A stretch of 64,000 nt of DNA, taken from assembly GCF_003076595.1 (NCBI RefSeq), contig NZ_CP025785.1:464398-528397 (forward strand), written 5' to 3'. This DNA comes from Candidatus Borreliella tachyglossi (GTDB taxonomy: Bacteria; Spirochaetota; Spirochaetia; Borreliales; Borreliaceae). Positions 1 through 64,000 of the stretch are shown piece by piece (position 1 is the stretch's first letter; every line of letters starts with the position of its first letter). A program made the translations under genes and the position numbers. The notes beneath the pieces are model-generated. The model worked only from the letters and a program-made list of their open reading frames with translations. It made no database searches and was not told where the DNA came from.

Positions 1-2
1 AC

Positions 3-506
3 ATCTTTAACAATATATATACAGAAATTGGAAGAATCCTAAAAGAAGCGCAAGAAAAGCTACGCGGTAGTAACCAACATGACGGACTTTTCTACAAGTG
101 GTTTACTAGTATGGGATTTAAAAAGGACAAAGTTTACTCATTAATATCAAGATACGAATTACTTGTCGAAAATTCCAATAAGCAATCTATAATAAAAAAC
201 TTACCATTATCTCTCTCGTATGAAATTTCCAAAAAATCCTGTCCTATTTATTTAAGAACAGAAGTCCTTAATGGAAAAATAAAATCTTTAAAAGAATTTC
301 AATCACTTTATAAAAAAGATGCAAACTATAAAACAAATCTTAAAATAAAATTTAATAAAATCCAGTTTAGAAAAGAAGAAATTATAAAAATAATAGAGTT
401 ACTCCTGCAAGACCTAAATGATACTAAAAATATTAAATTAGACAAGATAAAACATAAACAAGAACTTTTTATTATTTTGAAAGAAGTACAGAAAAAAATT
501 ACTTAA
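3..506 (+). CDS. Hypothetical protein with DUF3102-like region, 5' end missing
   Basis: The frame is open from position 3 and runs to a TAA at 504-506, so the true start lies before the window; an internal ATG at 111 is probably not the start. The readable part contains GRILKEAQEKL followed by DGLFYKWFTSMGF and a helix-turn-helix-like KVYSLISRYELL, a pattern I associate with DUF3102 proteins that may bind DNA. The remainder is lysine-rich. Its stop overlaps the end of parB tail to tail by 8 bases. Function unknown; the family assignment is from memory. Confidence 0.6.
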   Translation: MFNNIYTEIGRILKEAQEKLRGSNQHDGLFYKWFTSMGFKKDKVYSLISRYELLVENSNKQSIIKNLPLSLSYEISKKSCPIYLRTEVLNGKIKSLKEFQSLYKKDANYKTNLKIKFNKIQFRKEEIIKIIELLLQDLNDTKNIKLDKIKHKQELFIILKEVQKKIT

Positions 507-1281
507 TGTTCTCAAAGATAGAGATAATTCTTTTTAAATCAGAAGATGTAAAATAGCTTATTTCTATTTTCCCTTTTTCCTTACTCCCCTTAATATTTAT
601 TTTAGTTTGTATTCTACTTACTAAAAATTCTTTAACACTGCTTAAAAAAGGATCCCTTAACATTTCCAATTTATTATCAATAGATTTATCAAAATTCTTA
701 ACATAATTTTCAGCATCTCTAACGGACAATTTCCTTTTAATTATTAAAATATAAAGAGTATATCTATCCTGATTATCCTTTAATGATAATAAAACCTTGG
801 CATGTCCTAAAGATATTTCTTTTTTATGTAAAGAATTTAAAATTTCCTGCTCAAGTTCTAAAATTCTAACTAAATTAGCGATATGAGTTCTATTTTTACC
901 TATTTTTTCAGATAAAGCTTTTTGGGTCAAAGAATGTTTATTCATAAGATTTTTATAAGCATATGCCTCCTCAACAGGTGTTAAATTTTCCCTTTGAATG
1001 TTTTCAATTAAAGACATAAAATCTTGGTTTTTTCTATTTGTCCCTATCTCTATAACAGGAATTTGTCTCATATCGGCTAGTTTAGCGGCCCTAAATCTTC
1101 TCTCACCTATTATTAGGTTATACCTTCCATTATTATTAAAAACAACAATGGGCTGCAATATCCCATTCTCTTTTATAGAGACACTTAACTCTTCAAGTTC
1201 AGTAAGACCAATAGACTTTCTAGGTTGAGACTTATCTACATCTAAAAGTTCAATATCTACCATTTTAAGAATCTCTTTCAT
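499..1281 (-). CDS. parB: Chromosome-partitioning protein ParB (Spo0J family)
   Basis: A 260-residue ParB/Spo0J protein. It has the N-terminal ParB/Srx CTPase domain (SQPRKS near the start, then GILQPI and GERRFRAAK), followed by a helix-turn-helix region (LTQKALSEKIGKNRTHIANLVR) that would read parS, and a C-terminal dimerisation segment. The start chosen is the ATG at 1281, which has GGAGG in front. An upstream in-frame extension would run through the parS palindrome and lacks family similarity. No parA lies beside it in this window. It probably loads at the palindrome just upstream (1364-1389) and organises the origin region. Confidence 0.95.
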   Translation of the reverse strand: MKEILKMVDIELLDVDKSQPRKSIGLTELEELSVSIKENGILQPIVVFNNNGRYNLIIGERRFRAAKLADMRQIPVIEIGTNRKNQDFMSLIENIQRENLTPVEEAYAYKNLMNKHSLTQKALSEKIGKNRTHIANLVRILELEQEILNSLHKKEISLGHAKVLLSLKDNQDRYTLYILIIKRKLSVRDAENYVKNFDKSIDNKLEMLRDPFLSSVKEFLVSRIQTKINIKGSKEKGKIEISYFTSSDLKRIISIFENIK

Positions 1282-1363
1282 CGTACTTAAAACCTCCTTG
1301 TAATAATACAAAACTTTATAAAGTTGCTCTAGGTAAATTTCAATTAGATAATAATATAATAAA

Positions 1364-1389
1364 AAGAATGTTCCACGTGGAACATTCTT
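1364..1389. promoter_or_regulatory. parS-like centromere palindrome, possibly also gyrA terminator
   Basis: This is a perfect 26-base palindrome whose central 16 bases are TGTTCCACGTGGAACA. That differs from the Bacillus parS consensus as I know it (TGTTNCACGTGAAACA) by one base. It lies between gyrA and parB, about 80 bases before the parB start. On the minus strand it is followed by TTTTT and AT-rich sequence, so it could also fold as a terminator after gyrA. Confidence 0.85.
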
Positions 1390-1412
1390 CAAATACAATA
1401 GATATTAATTTA

Positions 1413-3845
1413 TCATTTAATAAATTTTGAAACAGACACTAACTTATCCTCATCAAGAGATATCACCTGAATTCCTCTAGCATCTTTACCTTGTTCAGAT
1501 ATTTTACCGACTAATGTCCTTAAAACTTTTGAACTCTTACTTACAAGTAATATTTCATCATCTTGTGAAACTGTAATAGCATCAACAATCCCTCCTGCTT
1601 TTTCATCGGATTTCTTATAGCTAGCATACCCAGTAGCACCTCTTTTAAGCGTACTCAATCTAGAGATTTCTAATCTCTTGCCATAACCATTTTCAGAAAC
1701 AATTAAAAGATGGGATCCTTGTCTTACACCTAAAGCCTTAATAAATATATCACCCTCTTTTACTTTCATACCGAATACACCTTGAGTGCCTCTATTTGTA
1801 AGTCTAATATCATTTGAATTAAATATAAAAGAATTTCCTCTCATAGAAATACAAATGATTTTTTCATTCCCAGAAACAATTTCAGCGCTTGTAACAAAAT
1901 CCTTGTCATCAAGCCTAATAATAATAACTCCTCTTGATTTAATTGCCTTAAAGCCTTCTGTTCCAATACGAGCTATTTTCCCATTCGCAGTTGTTATTAA
2001 TAAGTAATTGTCCACAGATAATTCATTGCTGTTTTTAATAGTTAATATCTCTTCTGTTTCTCCCAAATTAATAAGTTCACGGATATTTTGCCCTTTTGAA
2101 GATCTAGAAGTATCCTTAATCTCATAAGCATTAATTACATAAAGCTTTCCTTCATTTGAAATCATCAATAAAAAGTCATGAGTATTTACACATAAAGAAA
2201 TATTAACTTGGTCTTCATCCTGCAAATCAAAAGAACCAAGCCCCCTACCACCTATACCTTGAAGTTTATACTCATCCTGTACGATTCTTTTAATAAAACC
2301 TCGTTTTGTAAGCATAACAATAACATTTTCCCTCTGCATTAAATCTGACATACTAGTTTTTAAAACCTCCTCATCGTAAATGATTTTTGTTCGGCGTTCA
2401 TCACCAAATTTTAAACTTAAATTAATAATTTCTTTCCTTATAATATCAACAATTCTAACTGGGTTTAAGAGAATATCTTCATAATCTTTTATTAAACCTA
2501 AGATAAGTGTAAACTCTTCTTCAAGTTTTTCTATCTCAAGAGATGTTAATCTATGTAATTTCATATCAAGAATAGAGTTAGCTTGAATTTCTGATAAATG
2601 AAATTCGTTAATAATGGTTTCCCTAGCATCCTTTACAACCCTAGAAGACTTTATTATTTTTATCACTTTATCGATATTTTTTAAAGCAACATTTAACCCT
2701 TCAAGAATATGAGCTTTTTCTCTTGCTTTCTTTAAGTCAAACTCTACCCGTCTTCTAACAATTTCCTTTCTATATTTAATAAATTCAGATAAAAGTTCTT
2801 CTAAACTCAGTTGCTTTGGAATTCCATCAACAAGAGCCAAGTTATTTATGCTAAAGTTTTTCCTCAGGTCAGTATACTCATAAAGCAAGTTCATAACAAC
2901 ATGAGGATCAAAGCCTTTCTTAATCTCAAGTACAATTCTAATCCCCTCACGATCCGACTCATCCCTTATGTCAGAGATACCTTCTAGCCTTTCTTCTTTA
3001 GCCAATAATGCAACTTTCATAAGCAGAGAAGATTTATTTACAGCATAAGGTATTTGTGTAATTATAATAGCAGAATGATCTTCTAATTTTTCCTCAATAT
3101 GATACTTAGCTCGAATAACAATACTGCCTTTACCTGTTATATAAGCCTTAATTAGACTGTCATTATAAATAATTTCAGCAGCTGTCGGAAAATCTGGTCC
3201 CTTAACTATCGCAATTAAATCATTAATAGACACATTATCATTATCCAACATATAAACTACAGCATCACAAATCTCTTTCAAATTATGTGGAGCCATATTT
3301 GTTGCCATTCCAACAGCAATTCCACTAGAACCGTTTACCAATAAAAATGGAAAAGCAGCTGGCAAAACCTCAGGCTCACTTAAAGAATCATCATAATTGG
3401 GTCTAAAATCAACAGTATGTTTATCGATATCCTTAACAAGCTCTTCAGCTATTCTTGCCATCCGAGCCTCAGTATATCTCATAGCAGCAGGGGGATCGCC
3501 ATCAATAGAACCAAAATTTCCCTGCCCACTTATTATAGGATATCTTAAAGAAAATTCTTGTGCAAGCCTCACAAGTGCCTCATAAATCGACTGATCACCA
3601 TGAGGATGATACTTCCCAAGAACATCACCAACTATTCTTCCAGCTTTCTTAAATGGCTTATCAGCCCTAAGTCCCATTTCATGCATCGAATAAAGGATTC
3701 TCCTGTGCACAGGTTTAAGACCATCCCTAACATCAGGAAGGGCTCTTGAAACAATAACAGACATTGCATAATTTAAATAAGAGGTTTTAACCTCATCTTC
3801 TATTTTAATATTTAATATTTGCTCTCTACCTTCTTTAATTGCCAT
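1413..3845 (-). CDS. gyrA: DNA gyrase subunit A
   Basis: An 810-residue type II topoisomerase subunit A, the DNA-breaking subunit of gyrase. The N-terminal half carries [17 protein letters not shown], the quinolone region [12 protein letters not shown], and the catalytic tyrosine in [11 protein letters not shown] coiled-coil follows, then the C-terminal beta-pinwheel with a GyrA box in QGIGGRG that supports wrapping and supercoiling. I prefer the ATG at 3845 with GGAG upstream over the GTG at 3860, which overlaps the gyrB stop. It is co-transcribed with gyrB. The residues matching E. coli Ser83 and Asp87 are Gln85 and Glu89. Confidence 0.97.
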
Positions 3846-3856
3846 TAACGCTCCAA

Positions 3857-5993
<2,137 letters not shown>

Positions 5994-7448
5994 ATGCAAG
6001 AGGGAAAAAACATCTGGAGCTTAATTTTAACAGCAATAAGAAAAGAGGTTCCTGAGGAAGAATTTTATATATGGTTTGAAAACTTGTATTTCATAGATGC
6101 TGATAACGAGAATATAAAAATATCTGTCCCAAATTCCTTTCATAAAAATCAAGTAGAAAAAAGATTTTCTAAAAGAATAAAAGAAATTCTTTTAGATCAA
6201 GGCTATAGTAAAGCTAATGTCGAATTTATAAACCCACAAAATGACTCTAATGTTAACAGCATAGAATCAAAACCTCCCCCATTAAAAGAGAACTCCATAT
6301 CACAAGATTCACTTAAAAAAAGAACGGCCTCTCAAACTTATATCAAAAATGCCACAGAAAACGCAAAGAAATATTTTACTAAAGAAGAAATTCATATAAA
6401 ATATAGAAATCCTTTTCTTAAAAAGAAATATATATTTGAAAATTTCATTACAGGATCAAATAATAAACTTGCATATAATGCAAGTTTATCAATTGCAAAA
6501 AATCCTGGTAAGAAATACAATCCATGCCTAATTTATGGTGGAGTTGGTCTTGGTAAAACACATTTGCTTCAAAGTATAGGAAACAAAGCAGAAGAATTAC
6601 ATAAAGAACTTAAAATACTTTACGTAACTGCTGAGAATTTTTTAAATGAATTTGTAGAAAGCATAAAAACAAACGAAACAAAAAAATTCAAGAAGAAATA
6701 TAGACATTTAGATATGCTATTATTAGACGATATTCATGATTTACAGAAAAAAGAAGGGATACAAGAAGAACTTTTTCATACTTTCAATGCTCTTTATGAA
6801 GACAACAAACAAATGGTATTTACATGCGACAGGCAACCCTCAGACCTCATAAATTTTACAGATAGATTAAAAAGCAGATTTACTAGAGGATTAAATGTCG
6901 ATATATCAAAGCCGAATTTTGAACTAAGAGTAGCAATTATAGAAAAAAAAGCAGAAGAGGATGGAATCAAAGTTCCAAAAAACATTTTAAACTTAGTTGC
7001 TAAAAAGGTTACCACAAATATAAGAGATCTTGAAGCTGCTGTAACAAAACTAAAAGCCCACATAGATCTTGAAGATATAGAAATTGACATTAACATAGTA
7101 GATAAAATTATTAAAGAGATAATAACTTACCAGAAAGAGTATACCAATATACATAATAAAATAAGCATTGAAACCATAAAAAAAGTCATATTAAGGGAAT
7201 TAAAACTTACAAATAAGGACATTGAAGGCAATAGCAAAAAACCTGAAATCACAAAAGCAAGACACATTTATGCTTACCTTCTTAGGAATTTTACAGAGCT
7301 TTCAACAATTGAAATAGGAAAAATCATCGGAGGAAAAACCCACTCAACAGTACTTTATTCAATAAATAAGATAGATAAAGAAAGAAGTAATGACTTAGAA
7401 ATTAACAATTTAATCATAGAACTTATGAACAAAATCAACAAAAATTAA
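5994..7448 (+). CDS. dnaA: Chromosomal replication initiator DnaA
   Basis: A 484-residue initiator ATPase. The N-terminal domain (WFENLYFI) is followed by a Lys/Ser/Asn-rich linker. The AAA+ domain has Walker A GGVGLGKTH at about 182-190, Walker B LLLDDIH and the arginine-finger region LKSRFTRGL. The C-terminal domain has the DnaA signature (KARHIYAYLLRNF and GGKTHSTVLYSI) for binding double-stranded boxes. The ATG follows GAGGATAAGAA. The coding strand is A-rich and not G-enriched, like the left replichore, although the gene points right. Confidence 0.97.
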   Translation: MQEGKNIWSLILTAIRKEVPEEEFYIWFENLYFIDADNENIKISVPNSFHKNQVEKRFSKRIKEILLDQGYSKANVEFINPQNDSNVNSIESKPPPLKENSISQDSLKKRTASQTYIKNATENAKKYFTKEEIHIKYRNPFLKKKYIFENFITGSNNKLAYNASLSIAKNPGKKYNPCLIYGGVGLGKTHLLQSIGNKAEELHKELKILYVTAENFLNEFVESIKTNETKKFKKKYRHLDMLLLDDIHDLQKKEGIQEELFHTFNALYEDNKQMVFTCDRQPSDLINFTDRLKSRFTRGLNVDISKPNFELRVAIIEKKAEEDGIKVPKNILNLVAKKVTTNIRDLEAAVTKLKAHIDLEDIEIDINIVDKIIKEIITYQKEYTNIHNKISIETIKKVILRELKLTNKDIEGNSKKPEITKARHIYAYLLRNFTELSTIEIGKIIGGKTHSTVLYSINKIDKERSNDLEINNLIIELMNKINKN

Positions 7449-7688
7449 TAAAATATATAAAATTAAAAATACTTTTGAACAAGTTAAACAAAGAATTAAT
7501 CAAATACACAGAGAATTAGACAGAGAATTAGACAGATATTATTAATTTTAACATAAGTAATTAGAGGGAATTAGACAATTAGACAGTGCTTTACTATTAC
7601 CATTACTAATAAATATAAGAAATCAACGTAAAAATCGAACTTATAAAAACCAATGAATGATACTATACTAATTAAGGAGGGTGAAAAT
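7449..7688. other. Candidate origin region with AATTAGACA repeats
   Basis: This very AT-rich dnaA-dnaN spacer contains four direct copies of AATTAGACA starting at 7514, 7526, 7569 and 7577. The first two sit inside a perfect tandem AGAGAATTAGAC pair at 7510-7533. Direct repeats next to dnaA are typical of origins, and the Borrelia chromosomal origin is reported to be in the dnaA-dnaN area. The repeats do not resemble TTATCCACA, so their reader is unknown. Confidence 0.55.
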
Positions 7689-8849
7689 TTGAACGAAAAA
7701 TTTATACTATGCGACACAGAGCAAATCTCAAGTGAGATTGACAAAGCCAAAAGTATAATCTTAAACAGGAACATAAACGACATTTGGAGTGCAATTCTAC
7801 TCGAAATAAAGAATTCCAATCTTACAATAAAATCAACAGACAGAAACATATTCTTTGAAAGCACAATACCAATCGTATCGACGGAGAATTTTAAGGTATT
7901 GATCAATGCTTCCAACTTTTCAGATGCGGTAAAAGCATTGAATTTATATAATGAATTAAAAATAAACTTTAATGAACATGAAAATAAACTATGTATAATT
8001 GGAGAGACAGAGAACAAAGATAACATTAAGACAAATGATCAACTTAACGAGCCAACTTTCTCCGTTGAAGAGATTGAAAACTATAATTGCGAAATCAATG
8101 GCGAAACTTACAACTTTACAGTTGAATTGAGTCAAAGAGAATTTAAAAAAATTATAAACAAGGTTTCATTCTCAGCATCTACTGATGAATCTAAGAATGT
8201 CTTAAATGGTATTTATTTTACAAAAGATAAAAACTCTACATTAATGTTCGTTTCTACTAATGGACATAGAATGTCCATGTATAAAACTGAATTAATATTT
8301 GAAGAAGATATTAGTTTTATTGTACCTGTTAAAATGCTTAATCTTTTAAAGCAGATGGTGACAGGGGAAGGAATGGTAAAAATTAAGACTTCTGATGAGA
8401 AATTTTATGTTGAATTTAATAATTACAAAATATCTTGCAGCCTTATAAGCGGAAATTATCCCGACTATGAAAGCATTATACCAACAGAGCAAAAAAATAA
8501 ATCCTCAGTTGAGGTTAGTATTTTAAAAGATAGGCTTTCAAGAGTGAGTTCTTATACAGACAGAAGGTCTAAGAAAGTTATTTTGAGTTTTTCAGCTGAA
8601 CAACTAAGACTTATGGCAGAAGATCCTATTACAGGAAGAAAGGGAGAGTTTTTCGTAATGGATCCTCATTATGATTATGATGGGGATGAAGAGGTTATAG
8701 CTATTAATAGTGTTTATCTTACTGAAGCAATTAGTGTATTTGATACTTCAAAGCTAGAGATAAAATTCAGTCAAGGAAATGTATTAAGGCTGAGTGAACT
8801 AGGTAATACGGACTTCATGCATTTAATAATGCCTATGATTCTAAATTGA
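7689..8849 (+). CDS. dnaN: DNA polymerase III beta sliding clamp
   Basis: This clamp tethers the replicative polymerase to DNA; it has 386 residues from a TTG start at 7689, which has a strong AAGGAGG 8 bases upstream. An ATG at 7653 in the same frame would add 12 residues but has no comparable ribosome site. Three clamp-fold repeats are implied, with the recognisable FVSTNGHRMSMY, FIVPVKMLNLL and the terminal DFMHLIMPM. The first half is A-rich and balanced in C and G, while from about 8340 the coding strand becomes strongly G-rich. The stop lies close to the recF start. Confidence 0.95.
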   Translation: MNEKFILCDTEQISSEIDKAKSIILNRNINDIWSAILLEIKNSNLTIKSTDRNIFFESTIPIVSTENFKVLINASNFSDAVKALNLYNELKINFNEHENKLCIIGETENKDNIKTNDQLNEPTFSVEEIENYNCEINGETYNFTVELSQREFKKIINKVSFSASTDESKNVLNGIYFTKDKNSTLMFVSTNGHRMSMYKTELIFEEDISFIVPVKMLNLLKQMVTGEGMVKIKTSDEKFYVEFNNYKISCSLISGNYPDYESIIPTEQKNKSSVEVSILKDRLSRVSSYTDRRSKKVILSFSAEQLRLMAEDPITGRKGEFFVMDPHYDYDGDEEVIAINSVYLTEAISVFDTSKLEIKFSQGNVLRLSELGNTDFMHLIMPMILN

Positions 8850-8869
8850 TACTCTTTTTTACCGGTAAG

Positions 8870-9937
8870 ATGATAAGAAAAATTGAGCTTTTTAATTTTA
8901 AAAATATAGAAAATCAGGTTATTAATTTCAATTTTAATAATGTTTATTTCTATGGAGAGAATGGTTCAGGTAAGACGAACATACTTGATGCTATCTATTG
9001 TCTTGCTTTTGCATCTTCGTTTTTAGTGAGTACTGACAGAGAACTTGTTAAGTACGGGGAGACTGAATTTTATTTGAAGTGTTTTTATAAAACTGCAGAA
9101 AGGAATGGGGAAATTAATTTATCATTTAGAAATGGAAAGAAAGAAATAAGGGTGAATAATGGTATTATAAAAGACAGAAAAGAATTAATATTTAATATTC
9201 CGGCAATTATTTTTTCAAATTATGATATTGATTTTATTGTTGGAGCTCCTGCTAAGAAGAGATGGTTTTTTGATCAGGCAATAAGTCTTGTTTCTTTGAG
9301 CTACTTAGATATTCTTAGGAGGTATCGAAAAATTTTGAAACAGCGAAATTTGATTTTAAGGCAAGGGGATAGAAACTTACTTAAAGTTTATAATGAAACT
9401 TTTGTTGATTGTGCACTTGAGATAACAAAAATGAGAGAAAATTTTATTAAGCACTTTTATGAGTTTTTTAAGTACTATTATTCCTTTATTTTTGATATTT
9501 CTTCTAGTTTAGAGATTAAATATGTGCCTTCTGTTAAATGTGATAATAGGGATGAACTTTTAAAAAACTTACTTTTAAGAGAGAGAGATGAGCTTTTTGA
9601 GAAGAGTACTTTAATGGGGCCTCACAGAGATTTATATGAGGTGTTAAATGGTGATAGAGTTTTTACAAATCATTCCTCAACAGGTCAAAACAGAACACTT
9701 TCTTTGATTTATAGACTTGTCCAGGTTCTTATTTTTAATAAAAGATTTGGTATAGCTCCTATTTTGCTTTTCGATGATGTGTTTCTTGAGTTAGATAGTA
9801 TAAGAAGAAGAAGAGTTTTCGAGATTTTGCCAAAAAGTTCTCAGTGCTTTTTCACATTTTTAGATGATGCCTATGATATTAAACGAGACAGTAGTTTTGT
9901 GGTATACAGGGTTAAGGATGGAAGATTTGAACTTTAA
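8870..9937 (+). CDS. recF: DNA replication and repair protein RecF
   Basis: A 355-residue SMC-like ATPase that with RecO and RecR loads RecA at gaps. It begins with MIRKIELFNFKNIENQ, has Walker A GENGSGKTN, an ABC-type signature in SSTGQNRTLSL, and Walker B PILLFDDVFLELD near the C-terminus. I chose the ATG at 8870; a TTG at 8846 overlapping the dnaN stop would add eight unmatched residues. It sits directly after dnaN, the classical bacterial order, and overlaps the next gene by 20 bases. I do not recall a recF in B. burgdorferi B31. Confidence 0.93.
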   Translation: MIRKIELFNFKNIENQVINFNFNNVYFYGENGSGKTNILDAIYCLAFASSFLVSTDRELVKYGETEFYLKCFYKTAERNGEINLSFRNGKKEIRVNNGIIKDRKELIFNIPAIIFSNYDIDFIVGAPAKKRWFFDQAISLVSLSYLDILRRYRKILKQRNLILRQGDRNLLKVYNETFVDCALEITKMRENFIKHFYEFFKYYYSFIFDISSSLEIKYVPSVKCDNRDELLKNLLLRERDELFEKSTLMGPHRDLYEVLNGDRVFTNHSSTGQNRTLSLIYRLVQVLIFNKRFGIAPILLFDDVFLELDSIRRRRVFEILPKSSQCFFTFLDDAYDIKRDSSFVVYRVKDGRFEL

Positions 9938-10217
9938 AAAAGCTAGCGATGTACTTAAAGAATATTTAAATTCAGAAATAGTTACTAAGAAAAACTTGAA
10001 TATCAATTTTGTGATCTCTCAAAATTGGCAAATTATATTTAAAGAGCTTTCAGATAGTGTAGAATTGTTGGATGTAAAAGACAATAAGATATTATTTATT
10101 GGCGTTAAGAATTCAAGTGTTTTGTATAGTATTGCTCTAAAGAAGTCAAAAATAAAAAAGACAATAAAGGATTCTACAGGCATTGAGATAGTAGATATAA
10201 AGATTTTAATAAAATGA
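9918..10217 (+). CDS. dciA: DUF721 protein, probable replicative-helicase operator DciA
   Basis: A 99-residue protein with the DUF721 pattern: an N-terminal helix, a central Trp (SQNWQIIFKELSDSV), the strand-helix segment ILFIGVKNSSVLYSIAL, and the ending GIEIVDIKI. DUF721 includes DciA, which helps load DnaB in bacteria lacking DnaC or DnaI. Placement beside dnaA, dnaN and recF fits this role. The ATG at 9918 has AGGG upstream and the gene starts inside recF. Family fit is good, while the function here is inferred. Confidence 0.72.
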   Translation: MEDLNFKKASDVLKEYLNSEIVTKKNLNINFVISQNWQIIFKELSDSVELLDVKDNKILFIGVKNSSVLYSIALKKSKIKKTIKDSTGIEIVDIKILIK

Positions 10218-10222
10218 GTTTA

Positions 10223-10249
10223 TTGACAATTGTAATTGTATAATATAAT
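10223..10249 (+). promoter_or_regulatory. Probable promoter of rpmH-rnpA-yidC-jag
   Basis: A perfect TTGACA at 10223-10228 is followed after 15 bases by a perfect TATAAT at 10244-10249; a second TATAAT overlaps at 10239. The start of rpmH is 57 bases farther on. The 15-base spacing is short, but the same arrangement occurs before the tRNA-Ser pair at 31836. Confidence 0.65.
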
Positions 10250-10305
10250 ATTGTAGTGTTTAATTTGTTTAGCACTAAAGAATGTTTTTAATTGGAGGGC
10301 TTTTT

Positions 10306-10461
10306 TTGAAGAGAACTTATCAGCCGAGTCGGGTTAAGAGAAACAGAAAGTTTGGATTTAGATCTAGAATGAAGACTAAAAATGGAAGACTTATCCTTGC
10401 AAGGCGAAGGGTAAAGGGAAGATCGAAGTTAACTGTTTCTGATGAAAAGAAGAAGTATTAG
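10306..10461 (+). CDS. rpmH: 50S ribosomal protein L34
   Basis: A 51-residue basic protein reading [18 protein letters not shown], then [16 protein letters not shown] and KGR, a clear L34. It starts with TTG at 10306, preceded by TTGGAGGG. Its last 20 bases overlap the start of rnpA, the usual tight rpmH-rnpA coupling. The C-terminus carries a short charged tail (SDEKKKY). Confidence 0.96.
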
Positions 10462-10786
10462 TATAAAATCAAAGTTAGAAATTCAAGAGCTTTTTAAAAA
10501 AGGTAAATTGATTAGAATGGATGGTTGTAATGTATTTTATGAGTTTACAAGTTTAGCAGTTTCTAGAATTCTTGTTACATTTCCCAGAATTTTCAAAGGT
10601 GCTGTTAAGAGAAATCGTGTTCGACGAATTTTTAAGGAATGTTTTAGGAGACAGTTTGATTTATTCAAAGATAGTAGTCTTGATTTTGCTTTCGTAGTTT
10701 CTCCCAAAAAGTCAAATATTAATTATTGTGAAGTGGAAACGCTAATAAATAATTTAGCTTTGGATATCATGAAGAGGAAAGTGTGA
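10442..10786 (+). CDS. rnpA: Ribonuclease P protein component
   Basis: A 114-residue protein subunit of RNase P, which with its RNA matures tRNA 5' ends. It has the conserved RNR-type helix in [13 protein letters not shown] and a C-terminal FAFVVSPKK strand. It overlaps rpmH by 20 bases at its start and yidC by 4 bases at its end, so translation is probably coupled through the operon. Confidence 0.95.
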
Positions 10787-12408
10787 GTCATAATAAAAGA
10801 ATTTTAAGAGCCATTTATTTTTCTTTATTTTTTATTGGCGTTTTTATGCTTATTAACGATGTCTTTTTTCCTCAAAAATCTCCTTCTGCGATAGATAGGG
10901 AAATTGGTTTTAACTTAGACAGAAATTTTGATATTGATAACTCTTCAAATGGTGAAGAGGATAATGTTTCAAGTTTAAGTGTTAATTCTGAAGATATTAG
11001 TATTGAAACAGGAGTGTATTATGTTACTTTTTCAACATTTAGAGGAAATTTAATTTCTTTAAGGCTTAAGGAGCATTTAAATTTAGAAAAAAAACCAACT
11101 GAAATGATTAATTCTAGTGTTGAGAGGGAAAGTTTTTTCTATATTAGTTTTGATAGTTTAGCAAAAAATTTGTTTTCATACTATAGGTTAGATGACTATA
11201 CACATGATTTTAAGGCCAATTTTGAATACAACGGCAAAAATTATGAATACATAAAGAGATATAAATTTTCAAACAAAAATGAATATTTAATAAAGCTTGA
11301 GATTTTGTTAAATAGTCTTGACGCTGATAATAGTTTTGAAATTGATTCTTATCAATTTGTATTAAGTTCTAACATTGAAAAATTAAGTGAGAGGGGTAAG
11401 CTTCAGTATAATAGTTATTTATCCCAGGCTATTTATTATGATACTAAGCTTAGGTATGGCAAGGATGGTTTAAATGTTATTAATCCTAAGTGGGTCGGTT
11501 CTAGTACTAAATATTTCGAAATTTTAGCTTCAAAAGAAGATATGAATATTGAATTTAAACAGGAAAATGGAATTCTTAAGGCTTTTATTTTAAATAAAGT
11601 AGATAACAAAAATATTAGTGATAAATTTTATATTTATGCAGGTCCTCGTGATAATAAGTATTTAGATATTTTTGATAGAAAATATGAAAATAGTTTTGGT
11701 TTGGCTAATCTTGAATTTGGAATGTCTGTGGAAAAGAGTCTATTATACTTTATTCAAGTTCCTATGCAAGAGATAATGCAAATTTTTTATAATGTTATTC
11801 CTAATTGGGGACTTTCAATAATGTTTTTGACAATTATTGTAAGAATACTTATATTTCCTTTGACTTTTAAGGGTTTTAGAGCTACAGCGGAGCTTTCTAA
11901 ATTACAGCCCAAAATGAAAGAGATACAAGCTAAATTTAAAGATGATCCTAAAAGATTAAACGAAGAGATGGGTAAACTTTACAGAGAAGAAGGTGTTAAT
12001 CCTCTTGGTGGATGTTTTCCTATTCTTTTACAACTTCCTGTATTTTTTGCTCTTTATGGTCTTGTAAATAATTTCTTTTTGCTAAGGGGCGCTAGTTTTA
12101 TTCCAGGTTGGATTGATGATTTGTCAATTGGTGATAGTGTGTATTATTTTGGGTATAAATTTTTTGTCTGGACTGATATTAGAATTTTGCCTTTTATTAT
12201 GATGCTTACTCAGTTATTTTCTACAATTATTAGTTCCAATGTTGACCTTAGAAATCTTGGCACGCAACAGAAATTTTTATATTTTGGTATGCCGATTATG
12301 TTTTTTTTCATACTTTATGATATGCCGTCAGGACTTCTAATCTATTGGGTTACAACAAATATTTTTACTATTTTGCAACAATACTATATAAAGAAGCATG
12401 TGTCTTAA
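10783..12408 (+). CDS. yidC: Membrane protein insertase YidC
   Basis: A 541-residue inner-membrane insertase of the Gram-negative type. It has an N-terminal membrane anchor ([14 protein letters not shown]), a large periplasmic domain to about residue 320, then the conserved core with [36 protein letters not shown] and [20 protein letters not shown]. The start is GTG at 10783, overlapping the rnpA stop. The next gene, jag, begins 11 bases after the stop. Confidence 0.96.
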
Positions 12409-12419
12409 AGGAGGAACAA

Positions 12420-13142
12420 ATGAGTTATGAGTTTTATGGAAAAACGGAGCAAGAAGCAATTAAGAAAGCGATGAGAGATCTTGATTTAAGAGAAGGCGAA
12501 TTTGATGTAGAGATTTTAGATAAGGAAAAAGTTGGATTTTTATTTAAGAAAGAGATGATTAAGATAAAAGTATCTCCTCATGTAAAAGAAGGGGAAGTCA
12601 AATCTGAAAGTAAGTTTAGTGAAGACATTTATAGTAAGGTGTTGGAGTTTGTTAGAGAAATGATAGCTAAGATGGGTTATTGTGTTGATTTAAAGATTGA
12701 ACCTAGTGAAAGTGAATATATTAAAATCTCTATTGAGACAGACAGTCCAAATATATTAATTGGAAGAGAAGGAAGAAACTTGGATGCTCTCCAGCTTTTG
12801 GCAAATACCTATGCCTCTAAGCTTATCGGAGACAATGGTGCTTTTAATAGGGTAATATTAGACATTGAGGATTATAGAGAAAGATTTAAATCAAGATTTA
12901 TTAATTTAGCAATAAGCTCTTTGCATAAGGTTAAGAGGAATAGGCGTTCTATTCTTCTGCCATCGATGAATCCTTTTGAGAGAAGAATTATTCATACTAC
13001 TTTAAATCGTTATAATGATATTAAGACAGAAAGTGAGGGAGATGGAAATTTAAAGAGAATAAGGATTTCTTATATTAGAGGCAGTAAATATAATAGTAAT
13101 TTTTGTAGTTATCCAAAAAAGGATGTTGGCTTTAGAAAGTAA
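12420..13142 (+). CDS. jag: RNA-binding protein Jag/KhpB (Jag-N, KH, R3H)
   Basis: A 240-residue RNA-binding protein in its usual place after yidC. The Jag N-terminal domain (FYGKTEQEAIKKAM) comes first, then a KH domain with IGREGRNLDALQLL, then an R3H domain with NLAISSLHKVKRNRRS and MNPFERRIIH. The ATG at 12420 has AAAGGAGG in front; upstream in-frame codons lie inside yidC. In Gram-positive bacteria KhpB/EloR influences cell elongation; the role here is not known. Confidence 0.92.
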   Translation: MSYEFYGKTEQEAIKKAMRDLDLREGEFDVEILDKEKVGFLFKKEMIKIKVSPHVKEGEVKSESKFSEDIYSKVLEFVREMIAKMGYCVDLKIEPSESEYIKISIETDSPNILIGREGRNLDALQLLANTYASKLIGDNGAFNRVILDIEDYRERFKSRFINLAISSLHKVKRNRRSILLPSMNPFERRIIHTTLNRYNDIKTESEGDGNLKRIRISYIRGSKYNSNFCSYPKKDVGFRK

Positions 13143-13226
13143 AGTTTTTATAAAATTTTGATTAAAGTGAGTTGACTTTAATTTTATGTTTGGATATAAA
13201 GATGTATGCTATAAGTGGGAGAGTGC

Positions 13227-14282
13227 ATGAGGGTATTTTTAACAGGTATTGCAGGATTTATTGGATTTCATGTCGCCAAAAAGCTTGCTGATAATGGGCA
13301 TGAGGTTTTAGGCGTAGACATCTTAAATGATTATTACGAACCCAACTTGAAGTATGAAAGATTAGAAGTCTTAGGATTTGATTGTGAAGGTGTAGATAGT
13401 AGAAAAATTATTAAAAGCAAGAAGTATGATAACTTAAGTTTTGTTTATCTTGATATTTTAGATAAAGGACAGATTTTGAGTCTTTTTTTTAAATATAAGT
13501 TTACACATGTTTGTCATTTGGCAGCTCAAGCCGGCATTAGAGATAGCATTGAGCATCCCGATAGTTATATTACAGTTAATATTGTTGGTTTTTTTAATGT
13601 TTTGGATGCATGCAGGGTATATAAAGATAATATTAAGCATTTTGTTTATGCTTCAACGTCTTCAGTATATGGAATAAATGAAAAAATGCCCTCAGATGAG
13701 GATAACAATACGGATCATCCTTTAAATCTATATGCGGCTAGCAAAAAGTCTAATGAGGTTATAGCACATGCTTACAGCTCATCTTTTAATATTCCAACTA
13801 CGGGATTAAGGTTTTTTACGGTTTATGGACCTTATGGAAGACCCGATATGGCATTATGTTTATTTGCAGATGGGATTACAAATCAAACTCCTATTAATGT
13901 TTTTAATGATGGAAATCTGGCTAGAGATTTTACATATGTGGATGATGTTGCAGATGGGGTTTATAATGTACTTAAAAACCCGTCTGAGAGCGATGGTAAT
14001 TTTGATGTCAAAAATCCCAGTTCTTCAAGTTCCCTTGCTCCATATAGGATATACAACATAGGTACGGGACAAGCCATTAGGCTTATGGATTTTATTAGAG
14101 AACTTGAGATAAACCTTGGCAATAAAGCTTTGAAGAAATTTTTACCTATGCAAAAGGCAGATGTTGTGGAGAGTTGTTGTGATATTTCAAAACTTAAAAA
14201 AGATTTTGCTTATGAGGCTTTAACTTCTATTAAAGAGGGAATAAAAAAATTTGCAAATTGGTATAAATCTAGAATAGTCTAG
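13227..14282 (+). CDS. NAD-dependent nucleotide-sugar epimerase
   Basis: A 351-residue short-chain dehydrogenase/epimerase. It has the Rossmann motif TGIAGFIGFH at the N-terminus, an ASTSSVYG strand carrying the catalytic Ser, the YAASKKSNE Tyr-Lys pair, and RFFTVYGPYGRPDMA. The pattern is closest to UDP-glucuronate 4-epimerases and related sugar epimerases. The start is the ATG at 13227 with GGGAG upstream. Its product and pathway cannot be fixed from sequence; no other sugar-nucleotide genes adjoin it. Confidence 0.85.
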   Translation: MRVFLTGIAGFIGFHVAKKLADNGHEVLGVDILNDYYEPNLKYERLEVLGFDCEGVDSRKIIKSKKYDNLSFVYLDILDKGQILSLFFKYKFTHVCHLAAQAGIRDSIEHPDSYITVNIVGFFNVLDACRVYKDNIKHFVYASTSSVYGINEKMPSDEDNNTDHPLNLYAASKKSNEVIAHAYSSSFNIPTTGLRFFTVYGPYGRPDMALCLFADGITNQTPINVFNDGNLARDFTYVDDVADGVYNVLKNPSESDGNFDVKNPSSSSSLAPYRIYNIGTGQAIRLMDFIRELEINLGNKALKKFLPMQKADVVESCCDISKLKKDFAYEALTSIKEGIKKFANWYKSRIV

Positions 14283-14426
14283 TTATATGTTTTGTGTTAT
14301 TTATATATACATGAAATAATAATACTGTATAATTTTTGGGATTTTGTTTTTAAGGTAAGGTTAATTTTAGACTTTAAGGTGTATAATAAGATATATGTTA
14401 AAGGAATAAGAAAGGAGGGATTTTAG

Positions 14427-15506
14427 GTGGGTGTATTAGATAAAATTAAGCCTGGTGTAGTTTATGGTAAAGACTTGCATACTTTATATGAAATATGTAA
14501 GAGTGAAGGATTTGCGATTCCTGCAATCAATTGCATAGGTACAAATTCAATTAATGCTGTTTTAGAAGCCGCTAAGGAAGTAAATTCTCCTATCATGATA
14601 CAGTTTTCAAATAGTGGTTCTGCTTTTGTTTGTGGTAAAGGGCTGAAGGTTGATAAACCTCAGGGAACTTCTGTACTTGGGGCTGTATCTGGTGCTATGC
14701 ATGTTCACTTGATGGCTGAGTATTACGGTGTTCCTGTTGTTTTGCACACAGATCATTGTGCAAAAAAATTAATTCCTTGGGTTGAGGGACTCTTGGAGTA
14801 CGGTGAGAAATACTATAAGGATCATAGAAAACCTCTGTTCTCTTCACATATGTTGGATTTATCTGAAGAGACAATTGAAGAAAATATTAAGATATCAAAA
14901 AAATTTTTAGAGCAAATGGCCAATATGGAAATGTTTTTAGAGATTGAGCTTGGAATTACTGGTGGTGAGGAAGACGGTGTTGATAATTCGGATAAGGCAC
15001 AACATGAGCTATTTTCAACTCCTGAAGATATTTACTATGGATATTCTGAGCTTATGAAAGTTAGTCCTAATTTTCAAATTGCTGCAGCTTTTGGGAATGT
15101 TCATGGGGTTTATAAGCCTGGAAATGTTCAACTTACACCTAAGGTATTAAGAGATGGTCAGACTTATGTTATAGCAAAGACGAGTTCAAATCATCCAAAG
15201 CCTGTTTCATATGTATTCCATGGAGGTTCTGGGTCTACGATAGAAGAGATTCACGAAGCACTTTCTTATGGAGTTGTTAAGATGAATATTGATACAGATA
15301 CTCAGTGGGCTGCTTGGGAAGGTGTATTGAATTATTATAAGAAGAATGAAAATAGATTACAGGGACAATTGGGAGATGGTAAGGATTTGGATATCCCGAA
15401 TAAAAAGTATTATGATCCAAGAGTATGGCTTAGGGAATCTGAGATTGCCATGAAAGAGCGTGTAAAACTTGCTTGTCAAAACCTTAATAATATTAATAGA
15501 AATTGA
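14427..15506 (+). CDS. fba: Fructose-bisphosphate aldolase, class II
   Basis: A 359-residue zinc-dependent aldolase that cleaves fructose 1,6-bisphosphate in glycolysis, the main energy route in Borrelia. Zinc and substrate motifs are present: HTDHCAKK, EIELGITGGEEDG, FGNVHGVYKPG, FHGGSGS and NIDTDTQWA. It starts with GTG at 14427, eight bases after AAAGGAGG. TATAAT hexamers at 14328 and 14382 may be promoter -10s, without clear -35s. It looks monocistronic, with a good terminator behind it. Confidence 0.96.
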   Translation: MGVLDKIKPGVVYGKDLHTLYEICKSEGFAIPAINCIGTNSINAVLEAAKEVNSPIMIQFSNSGSAFVCGKGLKVDKPQGTSVLGAVSGAMHVHLMAEYYGVPVVLHTDHCAKKLIPWVEGLLEYGEKYYKDHRKPLFSSHMLDLSEETIEENIKISKKFLEQMANMEMFLEIELGITGGEEDGVDNSDKAQHELFSTPEDIYYGYSELMKVSPNFQIAAAFGNVHGVYKPGNVQLTPKVLRDGQTYVIAKTSSNHPKPVSYVFHGGSGSTIEEIHEALSYGVVKMNIDTDTQWAAWEGVLNYYKKNENRLQGQLGDGKDLDIPNKKYYDPRVWLRESEIAMKERVKLACQNLNNINRN

Positions 15507-15527
15507 AATAAGTGCAATTTTAATTTT

Positions 15528-15552
15528 AGTCGTCTTATAGGCGACTTTTTTT
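15528..15552 (+). terminator. Intrinsic terminator of fba
   Basis: A stem AGTCGTC / GGCGACT (7 pairs, one G-T) closes a five-base loop and is followed by seven T. It lies 22 bases after the fba stop. Confidence 0.85.
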
Positions 15553-15718
15553 GTTTATGTGCAATAAATACACATAAATGGACTTTTTATTATACGTAAT
15601 GTGCAATCTATTCTTATGTTGTTGTATTTTTTGTCATTTTTGCTTTAATATATAAATTAGATATTTGGTATGGTTTTTGCATAAGTTTATGTACAAGTTA
15701 GTAAAAGAGGAGGTTTAT

Positions 15719-16129
15719 ATGTGGTTAACCAATTATAAAAAAAGTTTTCTTGATTTTTTGAATGATGACTTTGACTTCATGAGTCCTAAGGGAATTCAAG
15801 ATGTCCCAGTTAACATTAAGGATGAAGGTGATTCATTCACTCTTGAGGCTTATTTGCCAGGAATAAAAAAGGAAGATGTATCAATTTCTCTTAAAAATGA
15901 TTACTTGACAATAAGTTATGAGAGCAAGGATGGAACGGAAGAGCAAACAGATAAATACTTAAGAGTTGAGAGAAGGGATATCTCCTTTTCAAGAAGTTTT
16001 AGGTTGTCTGGAAATATTGATCAGAATAAAATCAGATCAGAACTAAAAGATGGGGTGTTGACTATTAATCTTGCTAAAAAAGGAGAAGTTGTTGAGAAGG
16101 CTCAAGAGAAAAAGATTGCAATTGAATAG
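15719..16129 (+). CDS. hsp20: Small heat-shock protein, Hsp20/alpha-crystallin family
   Basis: A 136-residue small heat-shock chaperone that would hold unfolding proteins in the cytoplasm. The alpha-crystallin core is plain: DVPVNIKDEGDSFTLEAYLPG, then KKEDVSISLKNDYLTI, and the GVLTINLAK strand near the end. The C-terminal KKIAIE contains the I-x-I motif used in oligomer assembly. The ATG at 15719 follows GAGGAGG. It lies alone between two terminators. A weak TTGTAT/TTAATA pair at 15622-15650 may be its promoter; I see no CIRCE-type inverted repeat. Confidence 0.93.
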   Translation: MWLTNYKKSFLDFLNDDFDFMSPKGIQDVPVNIKDEGDSFTLEAYLPGIKKEDVSISLKNDYLTISYESKDGTEEQTDKYLRVERRDISFSRSFRLSGNIDQNKIRSELKDGVLTINLAKKGEVVEKAQEKKIAIE

Positions 16130-16143
16130 ATTTTAAAAAGTCT

Positions 16144-16172
16144 AAGTAAGGATGCCAATGGCATCCTTACTT
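16144..16172. terminator. Bidirectional terminator between hsp20 and aspS
   Basis: Arms AAGTAAGGATGCC and GGCATCCTTACTT pair perfectly over 13 bases around a three-base loop. T-rich sequence follows on both strands, so it can end both the plus-strand hsp20 and the minus-strand aspS transcripts. Confidence 0.9.
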
Positions 16173-17924
16173 TTATTGATCTTTAATCATTAAATTTAAT
16201 TCTCTTAGTTGTTTATTTAAAATCTTAGAGGGAGAATTATCAAGAGGACTAGCTGCAAATGAGTTTTTTGGAAAAAGTATTACATCTTTTATTGAACTTG
16301 AATTTGTCATTAACATTAGGAGTCGATCAATTCCAATTGCAATTCCACCATGAATAGGGGCTCCATATTCTAATGCTTTTAAAAAGAATCCAAATCTCTC
16401 TTCTGCTATTGTATCTTTAAATCCTACTACATTAAAAATTCTTTGTTGAAGTTCTCTTGTGTGCACCCTGATTGATCCTGAACCAAGTTCCATTCCATTT
16501 AATACAAGATCATAAACTTCACCTAAAACTTTACTTGGATTATTTTCTAGAGTATTAATATATTTTTGTTGAGGAAGTGAAAAAATATGATGAGTTGCTT
16601 TATAGCTTTTGGCTTCCTCATCGTACTCAAACATAGGAAAATCATCAACCCATAAAAACTCAAATACATTCTTGTTTATTAGATTGAGTTCAGTTGCAAT
16701 CTTAATTCTAACTTGTCCCATGGCTTTGCAAGTAGTTTCCCATGAGCCAGCTATAAAGAATATTATATCGTTATTTTCTAGTGAATAAGTTTCAATTAGA
16801 GTTTGTTTTATTTCAGTTAAGAATTTGGCAATTCCTCCTGTAAATTCGTTATTCTCTATTTTTGAAAAATAAAAACCACAGGCCTTGTAAAGTCTAGCAT
16901 GCTCTTCTAAACCGTTAATCTTGCCTCTTGAAAAATTATGAGCTTCATTTTTTATTATTAGTGCTTTTATGGCGCCCTTGCTCTTTAGTACCTCTCTGAA
17001 TACATTAAATGAAGATCGCTTAAAATGTTGACTCATATCTTGTATTAATAATTCATACCGAGTGTCTGGTTTATCGCTTCCATATGTATTCATTGCATGC
17101 TTATAAGAAATTCTTTTGAATTTTTTGGGAAGCTTAATATTTAGTGTAGTATGAAAAATACTACACATTAGGATTTCCATTAATTTAAAGATATTTTGCT
17201 TCTTTATAAAACTCATCTCAAGGTCAAGTTGTGTGAATTCCGGTTGTCGATCACCTCTTGAGTCTTCATCTCTGTAGCATCTAGCTATTTGGAAATATTT
17301 ATCTAGGCCTGCTATCATTGTCAGTTGTTTATAAATTTGTGGTGATTGTGGGAGTGCATAAAATTGACCTTTATGTATTCTTGATGGAACTAGAAAATCC
17401 CTTGCACCTTCTGGCGTTGATTTTACAAATGTTGGAGTTTCTAATTCTAGGAAATCTTTCTTTACTAAGAAGTTCCTAATTATATGTATTACCTTGCTTC
17501 GTAGCACTATTTTTTGTTTTTGTTCTTCACGCCTTAAATCTAGATATCTATACTCAAGCTTGGTATTGTCGCTTGCATTATTATTGTCTTCAATCATGAA
17601 GGGCAGTTCATTACATTTTGAAATTATTTCTATATTTTCTGCCAATATTTCAAAGGCTCCTGTACTCATTTCTTTATTTAAAAGTTCCAAAGGTCTTAGC
17701 TTTAATTTTCCTTGAACCTTAATGCAGTACTCCATTTTTATTTGCGATACTATCTTTATAAGGTTTTCATCATTTACAAGTACTTGTGCCTCATCATATC
17801 TGTCTCTAATGTTAATAAAAGTAACTTTTCCATGATGCCTGATTTTTTTGACCCAAGAATTTATTTCTACTCTTTGATCTACAAGTTTATCGTTTAATTG
17901 ATTACATCTAATAATCTTGAACAT
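16173..17924 (-). CDS. aspS: Aspartyl-tRNA synthetase
   Basis: A 583-residue class IIb synthetase that charges tRNA-Asp (possibly also tRNA-Asn if non-discriminating). The N-terminal OB fold ([23 protein letters not shown]) binds the anticodon. Motif 2 is [22 protein letters not shown] and motif 3 is [13 protein letters not shown]. The bacterial GAD insertion lies between them. It starts three bases after the antiporter gene with AGTAGGG as ribosome site, so it appears to be the last gene of the rpoN transcript. Confidence 0.96.
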
Positions 17925-17927
17925 AAT

Positions 17928-20048
17928 TTACCCTACTATTATATTATAAATTTCTTTATCAGTTTTAGCCTTAAGCATCGCCTGTTTATTTAAGTCAACT
18001 TTTCCCACAATAGATGCTAAAATGCGCGGATACTTAACATAATCTTTTTCTGGATATAATATTAATATAAATATATGACTTAAATTTTTGTCAAGAGCAT
18101 TAAAATCTACTCCATTATGACTTACTCCAATAGCAATATGCATTTTTGTGATTAAGTTAGTCTTCAAATGAGGGATTGCAAATCCCTCCTTTAGTGCTGT
18201 AGTTATGAGTTTTTCCCTTGCCATTAAATCTTGTAGTATTATTTCTTTGTCAATTTCAATTTTAATTACACTCAATAGTTCTCTTAAAACTTCGATCTTA
18301 TTTGTTGATTTTAATTCTAAGATAATGTTTTCCGGGTTTATTCTTTTATTTAAATTAATGTTGCTGAGTATTTTGTCATAATTGATTGAGTAGGCTAACT
18401 TTTTTGCGTTCAAAGAGACATTTTTAACTTCTTCAGTTATTCTCTCTAAATGTAGAATGGTTTCTCTAAATAAATCTTGCATGATTATTAGATGCCTATT
18501 TGGGCATTCAAATGTAATTGTGCTTCCTTCTCTCTTTATTGATAAAGAAACATCATTTCGTCTTGCATTGATGTATTGTGAAAAGTCATTTTTTACTTGT
18601 TGAGTAAAAAATCCGTCTTTCCGGAGTTCATTTTTCAAATCCCATACAAGTATTTTTGCTAGGTTATCATATTTAAATGATACTGTGATTTGAGTATTTT
18701 GTTCTGTTGCAAGTTCTTTCCTTAAACCATTTTTATTGATTTTAAATAAGAAGTTTATTATTGGAGTTGTAATTATTGTTGGTAAGAAGACCATTATTAT
18801 TATTATCCCAAATATTTTTTGACTGATAAATTCGGAAGAAAGTGCTACGTTTGCAATAATTAATGATATTTCACCTCTTGGAACCATTCCAAAAGCTATT
18901 CTTAGTGCACCTAGCGAGTTAAATCCTAAGAAGCATGATGGAATAAAGCAAAATATAACTTTTGTTGCGATTGCTATGAAACTAAGCAGAGCACCTAATA
19001 TTAAGACTTCTTTTGATAATATTTCATTAATGTCAGCCATAAGACCTATTGATGTAAAAAATACTGGGATAAAAAACCTTTCAAATATTGTTAATTTATC
19101 TTGAATTACATATACAATGTCTGTTTTTGACATAGCAAGGCCAAATACATAAGCACCAATTACAAATGACATTCCTAGATTTTGGAAAAAGCTTGAAACA
19201 ATAAGGGTTAAAGCAATGGTTATTACAGTTGCTAGAGTGACACTATTGAGCTTTTTGAGTAACTTTGAGATTGGTTCTGACAATAAGATTAATATGAATG
19301 TTAGACAAAGCCAAATTAGTATGTTCTGAACTGTAGCTGTAATTGAGCTTGCAATGTTGAGATCTGCTATTGACCTTGATATTGTTATTACACTCGTTAA
19401 CATCATCATTGAGAGGACATCATCAATTATTGAAGTAGATATTATTGTGACTCCTTCTGAAGTACTCATTTTTTTCTTAGCTGAGAGTATGCTTGCAGCA
19501 ATTCCTGCAGAAGTAGGTGTTCCAATTATTCCTATGAAAAGAGATGTGGGGCTAATTAGTTGTACGTCAAACAGAATAGTAGATATTAGTGCAAAGCTTG
19601 CAAAAGTGCCAATTACCTCCGTTATCCCTATTAGTCCTCCGCGTGGCAAGAATTTGAGAAATAATTTTAGATCAGTTTCAAGACCCGCTATAAATAGTAA
19701 AATGATTGAAGCTATTGTTGATATTGAAAATATTTCTTCATTTATTAGGTAATTATCTCCAACACTAGTAATTCCTAGTGGAAATAATAAAGGAATTTTA
19801 ATCTTTCCAAGAAATGTTGGACTTAAGATAATTCCCGTTGTTATTTGTCCTATTACTTTTGGGATTCCTAATTTTCCAAATATGTTACCGAGAAAACTAG
19901 CTGAGATTACAATAATCGCTAAACACATTATAAAAGAGGACATTTTAGCTTCAACGTTGTGACTCACATCTTTTACATGGTCTATTATTCCAAAAGAAAG
20001 CATAGGATTAATTATGAATAATATTGTGTGCAAAATTATTTTGTTCAT
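17928..20048 (-). CDS. napA: CPA2-type cation/proton antiporter fused to a PTS EIIA domain
   Basis: A 706-residue two-part protein. Residues about 40-420 are a multi-helix CPA2 (KefB/NapA-like) cation-proton exchanger with GKLGIPKVIGQITTGI, LFIAGLETDL, GTPTSAGIAAS and FFTSIGLMAD. A linker of about 140 residues follows. Residues about 566-706 are a PTS EIIA domain of the fructose/nitrogen type: LMAREKLITTALKEG, then AIPHLKT with the phospho-acceptor His at about 627, and ALDKNLSHIFILILYPE. Its start overlaps the stop of an HPr gene by one base. I infer that phosphorylation of the EIIA part gates ion transport. Confidence 0.9.
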   Translation of the reverse strand: MNKIILHTILFIINPMLSFGIIDHVKDVSHNVEAKMSSFIMCLAIIVISASFLGNIFGKLGIPKVIGQITTGIILSPTFLGKIKIPLLFPLGITSVGDNYLINEEIFSISTIASIILLFIAGLETDLKLFLKFLPRGGLIGITEVIGTFASFALISTILFDVQLISPTSLFIGIIGTPTSAGIAASILSAKKKMSTSEGVTIISTSIIDDVLSMMMLTSVITISRSIADLNIASSITATVQNILIWLCLTFILILLSEPISKLLKKLNSVTLATVITIALTLIVSSFFQNLGMSFVIGAYVFGLAMSKTDIVYVIQDKLTIFERFFIPVFFTSIGLMADINEILSKEVLILGALLSFIAIATKVIFCFIPSCFLGFNSLGALRIAFGMVPRGEISLIIANVALSSEFISQKIFGIIIIMVFLPTIITTPIINFLFKINKNGLRKELATEQNTQITVSFKYDNLAKILVWDLKNELRKDGFFTQQVKNDFSQYINARRNDVSLSIKREGSTITFECPNRHLIIMQDLFRETILHLERITEEVKNVSLNAKKLAYSINYDKILSNINLNKRINPENIILELKSTNKIEVLRELLSVIKIEIDKEIILQDLMAREKLITTALKEGFAIPHLKTNLITKMHIAIGVSHNGVDFNALDKNLSHIFILILYPEKDYVKYPRILASIVGKVDLNKQAMLKAKTDKEIYNIIVG

Positions 20049-20326
20049 TATTTAATCTCTTCTTTAAAGTTTGATTTCAAGAGTTTTGACAGTTTGTCGA
20101 TTATTTCATTTTCTTCTTTTCCATTTGCGATGATTGTTATTTTTTCTCTATATATCACTCCAAGTATGATGATTTCAACTGTAGATTTAGCGTCAGCTTC
20201 TCTGCCGTCTTCTGTGACTAATTTTATATTGCAGAAAGGATACTTGCTTGCAAGTTCTGAAATCATGGTAGATGGTCTTGAATGAATACCTGCTTTGTTG
20301 GTTATCTCAATTGCTATTGTTTGCAT
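20048..20326 (-). CDS. ptsH: HPr-like phosphocarrier protein
   Basis: A 92-residue HPr. NKAGIHSRPST puts the phosphorylated histidine at position 15, and AKSTVEIIILGV matches the Ser46 region of Gram-positive HPr. The gene lies between hpf and the antiporter-EIIA gene, overlapping the latter by one base (TAATG). Its position near rpoN suggests an NPr-type carrier serving the adjacent EIIA domain, not sugar uptake. No enzyme I gene is in this window. Confidence 0.93.
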   Translation of the reverse strand: MQTIAIEITNKAGIHSRPSTMISELASKYPFCNIKLVTEDGREADAKSTVEIIILGVIYREKITIIANGKEENEIIDKLSKLLKSNFKEEIK

Positions 20327-20331
20327 TCATG

Positions 20332-20628
20332 TTACTTATTATTTTCTTTTTTGCCTTTCTCTTTGTTTGCTGTATTTTGAAGCCTTTCTACTAAGCTTTC
20401 TACTAAAGAATGTAATTCTTTGCCTTTTTCTTTAATATGTATTATTTTACCCCAGTTAAAGTGAAGGTGACCATCTATATCGAAAGTATCATTTTCTTTT
20501 TTGATTGTAATTTTTAAACTTTCCGAGTTTTGTTTTATGTGTGTCCCAATTTTTTGTAATTTTTTTAAGATAAAATCTTCTGTAGTGCTACTTAAATGAT
20601 AATTAATAGCTTGTATTTTAGGTACCAT
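20332..20628 (-). CDS. hpf: Ribosome hibernation/stability factor, short HPF type
   Basis: A 98-residue protein of the HPF/YfiA family that binds the small ribosomal subunit in resting cells. It reads KIQAINYHLSSTTEDFILKKLQKI, then LKITIKKENDTFDIDGHLHF and a helix LHSLVESLVERLQ. It lacks the C-terminal dimerisation domain of long HPF. The ATG at 20628 lies inside the end of rpoN with GAGGGGGAAGG upstream, so translation is coupled to rpoN. Confidence 0.88.
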   Translation of the reverse strand: MVPKIQAINYHLSSTTEDFILKKLQKIGTHIKQNSESLKITIKKENDTFDIDGHLHFNWGKIIHIKEKGKELHSLVESLVERLQNTANKEKGKKENNK

Positions 20629-21874
20629 AACCTTCCCCCTCAAGTTTTAATTCATTTCTATATTTGTTTACAGTTCTTCTTGCGATAGAGATTCCCTTAG
20701 ATTTCAGTATAGCAGAAATTTGATTATCCGGCATCTTTTCATTTTTGTCTAATAATCCTTTTATTACTAATTTAATACTTAATTTTGAAAATTCATTTGT
20801 TTTTGAACCGCCAGTTGAATTAAATAGTTTTCTAACTGGGATTATGCCTCCATCGAATTTTAAGTACTTATTTTTGATTGTTCTTGATATTGTTGATTGG
20901 GATAGGTTGATTCTTTCAGCTATATCAGCCAATTTCATTGGTCTTAAACTTTTAAAGCCTCTTCGTAAGAATTCCTTTTGCAATGTATATATGGCTATTC
21001 CTATTTTAGCTAGTACCTCGTCTCTGTATCTTAAAGATTCAATTAACCATCTTGCTTGTTTATATGTTTTCAAATCTTTGACTTCTTGTTTTTTTAATTC
21101 TTTTTTAAAAATATTTATTTCTTTAATTGTTATCTTCAATTTATTGTCTTTATTTACGACAATGATGTCCGGTTCGATATAGTGATTTGTATCTTCTATG
21201 TCTTTAAAATCAACTGTGGGATTGGGATTAAGCTTAAACCTAATGGTTTCAAGAGCTTGATTGAAGTCTTGAGTTCTGATTTTAAGTTCTTCTTTTAGCT
21301 TTTCTGGAGTATTTTCAAGTAGGTCTACTCTTTCAAGAATTTTAATTACATTGTTGTCTAATTGATGATATTTTGCTTGCAGAATTAATGATTCTATTAT
21401 ATTGGATACGCAAATTCCTATTGGATCAAATTTTTGAATTAGTTTAATCATTTTAGTTACTTGAGGCCAATCTTCTTTTTTGAAAAAATCATAAGGATTG
21501 ATTATATGAAATCCTTTATTGTTTAGATTGTTTATTATGATTTCACCTATTTTAAGCTCATTTTCATTCAATCTTTGGATTCTTAGTTGCAATAAAAGAT
21601 GCTCTTTAAGAGAAGGTTTAAGAGATGCTTTCTCTAGTACAATCTCGTATTGAGTTTTGTTTTTATCTTCTTCTTTATAAAAGAATTTTCTAAATTTATG
21701 AGTTTTTAGTGTTTCAAAAAATATTTTATTTGAGTCTACTTGAAGATATTCATTATTTTCAACTTCGTCTAATATGATGTTTATCAATTCTTTTTTGTCC
21801 AGACTCAACATTTTTATTGTATTTATTTGAGTCATATGTAGTTTCTGTTTTAGTTTTAAAGTTTGTTTAATCAT
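20618..21874 (-). CDS. rpoN: RNA polymerase sigma-54 factor RpoN
   Basis: A 418-residue sigma-54. Region I (LKLKQKLHMTQINTIKMLSL) is glutamine-poor compared with enteric proteins. The core-binding region has FDPIGICVSNIIESLILQA, followed by the DNA-binding HTH SQSTISRTIKNKYL, and the RpoN box is ARRTVNKYRNELK near the C-terminus. In Borrelia, RpoN with the activator Rrp2 drives rpoS. It heads the cluster with hpf, ptsH and napA. Confidence 0.96.
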   Translation of the reverse strand: MIKQTLKLKQKLHMTQINTIKMLSLDKKELINIILDEVENNEYLQVDSNKIFFETLKTHKFRKFFYKEEDKNKTQYEIVLEKASLKPSLKEHLLLQLRIQRLNENELKIGEIIINNLNNKGFHIINPYDFFKKEDWPQVTKMIKLIQKFDPIGICVSNIIESLILQAKYHQLDNNVIKILERVDLLENTPEKLKEELKIRTQDFNQALETIRFKLNPNPTVDFKDIEDTNHYIEPDIIVVNKDNKLKITIKEINIFKKELKKQEVKDLKTYKQARWLIESLRYRDEVLAKIGIAIYTLQKEFLRRGFKSLRPMKLADIAERINLSQSTISRTIKNKYLKFDGGIIPVRKLFNSTGGSKTNEFSKLSIKLVIKGLLDKNEKMPDNQISAILKSKGISIARRTVNKYRNELKLEGEGYGT

Positions 21875-21876
21875 CC

Positions 21877-22410
21877 CTACATAATAATATATAGTATTCC
21901 ACTAGATATTATTAGCATTGCTGGATTGATTTTTTTATAAATTAATAGAATAAATAAATTGAGGCCTGCAAGTGCAAAGCTTTTTAAAAGTTCTACATTA
22001 CTAGTGCTTATTTTTAGGAATATGCTTTCAAGTAAGGTAATTATAGTAATTATCCACAATGCTATAATTACGGGTCTTAAACTTCCAAGATAGTACTTTA
22101 AGAAGTTTATTTTGTGTATCGCTAGTGTTATAAGAGTGATAATTAATGTTGGTGCAGTTATGAGGGCTATTGTAGCAGTTACTGCGCCAGTAACGCCAGC
22201 GACTTTTGTGCCAACATATGTTGCTATATTGGTAGCAATGGGACCGGGGGTAATTCTAGATATTGTAATAATATGAATAAATTCTTCCTTTGTTATCCAC
22301 TGTTTATTAGCGATTATTTCTTTATTGATTATTGTTGTAATTCCGTTTCCCCCGCCAAAATTGAGAATGCCTATTTTAAAGAATGTAATGAATAAATTTA
22401 TCAGAATCAA
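21877..22410 (-). CDS. ChrA-family half transporter, second subunit
   Basis: A 177-residue membrane protein with one chromate-transporter (CHR) domain: FKIGILNFGGGNGITTI near the start, TRITPGPIATNIATYVG, and several hydrophobic helices. It is a short-chain CHR protein that normally works as a pair with its partner. It overlaps that partner by 4 bases and ends just before rpoN. The natural substrate is unknown; chromate is unlikely to be physiological in this host-bound organism. Confidence 0.82.
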   Translation of the reverse strand: MILINLFITFFKIGILNFGGGNGITTIINKEIIANKQWITKEEFIHIITISRITPGPIATNIATYVGTKVAGVTGAVTATIALITAPTLIITLITLAIHKINFLKYYLGSLRPVIIALWIITIITLLESIFLKISTSNVELLKSFALAGLNLFILLIYKKINPAMLIISSGILYIIM

Positions 22411-23009
22411 ATTTGTACCTTTTTTTTAAAAAATTTTGTTTTTACTGTATATTTTGTAAAATATACTAGTAAAAATATTAACAGGATATACGCTAAATCG
22501 GTATGGAACTTATATAGTACATATGTCACTGATAAACATATTAGCCAGTTTGCTATTGAATTTTTGAGCATTTTTTTTGAAAATTCAAGTACAATCATTG
22601 ATAACATCATCGTTGATGATATTTTTGCACCTTCTAAGAATTTTTTAAAGTAAATATTTCTTGAGTCTAAGTTTATGTAGAGTGCTATTATTGTGATTAC
22701 AATTAGGGAGGGTAGAATTCCAGCAATAGTTAATAGAATTGCACCTTTAAATCCTTTAAGTTTTTTGCCAATTAAGAATGCAAAGTTGATTGCCGTTACA
22801 CCAGGAATTACATTTGATGTAGCAAGTATTTCATTGAAGTTTGCTTCAGATATTAACTTTCTTTGAGTGACGATTATTTTTTTAAGTTCAGATATTATTA
22901 ATAATCCTCCACCAATTGTGAATGTTGTTATTTTTAATACAAGTAAGAATAATTTTAATAGTTCATATGGTTCTTCTTTTGTTTTATTCATGTATTCCTT
23001 GTCTGACAT
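22407..23009 (-). CDS. ChrA-family half transporter, first subunit
   Basis: A 200-residue membrane protein with the same CHR-domain pattern: TTFTIGGGLLII, ATSNVIPGVTAINFAFLIGKKLKG, and AGILPS. Only about 45% of a full ChrA length, it would form a heterodimer with the gene that follows. It carries a charged N-terminus (DKEYMNKTKEEP) facing the cytoplasm by the positive-inside rule. Confidence 0.82.
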   Translation of the reverse strand: MSDKEYMNKTKEEPYELLKLFLLVLKITTFTIGGGLLIISELKKIIVTQRKLISEANFNEILATSNVIPGVTAINFAFLIGKKLKGFKGAILLTIAGILPSLIVITIIALYINLDSRNIYFKKFLEGAKISSTMMLSMIVLEFSKKMLKNSIANWLICLSVTYVLYKFHTDLAYILLIFLLVYFTKYTVKTKFFKKKVQI

Positions 23010-23228
23010 ATTACAGAATATGAATGTTAAACTTTATTGTATCATAGTAGGGGATGAAATGTTTTATTATGGTTAAGTATTTTATGCAACTAAGATATTG
23101 TACTACATTTAGCTATTTTAAAGCTTTAAGAAAAATAGATGGCTTAGATGAAATTACAATAAGTATTGTAATTTATTGCATAAATTTTGCTTTAATTATA
23201 GATTTTATTTTTATGTTATTTATTATGC

Positions 23229-23234
23229 TATAAT
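23229..23234 (+). promoter_or_regulatory. Extended -10 element of mscS, implying a near-leaderless mRNA
   Basis: TATAAT is preceded by TGC, giving an extended -10. It ends 10 bases before the mscS ATG, and no ribosome site is present between them. Confidence 0.5.
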
Positions 23235-23244
23235 TTAGTAATTT

Positions 23245-24099
23245 ATGAGTGAAAAACCAAGTACATCAAATGTATTTAAAGAGATATCTGTATTTCAGAA
23301 TTATTTTAATAAAATCCTTGAAACGACAATAAGTTATGGGTTAAAAATTCTTATTGCGTTGGCAATATGGTATATTTTAAGGTTTTTCATTAAGAAGTTA
23401 AGTAAGATCACTTTGGAAAAATCAAAGTTGGAGACAAAATTAGATTCTACTATTTTTAATTTTTTTAAGTCATTATTTCGAGTGATGGCAGATATGATTT
23501 TAATTTTAATGATTTTACCTTATCTTGGTGTTCCTATAACGTCTATTGTTGCTGTATTTGGATCTTTAGGTCTTGCAATTGGACTAGCTGCGCAAGGGAT
23601 TTTATCTAATTTTGTTAGTGGATTTATTGTGCTAAACTCTAATTTTTTTAAAAGCGGCGATTACATTAAATGTGATGATATTGAGGGTCAAGTAGAGGAT
23701 GTTCAGATATTTTTTACTACACTTAAGACTGTAGATGGTAAGCTTGTTAAGGTTCCAAATGGTAAGTTGACAAGCACTGCAGTTACTAATTTTTCTGCAA
23801 GTTCTAAGAGAAGAATCTCCTTTAACTTTCAAGTACCTTATGATACAGACATTAATTTGCTTAAAATCAGGTTAGAAAACTTGGTATTCTCCGTTAATAA
23901 GGAATACGGTGTTGATAATCCTAGTATTGTTGTCGAAGCATATACTCCTTATTATATAATCATGCAAGTAAGGTGTTTTGTAAATACTGAGTTTTTTTGG
24001 GATTTCCGGTATTACATAGCAGAAAATATTAAAGTTGTTTTAGTTGATATGGGGATAAAATTCCCTATTCATATTGTGGATTTTAACAAATTGTGTTAA
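23245..24099 (+). CDS. mscS: Small-conductance mechanosensitive channel, MscS family
   Basis: A 284-residue inner-membrane channel that would release solutes on hypo-osmotic shock. It has an N-terminal helix, three predicted transmembrane segments, the pore-lining TM3 (FGSLGLAIGLAAQGILSNFVSGF) and the beta domain with KSGDYIKCDDIEGQVEDV, DGKLVKVPNGKL and VTNFS. No ribosome site precedes the ATG. It is convergent with the glycosyltransferase gene, overlapping it tail to tail by 4 bases. Confidence 0.92.
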   Translation: MSEKPSTSNVFKEISVFQNYFNKILETTISYGLKILIALAIWYILRFFIKKLSKITLEKSKLETKLDSTIFNFFKSLFRVMADMILILMILPYLGVPITSIVAVFGSLGLAIGLAAQGILSNFVSGFIVLNSNFFKSGDYIKCDDIEGQVEDVQIFFTTLKTVDGKLVKVPNGKLTSTAVTNFSASSKRRISFNFQVPYDTDINLLKIRLENLVFSVNKEYGVDNPSIVVEAYTPYYIIMQVRCFVNTEFFWDFRYYIAENIKVVLVDMGIKFPIHIVDFNKLC

Positions 24100-25247
24100 T
24101 GGCTTTGATTCTTAATGATTTCAGAATAATACGCTTCAATTTTTTCTATGAAGAATGAGCTTGAAAAAGTAATAGAGGTTTCTTGCGTGTATCTTTTAAA
24201 AGTTTGTAATTCTTTCTCATTTCCTATTATTTTTTGGATGTACTTGTATATATCCTCATAATTGTCTATTAAGAATCCATTTTTTCCTTGAACGATTACA
24301 TCTTTATATATCGGATCGTTAATGAGTACTGCGGGGATTCCAGCAGTTAAAGCTTCAATTACTGTCATTGGATATACCTCGCTCCTTGATATACTGGCAA
24401 AGACATCAGAGATTCTGTAATAGTAATACATTTCTTCCCATGGAACTGCTCCAATGAGTATTATTTGTTTTCCAAGACCATATTGTTTGATGAAGCGCCT
24501 TACTCTTTTTTCTTCTCTCCCTTTTCCTATAAGAAGTAGTTTATAACTTTTGTTCTCAATCAAAAAAGGTGTTAAATGCTCTATTAGTAAGTGTATATTT
24601 TTTTCTTTATTGATTCTTCCAACAAATATTATGATTTTATCGTCTTTATTTATACTATGCTTACTTAAGATTTCTTCTCGCTTTTCTCTACTTAGATGTT
24701 TTATGAAAAGTTCTCTATCAACTCCATTTGGAATTATCTTGTAGTCAGAGCTTTTTACAAGTTGAAAATATTTATCCTGTGCCTTAATTGATGGATAGAT
24801 AAAATGATGAATTTGATTGCAAAATTTCTTCATTATTTTGTCTGGATTGGTGAAGTATTTTAAAATTCCTAAATAATGCAGATAATAATCCCATAGGGTA
24901 TGGTTTGTATGAACTATTGGGATATTGTATTCTAAAGCCATCTTTTTTCCAATTTTTCCCATAGTGAATTCCGAATGTGTATGGATTATGTCAGGTCTAT
25001 AATTTTTTATTATCTTTCTTATTTTTACTTTATTTGGAAATGCCACTCTAGCATCTACTTTTTGATTAAGTTTAATTGATAAACATCTGTAAACATTATT
25101 TTCTTTTAAATCTGCTTTTTTACATTCTGGGCAAAAAATATAAACAGAATGACCTTTTTTTTCAAAGCCTTCCTTAATTTGCTTAATGGATGTTGCTACT
25201 CCGTTTTTTTCTGGGAGGTAGGTATCTGTAAAGATAGCAATTCTCAT
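24096..25247 (-). CDS. GT4 glycosyltransferase, probable diacylglycerol glycolipid synthase
   Basis: A 383-residue GT-B glycosyltransferase: MRIAIFTDTYLPEKNGVATS at the N-terminus, HTHSEFTMGKIGK and PNGVDRELF in the middle, and the C-terminal VGRINKEKNI and SRSEVYPMTVIEAL with the nucleotide-sugar ligand Glu. The B. burgdorferi homologue at this locus (BB0454) has been described as a monogalactosyl-diacylglycerol synthase. The ATG at 25247 has AGGAT at a good distance. Sugar specificity in this organism is inferred. Confidence 0.85.
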   Translation of the reverse strand: MRIAIFTDTYLPEKNGVATSIKQIKEGFEKKGHSVYIFCPECKKADLKENNVYRCLSIKLNQKVDARVAFPNKVKIRKIIKNYRPDIIHTHSEFTMGKIGKKMALEYNIPIVHTNHTLWDYYLHYLGILKYFTNPDKIMKKFCNQIHHFIYPSIKAQDKYFQLVKSSDYKIIPNGVDRELFIKHLSREKREEILSKHSINKDDKIIIFVGRINKEKNIHLLIEHLTPFLIENKSYKLLLIGKGREEKRVRRFIKQYGLGKQIILIGAVPWEEMYYYYRISDVFASISRSEVYPMTVIEALTAGIPAVLINDPIYKDVIVQGKNGFLIDNYEDIYKYIQKIIGNEKELQTFKRYTQETSITFSSSFFIEKIEAYYSEIIKNQSH

Positions 25248-25260
25248 ACTTATCATCCTA

Positions 25261-25296
25261 ATAATTCAAGTATAATATATTTGACACTTGAATTAT
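25261..25296. promoter_or_regulatory. Inverted repeat in divergent promoter region
   Basis: ATAATTCAAGT at 25261-25271 is repeated inverted as ACTTGAATTAT at 25286-25296, 11 perfect pairs around a 14-base spacer. It fills the 61-base gap between the divergent glycosyltransferase and holA genes. TATAAT at 25294-25299 could be the holA -10, and TATACT (minus strand, 25269-25274) that of the other gene. Confidence 0.55.
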
Positions 25297-25308
25297 AATA
25301 TTACTTGC

Positions 25309-26298
25309 ATGCAAGAAGTTTATATACTCTTAGGTAGAGAACAGGGATTAAAAGAAGATTATTTAAATAATATTTTGGGTAAGCTAAATGCTTTGCATAA
25401 CAATGTGATGGTGAGAAAACTTTTCCTCTCAGAGTTATCATCGATAGAACTTGCTGAACAGTTACTAACCAATTCTTTTTTTTCTAAGAGGGAAGTTTTT
25501 ATTATTTATGAGGCTGAAAGTTTAAAAAACAAAAAGGATTTGGAGTTGATTTATAGCACAATCTTGAGGGCCTTAAATAAGGTTGTTATTTTTGTTTCAA
25601 GTGAGAATTCAATCAGTTTTGATCCTAAAGCTTCTCTAAAGCTTATTAAGAAAATTTTTTATGAATTATCCGATGTTGATAAGTTTTCATTCGTAAAGAA
25701 AAATTTTCTTAAACTTGGAGCTAAAATTACAGACAAGGCCATTAATTTAATGCTTTTCATGTTGGATTCAGATACTAAGATTTTAAAATTTTATATAAAT
25801 TCCTTATCTCTTCTTATTAAAGATAAAACTATTAATGAACATGATGTAAATTCTTGGCTTAGCTTTGTGCGCCCTGAGAATTCTTTTTCCCTGTTTGAGT
25901 CAATCTTGAAAAGAGATATGGAAAGTTCTTTAGTAAAGATTAAATCTATTTTAGAGCAAGGAGAAGATTTGATTAGTATTTTAATGAGCCTTGGTTGGCA
26001 ATTTAAAAAACTGTTAAAGATAAAAATAGAGTATGAAAGTTCTGGCAGTCTTTCAAATGCGCTTAAGAAGCATAAAATATTTTTCTCACTAGAGAGAATT
26101 TATAAAATAGGGCTTAAAAATTACTCAGGTGTTGATATTAAATTTATTTTAAAAATATTGCATAAGTTTGATCTGTATTCAAGAATTTATGGTAAAAATA
26201 TGCATTTGAATTTAGCATATTTTATGATATTTGTTCTATTAAGGCAGAATCAAACCATTCTTGATAATATTTCCTCTAAATTTAAGTATAATTTTTAA
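25309..26298 (+). CDS. holA: DNA polymerase III delta subunit (clamp loader)
   Basis: A 329-residue clamp-loader subunit. It begins EVYILLGREQGLKEDYLN, then has an acidic, divergent AAA fold typical of delta (FFSKREVFIIYEAESLKNK), and the C-terminal collar helices ending YFMIFVLLRQ. Delta opens the sliding clamp encoded by dnaN. I chose the ATG at 25309; a TTG at 25288 is possible. No ribosome site precedes it, and the -10 candidate lies 9 bases upstream, so the mRNA may be leaderless. Confidence 0.85.
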   Translation: MQEVYILLGREQGLKEDYLNNILGKLNALHNNVMVRKLFLSELSSIELAEQLLTNSFFSKREVFIIYEAESLKNKKDLELIYSTILRALNKVVIFVSSENSISFDPKASLKLIKKIFYELSDVDKFSFVKKNFLKLGAKITDKAINLMLFMLDSDTKILKFYINSLSLLIKDKTINEHDVNSWLSFVRPENSFSLFESILKRDMESSLVKIKSILEQGEDLISILMSLGWQFKKLLKIKIEYESSGSLSNALKKHKIFFSLERIYKIGLKNYSGVDIKFILKILHKFDLYSRIYGKNMHLNLAYFMIFVLLRQNQTILDNISSKFKYNF

Positions 26299-26358
26299 AG
26301 TATCTTATTAGTTTTAAGTTAATTAGATTTTTGAGAGCAGGAAGGAGTTTCGGTTTTT

Positions 26359-27030
26359 GTGAAAAATCAATTTCAAGTTTTGATTTTACTAGTGTGTTTT
26401 GTTAATGCTTGTATGTCAAATGATGAATCTGCAAAGGCCATTTTAATAGAATTTTTGGATTCGGTTAGGGATTTGCAAAACAATCCTGAGAGATTTTATG
26501 GATTTCTTAATATTGATAGGGATAAGGATATGCTTGCAAGAATTTCTGGACTTAAAGATGAGGCTAGAGATGATTTTATTTTGTATCCATTGTTTTTCAA
26601 TCATATGAAATATGTGATTAAGAGTAAAACTATCGTTGAGGGTGTATTTAAATTTGATGTTGAGATTAAAAATGTTGATTTCCATAGTGGTATGGAAAAA
26701 ATTTTAAATAAATTTACAGAATTGAAAATAGATCCAGAAAACATGAAAAATCTTTTAAAAGATGAGCGTAAAAGTTTATTTTCTATTGTGATAAACGATG
26801 TTGTAAGTAGTTTGAATGAGTCTGATTATGCTTCAGCTACACATACATTTAGCTTAATAAAATCCGATTCTGGAGAGTATAAAATAGACTTGTTAGGTGA
26901 TGTATCGGATATGTATGAGAGGAATAGGCTGTTTGATGAACTTTTCTTAAAGTTAGCACCTGGGATATTTCAGGATTTTCTAGATATTTATGGTAAGAGT
27001 ACTCTAAGTGAAAAAATGGATAAATACTGA
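26359..27030 (+). CDS. Putative lipoprotein of unknown function
   Basis: A 223-residue protein with a GTG start at 26359 and GGAAGGAG upstream. The N-terminus (KNQFQVLILLVCFVNAC) is a lipoprotein signal with Cys18 as the likely lipid-bearing residue. The mature part is soluble, acidic and helical, with no motif I recognise. It is convergent with uvrC. The homologous position in B. burgdorferi holds a conserved hypothetical. Confidence 0.75.
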   Translation: MKNQFQVLILLVCFVNACMSNDESAKAILIEFLDSVRDLQNNPERFYGFLNIDRDKDMLARISGLKDEARDDFILYPLFFNHMKYVIKSKTIVEGVFKFDVEIKNVDFHSGMEKILNKFTELKIDPENMKNLLKDERKSLFSIVINDVVSSLNESDYASATHTFSLIKSDSGEYKIDLLGDVSDMYERNRLFDELFLKLAPGIFQDFLDIYGKSTLSEKMDKY

Positions 27031-27074
27031 GTTTACGACTAGTAATTTTTATTTAAAATCTACAAACACAAAAT

Positions 27075-28883
27075 TTACTCTATAGAGTCTATATTCTCCA
27101 AATTTTTGTTTTCTGCAAATTCTTTTATTTTTTTTGCCATATTAATATTAATATTCATCTTTTTAGCTATTTCATTTTCGTTTAAAAGCAATATATCTTC
27201 GTATGTTCCAAGTGTTTTTAAAATATTTTTGGCTTTTTGTTCACCAATTCCTTCTATTTTGTTGTAATTCAATTTTATCTTTCTTTGTAGATTACTATTA
27301 AATCTATTTGCACGCCTGTGAGCTTCATCTCGAACATTTTGCAATATCCTAAGGGCAGGATGTCCTTTTGTAAGGATAATACCTTGCATTTTGTTTGGTA
27401 AAAATATTGTTTCTTCCCTTTTTGATAATGCACAAATAGTAACTTTATTTTCAATTTCTAATCCTTTCAAAATAGAATAAGCAGAACTTAACTGGCCTTT
27501 TCCTCCGTCGATTAAAATTAGGTCAGGAAGTTCTAACTTTTCATTAATTAACTTTGAGTATCGCCTTGATGTAACTTCTCTTATTGCCTTAAAATCATCA
27601 ATCTCGCCATTGCCTAATGAGTTTATTTTATAAACCCTATAGCCATCTTTGAATGGTTTTCCCATCTTAAAGGTAACCAAAGAAGCTACTGTTTTATAGC
27701 CATTAAGATGGGCAATGTCAAATCCTTCAATGGCTTTTGGCAGTTTTGGCATTTCAAGAATGATTCTTAAACTTTCCAGTGCTTTATTTTTTTCATTATT
27801 ATAATCTCTTAAGGAGATTTCTGCATTAGAAATTGCCATTTCCATTATCTTTGTATTGCTTTTAGTTTCCTCATAAACGATTGTAGTTTTTGTGCCTTTA
27901 AGTTCATTTATTAATTTTGTAATATTTGCGGTTTCAATATTTTGAAAAATATGTATTGTGTCAGGTACTATCATGTTTACAGATGTGTAGTACAGGGTTA
28001 AAAACTCTGCGGTTAGCCCATTCTCTTCATATAAGCTTTCGTCAAAATTTATGTCTTTTTCTACTAATTTGCCGTCTCTGTATTTAAATATTACTATTAC
28101 ATTTAAGCTGTCTGTTTTGTAGATGTAAACATAATCTGTGCTAAGTTTATTAGTTTTTGTAATTATTTGAGCCTGACTTATTTCTATTAATGATTTTTTA
28201 CTTTCTTTTAACTTTATTGCTGCTTCAAAATCTTCTGTTTTAATTGCATCTTGCATTTTTGTTTCAATTCCATCTAAAAGCTCAGATATGTTCCCATTTA
28301 ATATGTGCCTTATTTTGTCTACTACTTCTATTTTATATTCTTCTTCAAGATCGTCTCTGTAACATACGCCAAGACATTGTCCCATGTGAAAATAAAGACA
28401 GGGAGAGTGGGATCTTGTTTTGCATTTTCTAGTTTTAAATGTTTTGTTAATAAGATCTAAGACTAAATCTAGATTTTTTGCATTAACATATGGTCCAAAG
28501 TATTCACTTCTATCGTTTATTATCTTTCTAGTTTTAAAAATTCTTGGATACTTTTCGCGAGTTATTCTTATCATAGGGTATCCTTTATCATCTTTTAGTT
28601 TGATATTATAATCTGGTTTATGTTCTTTTATTAAGTTGCACTCTAGGAGCAAAGCTTCATATTCGCTATTTGTGGCAATTACTTCTATGTTTGCTACATT
28701 TTTCATGAGTATTTTTGTTCTGTGACCAACTCTTTCTAAAAAATAGCTTTTTACTCTTGCTCTTAAGTTTTTTGCTTTTCCAATGTATAATATTTTGTTG
28801 CTTTCAGAGTACATCTTGTAACAACCACTTGTGGTTGGAAATTCTAGTACTCTTCTATATAGGCTTGCTAAGTATTCTCTCAT
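27075..28883 (-). CDS. uvrC: Excinuclease ABC subunit C
   Basis: A 602-residue dual-incision nuclease of nucleotide excision repair. The N-terminal GIY-YIG domain reads [24 protein letters not shown] motif follows ([17 protein letters not shown]), then the RNase H-like C-terminal nuclease with [23 protein letters not shown] and [11 protein letters not shown], and a helix-hairpin-helix end ([19 protein letters not shown]). A palindrome with a TATAAT on each strand lies upstream at 28926-28943. Confidence 0.96.
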
Positions 28884-28925
28884 GTTGTTTCTATTATTGC
28901 CTTGAAATAATCATTTTTGCTTTTG

Positions 28926-28943
28926 TGATATAATATTATATCA
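28926..28943. promoter_or_regulatory. 18-base palindrome holding mirrored -10 elements
   Basis: TGATATAATATTATATCA is a perfect palindrome between the divergent uvrC and LamG/FN3-like genes. It contains TATAAT on the plus strand (28929-28934) and on the minus strand (28935-28940), 66 and 51 bases from the respective start codons. Confidence 0.55.
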
Positions 28944-29000
28944 TATTGAACTACTATATATGTTTGATTCTTTTTGTATTAAAAGAGATAAAGGTATGCA

Positions 29001-30518
29001 ATGAGATTGATTTTTACATGTTTGTTGTTTTTTTTATGTATTCCTAATGTTTTTTCTCAGGAGCTTAAGTTAATTCTTGATGCGAAAGATCGATTTAAGT
29101 TTATTCAGGAAGCTCATAATATTAGTTTTGCAAAAGATAGTAGGGGTATTCTTGGGATTTACTTGGATAGACACAAAGGTACGTTAGATTTTGATAATGT
29201 TGATTTGAGGTTAGAAATAGATGAGAATAGTGATCTGCAAGATTCCTCTTTAAACTATTTTGTTGACTCAAGTAATGCAAAAATTTCAAACTCCTTTCAT
29301 AATATTTCAGGTAATTCTTTAATTTTTTATTCAAGTCGAAATATTGTTAAGCTTAAGCCATTAACAAAAAAGGCTTTCTTCTATTCAGGTAATGTGATTT
29401 CTGATTTTACTATCCAATTTTGGGTGTATCGGACTACTTCTGTGACAGGAGAGATTATTGTAAGTTGGAATGGATATAGAAATATTAAGGGTACTTGGCT
29501 AGACCAAGCGATTAGATTGGAGAGTGAAGGCGGAACTTTTGTTTGGAGCTTTAATAATGTATTTTTAAAAGAGAATGGAGAACCTATTAAAATTAAAATG
29601 AAAAGTGATGATGATTTTGTTCCAAAAGAGTGGCATTTGCACACTGTACGGTATAGGCAGAAAGATGGGTTGCTTGAATATTTAATAGACTCTAGACCCC
29701 AAGCTATAGAGTATGTTACTACTGACCGGAGAGAGGGTGCTGGATATTTATTAAATATTGGCAATTTTATTGATTTTACATTAGGACAGTACTTTACGGG
29801 GGCTATTGAAGATTTTGAAATTCATAAAAGTTTTGAGGAAGTAAGTAATGCTTTCTTCTCAAAGGATAAGGGATACATTATTACAGAACCCATCAAGTTG
29901 TCTAAGGACTATTCTCAAATTTTATCCCTTGATTTTGATAGTGTGAAGCCAAAAGATACAGAAATTATTTATTATTACAGGTTAGATAATAAGGTGTTTT
30001 ATGGAACAGACAATAATGGAGAGATAAAGAAGAATTTGACAGGAGATTGGATTCATTATGATCCTAAAGATGGCTTTCCTAAATTTAATGTTTCTAAATA
30101 TATTCAAATTAAGGTTGAATTTTATCCAAGTGGCAACCCTATAGACAGCCCAGCTCTTTATAACATGATGATTACTTATATCCCTGAGGCTGCACCTTTC
30201 CCGCCTGTTATAACAAAAGCCGTTCCAGGATCTGGGGAGATATTTATTGAATGGGTTCCTGTCATTAATAGTAACATTGTAGGTTACTATATTTATGTTG
30301 GAGTTAGTCCTGGCAATTATTATGAAAAGTCTGGGGGTGTTTTGACGTCGCCTATTGATGTGGGTGACCAAACTTCTTTTAAAATTACAGGTCTTGAGGA
30401 TGGAAGACTTTATTATATTAGCATTGCTTCTTATAATTTAGATAAGAGTGTAAATGAAACTTCTTTCTCCAAAGAAATTTCCGTAAGACCTATGGAGATT
30501 TTTAAAAAATATGAATAA
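29001..30518 (+). CDS. Secreted LamG-like and fibronectin type III protein
   Basis: A 505-residue exported protein. Residues 1-19 are a signal peptide (LIFTCLLFFLCIPNVFSQ) without a lipobox Cys. Residues about 110-280 look like a concanavalin/LamG sandwich (VISDFTIQFWVYRT, EWHLHTVRYRQKDG, FTGAIEDFEIHK). Residues about 400-500 form a fibronectin type III domain (FPPVITKAVPGSGEIFIEWVP, GLEDGRLYYISIASYN). It would lie in the periplasm or at the outer membrane. It overlaps the next gene by 8 bases. Binding partner unknown. Confidence 0.75.
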   Translation: MRLIFTCLLFFLCIPNVFSQELKLILDAKDRFKFIQEAHNISFAKDSRGILGIYLDRHKGTLDFDNVDLRLEIDENSDLQDSSLNYFVDSSNAKISNSFHNISGNSLIFYSSRNIVKLKPLTKKAFFYSGNVISDFTIQFWVYRTTSVTGEIIVSWNGYRNIKGTWLDQAIRLESEGGTFVWSFNNVFLKENGEPIKIKMKSDDDFVPKEWHLHTVRYRQKDGLLEYLIDSRPQAIEYVTTDRREGAGYLLNIGNFIDFTLGQYFTGAIEDFEIHKSFEEVSNAFFSKDKGYIITEPIKLSKDYSQILSLDFDSVKPKDTEIIYYYRLDNKVFYGTDNNGEIKKNLTGDWIHYDPKDGFPKFNVSKYIQIKVEFYPSGNPIDSPALYNMMITYIPEAAPFPPVITKAVPGSGEIFIEWVPVINSNIVGYYIYVGVSPGNYYEKSGGVLTSPIDVGDQTSFKITGLEDGRLYYISIASYNLDKSVNETSFSKEISVRPMEIFKKYE

Positions 30519-31818
30519 TGTTGATTTTGAAAAAGCCTTAGGGCTTTATAAAAAAGGAGATTTTAAGAATGCTCTTTTAAATCTAGATGTTTTTGATGAT
30601 AACTTTGATTCGCTATCTCTTAAGGCTCTAATTTATTTTAGATGTAGGGATTATAAGGCACTTTTATATGTTCTAGATACTTATCCTATTTTAAGTGAGT
30701 ATAGTTTTTTAATTAAACTTTTAAATTATGGTAAATTTGAGGGCAGAGCAGATAAATTAAGTTATTTTGAAAATTATAATCTTGGTGTTTTTTATTTTGG
30801 ATTAAAAGATTATGAAAGTTCTTTAACTTGCTTTTTAAAAGCTAGCGAACAAAATCCTAGTTTTATTCAGGCTGTTAATAATGCTGCTATTTTGTTTGAG
30901 ATGTTAGACAGAAAAGATGAGTCTATGAAGATGATTCTTAGGGCAGGTGATATAGATGAAAATAATGCTCTTGTTAAACTAAATGGTTGGCTTTTGAATA
31001 ATAATTGTATACTTGAGAGTGTAAAACCGTTAGAAATAGATTCAAGCTTTTCAAATGCTAATCTTTCTCTTATTATTAATTATTTAATGTATTATCTTTA
31101 CTTTACTGGAGAGATAAGCAATGCAGTTAAGCTTTCTGAGAGGTTTTTAACAGATTTTCATTATTCTAAGTATATTTGGCATAATAGAGCAACTATTTTG
31201 CATAAAATAGGAAATATGACTCAAGCCACTAAATCTTATGTAAAAGCTATTTTAAGTTTTCCTAATATTTATACAATATATAACATGCATATCGCTACAA
31301 TAGAGCTTTTGAATTTTTCTCCTAAAAGATCTATTGATCGAATGGTTTTAGATTATCCTGATATGGAGTTGGTATATTTTTATGCATTTTTATTTTTTTT
31401 AAGGAATCGTGATCTTGAAGACGCATATTTTTATATGAAGAAGCTCTGCGAGCTTAAACCGGATACTTATTATAAGTTTGTAGGCTTACTTGAATCTAGG
31501 GAAGATATTTTAATTGAAGAACTTTTGGAGGAGTTTGCAGTAGCTTTAAAGGGAAATTGGGCATTAGAATATTTGTTTTTTATTGATAATTCTTTAAATT
31601 TAAGAGACCCTGTATTTGTATTTGACTATGACACTAGACTTTCTCCATATATTTGGAAAATTAGAGATGAACATATTGAGCTGAGAGCTAGTAATAATGA
31701 GGTAGATATTGCTAAGAAAATTTTTGCAGACGAGTTTAAACAAATGAACATTGATGTTTCAATTAAAGAAATTAAGGATTTAGTCGAGGCTTATAGGGAT
31801 TTTAAGATTAATTATTAG
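30511..31818 (+). CDS. TPR-repeat protein
   Basis: A 435-residue protein of tandem helical repeats resembling tetratricopeptide repeats: FEKALGLYKKGDFKNALLNL near the start, YNLGVFYFGLKDYESSLTCFLKASEQNP and WHNRATILHKIGNMTQATKSYVKAI later. No signal peptide, so probably cytoplasmic. Its start lies inside the preceding secreted-protein gene, which suggests co-translation and perhaps a shared process. Its partner is unknown. Confidence 0.78.
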   Translation: MNNVDFEKALGLYKKGDFKNALLNLDVFDDNFDSLSLKALIYFRCRDYKALLYVLDTYPILSEYSFLIKLLNYGKFEGRADKLSYFENYNLGVFYFGLKDYESSLTCFLKASEQNPSFIQAVNNAAILFEMLDRKDESMKMILRAGDIDENNALVKLNGWLLNNNCILESVKPLEIDSSFSNANLSLIINYLMYYLYFTGEISNAVKLSERFLTDFHYSKYIWHNRATILHKIGNMTQATKSYVKAILSFPNIYTIYNMHIATIELLNFSPKRSIDRMVLDYPDMELVYFYAFLFFLRNRDLEDAYFYMKKLCELKPDTYYKFVGLLESREDILIEELLEEFAVALKGNWALEYLFFIDNSLNLRDPVFVFDYDTRLSPYIWKIRDEHIELRASNNEVDIAKKIFADEFKQMNIDVSIKEIKDLVEAYRDFKINY

Positions 31819-31835
31819 GGGCAAGAATTATTTTG

Positions 31836-31862
31836 TTGACAATATTAATACTCTAATATACT
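31836..31862 (+). promoter_or_regulatory. Probable promoter of the tRNA-Ser pair
   Basis: TTGACA at 31836-31841 and TATACT at 31857-31862 are 15 bases apart, 18 bases before the first tRNA base. Confidence 0.6.
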
Positions 31863-31880
31863 ATTTATTAGAGTATTGAA

Positions 31881-31969
31881 GGAGAGATGCCAGAGTGGCC
31901 GAATGGGGCTTCCTGCTAAGAAGTTGTCCTTTTAAAAGGGGACCATGGGTTCGAATCCCATTCTCTCCG
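31881..31969 (+). tRNA. tRNA-Ser (anticodon GCT)
   Basis: An 89-base class II tRNA. The acceptor stem is GGAGAGA with TCTCTCC and discriminator G. The anticodon GCT is at 31915-31917, reading AGC and AGT. A long variable arm (GTCCTTTTAAAAGGGGAC) and the T arm GGGTTCGAATCCC are present. The 3' CCA is not encoded. Confidence 0.95.
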
Positions 31970-32040
31970 TAGGGATTCTCGTTGTGGATTTTGAGCCTTG
32001 ACAGATATTTCTTTAATGTATTAAGATTTACAATGATTTT

Positions 32041-32127
32041 GGAGAGGTGGCAGAGTGGTTGAATGCTACGGTCTTGAAAACCGTCGTAGGTGTGAGCCTA
32101 CCGTGAGTTCGAATCTCACCCTCTCCG
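32041..32127 (+). tRNA. tRNA-Ser (anticodon TGA)
   Basis: An 87-base class II tRNA with acceptor stem GGAGAGG / CCTCTCC and discriminator G. The anticodon TGA is at 32075-32077, reading TCA and related codons. It has a long variable arm and the T arm GAGTTCGAATCTC. It lies 71 bases after the first tRNA-Ser and probably shares its promoter. Confidence 0.95.
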
Positions 32128-32146
32128 TTGAATTATATATTTAAAC

Positions 32147-32176
32147 AAGGCTAGGCAAATTTAATTGCCTAGCCTT
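32147..32176. terminator. Hairpin terminator between tRNA-Ser and the lipoprotein gene
   Basis: AAGGCTAGGCAA and TTGCCTAGCCTT form a 12-pair perfect stem with a six-base loop. It includes the stop codon of the minus-strand lipoprotein gene. T-rich sequence follows moderately on each side, so it probably serves both directions. Confidence 0.75.
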
Positions 32177-32855
32177 CAGTATTTTCAATTGGGAATGTAA
32201 ATTCAACTTTTCCAGATGCGTGGTCGCGTATTGTGAGAGGGTCATAAAAAACTATCACATTATTGTTTTTAAAGTAATATTTATATTGATTAAAAATTTC
32301 CTCAAAACTTTTTCCACGTGTATCAATCTGGATATCAAATTCTCTAGAATTTTTAAGTTCTTTTTCTACTTGCTCCCTCAATACTTGGATCAAAGAGTCT
32401 AATTGATCTTGTGAAATTACATCTGAAAGTTCTATTTTTTCTCTCCCTCTTAGATTAATTGGATGATATGTCGTAAGGCCGTTTGCATCTCGTTCTGTTA
32501 TTGTGTATTGTTCGTATAGGATTGATGTGATTTGAAGGTTCTCGTTTGTGAATATTTCAAAGTCAGATTGATAAAAATATTCATGGATCTCTCCTTTTGG
32601 TTTGATTTTTTCTAATCTGTCGGTTTCGTTGTTAATTTTCCATTTTTTTATAAGTTCTTCAAGTCCAAATTCTAAGTCTGATACAATGGGGATTTTAGCA
32701 TCGATGTGAAAAATATTGTTGTTTTTGTAATTCCCGGTTTCTTTTATAATTTTTGTTTCAATGTGAACTTCTGCATTTTTTATGGTTTTTTCAGATTTTG
32801 AACATGATATAATTAATAGAAGTATTACTATGATGGTTGGATATTTGGTAGTCAT
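32169..32855 (-). CDS. Putative lipoprotein with DUF3298/RsiV-like C-terminal domain
   Basis: A 228-residue protein with a lipoprotein signal ending LLIISC, Cys18 as the likely anchor. The mature part resembles the DUF4163/DUF3298 pair found in the lysozyme-binding anti-sigma factor RsiV and in PdaC: ITSILYEQYTIT, then IELSDVISQDQLDSLIQVL, and the ending NNVIVFYDPLTIRDHASGKV. There is no cytoplasmic anti-sigma part, and I know of no ECF sigma partner in Borrelia. Function open. Confidence 0.7.
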   Translation of the reverse strand: MTTKYPTIIVILLLIISCSKSEKTIKNAEVHIETKIIKETGNYKNNNIFHIDAKIPIVSDLEFGLEELIKKWKINNETDRLEKIKPKGEIHEYFYQSDFEIFTNENLQITSILYEQYTITERDANGLTTYHPINLRGREKIELSDVISQDQLDSLIQVLREQVEKELKNSREFDIQIDTRGKSFEEIFNQYKYYFKNNNVIVFYDPLTIRDHASGKVEFTFPIENTEG

Positions 32856-32917
32856 TGGGTACTCCTTTTATAAATTAATTGTGTTTTTATAAAAATGTTT
32901 TGGGTTATTTATTATAA

Positions 32918-32965
32918 ATTAAGTTTATTGTAATAAATAATAATTTTTATTACAATAAACTTAAT
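32918..32965. repeat. Perfect 20-pair inverted repeat upstream of tRNA-Arg
   Basis: Bases 32918-32937 pair without mismatch with 32946-32965 around an eight-base loop. It is AT-rich, with one G-C and one C-G pair in each half. It ends 8 bases before the tRNA-Arg 5' end and lies 62 bases upstream of the divergent lipoprotein start. No run of T marks it as a terminator. Confidence 0.85.
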
Positions 32966-32973
32966 ATTTATTT

Positions 32974-33047
32974 GTGCCCATAGCTCAGCTGGATAGAGCG
33001 TTAGATTGCGGTTCTGAAGGTCAGAGGTTCAAGTCCTCTTGGGCACG
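32974..33047 (+). tRNA. tRNA-Arg (anticodon GCG)
   Basis: A 74-base tRNA with acceptor stem GTGCCCA / TGGGCAC and discriminator G. The D arm is GCTCAGCTGGATAGAGC. The anticodon stem TTAGA / TCTGA encloses loop TTGCGGT, so the anticodon is GCG at 33008-33010. The T arm is AGAGGTTCAAGTCCTCT. G at the wobble position would read CGC and CGT without inosine. Confidence 0.9.
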
Positions 33048-33062
33048 GAAATTATTGAGTTT

Positions 33063-33149
33063 GGAGAGATGGCCGAGTGGCTGAAGGCGCACGCTTGGAA
33101 AGCGTGTATACACGAGAGTGTATCATGGGTTCGAATCCCATTTTCTCCG
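33063..33149 (+). tRNA. tRNA-Ser (anticodon GGA)
   Basis: An 87-base class II tRNA. The acceptor stem is GGAGAGA / TTTCTCC with one G-T pair, discriminator G. The anticodon GGA at 33097-33099 reads TCC and TCT. It has a long variable arm (TACACGAGAGTGTA) and T arm GGGTTCGAATCCC. It lies 15 bases after tRNA-Arg and just before the SRP RNA, so the three are probably co-transcribed. Confidence 0.95.
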
Positions 33150-33151
33150 AT

Positions 33152-33246
33152 ACCTAGGATCCGCACTATTGAGTGTTACCTAATCCCGTCAGGACTGGAA
33201 GGTAGCAGCGGTAAGTAATTACTTGGTGAGTGCGTAAGTCTTAGGT
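33152..33246 (+). ncRNA. ffs: Signal recognition particle 4.5S RNA
   Basis: A small bacterial SRP RNA of about 95 bases. The conserved domain IV is plain: CCCGTCAGGACTGGAAGGTAGCAGCGG, given here in two halves, GTCAGGACTGGAAGG and AGCAGCGG, which binds Ffh. The ends pair as ACCTAGGA with TCTTAGGT (one G-T). A T-rich run follows (TTTATTATTTTTT) and may terminate it. The Alu domain of long SRP RNAs is absent. Confidence 0.92.
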
Positions 33247-33412
33247 TTATTATTTTTTCGCGACAAGCAGGTATAGTCTTTATAAAATCAATATTAGGGC
33301 AATATTGGTAATGCGTTTATAATTCGAAGGGCAGTTTTTATTGTTTAAATGTTTTTTGTTTTATATAATTTAAGATTCAAGTAAGATTTTTGTTTGTGTA
33401 TGGAGAGGTGGG

Positions 33413-35035
33413 ATGATATCTTCAAGAGGTACCGCTATTAAGAGGCGTCCCAGAGATTTTAATTCTCTTGAGGGACAGGATTTTGTTGTTGAAACCCTAA
33501 AACATTCAATAGAAAATAATAAAATAGCAAATGCGTATATATTTTCAGGTCCACGGGGCGTTGGAAAAACTTCTTCTGCAAGGGCTTTATCAAGGTGTTT
33601 AAATTGCAAGGTGGGACCAACAATTACGCCTTGTGGGATGTGTCCTAGTTGTAAATCTATTGATAATGACAGTAGTCTTGATGTTATTGAAATTGATGGT
33701 GCCTCAAACACCTCTGTACAAGATGTTAGGCAGATTAAAGAAGAAATAATGTTTCCCCCCGCTAGTTCAAAATATAGGATTTATATTATTGATGAAGTTC
33801 ATATGCTTTCAAATTCTGCTTTTAATGCTCTTTTAAAGACAATTGAAGAGCCTCCGAGTTATATTGTTTTTATTTTTGCTACTACAGAAGTACACAAGGT
33901 TCCAGATACAATAAAGAGTAGATGCCAACATTTTAATTTTAGACTTTTGCCCTTAAATAAGATTTATGAGATGTTAAAGAGCATTTGCCTTGAAGATAAC
34001 ATTAAACATGAAGATGAAGCTTTAAGGTGGATCGCTTATAAAAGTGGAGGGAGTGTTAGAGATTCTTATACTCTGTTTGATCAAATTGTTTCGTTTAGTA
34101 ATGCTGACATAAAACTTGAACAAATAAGATTTAAGATGGGATTGACCAGTGATGAATTTTTAGAAAAATTAGCATTAAGCATTCTTAATGAGGATTTAAG
34201 GGAATTAATTCATGTCCTAGATAATGCTCTTTTAACGGGAATTTCATGTGAGCAATTTCTTCTTGATGCGATTGAATTTTTTAGAGAAATATTATTTTTA
34301 AAATTAGATATTAAAAATCTTACTTTTATTGGGGTTAAATCTGAGAATTTAAGAGAAAAATTATTAAGCTTTGATTTAAATCATGTTGAGAGAAGTATCA
34401 GCGTATTGCTTGAAACTTATAGGGATTTACAGTTTTCAGTGAATCCTAAGTATGAACTTGAGATTAATTTTATTAAGATACTTAGACTTAAAAATTATGT
34501 TCCAAATCATATTTTGATTAACCAAATTCAGGATATTGAGGATAAAGTATGCGGTGAGGTTAATTTTAATGTGAATGACACAGATTTAAAACAAGAATTA
34601 GAATATGCTCCCTCAGAAGAATTTAGTTCGGATAAAATTGAAACTACCTTGCAGACTGAGATTGGAGCATCTACGAATTTAGAGCGTGATGAGATTGATG
34701 AGATTTTTATAGAGACAGCAGATAGTTCTAATAAGGCAGAAGAGAATAATAAAATTAAGGAAAGGTTTGTTTATTTCGTATCTAAATATGTTCAAACTTT
34801 AATGTATTCAGGAGAGATTTTGATTGACAATGGCGTGCTTTATTATAAGGTTTTTAGTGTATTTGAGTATAATCAGCTTCAGGCTTATCAGAATGAAATA
34901 AGGGTTGAATTTTGTGAGGAGTTTCCTAGATTGAATGTTATATTCTTAAAATCTTTTAAAGGCAGTAATGATGAGCTTGAGAATGGGGTAATGAGGGTCA
35001 AAAACATTTTTGGAGCAAGTGAGATAAAGGAGTAG
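33413..35035 (+). CDS. dnaX: DNA polymerase III gamma/tau subunit
   Basis: A 540-residue clamp-loader ATPase. Walker A GPRGVGKTSSARAL is followed by a zinc module (CLNC, CGMCPSC), Walker B IIDEVHML and the SRC arginine finger in KSRCQHFNF. The region after about residue 360 is acidic and variable, resembling a tau-type tail. I see no obvious slippery A-run at the place expected for a gamma frameshift. The ATG at 33413 has GGAGAGGTGGG upstream. ebfC begins 4 bases after the stop. Confidence 0.96.
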   Translation: MISSRGTAIKRRPRDFNSLEGQDFVVETLKHSIENNKIANAYIFSGPRGVGKTSSARALSRCLNCKVGPTITPCGMCPSCKSIDNDSSLDVIEIDGASNTSVQDVRQIKEEIMFPPASSKYRIYIIDEVHMLSNSAFNALLKTIEEPPSYIVFIFATTEVHKVPDTIKSRCQHFNFRLLPLNKIYEMLKSICLEDNIKHEDEALRWIAYKSGGSVRDSYTLFDQIVSFSNADIKLEQIRFKMGLTSDEFLEKLALSILNEDLRELIHVLDNALLTGISCEQFLLDAIEFFREILFLKLDIKNLTFIGVKSENLREKLLSFDLNHVERSISVLLETYRDLQFSVNPKYELEINFIKILRLKNYVPNHILINQIQDIEDKVCGEVNFNVNDTDLKQELEYAPSEEFSSDKIETTLQTEIGASTNLERDEIDEIFIETADSSNKAEENNKIKERFVYFVSKYVQTLMYSGEILIDNGVLYYKVFSVFEYNQLQAYQNEIRVEFCEEFPRLNVIFLKSFKGSNDELENGVMRVKNIFGASEIKE

Positions 35036-35039
35036 AAGT

Positions 35040-35339
35040 ATGTCAGTAAATCCATTAGATTTTTTAAAGAATATGTCAAATTTTAAAGACAATATTGATA
35101 ATATTAAAAAAGAAATATCTCAAATTAGTGTTTATGGTAGAGCAGGAAGTGATGTTGTCATTGTTGAGATGAATGGTGAGTTTCTTGTCAAGAAAGTTAC
35201 AGTTAAGGAAGAATTTTTTAGCGATTTAGATAACGAGGCCCTTGAACATATGATAAAAGCGGCTTTCAATGATGCTATTTCTAAGGTTAAGGAAGAGATA
35301 AAAACAAAAACAATGGGCTCTATTCCGTTTGGGATTTAA
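35040..35339 (+). CDS. ebfC: Nucleoid-associated protein EbfC/YbaB
   Basis: A 99-residue YbaB-family DNA-binding protein in its usual place after dnaX. It has two helices flanking a beta sheet: NPLDFLKNMSNFKDNIDNI, then VVIVEMNGEFLVKKVTV and LEHMIKAAFNDAISKVKEE. The B. burgdorferi homologue EbfC binds DNA near the erp operator and coats the chromosome. Confidence 0.92.
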   Translation: MSVNPLDFLKNMSNFKDNIDNIKKEISQISVYGRAGSDVVIVEMNGEFLVKKVTVKEEFFSDLDNEALEHMIKAAFNDAISKVKEEIKTKTMGSIPFGI

Positions 35340-35342
35340 GAT

Positions 35343-35927
35343 TTGATTATAAAGGATTTAATTGATTTAATTTCTAAGTTGCCAGGCATGGGCAAAAAGA
35401 CAGCAGTACGAATGGTTTATGATATTTTATCTAATGATGAGGAGTATGCAAAAAATCTTGGACAAAGTTTGATTAATCTCCACTCTAAGATAAAGAAGTG
35501 TAGGCATTGTTACAACTTTTCTGAGAAGGAATTTTGTGATATTTGTACGGATTTAAATAGAAATAAAGATTTAATTTGTGTTGTAGAAACACCACAAGAT
35601 TTGGAAGTTGTTGAGTCTACTAGAGAATATGACGGATTGTATTTTGTGCTTCATGGGCATCTTGACCCTTTAAAGGACATCGGGCCTAGTAGGTTAAATC
35701 TTGATAAACTGGAAGGATATGTTAGGGAGGTTGGGGCTAGAGAGGTTATTGTTGCTACAGAATTTAGCATTGAAGGGGATGTAACAGCCAATTATATTAG
35801 TAGCATTTTGAATAAGTTAGATATTAATGTTACAAGAATAGCATCTGGCCTTCCCGCTGGAGGGAGTATTAGTAGCTCAGACAAAATTACTACCCTTAGG
35901 GCTTTTCGTTTGAGGCTTAAAATATAA
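35343..35927 (+). CDS. recR: Recombination protein RecR
   Basis: A 194-residue ring protein that with RecO, and with RecF at gap edges, loads RecA. It has the helix-hairpin-helix SKLPGMGKKTAVRM, a four-Cys zinc finger (KCRHC, EFCDIC), and a TOPRIM domain (ICVVETPQDLEVVE, EGDVTANYI, RIASGLPAGGS). The start is TTG at 35343, close behind ebfC, with only a weak ribosome site, so it may depend on coupling. The dnaX-ybaB-recR order is standard in bacteria. I do not recall recR at this locus in B31. Confidence 0.94.
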   Translation: MIIKDLIDLISKLPGMGKKTAVRMVYDILSNDEEYAKNLGQSLINLHSKIKKCRHCYNFSEKEFCDICTDLNRNKDLICVVETPQDLEVVESTREYDGLYFVLHGHLDPLKDIGPSRLNLDKLEGYVREVGAREVIVATEFSIEGDVTANYISSILNKLDINVTRIASGLPAGGSISSSDKITTLRAFRLRLKI

Positions 35928-36259
35928 AATTTGGCAATTGGTTATTTTAGGGGCATTTTAAGAGTTGTACTAAGTATTCCTCTATTTTATAGATTAATTT
36001 TGGTTTAATTATTTTAATTTATAAGTTTTGAGGCTAGATTTCAACTATGAGCAATATTTATTTAGCTCAGTTGGTTACATTGGGATATTTTGTTATTTGG
36101 TTTTGTATTGATATCTTAATTTTTAAAGGTTTAGTTTCTTTAAAAAATTCTATGATTTTTATGGTCTTTTACTGTGTATTGTGAAATTGATACTTGGGAA
36201 GTCAGTTAATCATACTTTGCAATTAACTGGCTTTGTATTCGCGATATTGGGAGGTTTTT
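35928..36259. other. Intergenic region between recR and ndk
   Basis: No coding region. It contains TAGCTCAGTTGGTTA at 36063-36077, which looks like an isolated tRNA D arm, and a 12-pair hairpin at 36199-36233 (AAGTCAGTTAAT / ATTAACTGGCTT, one G-T pair) ending 26 bases before ndk. The hairpin may end the dnaX transcript or influence ndk expression. Confidence 0.5.
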
Positions 36260-36769
36260 ATGTCTACTTTAATACAGAAAACTTTATGTATTATTAAGCC
36301 TGATGGTGTTAGACGAGGTTTGATTGGTAGTGTGATTTCTAGGTTTGAAAGAGCAGGTTTGAAAATAGTGGCAACTAAAATGATTTTAGTTGATAGGGAA
36401 AAGGCCGAGGCTCATTATTTGTATAATGATATTGCCATAAGACATGGCGAGTTTGTTTGGGAGTCTTTAATTGATTTTATAATGAGTTCGCCAGTTTTTG
36501 TATTTGTAATTGAGGGTGTTGAATCTATTGAAGTTGTTCGAAAACTCTGTGGTCCTACAGAGCCAAAAGCGGCTTCTCCTGGGACGATAAGAGGTGATTT
36601 TTCTTATCATAGTTTTAACTATGCGAATGAGAAAAAGTTTTCAATTTATAATGTAATTCATGCTTCTGCTAATGTTGCGGATGCCCTTCGTGAGATACCG
36701 ATTTGGTTTAAAGAAGATGAAATTTTGACTTATAAAAGAGACGATTACCTGGAGCATTATTATGGTTGA
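36260..36769 (+). CDS. ndk: Nucleoside diphosphate kinase
   Basis: A 169-residue kinase that passes phosphate from ATP to other nucleoside diphosphates. It has TLCIIKPDGVRRGLIG, GPTEPKAASPGTIRGDF, and the phosphohistidine in NVIHASAN. It is about 25-30 residues longer than typical bacterial Ndk because of inserted residues after the active site and a longer tail. The ATG at 36260 follows GGGAGG. Confidence 0.95.
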   Translation: MSTLIQKTLCIIKPDGVRRGLIGSVISRFERAGLKIVATKMILVDREKAEAHYLYNDIAIRHGEFVWESLIDFIMSSPVFVFVIEGVESIEVVRKLCGPTEPKAASPGTIRGDFSYHSFNYANEKKFSIYNVIHASANVADALREIPIWFKEDEILTYKRDDYLEHYYG

Positions 36770-37547
36770 TTTGAATGTTAAGTTTTAAAAGGCTTATATT
36801 GAAATATTAGTGGGCAAAAGAATTTGTTTTAAGTAATTTTCTCTTATTCTTAATAATTATTTTGAACCTTTTATTTAAAGAGGAGCATTATTTTTGGTTT
36901 AAGTTTGATTAATAATATTTATTGATAGTATTCATCCTAGTTTAATTAATTTTACAGAAAAGTTGCTCATTATTTAGGTAATTTTATTAGAAATTGAGAG
37001 ATATAATATTATTTCTTTAACTCAAGATAACTATGTCAGTCTTAGAGTAAGTTTCAATAATGGAAATTTGACTAAATTAGGGAGAATATATATTTTCTTT
37101 CAATTAAAATGATGCTTGTTATAATGGCCTTGGTAGATAAAATAACAAAGTAATGTTTAAACGTTTTGGATCAATATGAAAATGTTAATTTTTATGGATT
37201 CAGAAATAAAAGCTATAAAGAGTTATTATATTGTTTGAAAAAATAGATAAGAGAAAATCTAAATTCTTGATTTTAAATACTAATATCGAACACGAGAAAT
37301 TTGAGTGAAAATCCTTAGGATTGTTTTATGATTATTAATGACAATCTTGGATATCGCTAAAAAAGGAGCTATTTTTTGGGAGAATTGCAGATTGGGTAGG
37401 ATTTTTGGTAATTTGGTATGTTATGAGTTTTTTGAATGTGATATTGGGAGCCGTCATTACTTAAATCTGGCGGATGAAGGTCATGCAAAAATTTCAGCAT
37501 TTGCTTTTTTAATTAGAAAGCTTAGAGAAAACTTTTTAAGTATTTGT
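36770..37547. other. Long gap between ndk and lptC, possibly decayed gene
   Basis: No intact gene in 778 bases. Short coding-like pieces broken by stops occur, for example about 37010-37080 and 37170-37245, and an open stretch of 70 codons runs in frame into lptC from 37338. I could not assign these pieces to a family, so this is either a degraded gene or sequence that looks coding by chance. Confidence 0.35.
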
Positions 37548-38084
37548 ATGAAAAGATTCATTTTGTTTTCTCTTTTTCCACTTTTGTTTCTCTTAAACTG
37601 TACTTTCGATTACAATGAGTATTCTAGTAGGTCAGAGGCTGTCAAGGAGACTCCTTCAATACAGATATTGGGAATGAGTTACCATAATATTGTAGGAGGG
37701 AAGAAAGAAACGGCATTGGAATCTTTGAGTTTTAATTATTTTCATGATTACAAGCTTTATAAATTGAAGAATGTAAGGTTTTTATATCATTCTTTGGATA
37801 ATAAGATTTCGGGTAAATTTAATAATTTAGAAGGTTCTCATATTACAAAAAATTTAGATATGAGAGATTCTGTAGAATTAAAAATAGAAGATATGAGTAA
37901 CTATTATTTGATTAGTACCAATAGACTTTTATGGCGGGATAATGATAAGAAGCTATTCTCACCTCCAAATGAGGTGGTACTTGTTAGATTTAATGATAGC
38001 AACATAATCGGAAAGGAGTTTGTATATTTTTTAAATAATAATAATTTTTACTTTTATTCTGGTATGGAAGGGATAGTAAGATGA
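37548..38084 (+). CDS. lptC: LptC-like lipoprotein
   Basis: A 178-residue protein whose start (MKRFILFSLFPLLFLLNC) looks like a lipoprotein signal with Cys18, unlike E. coli LptC, which has an uncleaved anchor. The mature part carries the repeated beta strands of the OstA/LptC fold (YKLKNVRFLYHS, KISGKFNNLEG, YYLISTNRLLWRDNDKKLFSPP). It overlaps lptA by 4 bases. I chose the ATG at 37548; the frame is open 70 codons farther upstream. Assignment rests on fold pattern and on the lptA and lptB neighbours. Confidence 0.72.
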   Translation: MKRFILFSLFPLLFLLNCTFDYNEYSSRSEAVKETPSIQILGMSYHNIVGGKKETALESLSFNYFHDYKLYKLKNVRFLYHSLDNKISGKFNNLEGSHITKNLDMRDSVELKIEDMSNYYLISTNRLLWRDNDKKLFSPPNEVVLVRFNDSNIIGKEFVYFLNNNNFYFYSGMEGIVR

Positions 38085-38776
38085 GAAGTATTATTGTTTT
38101 TTTAGTTTTTATTTCTTTGTTTAGTGGCTATGCGCAAGAGAAGAAGCAATCTCGTGAGGCTAAGGAATTGAAATCTATAGACAGTTCAAAGAAGAATGAA
38201 TTTACTTTTAGAGCGGATTTTTCTCATGGGATTATGTCTTCCCTTTATAAGAGGATTGTTTTAAAGGGAAATCCTGAAGTGATTTCATCTGATTTTAAGC
38301 TTAGGGCTGATGAAATTGAAATTTATGGCGAGGAGAGTTCTTATATTGAAGCTCGTGGTAATGTCTATTATGAGGATTATAAGAACAAAATGAATGTTAA
38401 GGCGCAATTTTTATTTTTTAATAGAAGGTTAGATAATTTTTATCTTGAAAAAGGCGTTGAGCTTGAAGATTTGGAAAATGAGCTTGTTGTTAAGGCCGAA
38501 AGGATTGAAGGTGGTCATAAGACAAATATTTATATTATGCAGTACTCTGTTAAAATATATAAGGGTGATACTTTTGCAAGGGCCGAGAATGGAATTTATA
38601 ACAAGGACGAAAAAGAGATCGTTCTTGAAGGCGTTCCGATGATTTATCAAGATGATAATTATTATTCTGCTTCAAGGATAATTTTTAATACAGAGACTAA
38701 TAAATATAATCTTGAAGGAAGTGTGGAGGGTAAGTTTACTCAAATGGAGGAAGATGTTTCTGGGGAAGAAAAATAA
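38081..38776 (+). CDS. lptA: LptA/OstA-like periplasmic protein
   Basis: A 231-residue protein with a signal peptide (IVFLVFISLFSGYAQ) and an OstA-type beta-jellyroll: SSDFKLRADEIEIYGEESSYIEARGNV, NELVVKAERIEG, TFARAENGIYNKDEKEIVLEG and YYSASRIIFNTETN. In Gram-negatives LptA bridges the periplasm for LPS. Here it lies between lptC and lptB, although Borrelia makes no LPS as far as is known. Confidence 0.82.
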   Translation: MRSIIVFLVFISLFSGYAQEKKQSREAKELKSIDSSKKNEFTFRADFSHGIMSSLYKRIVLKGNPEVISSDFKLRADEIEIYGEESSYIEARGNVYYEDYKNKMNVKAQFLFFNRRLDNFYLEKGVELEDLENELVVKAERIEGGHKTNIYIMQYSVKIYKGDTFARAENGIYNKDEKEIVLEGVPMIYQDDNYYSASRIIFNTETNKYNLEGSVEGKFTQMEEDVSGEEK

Positions 38777-39545
38777 AATAGAATCAATAAAAGAAAGGCT
38801 TAGTCTTAGTACTTCTAGTGATATTGTTCTTAAGGCGGATAGTATTGTTAAGAAATATGGCGAGAAAGTGGCTGTTAATGGAATTACTATTGATGTTCAC
38901 CAAGGTGAGGTTGTAGGTCTTCTTGGGCCAAATGGTGCTGGGAAGACTACAACTTTTTATACTATTGTGGGTTTTATTAGATCTAATGGCGGGAGTGTCT
39001 TGATAAATAATTATGATGTTTCTGGTCTTAACATGTATGAGCGGGCACGGATAGGGATTGTGTATTTACCACAGGATGCATCTATTTTTAGGGAGCTTAC
39101 AGTTGAGGACAATATTTTAGTTGCTCTTGAGAGACGTGAGGATTTATCTCAAGCTGAGCGTAAAATGGAACTTGTCAATCTTCTTAAAGAATTTGAAATA
39201 AAGAGAATACAATATCAAAAGGCGTATACTCTCTCTGGTGGGGAGAGAAGGAGAACTGAAATAGCTAGGGCTTTGGCGGTTAATCCATATTTTTTATTAC
39301 TTGATGAACCTTTTGCAGGCATTGATCCTATAGCTATTGGTGATATAAAAAATATAATAAAAATTTTAAAGAGTAAGAATATTGGCGTTTTAATTACAGA
39401 TCATAATGTAAGAGATGCTTTTGATATAATAGATAGGGCTTATATTATCTATCAAGGACAGGTACTTGATGAGGGTAATGTTGATTATATTATTAATAGT
39501 GAAAGGGCTAAAAAGCTTTATCTTGGAGAAGAGTTTAGATTGTGA
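38754..39545 (+). CDS. lptB: LptB-like ABC transporter ATPase
   Basis: A 263-residue ATPase of the LptB type. Walker A GPNGAGKTTTFYTIVG, signature LSGGERRRTEIARAL, Walker B YFLLLDEPFAGIDPIA and H-loop ITDHNVRD are complete, so it should be active. The start is uncertain: ATG at 38754 (GGAGG three bases upstream) inside the lptA end, or one 14 codons earlier. It would power transport through an LptFG-type permease not in this window. Confidence 0.92.
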   Translation: MFLGKKNKIESIKERLSLSTSSDIVLKADSIVKKYGEKVAVNGITIDVHQGEVVGLLGPNGAGKTTTFYTIVGFIRSNGGSVLINNYDVSGLNMYERARIGIVYLPQDASIFRELTVEDNILVALERREDLSQAERKMELVNLLKEFEIKRIQYQKAYTLSGGERRRTEIARALAVNPYFLLLDEPFAGIDPIAIGDIKNIIKILKSKNIGVLITDHNVRDAFDIIDRAYIIYQGQVLDEGNVDYIINSERAKKLYLGEEFRL

Positions 39546-40231
39546 GAATAATAGAGAGGAAACTTTACTATGAGTTTGAATTAGACTCTAGCATTAAGTT
39601 AATCTATACTAAAAAACCTTTTGATTTAGATGTGAAAGACATTGATAATAATAATTTAAGTTTTATTCCTAAGGATAAGAAAATAAAATATTTAAAACAA
39701 TTACATACAAATATTGTTTATAAAGTTTCTGATGATTTTGTTAATTTTCAGGAAGGAGATGGGCTTGTTTCTTCTTCCTGTAATGTTGCTCTTCTTGCTT
39801 ACTATGCGGATTGTCTGCCAATATATTTTTTTGACAAATCAAAAAAATATATTGGCCTTGCTCACAGTGGGTATAAGGGTAGTTTTAAACTCATTATTTT
39901 AAAAATGTTGCTTATATTTGAAGAAATGGGATCAGATTTTGGGGATTTGAAAGTTTTCTTTGGACCTTACAATAGATCATGTTGTTATGAAGTATCTGCA
40001 GAGTTTTTGGCAGAAATAAATTCAAAATTTAGCAATAAGTTATTGGATATATCTTTTTATAAAAAGGATGATAAAATATACTTTGATAATGTTAATTTTA
40101 ATTTAGGTTTGATTTCTAATTTTAATTTAGATATTGAAGATTCAGGTTTGTGTACTTATTGTAGTCACAAGCTTTACTCTCATAGAAGACTTAAGGGTAA
40201 AAGAAGTTACGCATTAATTTGGAGAGTTTGA
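39542..40231 (+). CDS. pgeF: Polyphenol oxidase-like PgeF/YfiH family protein
   Basis: A 229-residue member of the DUF152 family, whose E. coli member is a peptidoglycan-editing factor that removes wrongly incorporated L-Ser. The zinc and active-site residues are present: LKQLHTN, ALLAYYADCLP, GLAHSGYKG (usually AHAGWRG), and a C-terminal CTYCSHKLYSHRR. The start is GTG at 39542, overlapping the lptB stop. Confidence 0.85.
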   Translation: MRIIERKLYYEFELDSSIKLIYTKKPFDLDVKDIDNNNLSFIPKDKKIKYLKQLHTNIVYKVSDDFVNFQEGDGLVSSSCNVALLAYYADCLPIYFFDKSKKYIGLAHSGYKGSFKLIILKMLLIFEEMGSDFGDLKVFFGPYNRSCCYEVSAEFLAEINSKFSNKLLDISFYKKDDKIYFDNVNFNLGLISNFNLDIEDSGLCTYCSHKLYSHRRLKGKRSYALIWRV

Positions 40232-40232
40232 T

Positions 40233-40979
40233 TTGAATGTTAAAGACTTATCATCCAAGTTGGATAAAATATTTAAGGTAAAGGATTATGAGGGTATTGA
40301 TAAGAGTCTTAATGGGCTCCAGGTAGGCGATTTAGGATTTGAGATTAAAAAGGTTGCCTTTGCCGTTGATGCTAGTATGATGACCTTGCAGGAAGCTAAG
40401 GAATATGATTTTTTGATAACTCATCATGGTATTTTTTGGTCGAAATCAGAGAGGATTGTTTCTGTAATCTATGAAAAAGTTAAATGTCTTATTGATAATA
40501 AGTTAGCTCTTTATTCTGCTCATTTACCAATGGATGCACATCCTGTTTATTCTCATAGCAAGGTATTGTCCGATTTTCTTGGTTTTAAGAGTCCCATTCC
40601 TTTTGCAAATTATAGAGGCGTTAATTTAGGTATTATTTCTATTGCCGATTGTAATTTTTCTGAAATTTTGAAAAAAATTGAGGCTCATAATAAACATATT
40701 CTTTATTACAAAAGATTTAAGGAGCCTGTTAGAAAGGTAGCAATTGTTAGTGGTTCTGGATATTCTTTTTTTGAAGAAGCCTTGGAACATGGCGTTGATT
40801 TATTTATAACAGGGGATACTTCTCATCAAATATATTCTTTAGCAGAGGAGTGTAGTGTAAACTTAATATTTGCTGGTCATTATTTTACTGAAACATTTGG
40901 TTTAATAAAATTAATGGAATATTTTAAGAACCAGAAAGAATTAGAGGTTAATTTTATTTTAAGAGATACTAATTTATAA
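40233..40979 (+). CDS. NIF3/YbgI family metal-binding protein
   Basis: A 248-residue NIF3-like protein, proposed GTP cyclohydrolase-like or metal-chaperone role. Metal ligands appear in FLITHHGIFW, YSAHLPMDAH and LIFAGHYFTE, with SLNGLQVG near the start. TTG at 40233 has GGAG upstream and follows pgeF by one base. Biochemical function is unsettled in the family. Confidence 0.85.
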   Translation: MNVKDLSSKLDKIFKVKDYEGIDKSLNGLQVGDLGFEIKKVAFAVDASMMTLQEAKEYDFLITHHGIFWSKSERIVSVIYEKVKCLIDNKLALYSAHLPMDAHPVYSHSKVLSDFLGFKSPIPFANYRGVNLGIISIADCNFSEILKKIEAHNKHILYYKRFKEPVRKVAIVSGSGYSFFEEALEHGVDLFITGDTSHQIYSLAEECSVNLIFAGHYFTETFGLIKLMEYFKNQKELEVNFILRDTNL

Positions 40980-40988
40980 GGATTTTGT

Positions 40989-41495
40989 ATGAATATTACT
41001 AGGATTGAGTTTGTTAAGAATTGTATATTTATTTCTGTTTTTGTATTTTTTGATCAACTATCCAAGTATTTCATTGTTCAACATGTTGAGATTGGCTCTG
41101 AATATTTATCTTTTTTTGGGGATTTTTTTAAAATAATACATGTTAGAAATACTGGGATTTTGTTCTCAATGGGCTCTAATATTGGATCTAGTTTGAAAAG
41201 TCTATTTTTTCTTATAATACCTATTATTATTTTAGTTTTTGTTTTTTATTTTTCTTTAAATGAAAAGAATAGAATGGCCAAGATTTCTCTTTTATTAATT
41301 TTATCTGGTGGTATTGGAAATATTATTGATAGACTGCTTAGGCCCTTAGGAGTTGTAGATTTCTTGGATGTAAAATTTTTTGGCATCTTTGGGCTCCAGA
41401 GATGGCCAACTTTTAACTTTGCAGACAGTTATGTTGTTGTAGGAATAACTTTATTTATAATTTATGATTTGTTTGCAAAAAACAAAAAGAATTGA
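40989..41495 (+). CDS. lspA: Lipoprotein signal peptidase
   Basis: A 168-residue inner-membrane aspartyl protease that cleaves prolipoprotein signals after lipid attachment. It has four hydrophobic helices, the motif FDQLSKYFI near the start, and the catalytic aspartates in GGIGNIIDRL and FNFADSYVV. Borrelia depends heavily on lipoproteins, several of which are encoded in this window. Confidence 0.95.
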   Translation: MNITRIEFVKNCIFISVFVFFDQLSKYFIVQHVEIGSEYLSFFGDFFKIIHVRNTGILFSMGSNIGSSLKSLFFLIIPIIILVFVFYFSLNEKNRMAKISLLLILSGGIGNIIDRLLRPLGVVDFLDVKFFGIFGLQRWPTFNFADSYVVVGITLFIIYDLFAKNKKN

Positions 41496-41499
41496 ACTT

Positions 41500-41727
41500 A
41501 TGAACATTTTATACTTTATTTTGTGTTCATTAACTAATTTATCTTTAATGTTTTTAATTTTTTTTCTTGAATTTTTTTGTATTGCTAAACTTAATATTAT
41601 TGTCTCTCCTTTTTTTCAGTTTATTTTAGTTTTGTTTATGATTATTATTTCAATTGTGATAAGTTATTTTTTATCTAATATTATTGCAAAAAGTATTATT
41701 TCTAAGTTTTTCAATCTAGATAAATAA
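41500..41727 (+). CDS. Small hydrophobic membrane protein
   Basis: A 75-residue protein consisting mainly of two predicted transmembrane helices (NLSLMFLIFFLEFFCIA and FFQFILVLFMIIISIVISYFL). It starts 4 bases after lspA and ends 12 bases before the next gene. No family recognised; a conserved small gene sits at this spot in B. burgdorferi as I recall. Confidence 0.6.
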   Translation: MNILYFILCSLTNLSLMFLIFFLEFFCIAKLNIIVSPFFQFILVLFMIIISIVISYFLSNIIAKSIISKFFNLDK

Positions 41728-41739
41728 AGAGAGGTTTTG

Positions 41740-42561
41740 GTGGCTTTGCGAGTTTTGGTTACTGGGGAGATTGTAGGCAAGCCCGGTATTATTGTAATAA
41801 AAAATTTTTTGTCTTCTTTTAAATCAAGAAAGAAAATTGATTTTGTAATATCTGGTAATAATTTTACTACGGGACTTAGAGGACTTTGTAAAAGACATGC
41901 ATTCTTACTAAAGAAATATGGCATTGATGTCTTAACCTTAGGAGAAAATGCATTTGCAAGATCTGGGCTGGGTGATGATCTTGATAAATATAATTTCATT
42001 TTAAAACCTCTCAATTGCCCTACCAAATTGAAAGGTTATTCTTATTTTATTTACAATGTTGGTGGTAACAGGCTTACTGTAATTAGGCTTGTTGGACAAA
42101 CAGGTATGACAAAATATAAATTTAATAGTCCTTTTTTTGCTTTTGATTATTTTTATGAAAAGATAAAGTTACATACTAATAATATAGTTGTGCTTTTTGA
42201 TTCAAGCACAACAGCTGAGGTTAATGCTATGTTTTTTTATTTGAAATCTAGAGTTAGTGCTTGTTTGGGTATTGGGAAGAGGATATTGACAGCAGATCTT
42301 AGAACCTTAGATGGTGCTGCGGTTATTACTGATCTTGGTAGAGTTGGTAGTTTGAATAGTGTTATTGGATATGTTCCTGAATTTGAGACAGATAAGTTTT
42401 TAAAAGGGTTTTTAAATAATCGATTTACTGAATCTTGGGAGGGGCTTGGCTTTAATGGTGCTATAGTTGAAATTGGAGATGATGGTAGGGCTGCATTAGT
42501 TGAGGTTGTAAGGGAGTATATCAATTTTAATGATAGTCTCCAGAATAGAAATAATATTTGA
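41740..42561 (+). CDS. YmdB-like protein with degenerate active site
   Basis: A 273-residue relative of the metallophosphoesterase YmdB, whose intact form begins at 63269. The fold landmarks remain: VLVTGEIVGKPG, YGIDVLTLGENAF, and DLGRVGSLNSVIGY, which nearly matches DLGMTGSLNSVIGF in YmdB. The metal ligands do not: GD becomes GE, NGEN becomes SGNN, GNH becomes GEN, DFHAE becomes FDSST, and GTHTH becomes GIGKR. It is therefore probably not a phosphodiesterase. GTG at 41740 follows AGAGAGG; nearby TTG codons at 41737 and 41746 are alternatives. Confidence 0.8.
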   Translation: MALRVLVTGEIVGKPGIIVIKNFLSSFKSRKKIDFVISGNNFTTGLRGLCKRHAFLLKKYGIDVLTLGENAFARSGLGDDLDKYNFILKPLNCPTKLKGYSYFIYNVGGNRLTVIRLVGQTGMTKYKFNSPFFAFDYFYEKIKLHTNNIVVLFDSSTTAEVNAMFFYLKSRVSACLGIGKRILTADLRTLDGAAVITDLGRVGSLNSVIGYVPEFETDKFLKGFLNNRFTESWEGLGFNGAIVEIGDDGRAALVEVVREYINFNDSLQNRNNI

Positions 42562-42624
42562 AATATTACTTTTAGGGTCGATAATATGTTTTATTTGTGT
42601 GAGCTTTTTTAGCTTGGAGGCAGA

Positions 42625-43905
42625 ATGTATAGCTATCTTGTAGAGGGTGGTTTTAAAATAGGTGGAAAAATAACAGCTAGTGGCAATAAGAATGCGGCTT
42701 TGCCTTGTATTACAGCAGCACTACTTACAGATGAAGAGGTTATTTTGGAAAATATTCCAAATATTAAGGATGTAGAAGTTGTCCTTAGTATTTTAAAGGA
42801 CATAGGCGCTGAAGTTGTAAGGGAAGATGGTATTGTTAAAATTAAGGTTTTAAATATTACTAAAACTGAGATGAATTCTTCCTTAACGGATTTAATTAGA
42901 GCTTCTATTTTGTTTGTGGGTCCTATTCTTGCTAGATGTGGCAAGATTGATCTTGCGCCTCCTGGTGGGGATGTCATTGGGAAAAGGCGCCTTGATACTC
43001 ATTTTTATGGACTTGGTAAGCTTGGTGCTAGATTAATAGATAGCAAACGGATTGTTTTAGAAGTGGATAAATTGATTGGAGCTACAATGTTTTTAGATGA
43101 AGCATCAGTTACTGCTACTGAAAGTATTGTTATGGCTGCTGTTCTTGCTTTTGGTGAGACCGTGATAATGAATGCTGCATGTGAACCGCATGTACAGGAT
43201 TTGTGTAATATGTTGAATTCTATGGGTGCTAATATTACGGGCATTGGTTCTAACATTATTAAAATAATAGGTGTTAGAAAATTGAGTGGGACTAGGTTTC
43301 AAATAGGGGCTGATTTTATGCAGGTAGGATCTCTGGTTAGCCTTTCTGCATTGACAGGGGGTGAACTTGAGGTTAACAGAGCTGATCCTCAACATTTTAC
43401 TTTAATAAGGCATGTATATGCAAAACTTGGCATTAATTTTGAGTGTGACGAAGAAAATATATACGTTAAGGGAAAGCAAGATTTAAAGGTAAGATTAGAT
43501 TTTGGAGGACATATTCCTAAGATTGATGACGGTCCGTGGCCAGCTTTTCCAACAGATCTTATGAGTATAATGATAGTAACTGCTACTCAAGTTAGCGGAA
43601 CTGTTCTTGTTTTTGAAAAAATGTTTGAATCGAGATTGTTTTTTGTAGATAAGCTTATAAAAATGGGTGCTCAGATTGTTCTTTGTGATCCCCATCGTGC
43701 GGTAATTACAGGAAAAACACTTCTTAAGGGAGATGTTTTATCTTCTCCTGACGTTAGGGCTGGTATGTCTTTACTTATTGCAGCTCTTTGTGCTCAGGGG
43801 GAAAGTAGAATTCAAAATGTTTATCAGATTGAGAGAGGATATGAGGAAGTTGTCGATAAATTAACTAGCTTGGGAGCAAAAATCAAGCGAGTGAGAGAAA
43901 AATAG
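42625..43905 (+). CDS. murA: UDP-N-acetylglucosamine 1-carboxyvinyltransferase (Asp116 form)
   Basis: A 426-residue enzyme that adds enolpyruvate from PEP to UDP-GlcNAc, the first committed step of peptidoglycan. It has GGKITASGNKNAALP at the N-terminus with the catalytic Lys, LDTHFYGL and RADPQHFTLIRH in the middle, and the PEP-binding arginine near DVRAGMSLL. The residue matching the catalytic Cys115 of E. coli is Asp116 (PGGDVIGKRRLD), a change known to block fosfomycin. Confidence 0.97.
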   Translation: MYSYLVEGGFKIGGKITASGNKNAALPCITAALLTDEEVILENIPNIKDVEVVLSILKDIGAEVVREDGIVKIKVLNITKTEMNSSLTDLIRASILFVGPILARCGKIDLAPPGGDVIGKRRLDTHFYGLGKLGARLIDSKRIVLEVDKLIGATMFLDEASVTATESIVMAAVLAFGETVIMNAACEPHVQDLCNMLNSMGANITGIGSNIIKIIGVRKLSGTRFQIGADFMQVGSLVSLSALTGGELEVNRADPQHFTLIRHVYAKLGINFECDEENIYVKGKQDLKVRLDFGGHIPKIDDGPWPAFPTDLMSIMIVTATQVSGTVLVFEKMFESRLFFVDKLIKMGAQIVLCDPHRAVITGKTLLKGDVLSSPDVRAGMSLLIAALCAQGESRIQNVYQIERGYEEVVDKLTSLGAKIKRVREK

Positions 43906-43926
43906 AAATTTTATTTTTCTATTTTT
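43898..43926 (+). terminator. AT-rich hairpin at the murA stop
   Basis: AAAAATAGAAA pairs with TTTCTATTTTT over 11 bases around a seven-base loop and includes the stop codon. T-rich sequence forms the 3' arm. Weak, being almost all A-T. Confidence 0.45.
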
Positions 43927-43943
43927 TAAAGGATAATATTCTT

Positions 43944-45087
43944 TTGGTATCAAAACAAGTCAAGTTAGGAGAATTAATTATTACTGAAAACATGTATAAA
44001 ATAATTTTTGTGATTGCCTTACCTTTGGTTATTACTAATATTATTCAGGTTCTCTATGAATTTATTGATATGTTTTATTTTGGAAATCTTGGTGCTATGG
44101 CTCTTGTTGCAAGGGCATATTGATTTATCTTATTATGTCTTTGGGTATGGGTATAGATGTGGGTAGTATATCTTAAGCTAGGAATTTTGGCGATGCTAAT
44201 TATAAGAAAATTTCTAAGTATTCAGGACAACTATTAACATTAAGTTTTATTATTTCTGTATTGGTTGCTGTGTTGGTATTTATTTTTGTTGGTTCTATTT
44301 TGGAGCATGTTGGAGCAACTGGAGAAATTAAAGATTATGTTAAACGGTATTTTTCTATATCTATTTATGGAATTCCTGTTATGTTTTTAAGCATGTCTAT
44401 TGTGTTTATAATTAATACAATAGGATCTATAGCTATTTCAATGGAATTGTTTTAATTGCAAATGTTTTTAACTTTATTCTTGGTTCAATTTTAATGTTTA
44501 CTTTTGATTTGGGTATTTCAGGAGTTGATTGGACTACTCTTTTTTCAAAGCTGATTACTGTTGTAAGTTATCCCATTGTGGCTTTTGGTTTTGATAAAGG
44601 TTTTAAAATTTATGTTAAAGATTTGATTCCTGATTTTAAGTATCTAATCCAGATGCTTAAAGTGGACATACTTGGGCTTTGGGTCGCAGGTTATGATATC
44701 TTTTCCTTTCCTGGGTTTTAATGTATTTATTGTGACAGTTGGGATTAACTTTTTTGGCTGAATATGTCATTTCCCATATTCTAGATGCATTTTTGTATTT
44801 CCCTGCGATGGCTTTCAGAGCTGCTCTATCTTCTATAATCGGACAAAATCTTGATGCAAACAAAGTAAAGAGAAGCTGGGATGGCTAATATAGTAATTAT
44901 TGTGACCTTCGTTAAATTGTGGCTTGTTGCAAGCCTAATATGTTAGTTCTTAGTTATTTTGATATAATTTTGAGTATATTTGGGTATTTGCTCTGATTCT
45001 ACATTATTTTGGATTCTTTGTTACTTTAGTTGTTGTTATTAGTGGTACTTGGAAGAAGAGAAGTTGTAATACTCTATTTTATTTGTA
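43944..45087 (+). pseudogene. Decayed MATE efflux gene, upstream copy
   Basis: A TTG start at 43944 with AAAGGA before it opens a frame that matches the intact MATE gene at 45168 residue by residue (NIIQVLYEFIDMFY against NIIQALYEVIDMFY) until a TGA at 44121. Homology then continues in changing frames: GIPVMFLSMSIVFIIN near 44370, FTFDLGISGVDWTTLFSKL near 44497, SSIIGQNLDANK near 44830, ANIVIIVTFVKLW near 44890. There are several stops and frameshifts and one internal deletion of about 60 codons. It arose by tandem duplication and no longer makes a full protein. Confidence 0.88.
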
Positions 45088-45167
45088 GTTTAAAATCAAA
45101 TAAGAAAATTTATTTTTTATAAAGCTTTACAGTTCAATAAATATAATGAATGAAGGGTAAGATTCGG

Positions 45168-46514
45168 ATGTTAAGTAGCAATACTAAAACTAGAAAGTTA
45201 ATATTAGAAGGAAATTTATATAAAGTTTTTTTGGTCATCAGTTTGCCTATCATGGTCAGCAATATTATTCAGGCTCTCTATGAGGTTATTGATATGTTTT
45301 ATGTTGGGAAGCTCGGTGCTATGGCTCTTGCTGCACTGTCTTTGACTGGGCCTATTAATTTTCTTATTATGGTTCTTGCCATGGGGATGGCTACAGGAAG
45401 TATTTCATTGATGTCTAAATGTATTGGAGAAGGGGCTTTTTCAAAGTTTTCAAGATATGCAGGGCAATTGGTGTTTTTAAATTTCATCTTATCTTTATTT
45501 GTTACAATTTTTATTTTGATATTTATAGATTTTATTTTAGATTTTTTGGTTGTAAGAGGCGAACTTAAAGAGCTTGCGAAGTCTTATCTTTATGTCACAA
45601 TATGTGCGATACCTGTAATGTTTTTGAGTATTTCTATTATATACATATTAAATTCTCAAGGAGAGACCATTATTTCGATGATGATAGTTTTAATTGCCAA
45701 TATTATTAACTTTATTCTTGATCCAATTTTAATGTTTACTTTTAATCTAGGTATTGCCGGTGCTGCTTGGGCTACTCTTTTTTCAAAGTTAACAACTGTT
45801 TTTTCTTATTTGTTTTTAACTTATAGGTTAAATCGTGGACTTAAGCTGGGTTTGAAAGATATTACTCCAGATATTACTATGATAAGAAATATTTTAAGTT
45901 TAGGGCTTCCATCAGCTTTTGGTCAGATGATGATTTCTATTTCTTTTTTAATTTTTAATTACTTTGTAATTAGAATAAGTCCAAAATTTTTAGCTGCTTA
46001 TGGTCTTACAAATAGCATTATTGCCTTTTTGCTTCTTCCTGGAATGAGCATTGGTACTGGAATTATTTCAATTGTTGGACAAAATCTCGGTGCAAAGAAT
46101 ATTGCTAGAGTGGGAGATGCTTTAAAGAAAGGATTTTTTGTTTCCTTGGTGGTATTGTTTACGGTTAATTCATTCATAATATTTTTTAGAGAAGTTATAA
46201 TAAGAGTTTTTACAGATGATTTAGAAGTTATAAATTATGCTAATAATTATTTATTATTGGCATCAATTGGGGCTGTTGGATATGGATTGCAACAGGGGTT
46301 TTTTGGAGGATTGATTGGAGCAGGACTTACAAACCTTGTCATGATTCTTGTTTGTATACGCCTTTGGATTATTCGTTTGCCGGCTGTAATTGTCTTTCAA
46401 TATTTTGGTATTATGGAGGATTCTTTGGGGTATGCCTTTATAATTTCAAATTATGTAACCTTTATTATTTTATTGTGTTTGACTTTTACGAAATATTGGG
46501 AAAAGCCACAGTAG
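45168..46514 (+). CDS. MATE-family multidrug/cation efflux protein
   Basis: A 448-residue transporter with about twelve membrane helices in two related halves: SNIIQALYEVIDMFYVGKLGAMALAAL at the start of the first and FGQMMISISFLIFNYF then IISIVGQNLGAKN in the second. It would expel organic cations in exchange for sodium or protons. I chose the ATG at 45168 because the start of the neighbouring decayed copy aligns with it; an ATG 18 bases upstream is also in frame. Confidence 0.9.
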   Translation: MLSSNTKTRKLILEGNLYKVFLVISLPIMVSNIIQALYEVIDMFYVGKLGAMALAALSLTGPINFLIMVLAMGMATGSISLMSKCIGEGAFSKFSRYAGQLVFLNFILSLFVTIFILIFIDFILDFLVVRGELKELAKSYLYVTICAIPVMFLSISIIYILNSQGETIISMMIVLIANIINFILDPILMFTFNLGIAGAAWATLFSKLTTVFSYLFLTYRLNRGLKLGLKDITPDITMIRNILSLGLPSAFGQMMISISFLIFNYFVIRISPKFLAAYGLTNSIIAFLLLPGMSIGTGIISIVGQNLGAKNIARVGDALKKGFFVSLVVLFTVNSFIIFFREVIIRVFTDDLEVINYANNYLLLASIGAVGYGLQQGFFGGLIGAGLTNLVMILVCIRLWIIRLPAVIVFQYFGIMEDSLGYAFIISNYVTFIILLCLTFTKYWEKPQ

Positions 46515-46581
46515 GTTTGAATATTGAATAATCTTGTATCGTTGGTAAATAGGAAGTTATATTAAATGAAGATTTGGTATG

Positions 46582-46971
46582 TCAATCCTGCTTTAAGAAT
46601 ATATTAAATATATTTTTTTGTTTTTTGTTAATCTTGACATTTAATTTAAATGTTTTTTCTTCTCCTGCTTTGAGACCTTCTTTGATGATATAGCCTGTTT
46701 TATTACCTTTTTTAAAAATTGCTAATGAGTTTTGCTTTATGTTAGTTTTTTTGTTGTTTTTAAGGGTAATTATTAAACTGTTTTTACTGTTGGTCTCAAA
46801 TTTTACTATTTCAATCTTTGCGGTATTTTTCTTTATGCTAATAATATGGGTGATCTCTCTGGCAACCTCTTTTGATTGTACGGAGTTATTCTTTACGCAT
46901 GATATAGTCATATATACAATAAATATTATAGTAATTTTTAATAACCTAGATTTCAAATCTTGTCGAGTCAT
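46582..46971 (-). CDS. Small putative lipoprotein
   Basis: A 129-residue Lys-rich protein. The N-terminal hydrophobic stretch IFIVYMTISC could be a relaxed Borrelia lipobox with Cys24. The mature part has two amphipathic beta-rich stretches (AKIEIVKFETNSKNSLIITL, KTFKLNVKINK), suggestive of a small Ig-like fold. It is convergent with the MATE gene. No family recognised. Confidence 0.6.
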   Translation of the reverse strand: MTRQDLKSRLLKITIIFIVYMTISCVKNNSVQSKEVAREITHIISIKKNTAKIEIVKFETNSKNSLIITLKNNKKTNIKQNSLAIFKKGNKTGYIIKEGLKAGEEKTFKLNVKINKKQKNIFNIFLKQD

Positions 46972-47520
46972 ATAATTGTTTTATTTTAACCTTTTTATTA
47001 ATAAGTTTTAAGATAATCGGATTAAATGCCAGATATATTATTATTTGCTTAAATTTAAAGCTTACAATATTAAGTTTCTATTTGCTTTTACATATGAAAA
47101 TGTAGGTAGAGCTTAAAGTTTAAGTTTGTGAAGAAAGCAATCCTTGGAGTTGGAATTAATAAATTTTACTCAATATGAATTGTAAAGTAGTATTAAGATT
47201 TTATTTTTCTATGAAAATGGTTTTTGACGAATTTTAATCTTGATGCATTGTATCTCTTTGTTTTAAAGAATTTTGTATTTGACATAAAAATATTAAAATT
47301 ATTGACTATATCTTAAATAATGTGTAAACTACTAGAGTTACTAAGGATTCTTTTAGAAAAACACGAAAATCGGGTCAATTTCTAAGGAAGTATGGTCTTT
47401 ATATATAGTAGTTTTATTTATTATGTAATTATTATATATTATTAAAAAGCAAGGTGGAATTCTTAAATAGGGTTTTAAGAAATAAGTAAAAATTTGGAGT
47501 AAAAATTTAGGAGGTGATTC
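46972..47520. other. Long AT-rich region upstream of tuf
   Basis: No gene in 549 bases. It must hold the promoter of the tuf-ribosomal operon. I see no leader peptide, convincing attenuator or known riboswitch pattern, and no recognisable remnant of a gene. Confidence 0.5.
47302..47330 (+). promoter_or_regulatory. Candidate promoter of the tuf-ribosomal operon
   Basis: TTGACT at 47302-47307 and TAAACT at 47325-47330 are separated by 17 bases. This would give a leader of about 185 bases before tuf. Confidence 0.35.
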
Positions 47521-48705
47521 ATGGCTAAGGAAGTTTTTCATAGGACAAAGCCGCATATGAATGTTGGGACAATAGGGCACGTTGACCACGGTAAGACAAC
47601 ATTAACAGCGGCTATTAGTATTTATTGTTCAAAGGTAAATAAAGATGCAAAGGCACTCAAGTATGAAGATATTGATAATGCGCCTGAGGAGAAGGCAAGG
47701 GGAATAACAATTAATGCTAGACACATCGAATATGAAACTGTTAACAGACATTATGCGCATGTTGATTGTCCTGGGCACGCTGACTACATTAAAAATATGA
47801 TCACGGGTGCAGCTCAGATGGATGCTGCTATATTATTGGTTGCGGCTGATAGTGGGGCAGAACCACAGACGAAAGAGCATTTACTACTTGCACAGAGAAT
47901 GGGAATAAATAAAATAATTGTGTTTTTGAATAAATTAGATTTGGCAGATCCTGAACTTGTTGAACTTGTTGAAGTTGAGGTTTTAGAGCTTGTTGAAAAA
48001 TATGGATTTCCTGGCGATACCCCAATAATAAAAGGCTCTGCTTTTGGAGCTATGTCAAATCCTGATGATCCTGAGGCTACTAAATGTGTAAAAGAACTTC
48101 TTGAATCTATGGATAGTTATTTTGAGCTTCCTGAGAGAGATATTGATAAGCCATTTTTGCTTGCTGTTGAAGATGTTTTCTCTATTTCTGGACGTGGTAC
48201 TGTTGCTACTGGGCGTATTGAAAGGGGACTCATTAAGGTTGGACAGGAAGTTGAGATCGTTGGAATTAGGGAAACTCGAAAAACAACTGTTACTGGTGTT
48301 GAAATGTTCCAAAAGATACTTGAACAAGGACAAGCAGGGGATAATGTTGGGCTTTTGTTAAGAGGTGTTGATAAGAAGGATATTGAGAGGGGACAGGTTA
48401 TTTCTGCTGTTGGTACAATTACGCCTCATAAAAAATTTAAAGCCTCTATATATTGTTTGACTAAGGAAGAAGGTGGAAGACATAAGCCATTTTTCCCAGG
48501 GTATAGACCACAGTTTTTCTTTAGAACAACGGATGTTACGGGCATGGTTACTCTTGAGGGTAAGGAAATGGTTATGCCTGGGGATAATGTTGATATTGTT
48601 GTTGAGCTTATTTCTTCAATAGCTATGGATAAGAATGTTGAGTTTGCTGTTAGAGAGGGCGGCAGAACTGTTGCTTCGGGAAGAATTCTTGAAATATTGG
48701 AATAG
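47521..48705 (+). CDS. tuf: Elongation factor Tu
   Basis: A 394-residue GTPase that brings aminoacyl-tRNA to the ribosome. The G1 motif GHVDHGKTT, switch [11 protein letters not shown]3 DCPGHADY and G4 NKLDLAD are all present, followed by two beta-barrel domains with [13 protein letters not shown] and [10 protein letters not shown] strong GGAGGTGATTC precedes the ATG. It leads the S10 operon here, in place of the rpsL-rpsG-fusA-tuf order. Confidence 0.98.
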
Positions 48706-48753
48706 TGCAGGGTTTGAGGGTATTTTTGTATCCCCAAGGTTTAGGAGAATAAA

Positions 48754-49065
48754 TTGATTACTAAAGATAAGATACGAGTCAGGCTTTTTAGTTTTGATGT
48801 TAAGATATTAGATCAGAGTGCTGAGTCTATTGTTAGGGCTGTTCAAAAGTCTAAGGCTCAAATTAAGGGACCTATTCCTTTGCCGACAAAGATAAAAAAA
48901 TATACTGTTTTGCGGTCTCCTCATGCTAATAAAAAATCAAGAGAGCAATTTGAGATGAGAACTCATAAAAGACTTATTGATATCCTAGAACCTACCTCTG
49001 CATTGATGGATTCTTTGATGAAATTAGAGCTTCCTGCAGGGGTAGAGGTAGATATTAAACAGTAA
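48754..49065 (+). CDS. rpsJ: 30S ribosomal protein S10
   Basis: A 103-residue S10: [22 protein letters not shown], then [29 protein letters not shown] split by a turn, and the ending [11 protein letters not shown]. The TTG start at 48754 follows TTAGGAG. First ribosomal gene after tuf, spaced 48 bases. Confidence 0.97.
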
Positions 49066-49100
49066 ATAAGATTTTTAAGTTATGAATTTGAGGTGTTTTA

Positions 49101-49730
49101 ATGTTGGGATTGATTGGAAAAAAAGTTGGCATGACACAGATATTTCAAGAAAATGGAGTTGTGGTGCCTGTTACGGTGATAGAATTTGAGCCCAATTATG
49201 TTATAGGAAAAAAAACAGTAGAAAGAGATGGATATGATGCTCTTATAACAGGTTCTGTTGATCTTAGAAGATCTAAAGCTTCAAAGCCTATAAGAGGTCA
49301 ATATAAAAGGCTAGAAAATATTGAGCCTAAGAGATATATTATGGAATTTAGGGGTCTTGAGGGTTATGATGCTGGTGATGAGATTAGACTTGACGCTTTT
49401 AGGGAAATTAAGTACGTAGATATTACTGGTACTACTAAGGGTAAGGGATTTCAGGGAGCTATAAAGAGGCATAATTTTAGTGGTGGTCCATCTTCTCATG
49501 GTTCTAAGTTTCATAGGCATCTTGGTGGTACAGGTCAGGCTACTACACCTGCTAGAACTTTTAAGGGAACCAAAATGGCGGGTAGAATGGGTGGTGAACA
49601 GCAAACTATTCAAAATCTTGAAGTTATTTTTATTGATGAGGATAAAAGATCCATTTTGGTAAAAGGAGCTGTACCAGGGTTTAAGGGTTCTTTTGTTGTT
49701 GTTAAAAAGGCAAAGAAAGTGGGTGTTTAA
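49101..49730 (+). CDS. rplC: 50S ribosomal protein L3
   Basis: A 209-residue L3: GLIGKKVGMTQIF at the start, GTTKGKGFQGAIKRHNF and GSKFHRHLGGTGQATTPART in the loop that reaches the peptidyl-transferase centre. Its stop is followed at once by rplD. Confidence 0.98.
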   Translation: MLGLIGKKVGMTQIFQENGVVVPVTVIEFEPNYVIGKKTVERDGYDALITGSVDLRRSKASKPIRGQYKRLENIEPKRYIMEFRGLEGYDAGDEIRLDAFREIKYVDITGTTKGKGFQGAIKRHNFSGGPSSHGSKFHRHLGGTGQATTPARTFKGTKMAGRMGGEQQTIQNLEVIFIDEDKRSILVKGAVPGFKGSFVVVKKAKKVGV

Positions 49731-49731
49731 T

Positions 49732-50361
49732 ATGGAAAGAAAAGTTTTTTCTAAGGATGGACAAGAGCTTAGATCTATAGATTTAGAAGATAGGGTTTTT
49801 AATGTAGATGTTAGCTATGGTTCTATATATAATGCTATTAAGAATGAGCTAGCTAATCTTAGGGTTGGAACAGCTACAACTAAGACTAGGGCTGAGGTTA
49901 GAGGTAGTTCAAAGAAGCCTTGGAAACAAAAGGGTACGGGACGTGCAAGGGTTGGCACTAAGAGAAATCCTGTTTGGGTTGGTGGAGGTGTAGCTTTGGG
50001 GCCAAAACCAAGAGACTACAGCTATAAGCTTCCAAAGAAGGTTAAGAGACTTGCTTTTAAGTCTGTACTTAGTCTATGTGCATCTATGGAGGATAATTTT
50101 AAAGTTGTTGAAAATTTTACTATTGAGTCAGGAAAGACAAAAGAGCTTGCTTTAATAGTAAGGAACTTTATAAAAACTGATGGGAGAACAGTGATTTTAT
50201 TGGGTAATGACGATCAAATGGTTAAGAGAGCAGGAAAAAATATAAGAGATTTAAAGATTTTATCTTTTAATAGACTTAGAGTTGTTGATTTGTTTTATGC
50301 TAAAAATTTGATAGCTCTTGAATCTGCTATTACTGGTCTTAATGAGTTTTATGTCAAATAA
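49732..50361 (+). CDS. rplD: 50S ribosomal protein L4
   Basis: A 209-residue L4 with the exit-tunnel loop TKTRAEVRGSSKKPWKQKGTG and RARVGTKRNPVWVGGGVALGP. The start at 49732 is one base after the rplC stop; an upstream in-frame start lies inside rplC. In enteric bacteria L4 regulates the S10 leader; no such leader structure was recognised here. Confidence 0.97.
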   Translation: MERKVFSKDGQELRSIDLEDRVFNVDVSYGSIYNAIKNELANLRVGTATTKTRAEVRGSSKKPWKQKGTGRARVGTKRNPVWVGGGVALGPKPRDYSYKLPKKVKRLAFKSVLSLCASMEDNFKVVENFTIESGKTKELALIVRNFIKTDGRTVILLGNDDQMVKRAGKNIRDLKILSFNRLRVVDLFYAKNLIALESAITGLNEFYVK

Positions 50362-50382
50362 GAGAAATGTTGAGGATGAGTT

Positions 50383-50679
50383 ATGAAAGCTTATGATATA
50401 ATAATTTCACCTATGCTTACTGAGAAAACCAATATTCAGCGAGAAAATTTGAATGTTTATGCTTTTCATGTCAGAAAGCAAGCGAATAAAAAAGAAATTG
50501 GTGTTGCAATTAAAGAGCTTTTTAATGTTACTCCAATAGCATGTAATTTGCTTAATGTTAAGAGTAAAGTTAAGGTAGTTGTGTCAAGGAAGGGGTATCC
50601 TATTGGCAAGGGGAAAACTTCTTCATGGAAAAAGGCATATGTTTATCTTAAAAAAGAAGACAAGATAGATATTTTTTAG
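50383..50679 (+). CDS. rplW: 50S ribosomal protein L23
   Basis: A 98-residue L23: IISPMLTEKTNIQRENLNVYAFHV, then NKKEIGVAIKELFNV and a C-terminal Lys-rich strand. It forms part of the docking site for SRP and trigger factor at the tunnel exit. Confidence 0.96.
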   Translation: MKAYDIIISPMLTEKTNIQRENLNVYAFHVRKQANKKEIGVAIKELFNVTPIACNLLNVKSKVKVVVSRKGYPIGKGKTSSWKKAYVYLKKEDKIDIF

Positions 50680-50700
50680 TGGTTTTGGAGAAAGGTAGAT

Positions 50701-51534
50701 ATGGGTATTAAGACTTATAAGCCAAAAACTTCGTCTTTGCGTTATAAGACAACTTTATCTTTTGATGAGTTAAGTAAGGGCAATGACCCTCTTAGATCTT
50801 TAACTAAGGGGAAGGCATCTAGGGCTGGAAGAGACTCTTCTGGAAGAATTAGTGTTAGAAGAAGAGGTGGTGGGCATAAAAGGCGATACAGGGATATTGA
50901 CTTTGACAGGAGGGAAAAATTTGGCGTGCCTGCTCGAGTTGCATCTATTGAATATGATCCTAATAGGAGTTCTAATATAGCTTTGCTTGTTTATGGGGAT
51001 GGAGATAAGAGGTATATTATTGCTCCTAGGGGAATTAAGGTTGGTGATGTTTTGGAGAGTGGCCCAGGTTCTCCAATAAGGGTTGGTAATTCTTTGCCAC
51101 TTGAAAATATTCCGGTTGGCAAGACAGTACATAATATTGAACTTAATATTGGAAGGGGTGGTCAGCTTGTAAGAGGTGCGGGGGGTTATGCTATGATACT
51201 TGCTTCTGAGGGAGATTACGTGACTGTTAAGCTTCCATCGGGCGAGATGCGCATGATTTTTAAGAAGTGTGTAGCAACCCTTGGAGAGGTTGGTAACGAA
51301 GATTATATGAATGTTTCTATTGGCAAGGCTGGCAAGAGTAGATGGCTTGGGAAGAGACCTAAGGTAAGAGGGGTTGCAATGAATCCTGTTGATCACCCAC
51401 ATGGTGGTGGTGAGGGTAAAACTTCTGGGGGTCGTCATCCTGTATCTCCTTGGGGACAACCAACTAAGGGATATAAAACTCGAAAGAAAAAGAAATACTC
51501 AGATAAGTTTATCATCAAGAGAAGAAATAAATAG
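50701..51534 (+). CDS. rplB: 50S ribosomal protein L2
   Basis: A 277-residue L2: [21 protein letters not shown], then the peptidyl-transferase-near [21 protein letters not shown] with its conserved His, and a basic tail [16 protein letters not shown]. Confidence 0.98.
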
Positions 51535-51543
51535 GAGAGCGTA

Positions 51544-51822
51544 GTGGCAAGATCTATTAAAAAGGGACCTTTTATAGAAAAAAGTCTTTATCAAAAAGTT
51601 TTGGCATCCTCTGGGAGGGAAAAGAGAGTAGTTATTAAAACTTATTCTAGAGCTTCAACAATAATTCCTGAGATGGTGAGTCTTACTATATCTGTTTATA
51701 ATGGGAAGTCTTTCATTCCCGTTTATATTACTGAGGATCTTGTTGGGCATAAGCTTGGTGAATTTTCACCGACAAGAATTTTTAGAGGACATGCTAAATC
51801 AGATAAGAAGGGAAGGAAATAG
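51544..51822 (+). CDS. rpsS: 30S ribosomal protein S19
   Basis: A 92-residue S19: [32 protein letters not shown] and [17 protein letters not shown]. The start is GTG at 51544 with GGAGAG upstream. Confidence 0.97.
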
Positions 51823-51827
51823 AGGTT

Positions 51828-52190
51828 ATGTATGTAAATAGAAGGTATACAGCAAGAGGCAAAAATTTGCCATCTTCGCCGAAAAAAGTAAGGCCTATAG
51901 CTGATAATATACGGGGTAAGTCTTATATTGAGGCGGTTGCAATACTTTATTCTATGCCTAATAAGGGTGCTAAACTTTTAGGCAAGGTGGTTAAATCAGC
52001 CGCATCGAATGCGATATACCATAATAAAAATCTTTCTGAGGATATGATAGTTGTAAATAAGGTTATGGTGGATGATGGAAGAAGACGTAGGAGTATTTGG
52101 CCTAGGGCTAGAGGCAGGGCCGATAGACTTATTAACAGAAGTTGCCATATTTTTGTTGAAGTTAATGAAAAGATGCATGGTGGAGAATAA
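51828..52190 (+). CDS. rplV: 50S ribosomal protein L22
   Basis: A 120-residue L22: LPSSPKKVRPIADNIRGKSY, LLGKVVKSAASNAIYHN, and the tunnel-lining hairpin VDDGRRRRSIWPRARGRADR. Confidence 0.97.
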   Translation: MYVNRRYTARGKNLPSSPKKVRPIADNIRGKSYIEAVAILYSMPNKGAKLLGKVVKSAASNAIYHNKNLSEDMIVVNKVMVDDGRRRRSIWPRARGRADRLINRSCHIFVEVNEKMHGGE

Positions 52191-52193
52191 CAT

Positions 52194-53030
52194 ATGGGTC
52201 AAAAAGTACATCCTTATAGCTTAAGATTGAAGATTAATAAGGATTGGAAGTCAAAGTGGTATTTTGATAAAAAGTTGTATTCTGAGATTCTTCACGAAGA
52301 CTTCTTAATAAGGCGAGAAACAATGAAGTTCTTTAAAACAATTAGATTTGATATTGCGGATATTGAGATTATTAGAAATAACCTGCAGAGAGCGACTGTT
52401 GTAATTTCTACGCCAAGGCCTGGCTCTGTGATTGGAGTTAAGGGCGCTAATATTGAAAAAATTGGGCAATTGTTAGCTAGGAGAATATCTAAAAAAATTA
52501 ATATTAAGATAAAAGAGATTAAGAAGCCAGAATTTGATGCTCAAATTATTGCTAACGGGATTGCGAAACAGATGGAGAATAGAGCTTCTTATAGAAAGCT
52601 TTTAAAGTCGGCACTTTCATCTTCTATTTCGAAAGGTATTCAGGGTATTAAACTTAAGGTCTCGGGTAGACTTGGTGGAGCTGAGATTGCTAGAAGTTTT
52701 GAAGTTAAGGAAGGAAGAATTCCTTTACATACCCTTAGAGCTAATATAGATTATGGTTTTGCTGAAGCTCAGACAACTTATGGTGTTATTGGTGTTAAAG
52801 TTTGGGTATTTAAGGGTGAAGTTTTAGGAAAGCAAATTAATTCAGATGCTGGTCAGGTAATTAATAGAAAGTCTTTACGAGAAAAGAATGAGAGTTTTAG
52901 TAGAAATAGATTAGTGGATGATAGGAATAGAAAAGTTTTAAATGAGAATAAGTTTTCTAAGGAAAAATCAGGGCTTGAGTCTAGGTTAAGGAATAATTCT
53001 TTTGGGAAAAAAGATGGTTCTGATGTATAA
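52194..53030 (+). CDS. rpsC: 30S ribosomal protein S3
   Basis: A 278-residue S3: GQKVHPYSLRLKINKDW, KH domain with PGSVIGVKGANIEKIGQLL, and the C-terminal SGRLGGAEIARSFEVKEG with TLRANIDYGFAEAQTTYG. After about residue 225 there is a charged, low-complexity tail (SFSRNRLVDDRNRK and onward) beyond the usual fold. The start is 3 bases after rplV. Confidence 0.97.
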   Translation: MGQKVHPYSLRLKINKDWKSKWYFDKKLYSEILHEDFLIRRETMKFFKTIRFDIADIEIIRNNLQRATVVISTPRPGSVIGVKGANIEKIGQLLARRISKKINIKIKEIKKPEFDAQIIANGIAKQMENRASYRKLLKSALSSSISKGIQGIKLKVSGRLGGAEIARSFEVKEGRIPLHTLRANIDYGFAEAQTTYGVIGVKVWVFKGEVLGKQINSDAGQVINRKSLREKNESFSRNRLVDDRNRKVLNENKFSKEKSGLESRLRNNSFGKKDGSDV

Positions 53031-53048
53031 ATCTTTAAGGAGAGTTAA

Positions 53049-53465
53049 ATGTTAAGTCCTAAGAAGGTTAAATATAGGAAAAGGCAAAGAGGAAGACTTA
53101 CTGGAGAAGCTCAAAAAGGTAACAAGATATCTTTTGGGGAGTATGGACTTGTATCTCTTGAGACATATTTTATTACTGCAAGGCAAATTGAGGCAGCTCG
53201 TGTTGCTATGACTCGTAGAGTTAAAAGAGGTGGTAAGGTTTGGATAAGAATATTTCCAGACATTCCTTATACTAAGAAGCCAGCTGAGACTAGGATGGGT
53301 AAGGGTAAGGGAGGCGTTGACCATTGGAATGCGCCTGTTAAGCTTGGAACTGTTATGTTTGAGATGGCTGGAGTAGCTAAGGAGCTTGCTGAGGAAGCTA
53401 TGATGCTTGCTAGCTCCAAACTTCCGGTTAAAACTATATTTGTAGTAAGGCGAGATTTGAGGTGA
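53049..53465 (+). CDS. rplP: 50S ribosomal protein L16
   Basis: A 138-residue L16: [19 protein letters not shown], then [27 protein letters not shown] in two parts and FVVRRDL near the end. rpmC starts 3 bases on. Confidence 0.97.
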
Positions 53466-53468
53466 GTT

Positions 53469-53669
53469 ATGTTAAAAAAATTTAAAGATTTGACCCTTGA
53501 GGATATTGAAGCTAGAAGATTGGCTTTAAAGAAGGAATATATGGACTTAAGGTTTAAAGCTGTTGTTGGACATGTTGAAAATCCTTTAAAGAAGAGAGAG
53601 ATGAGGCGAGATATTGCAAGGCTTAATACAATTATTCATGAATATGGTATGGGTATTAGGAAGGTTTAA
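53469..53669 (+). CDS. rpmC: 50S ribosomal protein L29
   Basis: A 66-residue L29 of two helices: [24 protein letters not shown] and [17 protein letters not shown]. It ends 4 bases before rpsQ. Confidence 0.95.
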
Positions 53670-53673
53670 TTAT

Positions 53674-53928
53674 ATGTCAAGAGAAAATAAGAAAGAATTA
53701 ATTGGGAAAGTTGTTAGTGATAAGATGAAAAAGACAATAGTTGTTGAAATTGTTCAAAGAAAGATGCACCCTATATATCACAAATACTTGAAAGTTAGCA
53801 GAAAAGTTAAGGCTCATGATGAAAAGGAAGAATCAAGAATTGGCGATAAGGTAAAAATTATTGAGGCTCGACCTATTAGTAAAGAGAAAAGGTGGATACT
53901 TGTTGGAGTTTTGGAGAAGTCAAAGTAA
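53674..53928 (+). CDS. rpsQ: 30S ribosomal protein S17
   Basis: An 84-residue S17 OB-fold protein: [39 protein letters not shown] and the ending [15 protein letters not shown]. The ATG at 53674 follows AGGAAGG; an earlier in-frame start lies inside rpmC. Confidence 0.97.
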
Positions 53929-53958
53929 TTTCAGTTATTTTTTATAGAGGAGATTAAT

Positions 53959-54327
53959 ATGGTTCAGATGCAGACATATTTAACAGTTGCTGACAATACA
54001 GGTGGCAAGATAGCGCAATGCATAAAAGTTCTTGGTGGTAGTAAGAAACGATATGCTAGGGTTGGAGACATAATCGTTATTGCTGTAAAGCAAGCAATTC
54101 CCAATTCGCCTATTAAGAAAGGAGATGTGCATAAAGCTGTGGTTGTTAGGACTTCGAAGGAAATAAGGCGTAAGAATGGAACTTATGTTAGATTTGATGA
54201 TAATGCATGTGTTATACTTGATACTAATTTGAACCCAAGAGGCAAAAGAGTTTTTGGACCTGTTGCAAGAGAGCTCAGAGATGCCAATTTTATGAAAGTT
54301 GTTTCATTGGCTTCAGAGGTGATATAG
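53959..54327 (+). CDS. rplN: 50S ribosomal protein L14
   Basis: A 122-residue L14: [34 protein letters not shown], and [20 protein letters not shown]. Confidence 0.97.
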
Positions 54328-54337
54328 GGGGTTATTT

Positions 54338-54643
54338 ATGAAGACAAGGTTGAAGGTAGGTGACAATGTGAAGATTATCTGCGGCAAGGACAGAGGTAAA
54401 ACGGGAAAAATTACTAGTATAGATAGAGCAAATCTTAAGGTTGTTGTTGAATCTTGTAATTTAGTTAAAAAGGTTATTAAAGCAAGGACACCTCAGGAAA
54501 AGAGTAAGATAATCAGTAAGGAAGCGGCTATGGCTATTTCAAATGTAATTTTGTTTGTAGGTGGTGTAACTTCAAGAACGGGAATTAGATTTGAAAATAA
54601 TGAAAAAAAGAGATATCTTAAAAAGAATGGGGAGAATATTTAG
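54338..54643 (+). CDS. rplX: 50S ribosomal protein L24
   Basis: A 101-residue L24 with a KOW motif: [21 protein letters not shown], and the [16 protein letters not shown] strand. It lies between rplN and rplE with gaps of 10 and 3 bases. Confidence 0.96.
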
Positions 54644-54646
54644 CCT

Positions 54647-55195
54647 ATGAGTTATGTTCCTGAGTTAAAGAAGTATTATAGGGATAGTATTATAAAAGAA
54701 CTTGTTGGGGAATTTCAATATAAGTCTATTATGCAGGCTCCAAAGATAGAGAAAATAGTTGTTTCTGTGGGAGTTGGGGAAGCTGTTAAAAATAAAAAAC
54801 TTTTAGATTCAGCTGTTTCTGAACTTAGTCAAATTACTGGGCAACGGGCTGTTAAGACGAAGGCTAAGAGGGCCATTGCTGGATTTAAGATTAGACAGGG
54901 TCAAGAAATAGGTGCTAAGGTTACTCTTCGAGGTAATATTATGTATGAGTTTTTGTACAAACTTATTAATTTAGCATTGCCCCGTGTTAAGGATTTTAGA
55001 GGAGTTGATAGCAATGCTTTTGATGGTAAGGGTAATTATTCTTTTGGAATAGCAGAGCAAATAATATTTTCTGAGATAGATTATGATAAAATAGAGAGGA
55101 TATCTGGTTTGAATGTTACAGTAGTGACAACGGCTTTAAGCGATAGAGAAGGAAAAGCTTTGCTATCTAAATTTGGTATGCCGTTTAGTAATTAA
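54647..55195 (+). CDS. rplE: 50S ribosomal protein L5
   Basis: A 182-residue L5 that contacts 5S r[42 protein letters not shown], and [19 protein letters not shown]. Confidence 0.97.
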
Positions 55196-55209
55196 AGGGA
55201 TTTGTGTTT

Positions 55210-55395
55210 ATGGCTAAAAGATCAATGATAGTTAAGGCTTTGCGAAAGCCTAAGTATATAACAAGGCAAAAGAATAGATGTAAATTATGTGGGCGTCCAA
55301 AGGGTTATATGAGAGATTTTAGTATGTGTCGTATATGTTTTAGGAAACATGCATCATCAGGGTTAGTTCCTGGTGTTTCAAAATCAAGCTGGTAA
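55210..55395 (+). CDS. rpsN: 30S ribosomal protein S14, zinc-binding form
   Basis: A 61-residue S14 of the short zinc type: [10 protein letters not shown] and CRICFRKHA supply two Cys pairs. ATG at 55210 is preferred to a GTG two codons upstream because MAKRSMI is the usual beginning. Confidence 0.96.
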
Positions 55396-55404
55396 GGAGA
55401 ATTT

Positions 55405-55803
55405 ATGGCGGTTACGCATTCAGTGGGAGATATGTTAACTAAGATAAGAAATGCAAGTAGAGTTAAGCATGAATCTGTGAGTTTGAAGATGTCTAATATA
55501 AATAAGGCAATTTTAGACATTCTTAAGGAAGAAGGATACATTAGGGATTATAGTATATTTGACAAGAATGGTATTTCTTTTATTAAGGCAATGCTAAGTT
55601 ATGATCATAAAAGAAATTCAGCTATAAATAGAATAGATGCTATTTCAACTCCTGGTAGGAAGGTTTATTCTGCATATAAAAATATGCCGAGAATAAAAAA
55701 CGGATATGGTATATTAATAGTTTCTTCTTCTAAGGGCGTTATTACCGGTAAAAAGGCTAAGGATAATAAAGTAGGTGGTGAGTTAATTTGCTCAGTTTGG
55801 TAA
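55405..55803 (+). CDS. rpsH: 30S ribosomal protein S8
   Basis: A 132-residue S8: THSVGDMLTKIRNASRVKHE, ISTPGRKVYSAYKNMPRIKN and the ending VGGELICSVW. In enteric bacteria S8 represses the spc operon; no such site was looked for in detail. Confidence 0.97.
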   Translation: MAVTHSVGDMLTKIRNASRVKHESVSLKMSNINKAILDILKEEGYIRDYSIFDKNGISFIKAMLSYDHKRNSAINRIDAISTPGRKVYSAYKNMPRIKNGYGILIVSSSKGVITGKKAKDNKVGGELICSVW

Positions 55804-55822
55804 GGTGAGAGGTAGATAAAGT

Positions 55823-56365
55823 ATGTCACGGATTGGTAAACTTCCTATCAAGATGTTAGATTCTGTTAGGGTTGATATTAAGGACAATGTAGTAATGGTT
55901 GAAGGGAAGAAAGGTAAGCTAAGTCAGGAGATAAAGAATAATATTCGGGTTAAAATTGAAAATGGTAATATTGCTGTTGAGCGTACCTTGGAAGATAAGC
56001 AGACAAGGGCTTTTCATGGTCTTTATAGAAGTTTGATTTTTAATATGGTTAAGGGAGTAACTGATGGATTTTCAAAATCTCTTACTATTAATGGTATAGG
56101 ATACAGAGTCGAGCAACAAGGAAAGAGTCTTTTTTTTAACTTGGGATATTCAACGCAATTTGAATATGTAATTCCTGAGGGAATTACTATTAAGATTGAT
56201 GGTAATACTAAAATTGCTGTTGAGGGAATAGATAAGTGTAGAGTTGGGCAGGTTGCTGCTGAGATTAGAGGTTTGAAAATTCCAGAGCCTTATAAGGGGA
56301 AGGGAATTAGATATGATAATGAAGTAATCAAGCGAAAAGTAGGAAAGTCAGGAGTAAAAAAATAG
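55823..56365 (+). CDS. rplF: 50S ribosomal protein L6
   Basis: A 180-residue L6: SRIGKLPIKMLDSVRVDI, GFSKSLTINGIGYRVEQQGK and the C-terminal EPYKGKGIRYDNEVIKRKVGK. Confidence 0.97.
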   Translation: MSRIGKLPIKMLDSVRVDIKDNVVMVEGKKGKLSQEIKNNIRVKIENGNIAVERTLEDKQTRAFHGLYRSLIFNMVKGVTDGFSKSLTINGIGYRVEQQGKSLFFNLGYSTQFEYVIPEGITIKIDGNTKIAVEGIDKCRVGQVAAEIRGLKIPEPYKGKGIRYDNEVIKRKVGKSGVKK

Positions 56366-56382
56366 ATTTTAGGTGAGTATTT

Positions 56383-56742
56383 ATGAAAAAAATAAAAGAG
56401 ACTGAAAAAAGAAATGTAAAACGCAAGAGAAGAATAAGAGATAGAATTGGGCTTGGTGTTACAGATAGACCTAGAATCACGATTTTTAAGTCCAATAGGT
56501 ATTTTTATGCTCAAGTTGTTGATGATACAGTGGGGCATACTCTTGCGAGTGTTTCTACTATTGAGAAAGGTCTTAAATTAAACAAAAATATCGATAATGT
56601 GATGAAACTCGGTGAGATTCTTGCAAAAAGACTTAAGGATAAAAATATTAGTAGACTTATTTTTGATAGGAACGGTTATAAATATCATGGTCTTATTGCA
56701 AGTTTTGCAACCTCTTTGCGAGAAGCTGGTATTGATATTTAG
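56383..56742 (+). CDS. rplR: 50S ribosomal protein L18
   Basis: A 119-residue L18: [20 protein letters not shown], then [36 protein letters not shown]. It contacts 5S rRNA with L5. Confidence 0.97.
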
Positions 56743-56754
56743 GGGGAAATTATA

Positions 56755-57249
56755 GTGGAAACTCAAGTTCATAAAAAACAAATAGAGAAATTAATATCAC
56801 TTAATAGGGTTACTAAGGTTGTAAAAGGGGGAAGAAGGTTTTCTTTTGCTGCTTTTATGGTTGTTGGCGATGGAGAAGGACAGGTTGGTTGGGGATTTGG
56901 TAAGGCCAATGATGCTAGTGATGCGATTAAGAAGAGCTTAACAAATGCTAGGAAGAATTTAAGGTTTGTTCCTGTTAGGAAAGGTACCCTCCCTCATATG
57001 GTTATTGGGGACTTTAAAAAAGCTAAGGTTTTAATTAAACCAGCTACTCATGGTACTGGTATTATTGCGGGTGGACCTGTACGTTCTGTAATGGAAGCAT
57101 TGGGAGTTCATGATATTTTAAGCAAATCTCTTGGTTCAAATAATTCTATGAATGTGGTAAAGGCAACTTTTAAAGCATTTGATTTGGTCTTGGATGCTAG
57201 AAAGGTTGCGGGAATAAGAGGAAAAACTTTAAGGACTTTATGGGGTTAG
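56755..57249 (+). CDS. rpsE: 30S ribosomal protein S5
   Basis: A 164-residue S5: VTKVVKGGRRFSFAAFMVVGD, GQVGWGFGKANDASDAI, and GTGIIAGGPVRSVMEALGV. The start is GTG at 56755, preceded by GGGGGAAA. Confidence 0.97.
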   Translation: METQVHKKQIEKLISLNRVTKVVKGGRRFSFAAFMVVGDGEGQVGWGFGKANDASDAIKKSLTNARKNLRFVPVRKGTLPHMVIGDFKKAKVLIKPATHGTGIIAGGPVRSVMEALGVHDILSKSLGSNNSMNVVKATFKAFDLVLDARKVAGIRGKTLRTLWG

Positions 57250-57252
57250 TTT

Positions 57253-57564
57253 ATGGTTAAGAGAAAATTAAGACTTCAGTTGAAGCAAGCGAGGTTTCAA
57301 ACCTCAAGATCTAGGCTTAAAAATAAGGCTTTTATTAAAAGGATGGAAGGAAACAGAGAAGTTATTGTTAAGAGTGGTATTAGAGTTGAGGTTGAGCTTA
57401 GGAGAAGTCTTATCGGGAAATTAGATAGCAAGGTTAGAACATTGAGAGCTTTGGGTTTGAAGAAAATAGGGGACAGAAAAATCCATATTTTAAACAAGTC
57501 TATTAAAGGTATGCTTAATGAGATAGTTAGTATGGTTTTGTTAAGTGAGGTAAGGAATGATTAA
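57253..57564 (+). CDS. rpmD: 50S ribosomal protein L30 with N-terminal extension
   Basis: A 103-residue protein. Residues from about 43 match ordinary L30 ([32 protein letters not shown]). The first 40 or so residues are an additional basic segment ([20 protein letters not shown]), where typical bacterial L30 is about 60 residues in total. A later ATG at 57343 would still leave 12 extra residues and has poor ribosome-site spacing, so the long form looks real. Confidence 0.88.
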
Positions 57565-57994
57565 GTTAAAGAGACCTTTGGGAGCTAATAAGTCTCGAAA
57601 GGTTGTAGGTAGGGGTCCAGGATCTGGACTGGGAAAGACATCTGGTCGAGGTCAAAAGGGTCAGAGAGCCAGAAATACCTCTCCAAGGCCCGGTTTTGAG
57701 GGGGGCCAGACTCCTCTTTATAGAAGGTTACCAAGAAGAGGCTTCTCTAATCATGATTACAAGGTTAAGTATGAGATTGTAGGGCTTGGAGATGTAGATA
57801 GGAAATTTGAGACTGGAGATTTGGTGAACTATAGTACTTTGTGTGCGAGGGGGCTTGTGAGTAAAAAAGTTAAAAATGTTAAGGTTTTATCTAATGGTAA
57901 TCTCACTAAGAAGGTTGATTTTGAAATCTTTCGTATTTCGAAATCCGCTGAAGACCTTGTAACAAAGCTTGGGTGTAGTATTAAATTAGTTTAG
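57557..57994 (+). CDS. rplO: 50S ribosomal protein L15
   Basis: A 145-residue L15: [27 protein letters not shown] in two parts, [17 protein letters not shown] and the ending KLGCSIKLV. It overlaps rpmD by 8 bases. Confidence 0.97.
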
Positions 57995-58006
57995 AATGGT
58001 AGTGAA

Positions 58007-59311
58007 ATGAAAGGGTTATTTTTCAATTTATTTAATATTGGGGATTTAAGAAATAAGTTTTTATTTACTTTGTTTATTCTTTTTATTTTTAGAGTTGGAT
58101 CTTACTTGCCAATACCAGGAATAGATCCTGTAGCTCTTAGAAGTTATTTTAAGGCACAATCAGATTTTTCAATCACCAATTATTTTGATTTTTTTTCAGG
58201 TGGTGCTTTTAGTAATTTTTCTGTGTTTATGCTTAGCATAGGTCCTTATATTTCAGCGTCAATTATTATTCAGCTTCTTGTTTATTCTTTCCCTTCTCTT
58301 AAAAAGATGCAGGACGGGGATGGCGGCAGGAAGAAAATAAAAAAATATACAAAATATTTAACAATTGTTGCGGCAGTAGCTCAAGGATATGCTACGAGTC
58401 TTTATGCTAAGAGTATTCCAGGTGCGCTTAATATGCCGTTTAATAGATATATTTTTATTGCTATCTTAACAGTTACAACGGGTACTTTTATTCTTTTATG
58501 GCTTGGTGAACAAATTAATCAAAGAGGAATTGGAAACGGTGCTTCTTTAATAATTTTTTCAGGAATAGTAGTTAGACTTCAAGCGGCTTTGTTTAATTTA
58601 TTTCAAGGTATGCGAGATCCTTCTCAGAATATTAATCCTGTTTTTGTAATATTGGTTTTAAGCATTTTTGTTTTGGTTGTCATACTAATCATATACGAAT
58701 ATAAGGCACAAAGAAGGATTGCTATTCATTATGCTAGAGCAAATTCTAAAAATACGGTTAGTTCTTATTTACCAATAAAGCTTAATCCATCGGGCGTTTT
58801 GCCTGTTATTTTTGCGTCTGTGCTTATTACTCTGCCTTTGCAAATTTTGAGTGGATTTGCTGAAACTTCTTCGCTTTCGAGGCAAATTTTATCTTATTTA
58901 AGACCCAATGGATCTTATTATACTCTATTGAATGTCATTTTAATAATAGGATTTACATATTTTTATTCGAAAATACAATTAAGTCCAAAAGATATAAGTA
59001 ATAATATTAGAAAAAATGGGGGCACTATCCCCGGGATAAAGTCTGATGAGATGGAAAGTTATTTGGATTATATCATGAACAGAACATTATTTTCAGGTTC
59101 TATTTTTTTGTCTATTATTGCAATTATTCCGTTTTTAGTACAGAATATTTTTAGATTTCCTTATGATGTCTCAAGAATTATGGGTAGTTCTTCATTGCTT
59201 ATTATGGTGGGAGTGGCTCTTGACACATTAATACAGATTGATGCGTATTTAAAGACTCAAGGATTGTCTCGTGGAACTAGTAAAAAATATGCTTTTTTGC
59301 AAAAAATTTAG
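58007..59311 (+). CDS. secY: Preprotein translocase subunit SecY
   Basis: A 434-residue channel of the Sec machinery with ten membrane helices: FRVGSYLPIPGIDP in the first, FSGGAFSNFSVFMLSIGPYISASIIIQLL forming the plug area, GNGASLIIFSGIV, and VGVALDTLIQIDAYL near the end. Its place after rplO is standard; adk, map and infA, which often follow, are absent. Confidence 0.97.
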   Translation: MKGLFFNLFNIGDLRNKFLFTLFILFIFRVGSYLPIPGIDPVALRSYFKAQSDFSITNYFDFFSGGAFSNFSVFMLSIGPYISASIIIQLLVYSFPSLKKMQDGDGGRKKIKKYTKYLTIVAAVAQGYATSLYAKSIPGALNMPFNRYIFIAILTVTTGTFILLWLGEQINQRGIGNGASLIIFSGIVVRLQAALFNLFQGMRDPSQNINPVFVILVLSIFVLVVILIIYEYKAQRRIAIHYARANSKNTVSSYLPIKLNPSGVLPVIFASVLITLPLQILSGFAETSSLSRQILSYLRPNGSYYTLLNVILIIGFTYFYSKIQLSPKDISNNIRKNGGTIPGIKSDEMESYLDYIMNRTLFSGSIFLSIIAIIPFLVQNIFRFPYDVSRIMGSSSLLIMVGVALDTLIQIDAYLKTQGLSRGTSKKYAFLQKI

Positions 59312-59320
59312 GAGTAATTT

Positions 59321-59434
59321 ATGAAAGTTAGAGTGAGTGTGAAGCCAATTTGTGAGAAATGTAAAGTAATAAAGAGAAAAGGTGTTTTGAGAATTATTTG
59401 TGATAATCTAAAGCATAAACAAAGACAAAGATAA
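59321..59434 (+). CDS. rpmJ: 50S ribosomal protein L36
   Basis: A 37-residue protein: [20 protein letters not shown] and [11 protein letters not shown], the zinc-binding L36 with its Cys-x-x-Cys, Cys and His ligands. The ATG at 59321 has GGAG upstream. Confidence 0.97.
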
Positions 59435-59443
59435 GGGGAGATA

Positions 59444-59821
59444 ATGGCTAGAATAGCAGGAATAGATTTGCCAAATAATAAACAACTTCAAATAGCTCTT
59501 ACATCTATTTATGGCATAGGAAGAACTAGGGCTTTAGAGATTTGCAGAAAAACAGATGTTTTACCGGACAAAAAGGCTAAGGACTTAGATAATGATGAGA
59601 TTAATAGACTTAGAAGAATAGTTGAGAGTGATTATGTTGTTGAGGGCAAACTTAGGAGTGAATTGGCTATGTCTATTAAGAGACTTATGGACATTGCATG
59701 CTATAGAGGACTTAGGCATAGGAAGGGTTTGCCTTTGAGAGGACAGAGAACTAAAACTAATGCAAGAACTAGGAAAGGTAAGAGAAAAACTGTAGCTAAT
59801 AAGAAAGTAGCTACTAAATAA
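59444..59821 (+). CDS. rpsM: 30S ribosomal protein S13
   Basis: A 125-residue S13: [25 protein letters not shown], then [21 protein letters not shown] and a basic tail. Confidence 0.98.
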
Positions 59822-59848
59822 AGATGTTTTACATATGGAGGGAAAAGA

Positions 59849-60238
59849 TTGAATGCAAGAGTATCAACTAACAAAAAAAAGGTAAAAAGAAGCATTGGAG
59901 AGGGTAATGTTTATATACAAGCTACTTTTAATAATACAATTGTAACTGTATCTGACATAAGAGGCAATACTTTGGCTTGGGCAAGTGCTGGTGGTATGGG
60001 TTTTAAGGGTGCTAAAAAATCAACTCCGTATGCTGCGCAGATAACTGCGGAATCTGCTTTGGGTAAGGTTAAGGATTTTGGGATTAATTATGTTCATGTT
60101 TTTGTTAAAGGTCCAGGAATTGGTAGGGAGTCTGCCATACGAGCTGTAGGATCAACGGGTATGGTTGTGAGGTCAATCTCTGATGTTACTCCAATACCTC
60201 ATAATGGGTGTAGACCTAAGAAAACCAGACGAGTTTAG
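59849..60238 (+). CDS. rpsK: 30S ribosomal protein S11
   Basis: A 129-residue S11: [42 protein letters not shown] in pieces, and [13 protein letters not shown] at the end. It starts with TTG at 59849 after TGGAGGG. rpsD, which commonly follows, is absent; rpoA comes next. Confidence 0.97.
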
Positions 60239-60254
60239 TTGAAAGGAGCTACTG

Positions 60255-61283
60255 ATGTCTTTAGAAAAACTTTTGAAAGATTTTACTATACCTGATAGGA
60301 TTGAGTTTTTAAGAGGAGAGGATGATGGCTCTTATGGAAAGTTTATAATATATCCTTTTGAAAAAGGTTTTGGAGTTACTATTGGGAATACTTTAAGACG
60401 AGTTTTATTATCTTCTATTGAAGGCTATGCTATTTCTGCTATGAGAATTCAGTCTAATATAGGTGGATCCTTAAAGATTGTTTCAAGTGAATTTGATTTA
60501 ATACCTGGCGTTGTGGAAGATACTCTTGAAGTAATTGCTAATATTAAAAACATTCATTTAAGGTTAGATGAGGGGGTTAACAGTGCAACAATAAGTTTTA
60601 CTGTTAATGGCAAGGATACTGATGTTTTAAAGGCAGCCCATCTTGCAAGAGAGGGTGTTGAGGTATTCAATAAAGATTTGGTAATTGCTACACTCTCGAG
60701 TGATGTGAGTTTAGATTTTGAATTTCAAGTCAATTATGGAAGAGGTTATGTCTCTTCTGAGCAAAATTCACAATATTTAGAAGAAGTTAATACTATTGCG
60801 CTTGATTCTATATTTTCTCCAATAGAAAAGGTATCATATTTTATTGAAGATACTAGGGTTGGACAAAGGTCTGATTATGATAAGCTTGTTATGGAGATTT
60901 GGACAACAGGTGTTATTAGTGCTAGGGATGCAATAAAAAAGGCAGCCTCTATAGTGCGAGATTTTTTACTCCCATTGATGAATTTTGAAGATAAGGTTAT
61001 TCATTCTATTGAGAATTCTGAATTGAAAGATTCTGATTTGCTTGATATGAGTGTTGAAAAACTAGACTTATCTGTCAGATCTTTAAATTGTTTAACTAAG
61101 GAAAACGTTAAGACCTTAGGAGAGCTTATCAGTAAGAGCTCGGATGAGCTCTCAAGGGCGAGAAATTTTGGGAAAAAAAGTCTAGAAGAGATAATTGAAA
61201 AACTCAATGTTTATGGATTATTTTTAGGAATGGCTAAGGCAGAGGCTCTTAAGGTATTGAGTAAAAACGATAAGATTAGGTAA
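60255..61283 (+). CDS. rpoA: DNA-directed RNA polymerase alpha subunit
   Basis: A 342-residue subunit that nucleates core assembly. The N-terminal domain has KGFGVTIGNTLRRVLLSSIEG and RVGQRSDYDKLVMEIWT. The C-terminal domain (DLSVRSLNCLTKENVKTLGEL, NFGKKSLEEIIEKL) binds UP elements and activators. Only 16 bases separate it from rpsK. Confidence 0.98.
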   Translation: MSLEKLLKDFTIPDRIEFLRGEDDGSYGKFIIYPFEKGFGVTIGNTLRRVLLSSIEGYAISAMRIQSNIGGSLKIVSSEFDLIPGVVEDTLEVIANIKNIHLRLDEGVNSATISFTVNGKDTDVLKAAHLAREGVEVFNKDLVIATLSSDVSLDFEFQVNYGRGYVSSEQNSQYLEEVNTIALDSIFSPIEKVSYFIEDTRVGQRSDYDKLVMEIWTTGVISARDAIKKAASIVRDFLLPLMNFEDKVIHSIENSELKDSDLLDMSVEKLDLSVRSLNCLTKENVKTLGELISKSSDELSRARNFGKKSLEEIIEKLNVYGLFLGMAKAEALKVLSKNDKIR

Positions 61284-61301
61284 AGAGGAGACCATTTTTG
61301 C

Positions 61302-61673
61302 ATGAAAACTAGGGTAGGATTTAATAGGCTAGATAGAAAATCAAGTCATAGAAAGGCACTTTTAAGAAATATGGTAATTTCTCTTTTGAAGTATGAGAGA
61401 ATAACTTCTACTAAGGTAAAGGTAAGTGAGGTTAAGCGATTTGCTGAGAAGTTGATTACTAGAGCTAAAGTTGATAGTGTTCACAATAGGAGAGAAGTGT
61501 CAAAGTTTATACATGATAAATATGTTCTAAATAAATTATTTACTAAAATTTCCCCTATCTTTAAAGAAAGAAAGGGTGGTTATACTAGGGTTATTAAACT
61601 AGGGCAAAGGTATGGAGATGCAGCTGAGATGGCAATTCTTGAACTAGTTGACAAAACTTTGGAAGAAAAATAA
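61302..61673 (+). CDS. rplQ: 50S ribosomal protein L17
   Basis: A 123-residue L17: [31 protein letters not shown] in pieces, [14 protein letters not shown] and [20 protein letters not shown]. It ends the alpha operon. Confidence 0.97.
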
Positions 61674-61746
61674 TAGTCTTAGATATTAAGTATGTCCTTC
61701 TAAGGAGTTATATTTAATTGGTTTAATAGAATAGGAGGCAAATGAT

Positions 61747-63279
61747 ATGCTATATATTATTTCTTCTTCTATTCTTGCTGGCGTTATATTAGGGTTTGCG
61801 ATAAGGATTATTTTAAGTAGATTTTCTTTATTAAATTTAGATAAAAAGCTAAAAAAAGTAAAAGAGGAAGCAGTCTTAGAGATAGAAAATGAGAAAAAGC
61901 AAATTATTTCGAATGCAAAAGCTCAAATGCTTAAAGATAAAAACCAGCAAGATAGGGAGATAAGAGAGCGAAAAAATGAAGTTTTTAATATAGAACGAAG
62001 GCTATTACAAAGGGAAGAAACTTTAGATAAGAGAATGTCGGCTCTTGATAAGCAACAAAATAGAATTGATTTTAAGCTTAAGGAATTTGAACAAAAAGAA
62101 AAAACAATAAGAGATAAGGAAATATCTCTTATTAAGAAGTTGGAAAGTATTTCTGGTCTTACAAAAGAAGAAGCAAAAAAAATTGTAATTGAGAAGATTG
62201 AAAATGAAGCTAAAAGAGATGCACAAGTAATTATTAATAAAAGCGAGCAAGAAGCTCAGCTTTTAGCAGATAAGGTGTCAAAGGATATATTGGTTTCTAC
62301 TATGCAACGCATAGTAACAGAGGTTAGTTCTGAGTTTACTATTGCTTCTGTTGAACTGCCTAATGATGAGATGAAGGGTAGAATAATCGGTAAAGAAGGG
62401 CGTAACATTAGGGTTCTTGAAACATTAATAGGTGCAGATATTATTATTGACGATACTCCTGAAGCTGTTGTTATATCTTGTTTTGATCCAGTGAGAAAGG
62501 AGATAGCTAAGAGAACTCTTGAGAGACTTATTACAGATGGAAGAATCCATCCCGCAAGAATTGAGGAAGTTGTATACAGCGTTACTAATGAGATTAATAA
62601 TATTATTCTTGAGGAAGGCGAGAAGGTAGTATTTGATTTAAATATTCATGGCCTTGACAAGAGGCTTATTAGAGGTCTTGGAAGACTATACTTTAGGAGT
62701 AGTTATGGTCAGAATGTTTTAAGCCATTCAAAGGAGACGGCAATAATAGGAGAAATTTTAGCTAAGGAGATGAAGCTGGATCCTGTTGTCGTAAAGCGTG
62801 CGTGCCTTTTGCACGATATTGGTAAGGGGATGGAAAGTATTTCCGAAAATAGCGAAGGACATGCTATTACGGGTGCTGAACTTGCTCAGAGTTGTGGCGA
62901 GAGCGATATTGTTGTTAATGCCATTGCTGCCCATCATAATGAAATAAAACCCGAAAGCATTGAGGCTATTGTTGTTCAGATAGCTGATGCTATTTCCGCA
63001 TCTCGTCCTGGCGCGAGACGTGAGAGTCTTAATAACTATATAAATAGACTTAAGAGACTGGAAGAGATTGCTTATAGCTTTGAGGGTGTTCAGAAATGTT
63101 ATGCAATTCAGGCAGGCCGTGAAGTTAGGATTATTGTTGACAATTTATTAGTTAATGACGAGAAAGCTACTATGCTTGCAAGAGACATTGCAAAGAAAAT
63201 AGAAGCTGAAATGAGATATCCAGGTAAAATAAAAGTTACTATTATTCGTGAGACTAGAGTTATTGAATATGCACGATAG
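61747..63279 (+). CDS. rny: Ribonuclease Y
   Basis: A 510-residue membrane-tethered endoribonuclease that starts mRNA decay. It has an N-terminal membrane helix (LYIISSSILAGVILGFAI), a long coiled coil to about residue 195, a KH domain (MKGRIIGKEGRNIRVLETLIG), and an HD domain with the metal ligands in RACLLHDIGKG and AIAAHHNE. The ATG at 61747 has GGAGGC upstream. ymdB starts inside its last codons. Confidence 0.96.
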   Translation: MLYIISSSILAGVILGFAIRIILSRFSLLNLDKKLKKVKEEAVLEIENEKKQIISNAKAQMLKDKNQQDREIRERKNEVFNIERRLLQREETLDKRMSALDKQQNRIDFKLKEFEQKEKTIRDKEISLIKKLESISGLTKEEAKKIVIEKIENEAKRDAQVIINKSEQEAQLLADKVSKDILVSTMQRIVTEVSSEFTIASVELPNDEMKGRIIGKEGRNIRVLETLIGADIIIDDTPEAVVISCFDPVRKEIAKRTLERLITDGRIHPARIEEVVYSVTNEINNIILEEGEKVVFDLNIHGLDKRLIRGLGRLYFRSSYGQNVLSHSKETAIIGEILAKEMKLDPVVVKRACLLHDIGKGMESISENSEGHAITGAELAQSCGESDIVVNAIAAHHNEIKPESIEAIVVQIADAISASRPGARRESLNNYINRLKRLEEIAYSFEGVQKCYAIQAGREVRIIVDNLLVNDEKATMLARDIAKKIEAEMRYPGKIKVTIIRETRVIEYAR

Positions 63280-64000
63280 TGGCGTTATCAAGACTTTGAT
63301 GATTGGAGATATAATAGGTGATGCGGGACTTAAAAAGGTTTTTTTTAATCTTAAGAGCCTTAAGAATAAATATAATATAGATCTTACAATTGTTAATGGA
63401 GAAAATTCATCGGGGGGATTTGGAATTACTCCAGAGATAGCAGACAATCTTTTTAGAGCTGGCGTGAATGTTATTACTACAGGTAATCATGTTTATGCTA
63501 ATAATAGTATAAAAGAATATTTAAACAAGCAGGAGTATATTTTAAGACCAAATAATTTTTCAGATTTGCTTGAGGGTCATGGGTATTGTGTTTTAAATGT
63601 TAGAAATGAAAAAGTGGCTGTTATTAATATTCAAGGATTTTTAGGGATGACTTTTATTGTTAAGAATCCTTTTGAGAATGTAAAAAAATTTGTGAATATG
63701 ATTGGCATTAAGGTTAAAACCATTTTCGTTGATTTTCATGCTGAGAGTAATTATGAGAAAGAAAGTTTTGGATATTTTTTGGATGGATTTGTAACAGGGG
63801 TTGTTGGTACTCATACGCATATAATGACTCAGGATGAAAGGATTTTAGAGAAGGGTACTGCTTATATTAGCGATCTTGGCATGACTGGTAGTCTGAATTC
63901 TGTTATAGGATTTAGTCCTGAAATTTCTCTTAAAGGGTTGCTTGAATATACATCTTTGCGAACAGAAGTTGTTGAAGAGAATGTTGTTGTACAAGGAGTA
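63269..64000 (+). CDS. ymdB: YmdB-family metallophosphoesterase, 3' end beyond the window
   Basis: 244 codons are readable and open at the end of the window. All catalytic motifs of YmdB are intact: MIGDIIGDAG, NGENSSGG, TGNHVYAN, VDFHAESNYEK and GTHTHIMTQDE. The family includes cyclic-nucleotide phosphodiesterases, and YmdB interacts with RNase Y in Bacillus. It overlaps the rny stop by 11 bases. Confidence 0.95.
   Translation, partial: MHDSGVIKTLMIGDIIGDAGLKKVFFNLKSLKNKYNIDLTIVNGENSSGGFGITPEIADNLFRAGVNVITTGNHVYANNSIKEYLNKQEYILRPNNFSDLLEGHGYCVLNVRNEKVAVINIQGFLGMTFIVKNPFENVKKFVNMIGIKVKTIFVDFHAESNYEKESFGYFLDGFVTGVVGTHTHIMTQDERILEKGTAYISDLGMTGSLNSVIGFSPEISLKGLLEYTSLRTEVVEENVVVQGV

Follow-up and report, generated by a model that had tools for sequence, protein, structure and literature searches.

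YmdB of Bacillus subtilis holds two Fe(II) ions through Asp8, Glu39, Asn40, Asn67, His150, His175 and His177, of which Asp8 and His177 serve the second metal; the catalytic residues are His68 and Asp71 (PMC10406935). The lasso-peptide epimerase MslH, a Ca(II)-dependent enzyme whose fold is related to that of YmdB, is a precedent for a YmdB-like fold in which the second metal was dropped and the function changed (PMC10406935). The spirochaete paralogue described here resembles the YmdB proteins of B. subtilis (4B2O), Deinococcus (1T70), Mycoplasma (1T71) and Thermus (TTHA0625, 2CV9) in its predicted full-length fold, its length and a SLNSVIG-type region. It differs from them in a signature of Glu8, acid 67 and Lys/Arg177 that runs through the whole class, in the replacement of all eight metal-site positions in Borreliaceae, in a score below the TIGR00282 cut-off and in a genomic position that does not adjoin rny. 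Compared with MslH, whose single-metal positions most paralogues of the class keep, it lacks the His/Asp catalytic pair, and in Borreliaceae the metal ligands are absent as well.

By gene order and name, the paralogue is the same gene as BB_0471 / BT0471, in which a one-residue indel serves as a taxonomic marker; the entry for this marker gives "hypothetical protein" only, without a function or a relationship to YmdB (PMC6711536). The literature that we searched, which included few subscription papers, held nothing on the function of BB0471 or on a YmdB paralogue of spirochaetes, and nothing on function under metallophosphoesterase pseudoenzymes. Calcineurin-like folds without catalytic ligands, kept for partner binding, occur in VPS29 and in the B subunits of eukaryotic DNA polymerases; these do not belong to the YmdB family, and their partners and context are unrelated to those of the paralogue.

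The paralogue and its replaced metal site

The window, by which we mean the whole stretch of 64,000 nucleotides of Candidatus Borreliella tachyglossi that was analysed, contains the paralogue as a BB_0471-type gene of 273 amino acids (41740..42561, + strand). It starts with GTG, and a TTG three bases before it is also a possible start. The gene order on the + strand is lspA (40989..41495), orf87 (41464..41727), paralogue and murA (42625..43905), the products of lspA and murA being named from the sequence; the original prediction had placed the paralogue in an lspA-murA block, which this order bears out. The small membrane protein encoded by orf87 apparently has two helices, a count read from the sequence, and its frame as listed overlaps the end of lspA. 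It adjoins the paralogue directly upstream in all 36 Borreliaceae, and no family match was found for it. Upstream of the paralogue block lie LptC-, LptA-, LptB-like, YfiH-type and Nif3-type genes, whose products were likewise read from the sequence. On the other side, between murA and an intact copy (45150-46514), lies a disrupted remnant of a second MATE-type transporter gene (43944-44888), the first piece of which, 59 amino acids long, shares 57% identity with the protein of the intact copy over 56 amino acids. The canonical ymdB (63269..64000, + strand) runs off the window and is directly preceded by rny, encoding RNase Y (61747..63279, + strand; one TIGR03319 match in the genome), about 19 kb from the paralogue.

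The paralogue is a full-length YmdB-family protein. It matched the Pfam YmdB profile PF13277 over positions 1-250 of 253 with 196 bits (cut-off 27), and BLASTP aligned it to the canonical YmdB of the window with 32% identity over 225 amino acids (E 9e-33), the SLNSVIG motif being common to both. The AlphaFold2 model reached a mean pLDDT of 92.7 with 60 aligned sequences, some of which were canonical YmdB rows, so that the predicted fold depends in part on them. In the PDB, this model was matched best by the four YmdB structures, with TM scores of 0.87-0.90 (0.90 for 4B2O) and structure-aligned identities of 26-30%. The YmdB fold and the SLNSVIG region had already been noticed as kept, and profile, predicted fold and BLASTP agree on this. 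Against the TIGR00282 metallophosphoesterase equivalog, the paralogue scored 137 bits, below the cut-off of 254 and thus outside this group, compared with 346 bits for the canonical protein of the window. The paralogue would add a variant to the YmdB family, one that has the predicted fold and the family profile and lacks the residues of the catalytic set.

When aligned to B. subtilis YmdB, positions D8, E39, N40, N67, H68, H150, H175 and H177 read E, N, F, E, N, D, G and R in the paralogue; in the same alignment, the canonical YmdB of the window retains all eight. The replacement of D8, E39, N67, H68 and the three later histidines, predicted at first from a comparison of the two genes of the window, is thereby confirmed. 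In codons, all on the + strand, the second-metal ligand D8 is replaced by E10 (41767..41769), a conservative change that is invariant in 36 Borreliaceae, and E39-N40 by N41-F42 (41860..41865). The metal ligand N67 and the catalytic H68 are replaced by E69-N70 (41944..41949), H150 by D154 (42199..42201), and H175-T-H177 by G179-K180-R181 (42274..42282), with Lys or Arg at the place of H177 in 129 of 129 class members. The seven positions of the dinuclear YmdB ligand set thus read E, N, F, E, D, G and R, the four MslH-like ligand positions (E39, N67, H150 and H175) read N, E, D and G in Borreliaceae, and the H68/D71 catalytic pair is replaced by N70/A73 in the paralogue of the window. Every ligand and His68 are present in 35 of 35 canonical Borreliaceae sequences. 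With E10, E69 and D154 the pocket still has some acidic groups, so that the Borreliaceae paralogue could possibly still bind some metal.

A class-wide clade and the order of ligand loss

Each of the 36 genomes sampled from the order, which represent two genera, carries exactly two PF13277 genes. In the class Spirochaetia, 266 of 297 genomes have a PF13277 match, mostly in two copies, and a profile built from the Borreliaceae copies picks out the second copy across the class. In a tree of 82 proteins the paralogues formed one clade (SH-aLRT 100) with every canonical copy outside. The Borreliaceae copies are nested within this clade, with a stem length of 1.34 changes per site, and a Borrelia-specific duplication was rejected since they fall within the class-wide group. 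Seven copies from related lineages outside Spirochaetia also belong to the clade. GTDB species genomes yielded 207 confirmed relatives, of which the best 80 all carried spirochaete names; a rare occurrence outside the phylum is possible. Judged by sequence, the paralogue is an ancient copy of the whole class Spirochaetia, present in nearly all species sampled.

Some matches needed a closer look. Five genomes (G044, G102, G185, G253 and G037) seemed to hold three copies; a new search showed that the third match was the second piece of a split match. In three loci (L311, L309 and L308, in G044, G102 and G185), the paralogue matches as two pieces inside one frame of 374-543 amino acids, which suggests an inserted segment at about profile position 105.

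Among 129 class members, a set to which some genomes contribute more than one locus, Glu occupies position 8 in 128, all 129 have Glu or Asp at position 67 and Lys or Arg at position 177, and the residues listed include neither His68 nor Asp71. The conserved residues proper to the clade are K19, R198, acid 67 and K/R177. The changes at D8, N67 and H177 each map to a single step at the base of the clade, from which we infer that the second metal and the catalytic pair were given up in its ancestor; these changes predate Borreliaceae and are shared well beyond Borrelia. The first metal site (E/D39, E/D67, H150 and H175) was lost repeatedly, with about nine losses of H175, three of H150 and four of acidic 39 on the tree, Borreliaceae being among the losers. 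The pattern EEHH is found at these four positions in 77 of the 129 members. Most members outside Borreliaceae keep E/D39, H150 and H175, and one metal site may survive in them. The original description of a protein stripped of its metal ligands is therefore apt for Borreliaceae and a few other lineages, but goes too far for most species.

Selection on the former site

The frame of the paralogue is intact in 36 of 36 Borreliaceae. Its median dN/dS was 0.197 over 503 Borreliaceae pairs, estimated by the pairwise Nei-Gojobori method with a custom script; canonical ymdB gave 0.156 by the same method in Borreliaceae. All eight substituted positions are invariant in the 36 sequences (hypergeometric P 0.0013, with neighbour effects ignored). 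In windows extending three residues either side of these positions, pN/pS was 0.115 versus 0.258 elsewhere in the paralogue, and 0.107 versus 0.248 elsewhere when the same windows were placed on the live site of canonical ymdB; the figures are descriptive, related sequences being pooled in them. Circular shifts of the paralogue windows reached an equally low pN in 5 of 260 cases. Selection holds the dead site as tightly as the live one, which favours binding of a ligand or a partner at this place.

The constraint is also what one would expect of a new catalytic activity, in which the clade would have turned the YmdB fold into a single-metal or metal-free enzyme, as in MslH, and Borreliaceae would have modified it further. 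The EEHH residues of 77 of the 129 class members occupy the single-metal positions of MslH (PMC10406935), and the conserved K19, R198, acid 67 and K/R177 are specific to the clade. However, H68 and D71, the catalytic pair of both YmdB and MslH, are gone throughout. The repeated losses of H175 and H150 sit better with a metal that the protein could do without than with one that it needs, and Borreliaceae have lost E39, H150 and H175 and yet remain constrained. We consider such an enzyme somewhat unlikely.

Genomic partners and proposed role

In 31 of the 297 class genomes both PF13277 genes are missing: 27 of these genomes belong to family f24, one (G055) to f21 and three to genus g75 of f26. 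According to a tally made by hand from tables, RNase Y is kept in all 31 and RseC in 24 of them. Genome completeness is 71-88% in g75 and 89% for G055; the joint loss is firm in f24 and probable in g75 and G055. These losses amount to few independent events, mostly in one family (f24), too few for proof. The paralogue disappears with YmdB while RNase Y is always and RseC mostly kept, which would suit a pathway shared with YmdB rather than with RNase Y or RseC, and may indicate YmdB, not RNase Y, as the partner. Of the two partners first guessed for the paralogue, YmdB thus gains indirect support from joint gene loss and RNase Y, kept in 31 of 31 genomes, gains none. One genome, G066 (95% complete), has the paralogue without canonical YmdB, an exception that bears on the YmdB-partner hypothesis. 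Seven single-copy genomes were checked, most of them fragmented assemblies: G066, G116 and G138 had only the paralogue, and G071, G131, G145 and G152 only the canonical gene.

Outside Borreliaceae, an rseC-like gene lies directly downstream of the paralogue on the same strand in 93 of the 126 loci with enough sequence, its identity as PF04246 being confirmed on five examples. This arrangement would suit a cytoplasmic protein working with RseC in a redox or RNF-linked membrane system; Borreliaceae would have kept the paralogue for another use after RseC was lost. But Borreliaceae have the paralogue and no PF04246 protein was found in them, and RseC persists in 24 of the 31 genomes without the paralogue; the two are therefore not obligate partners, and we judge this role quite unlikely. 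We also rejected the idea that orf87 is a shrunken RseC, as even the best hit of a profile search in maximum-sensitivity mode was not significant (E 0.16). In many spirochaetes, the paralogue is surrounded by a block of cheB-cheR (on the opposite strand), pyrG, lptC, lptA and lptB (L182-L201; products partly read from the sequence), and lpt-like genes also lie upstream of lspA in the window.

A competitor or regulator of RNase Y itself would agree with the adjacency of canonical ymdB and rny in the window and with the link between YmdB and RNase Y proposed in B. subtilis (PMC6123443). However, about 19 kb separate the paralogue from rny in the window, and the 31 genomes with neither PF13277 gene all keep rny; there is no support for RNase Y as its partner, and this role is improbable. 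A decaying ymdB copy without present function, which the loss of all catalytic ligands and the long Borreliaceae stem might suggest, is scarcely credible given open frames in 36 of 36 Borreliaceae, a dN/dS of 0.20, a former site among the most constrained parts of the protein and a genomic place that is constant throughout. The original prediction had argued against decay and named relaxed selection as the test; relaxation was looked for in dN/dS and in the pN/pS windows and was absent, so that decay is refuted as far as sequence allows.

The paralogue thus probably has a function as a non-catalytic partner and is unlikely to be a dying gene. On this basis, we propose, with a probability of about 0.5, that it is a pseudo-phosphodiesterase partner of YmdB and the Borreliaceae member of an ancient spirochaete clade. 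This clade would have given up the phosphodiesterase chemistry of YmdB and retained the fold together with a highly constrained pocket. In its ancestor, an ion pair of Lys/Arg177 with Glu8 and acid 67 would have replaced the second metal, and the catalytic His68/Asp71 pair would have been dropped. One metal may still be bound through E/D39, E/D67, H150 and H175 in most spirochaetes; Borreliaceae would have lost this site later. The non-catalytic paralogue may bind a YmdB-type phosphodiester or nucleotide ligand, or join YmdB in a mixed oligomer, and would thereby set the activity, the specificity or the cellular place of YmdB. It may tie YmdB control to the membrane protein RseC in other spirochaetes, and is possibly tied to orf87 in Borreliaceae. 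We put forward only tentatively the complete scheme, a class-wide YmdB pseudoenzyme that uses a Lys/Arg-Glu ion pair in place of a metal and forms a regulatory pair with YmdB, with a membrane link through RseC in most species. If it is true, spirochaetes have a two-part phosphodiesterase switch that is not known elsewhere.

YmdB is an enzyme whose physiological substrate remains to be found (PMC6123443). A paralogue with replaced chemistry, a kept pocket and joint loss with YmdB would offer a handle on the ligand and the pathway of this enzyme. One ligand pair went in a single step at the root of the clade and the other has been worn away several times over, and this stepwise history would make a clean case of the passage from metalloenzyme to pseudoenzyme. 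In Borreliaceae, a protein so far described only as hypothetical has been conserved through strong genome reduction.
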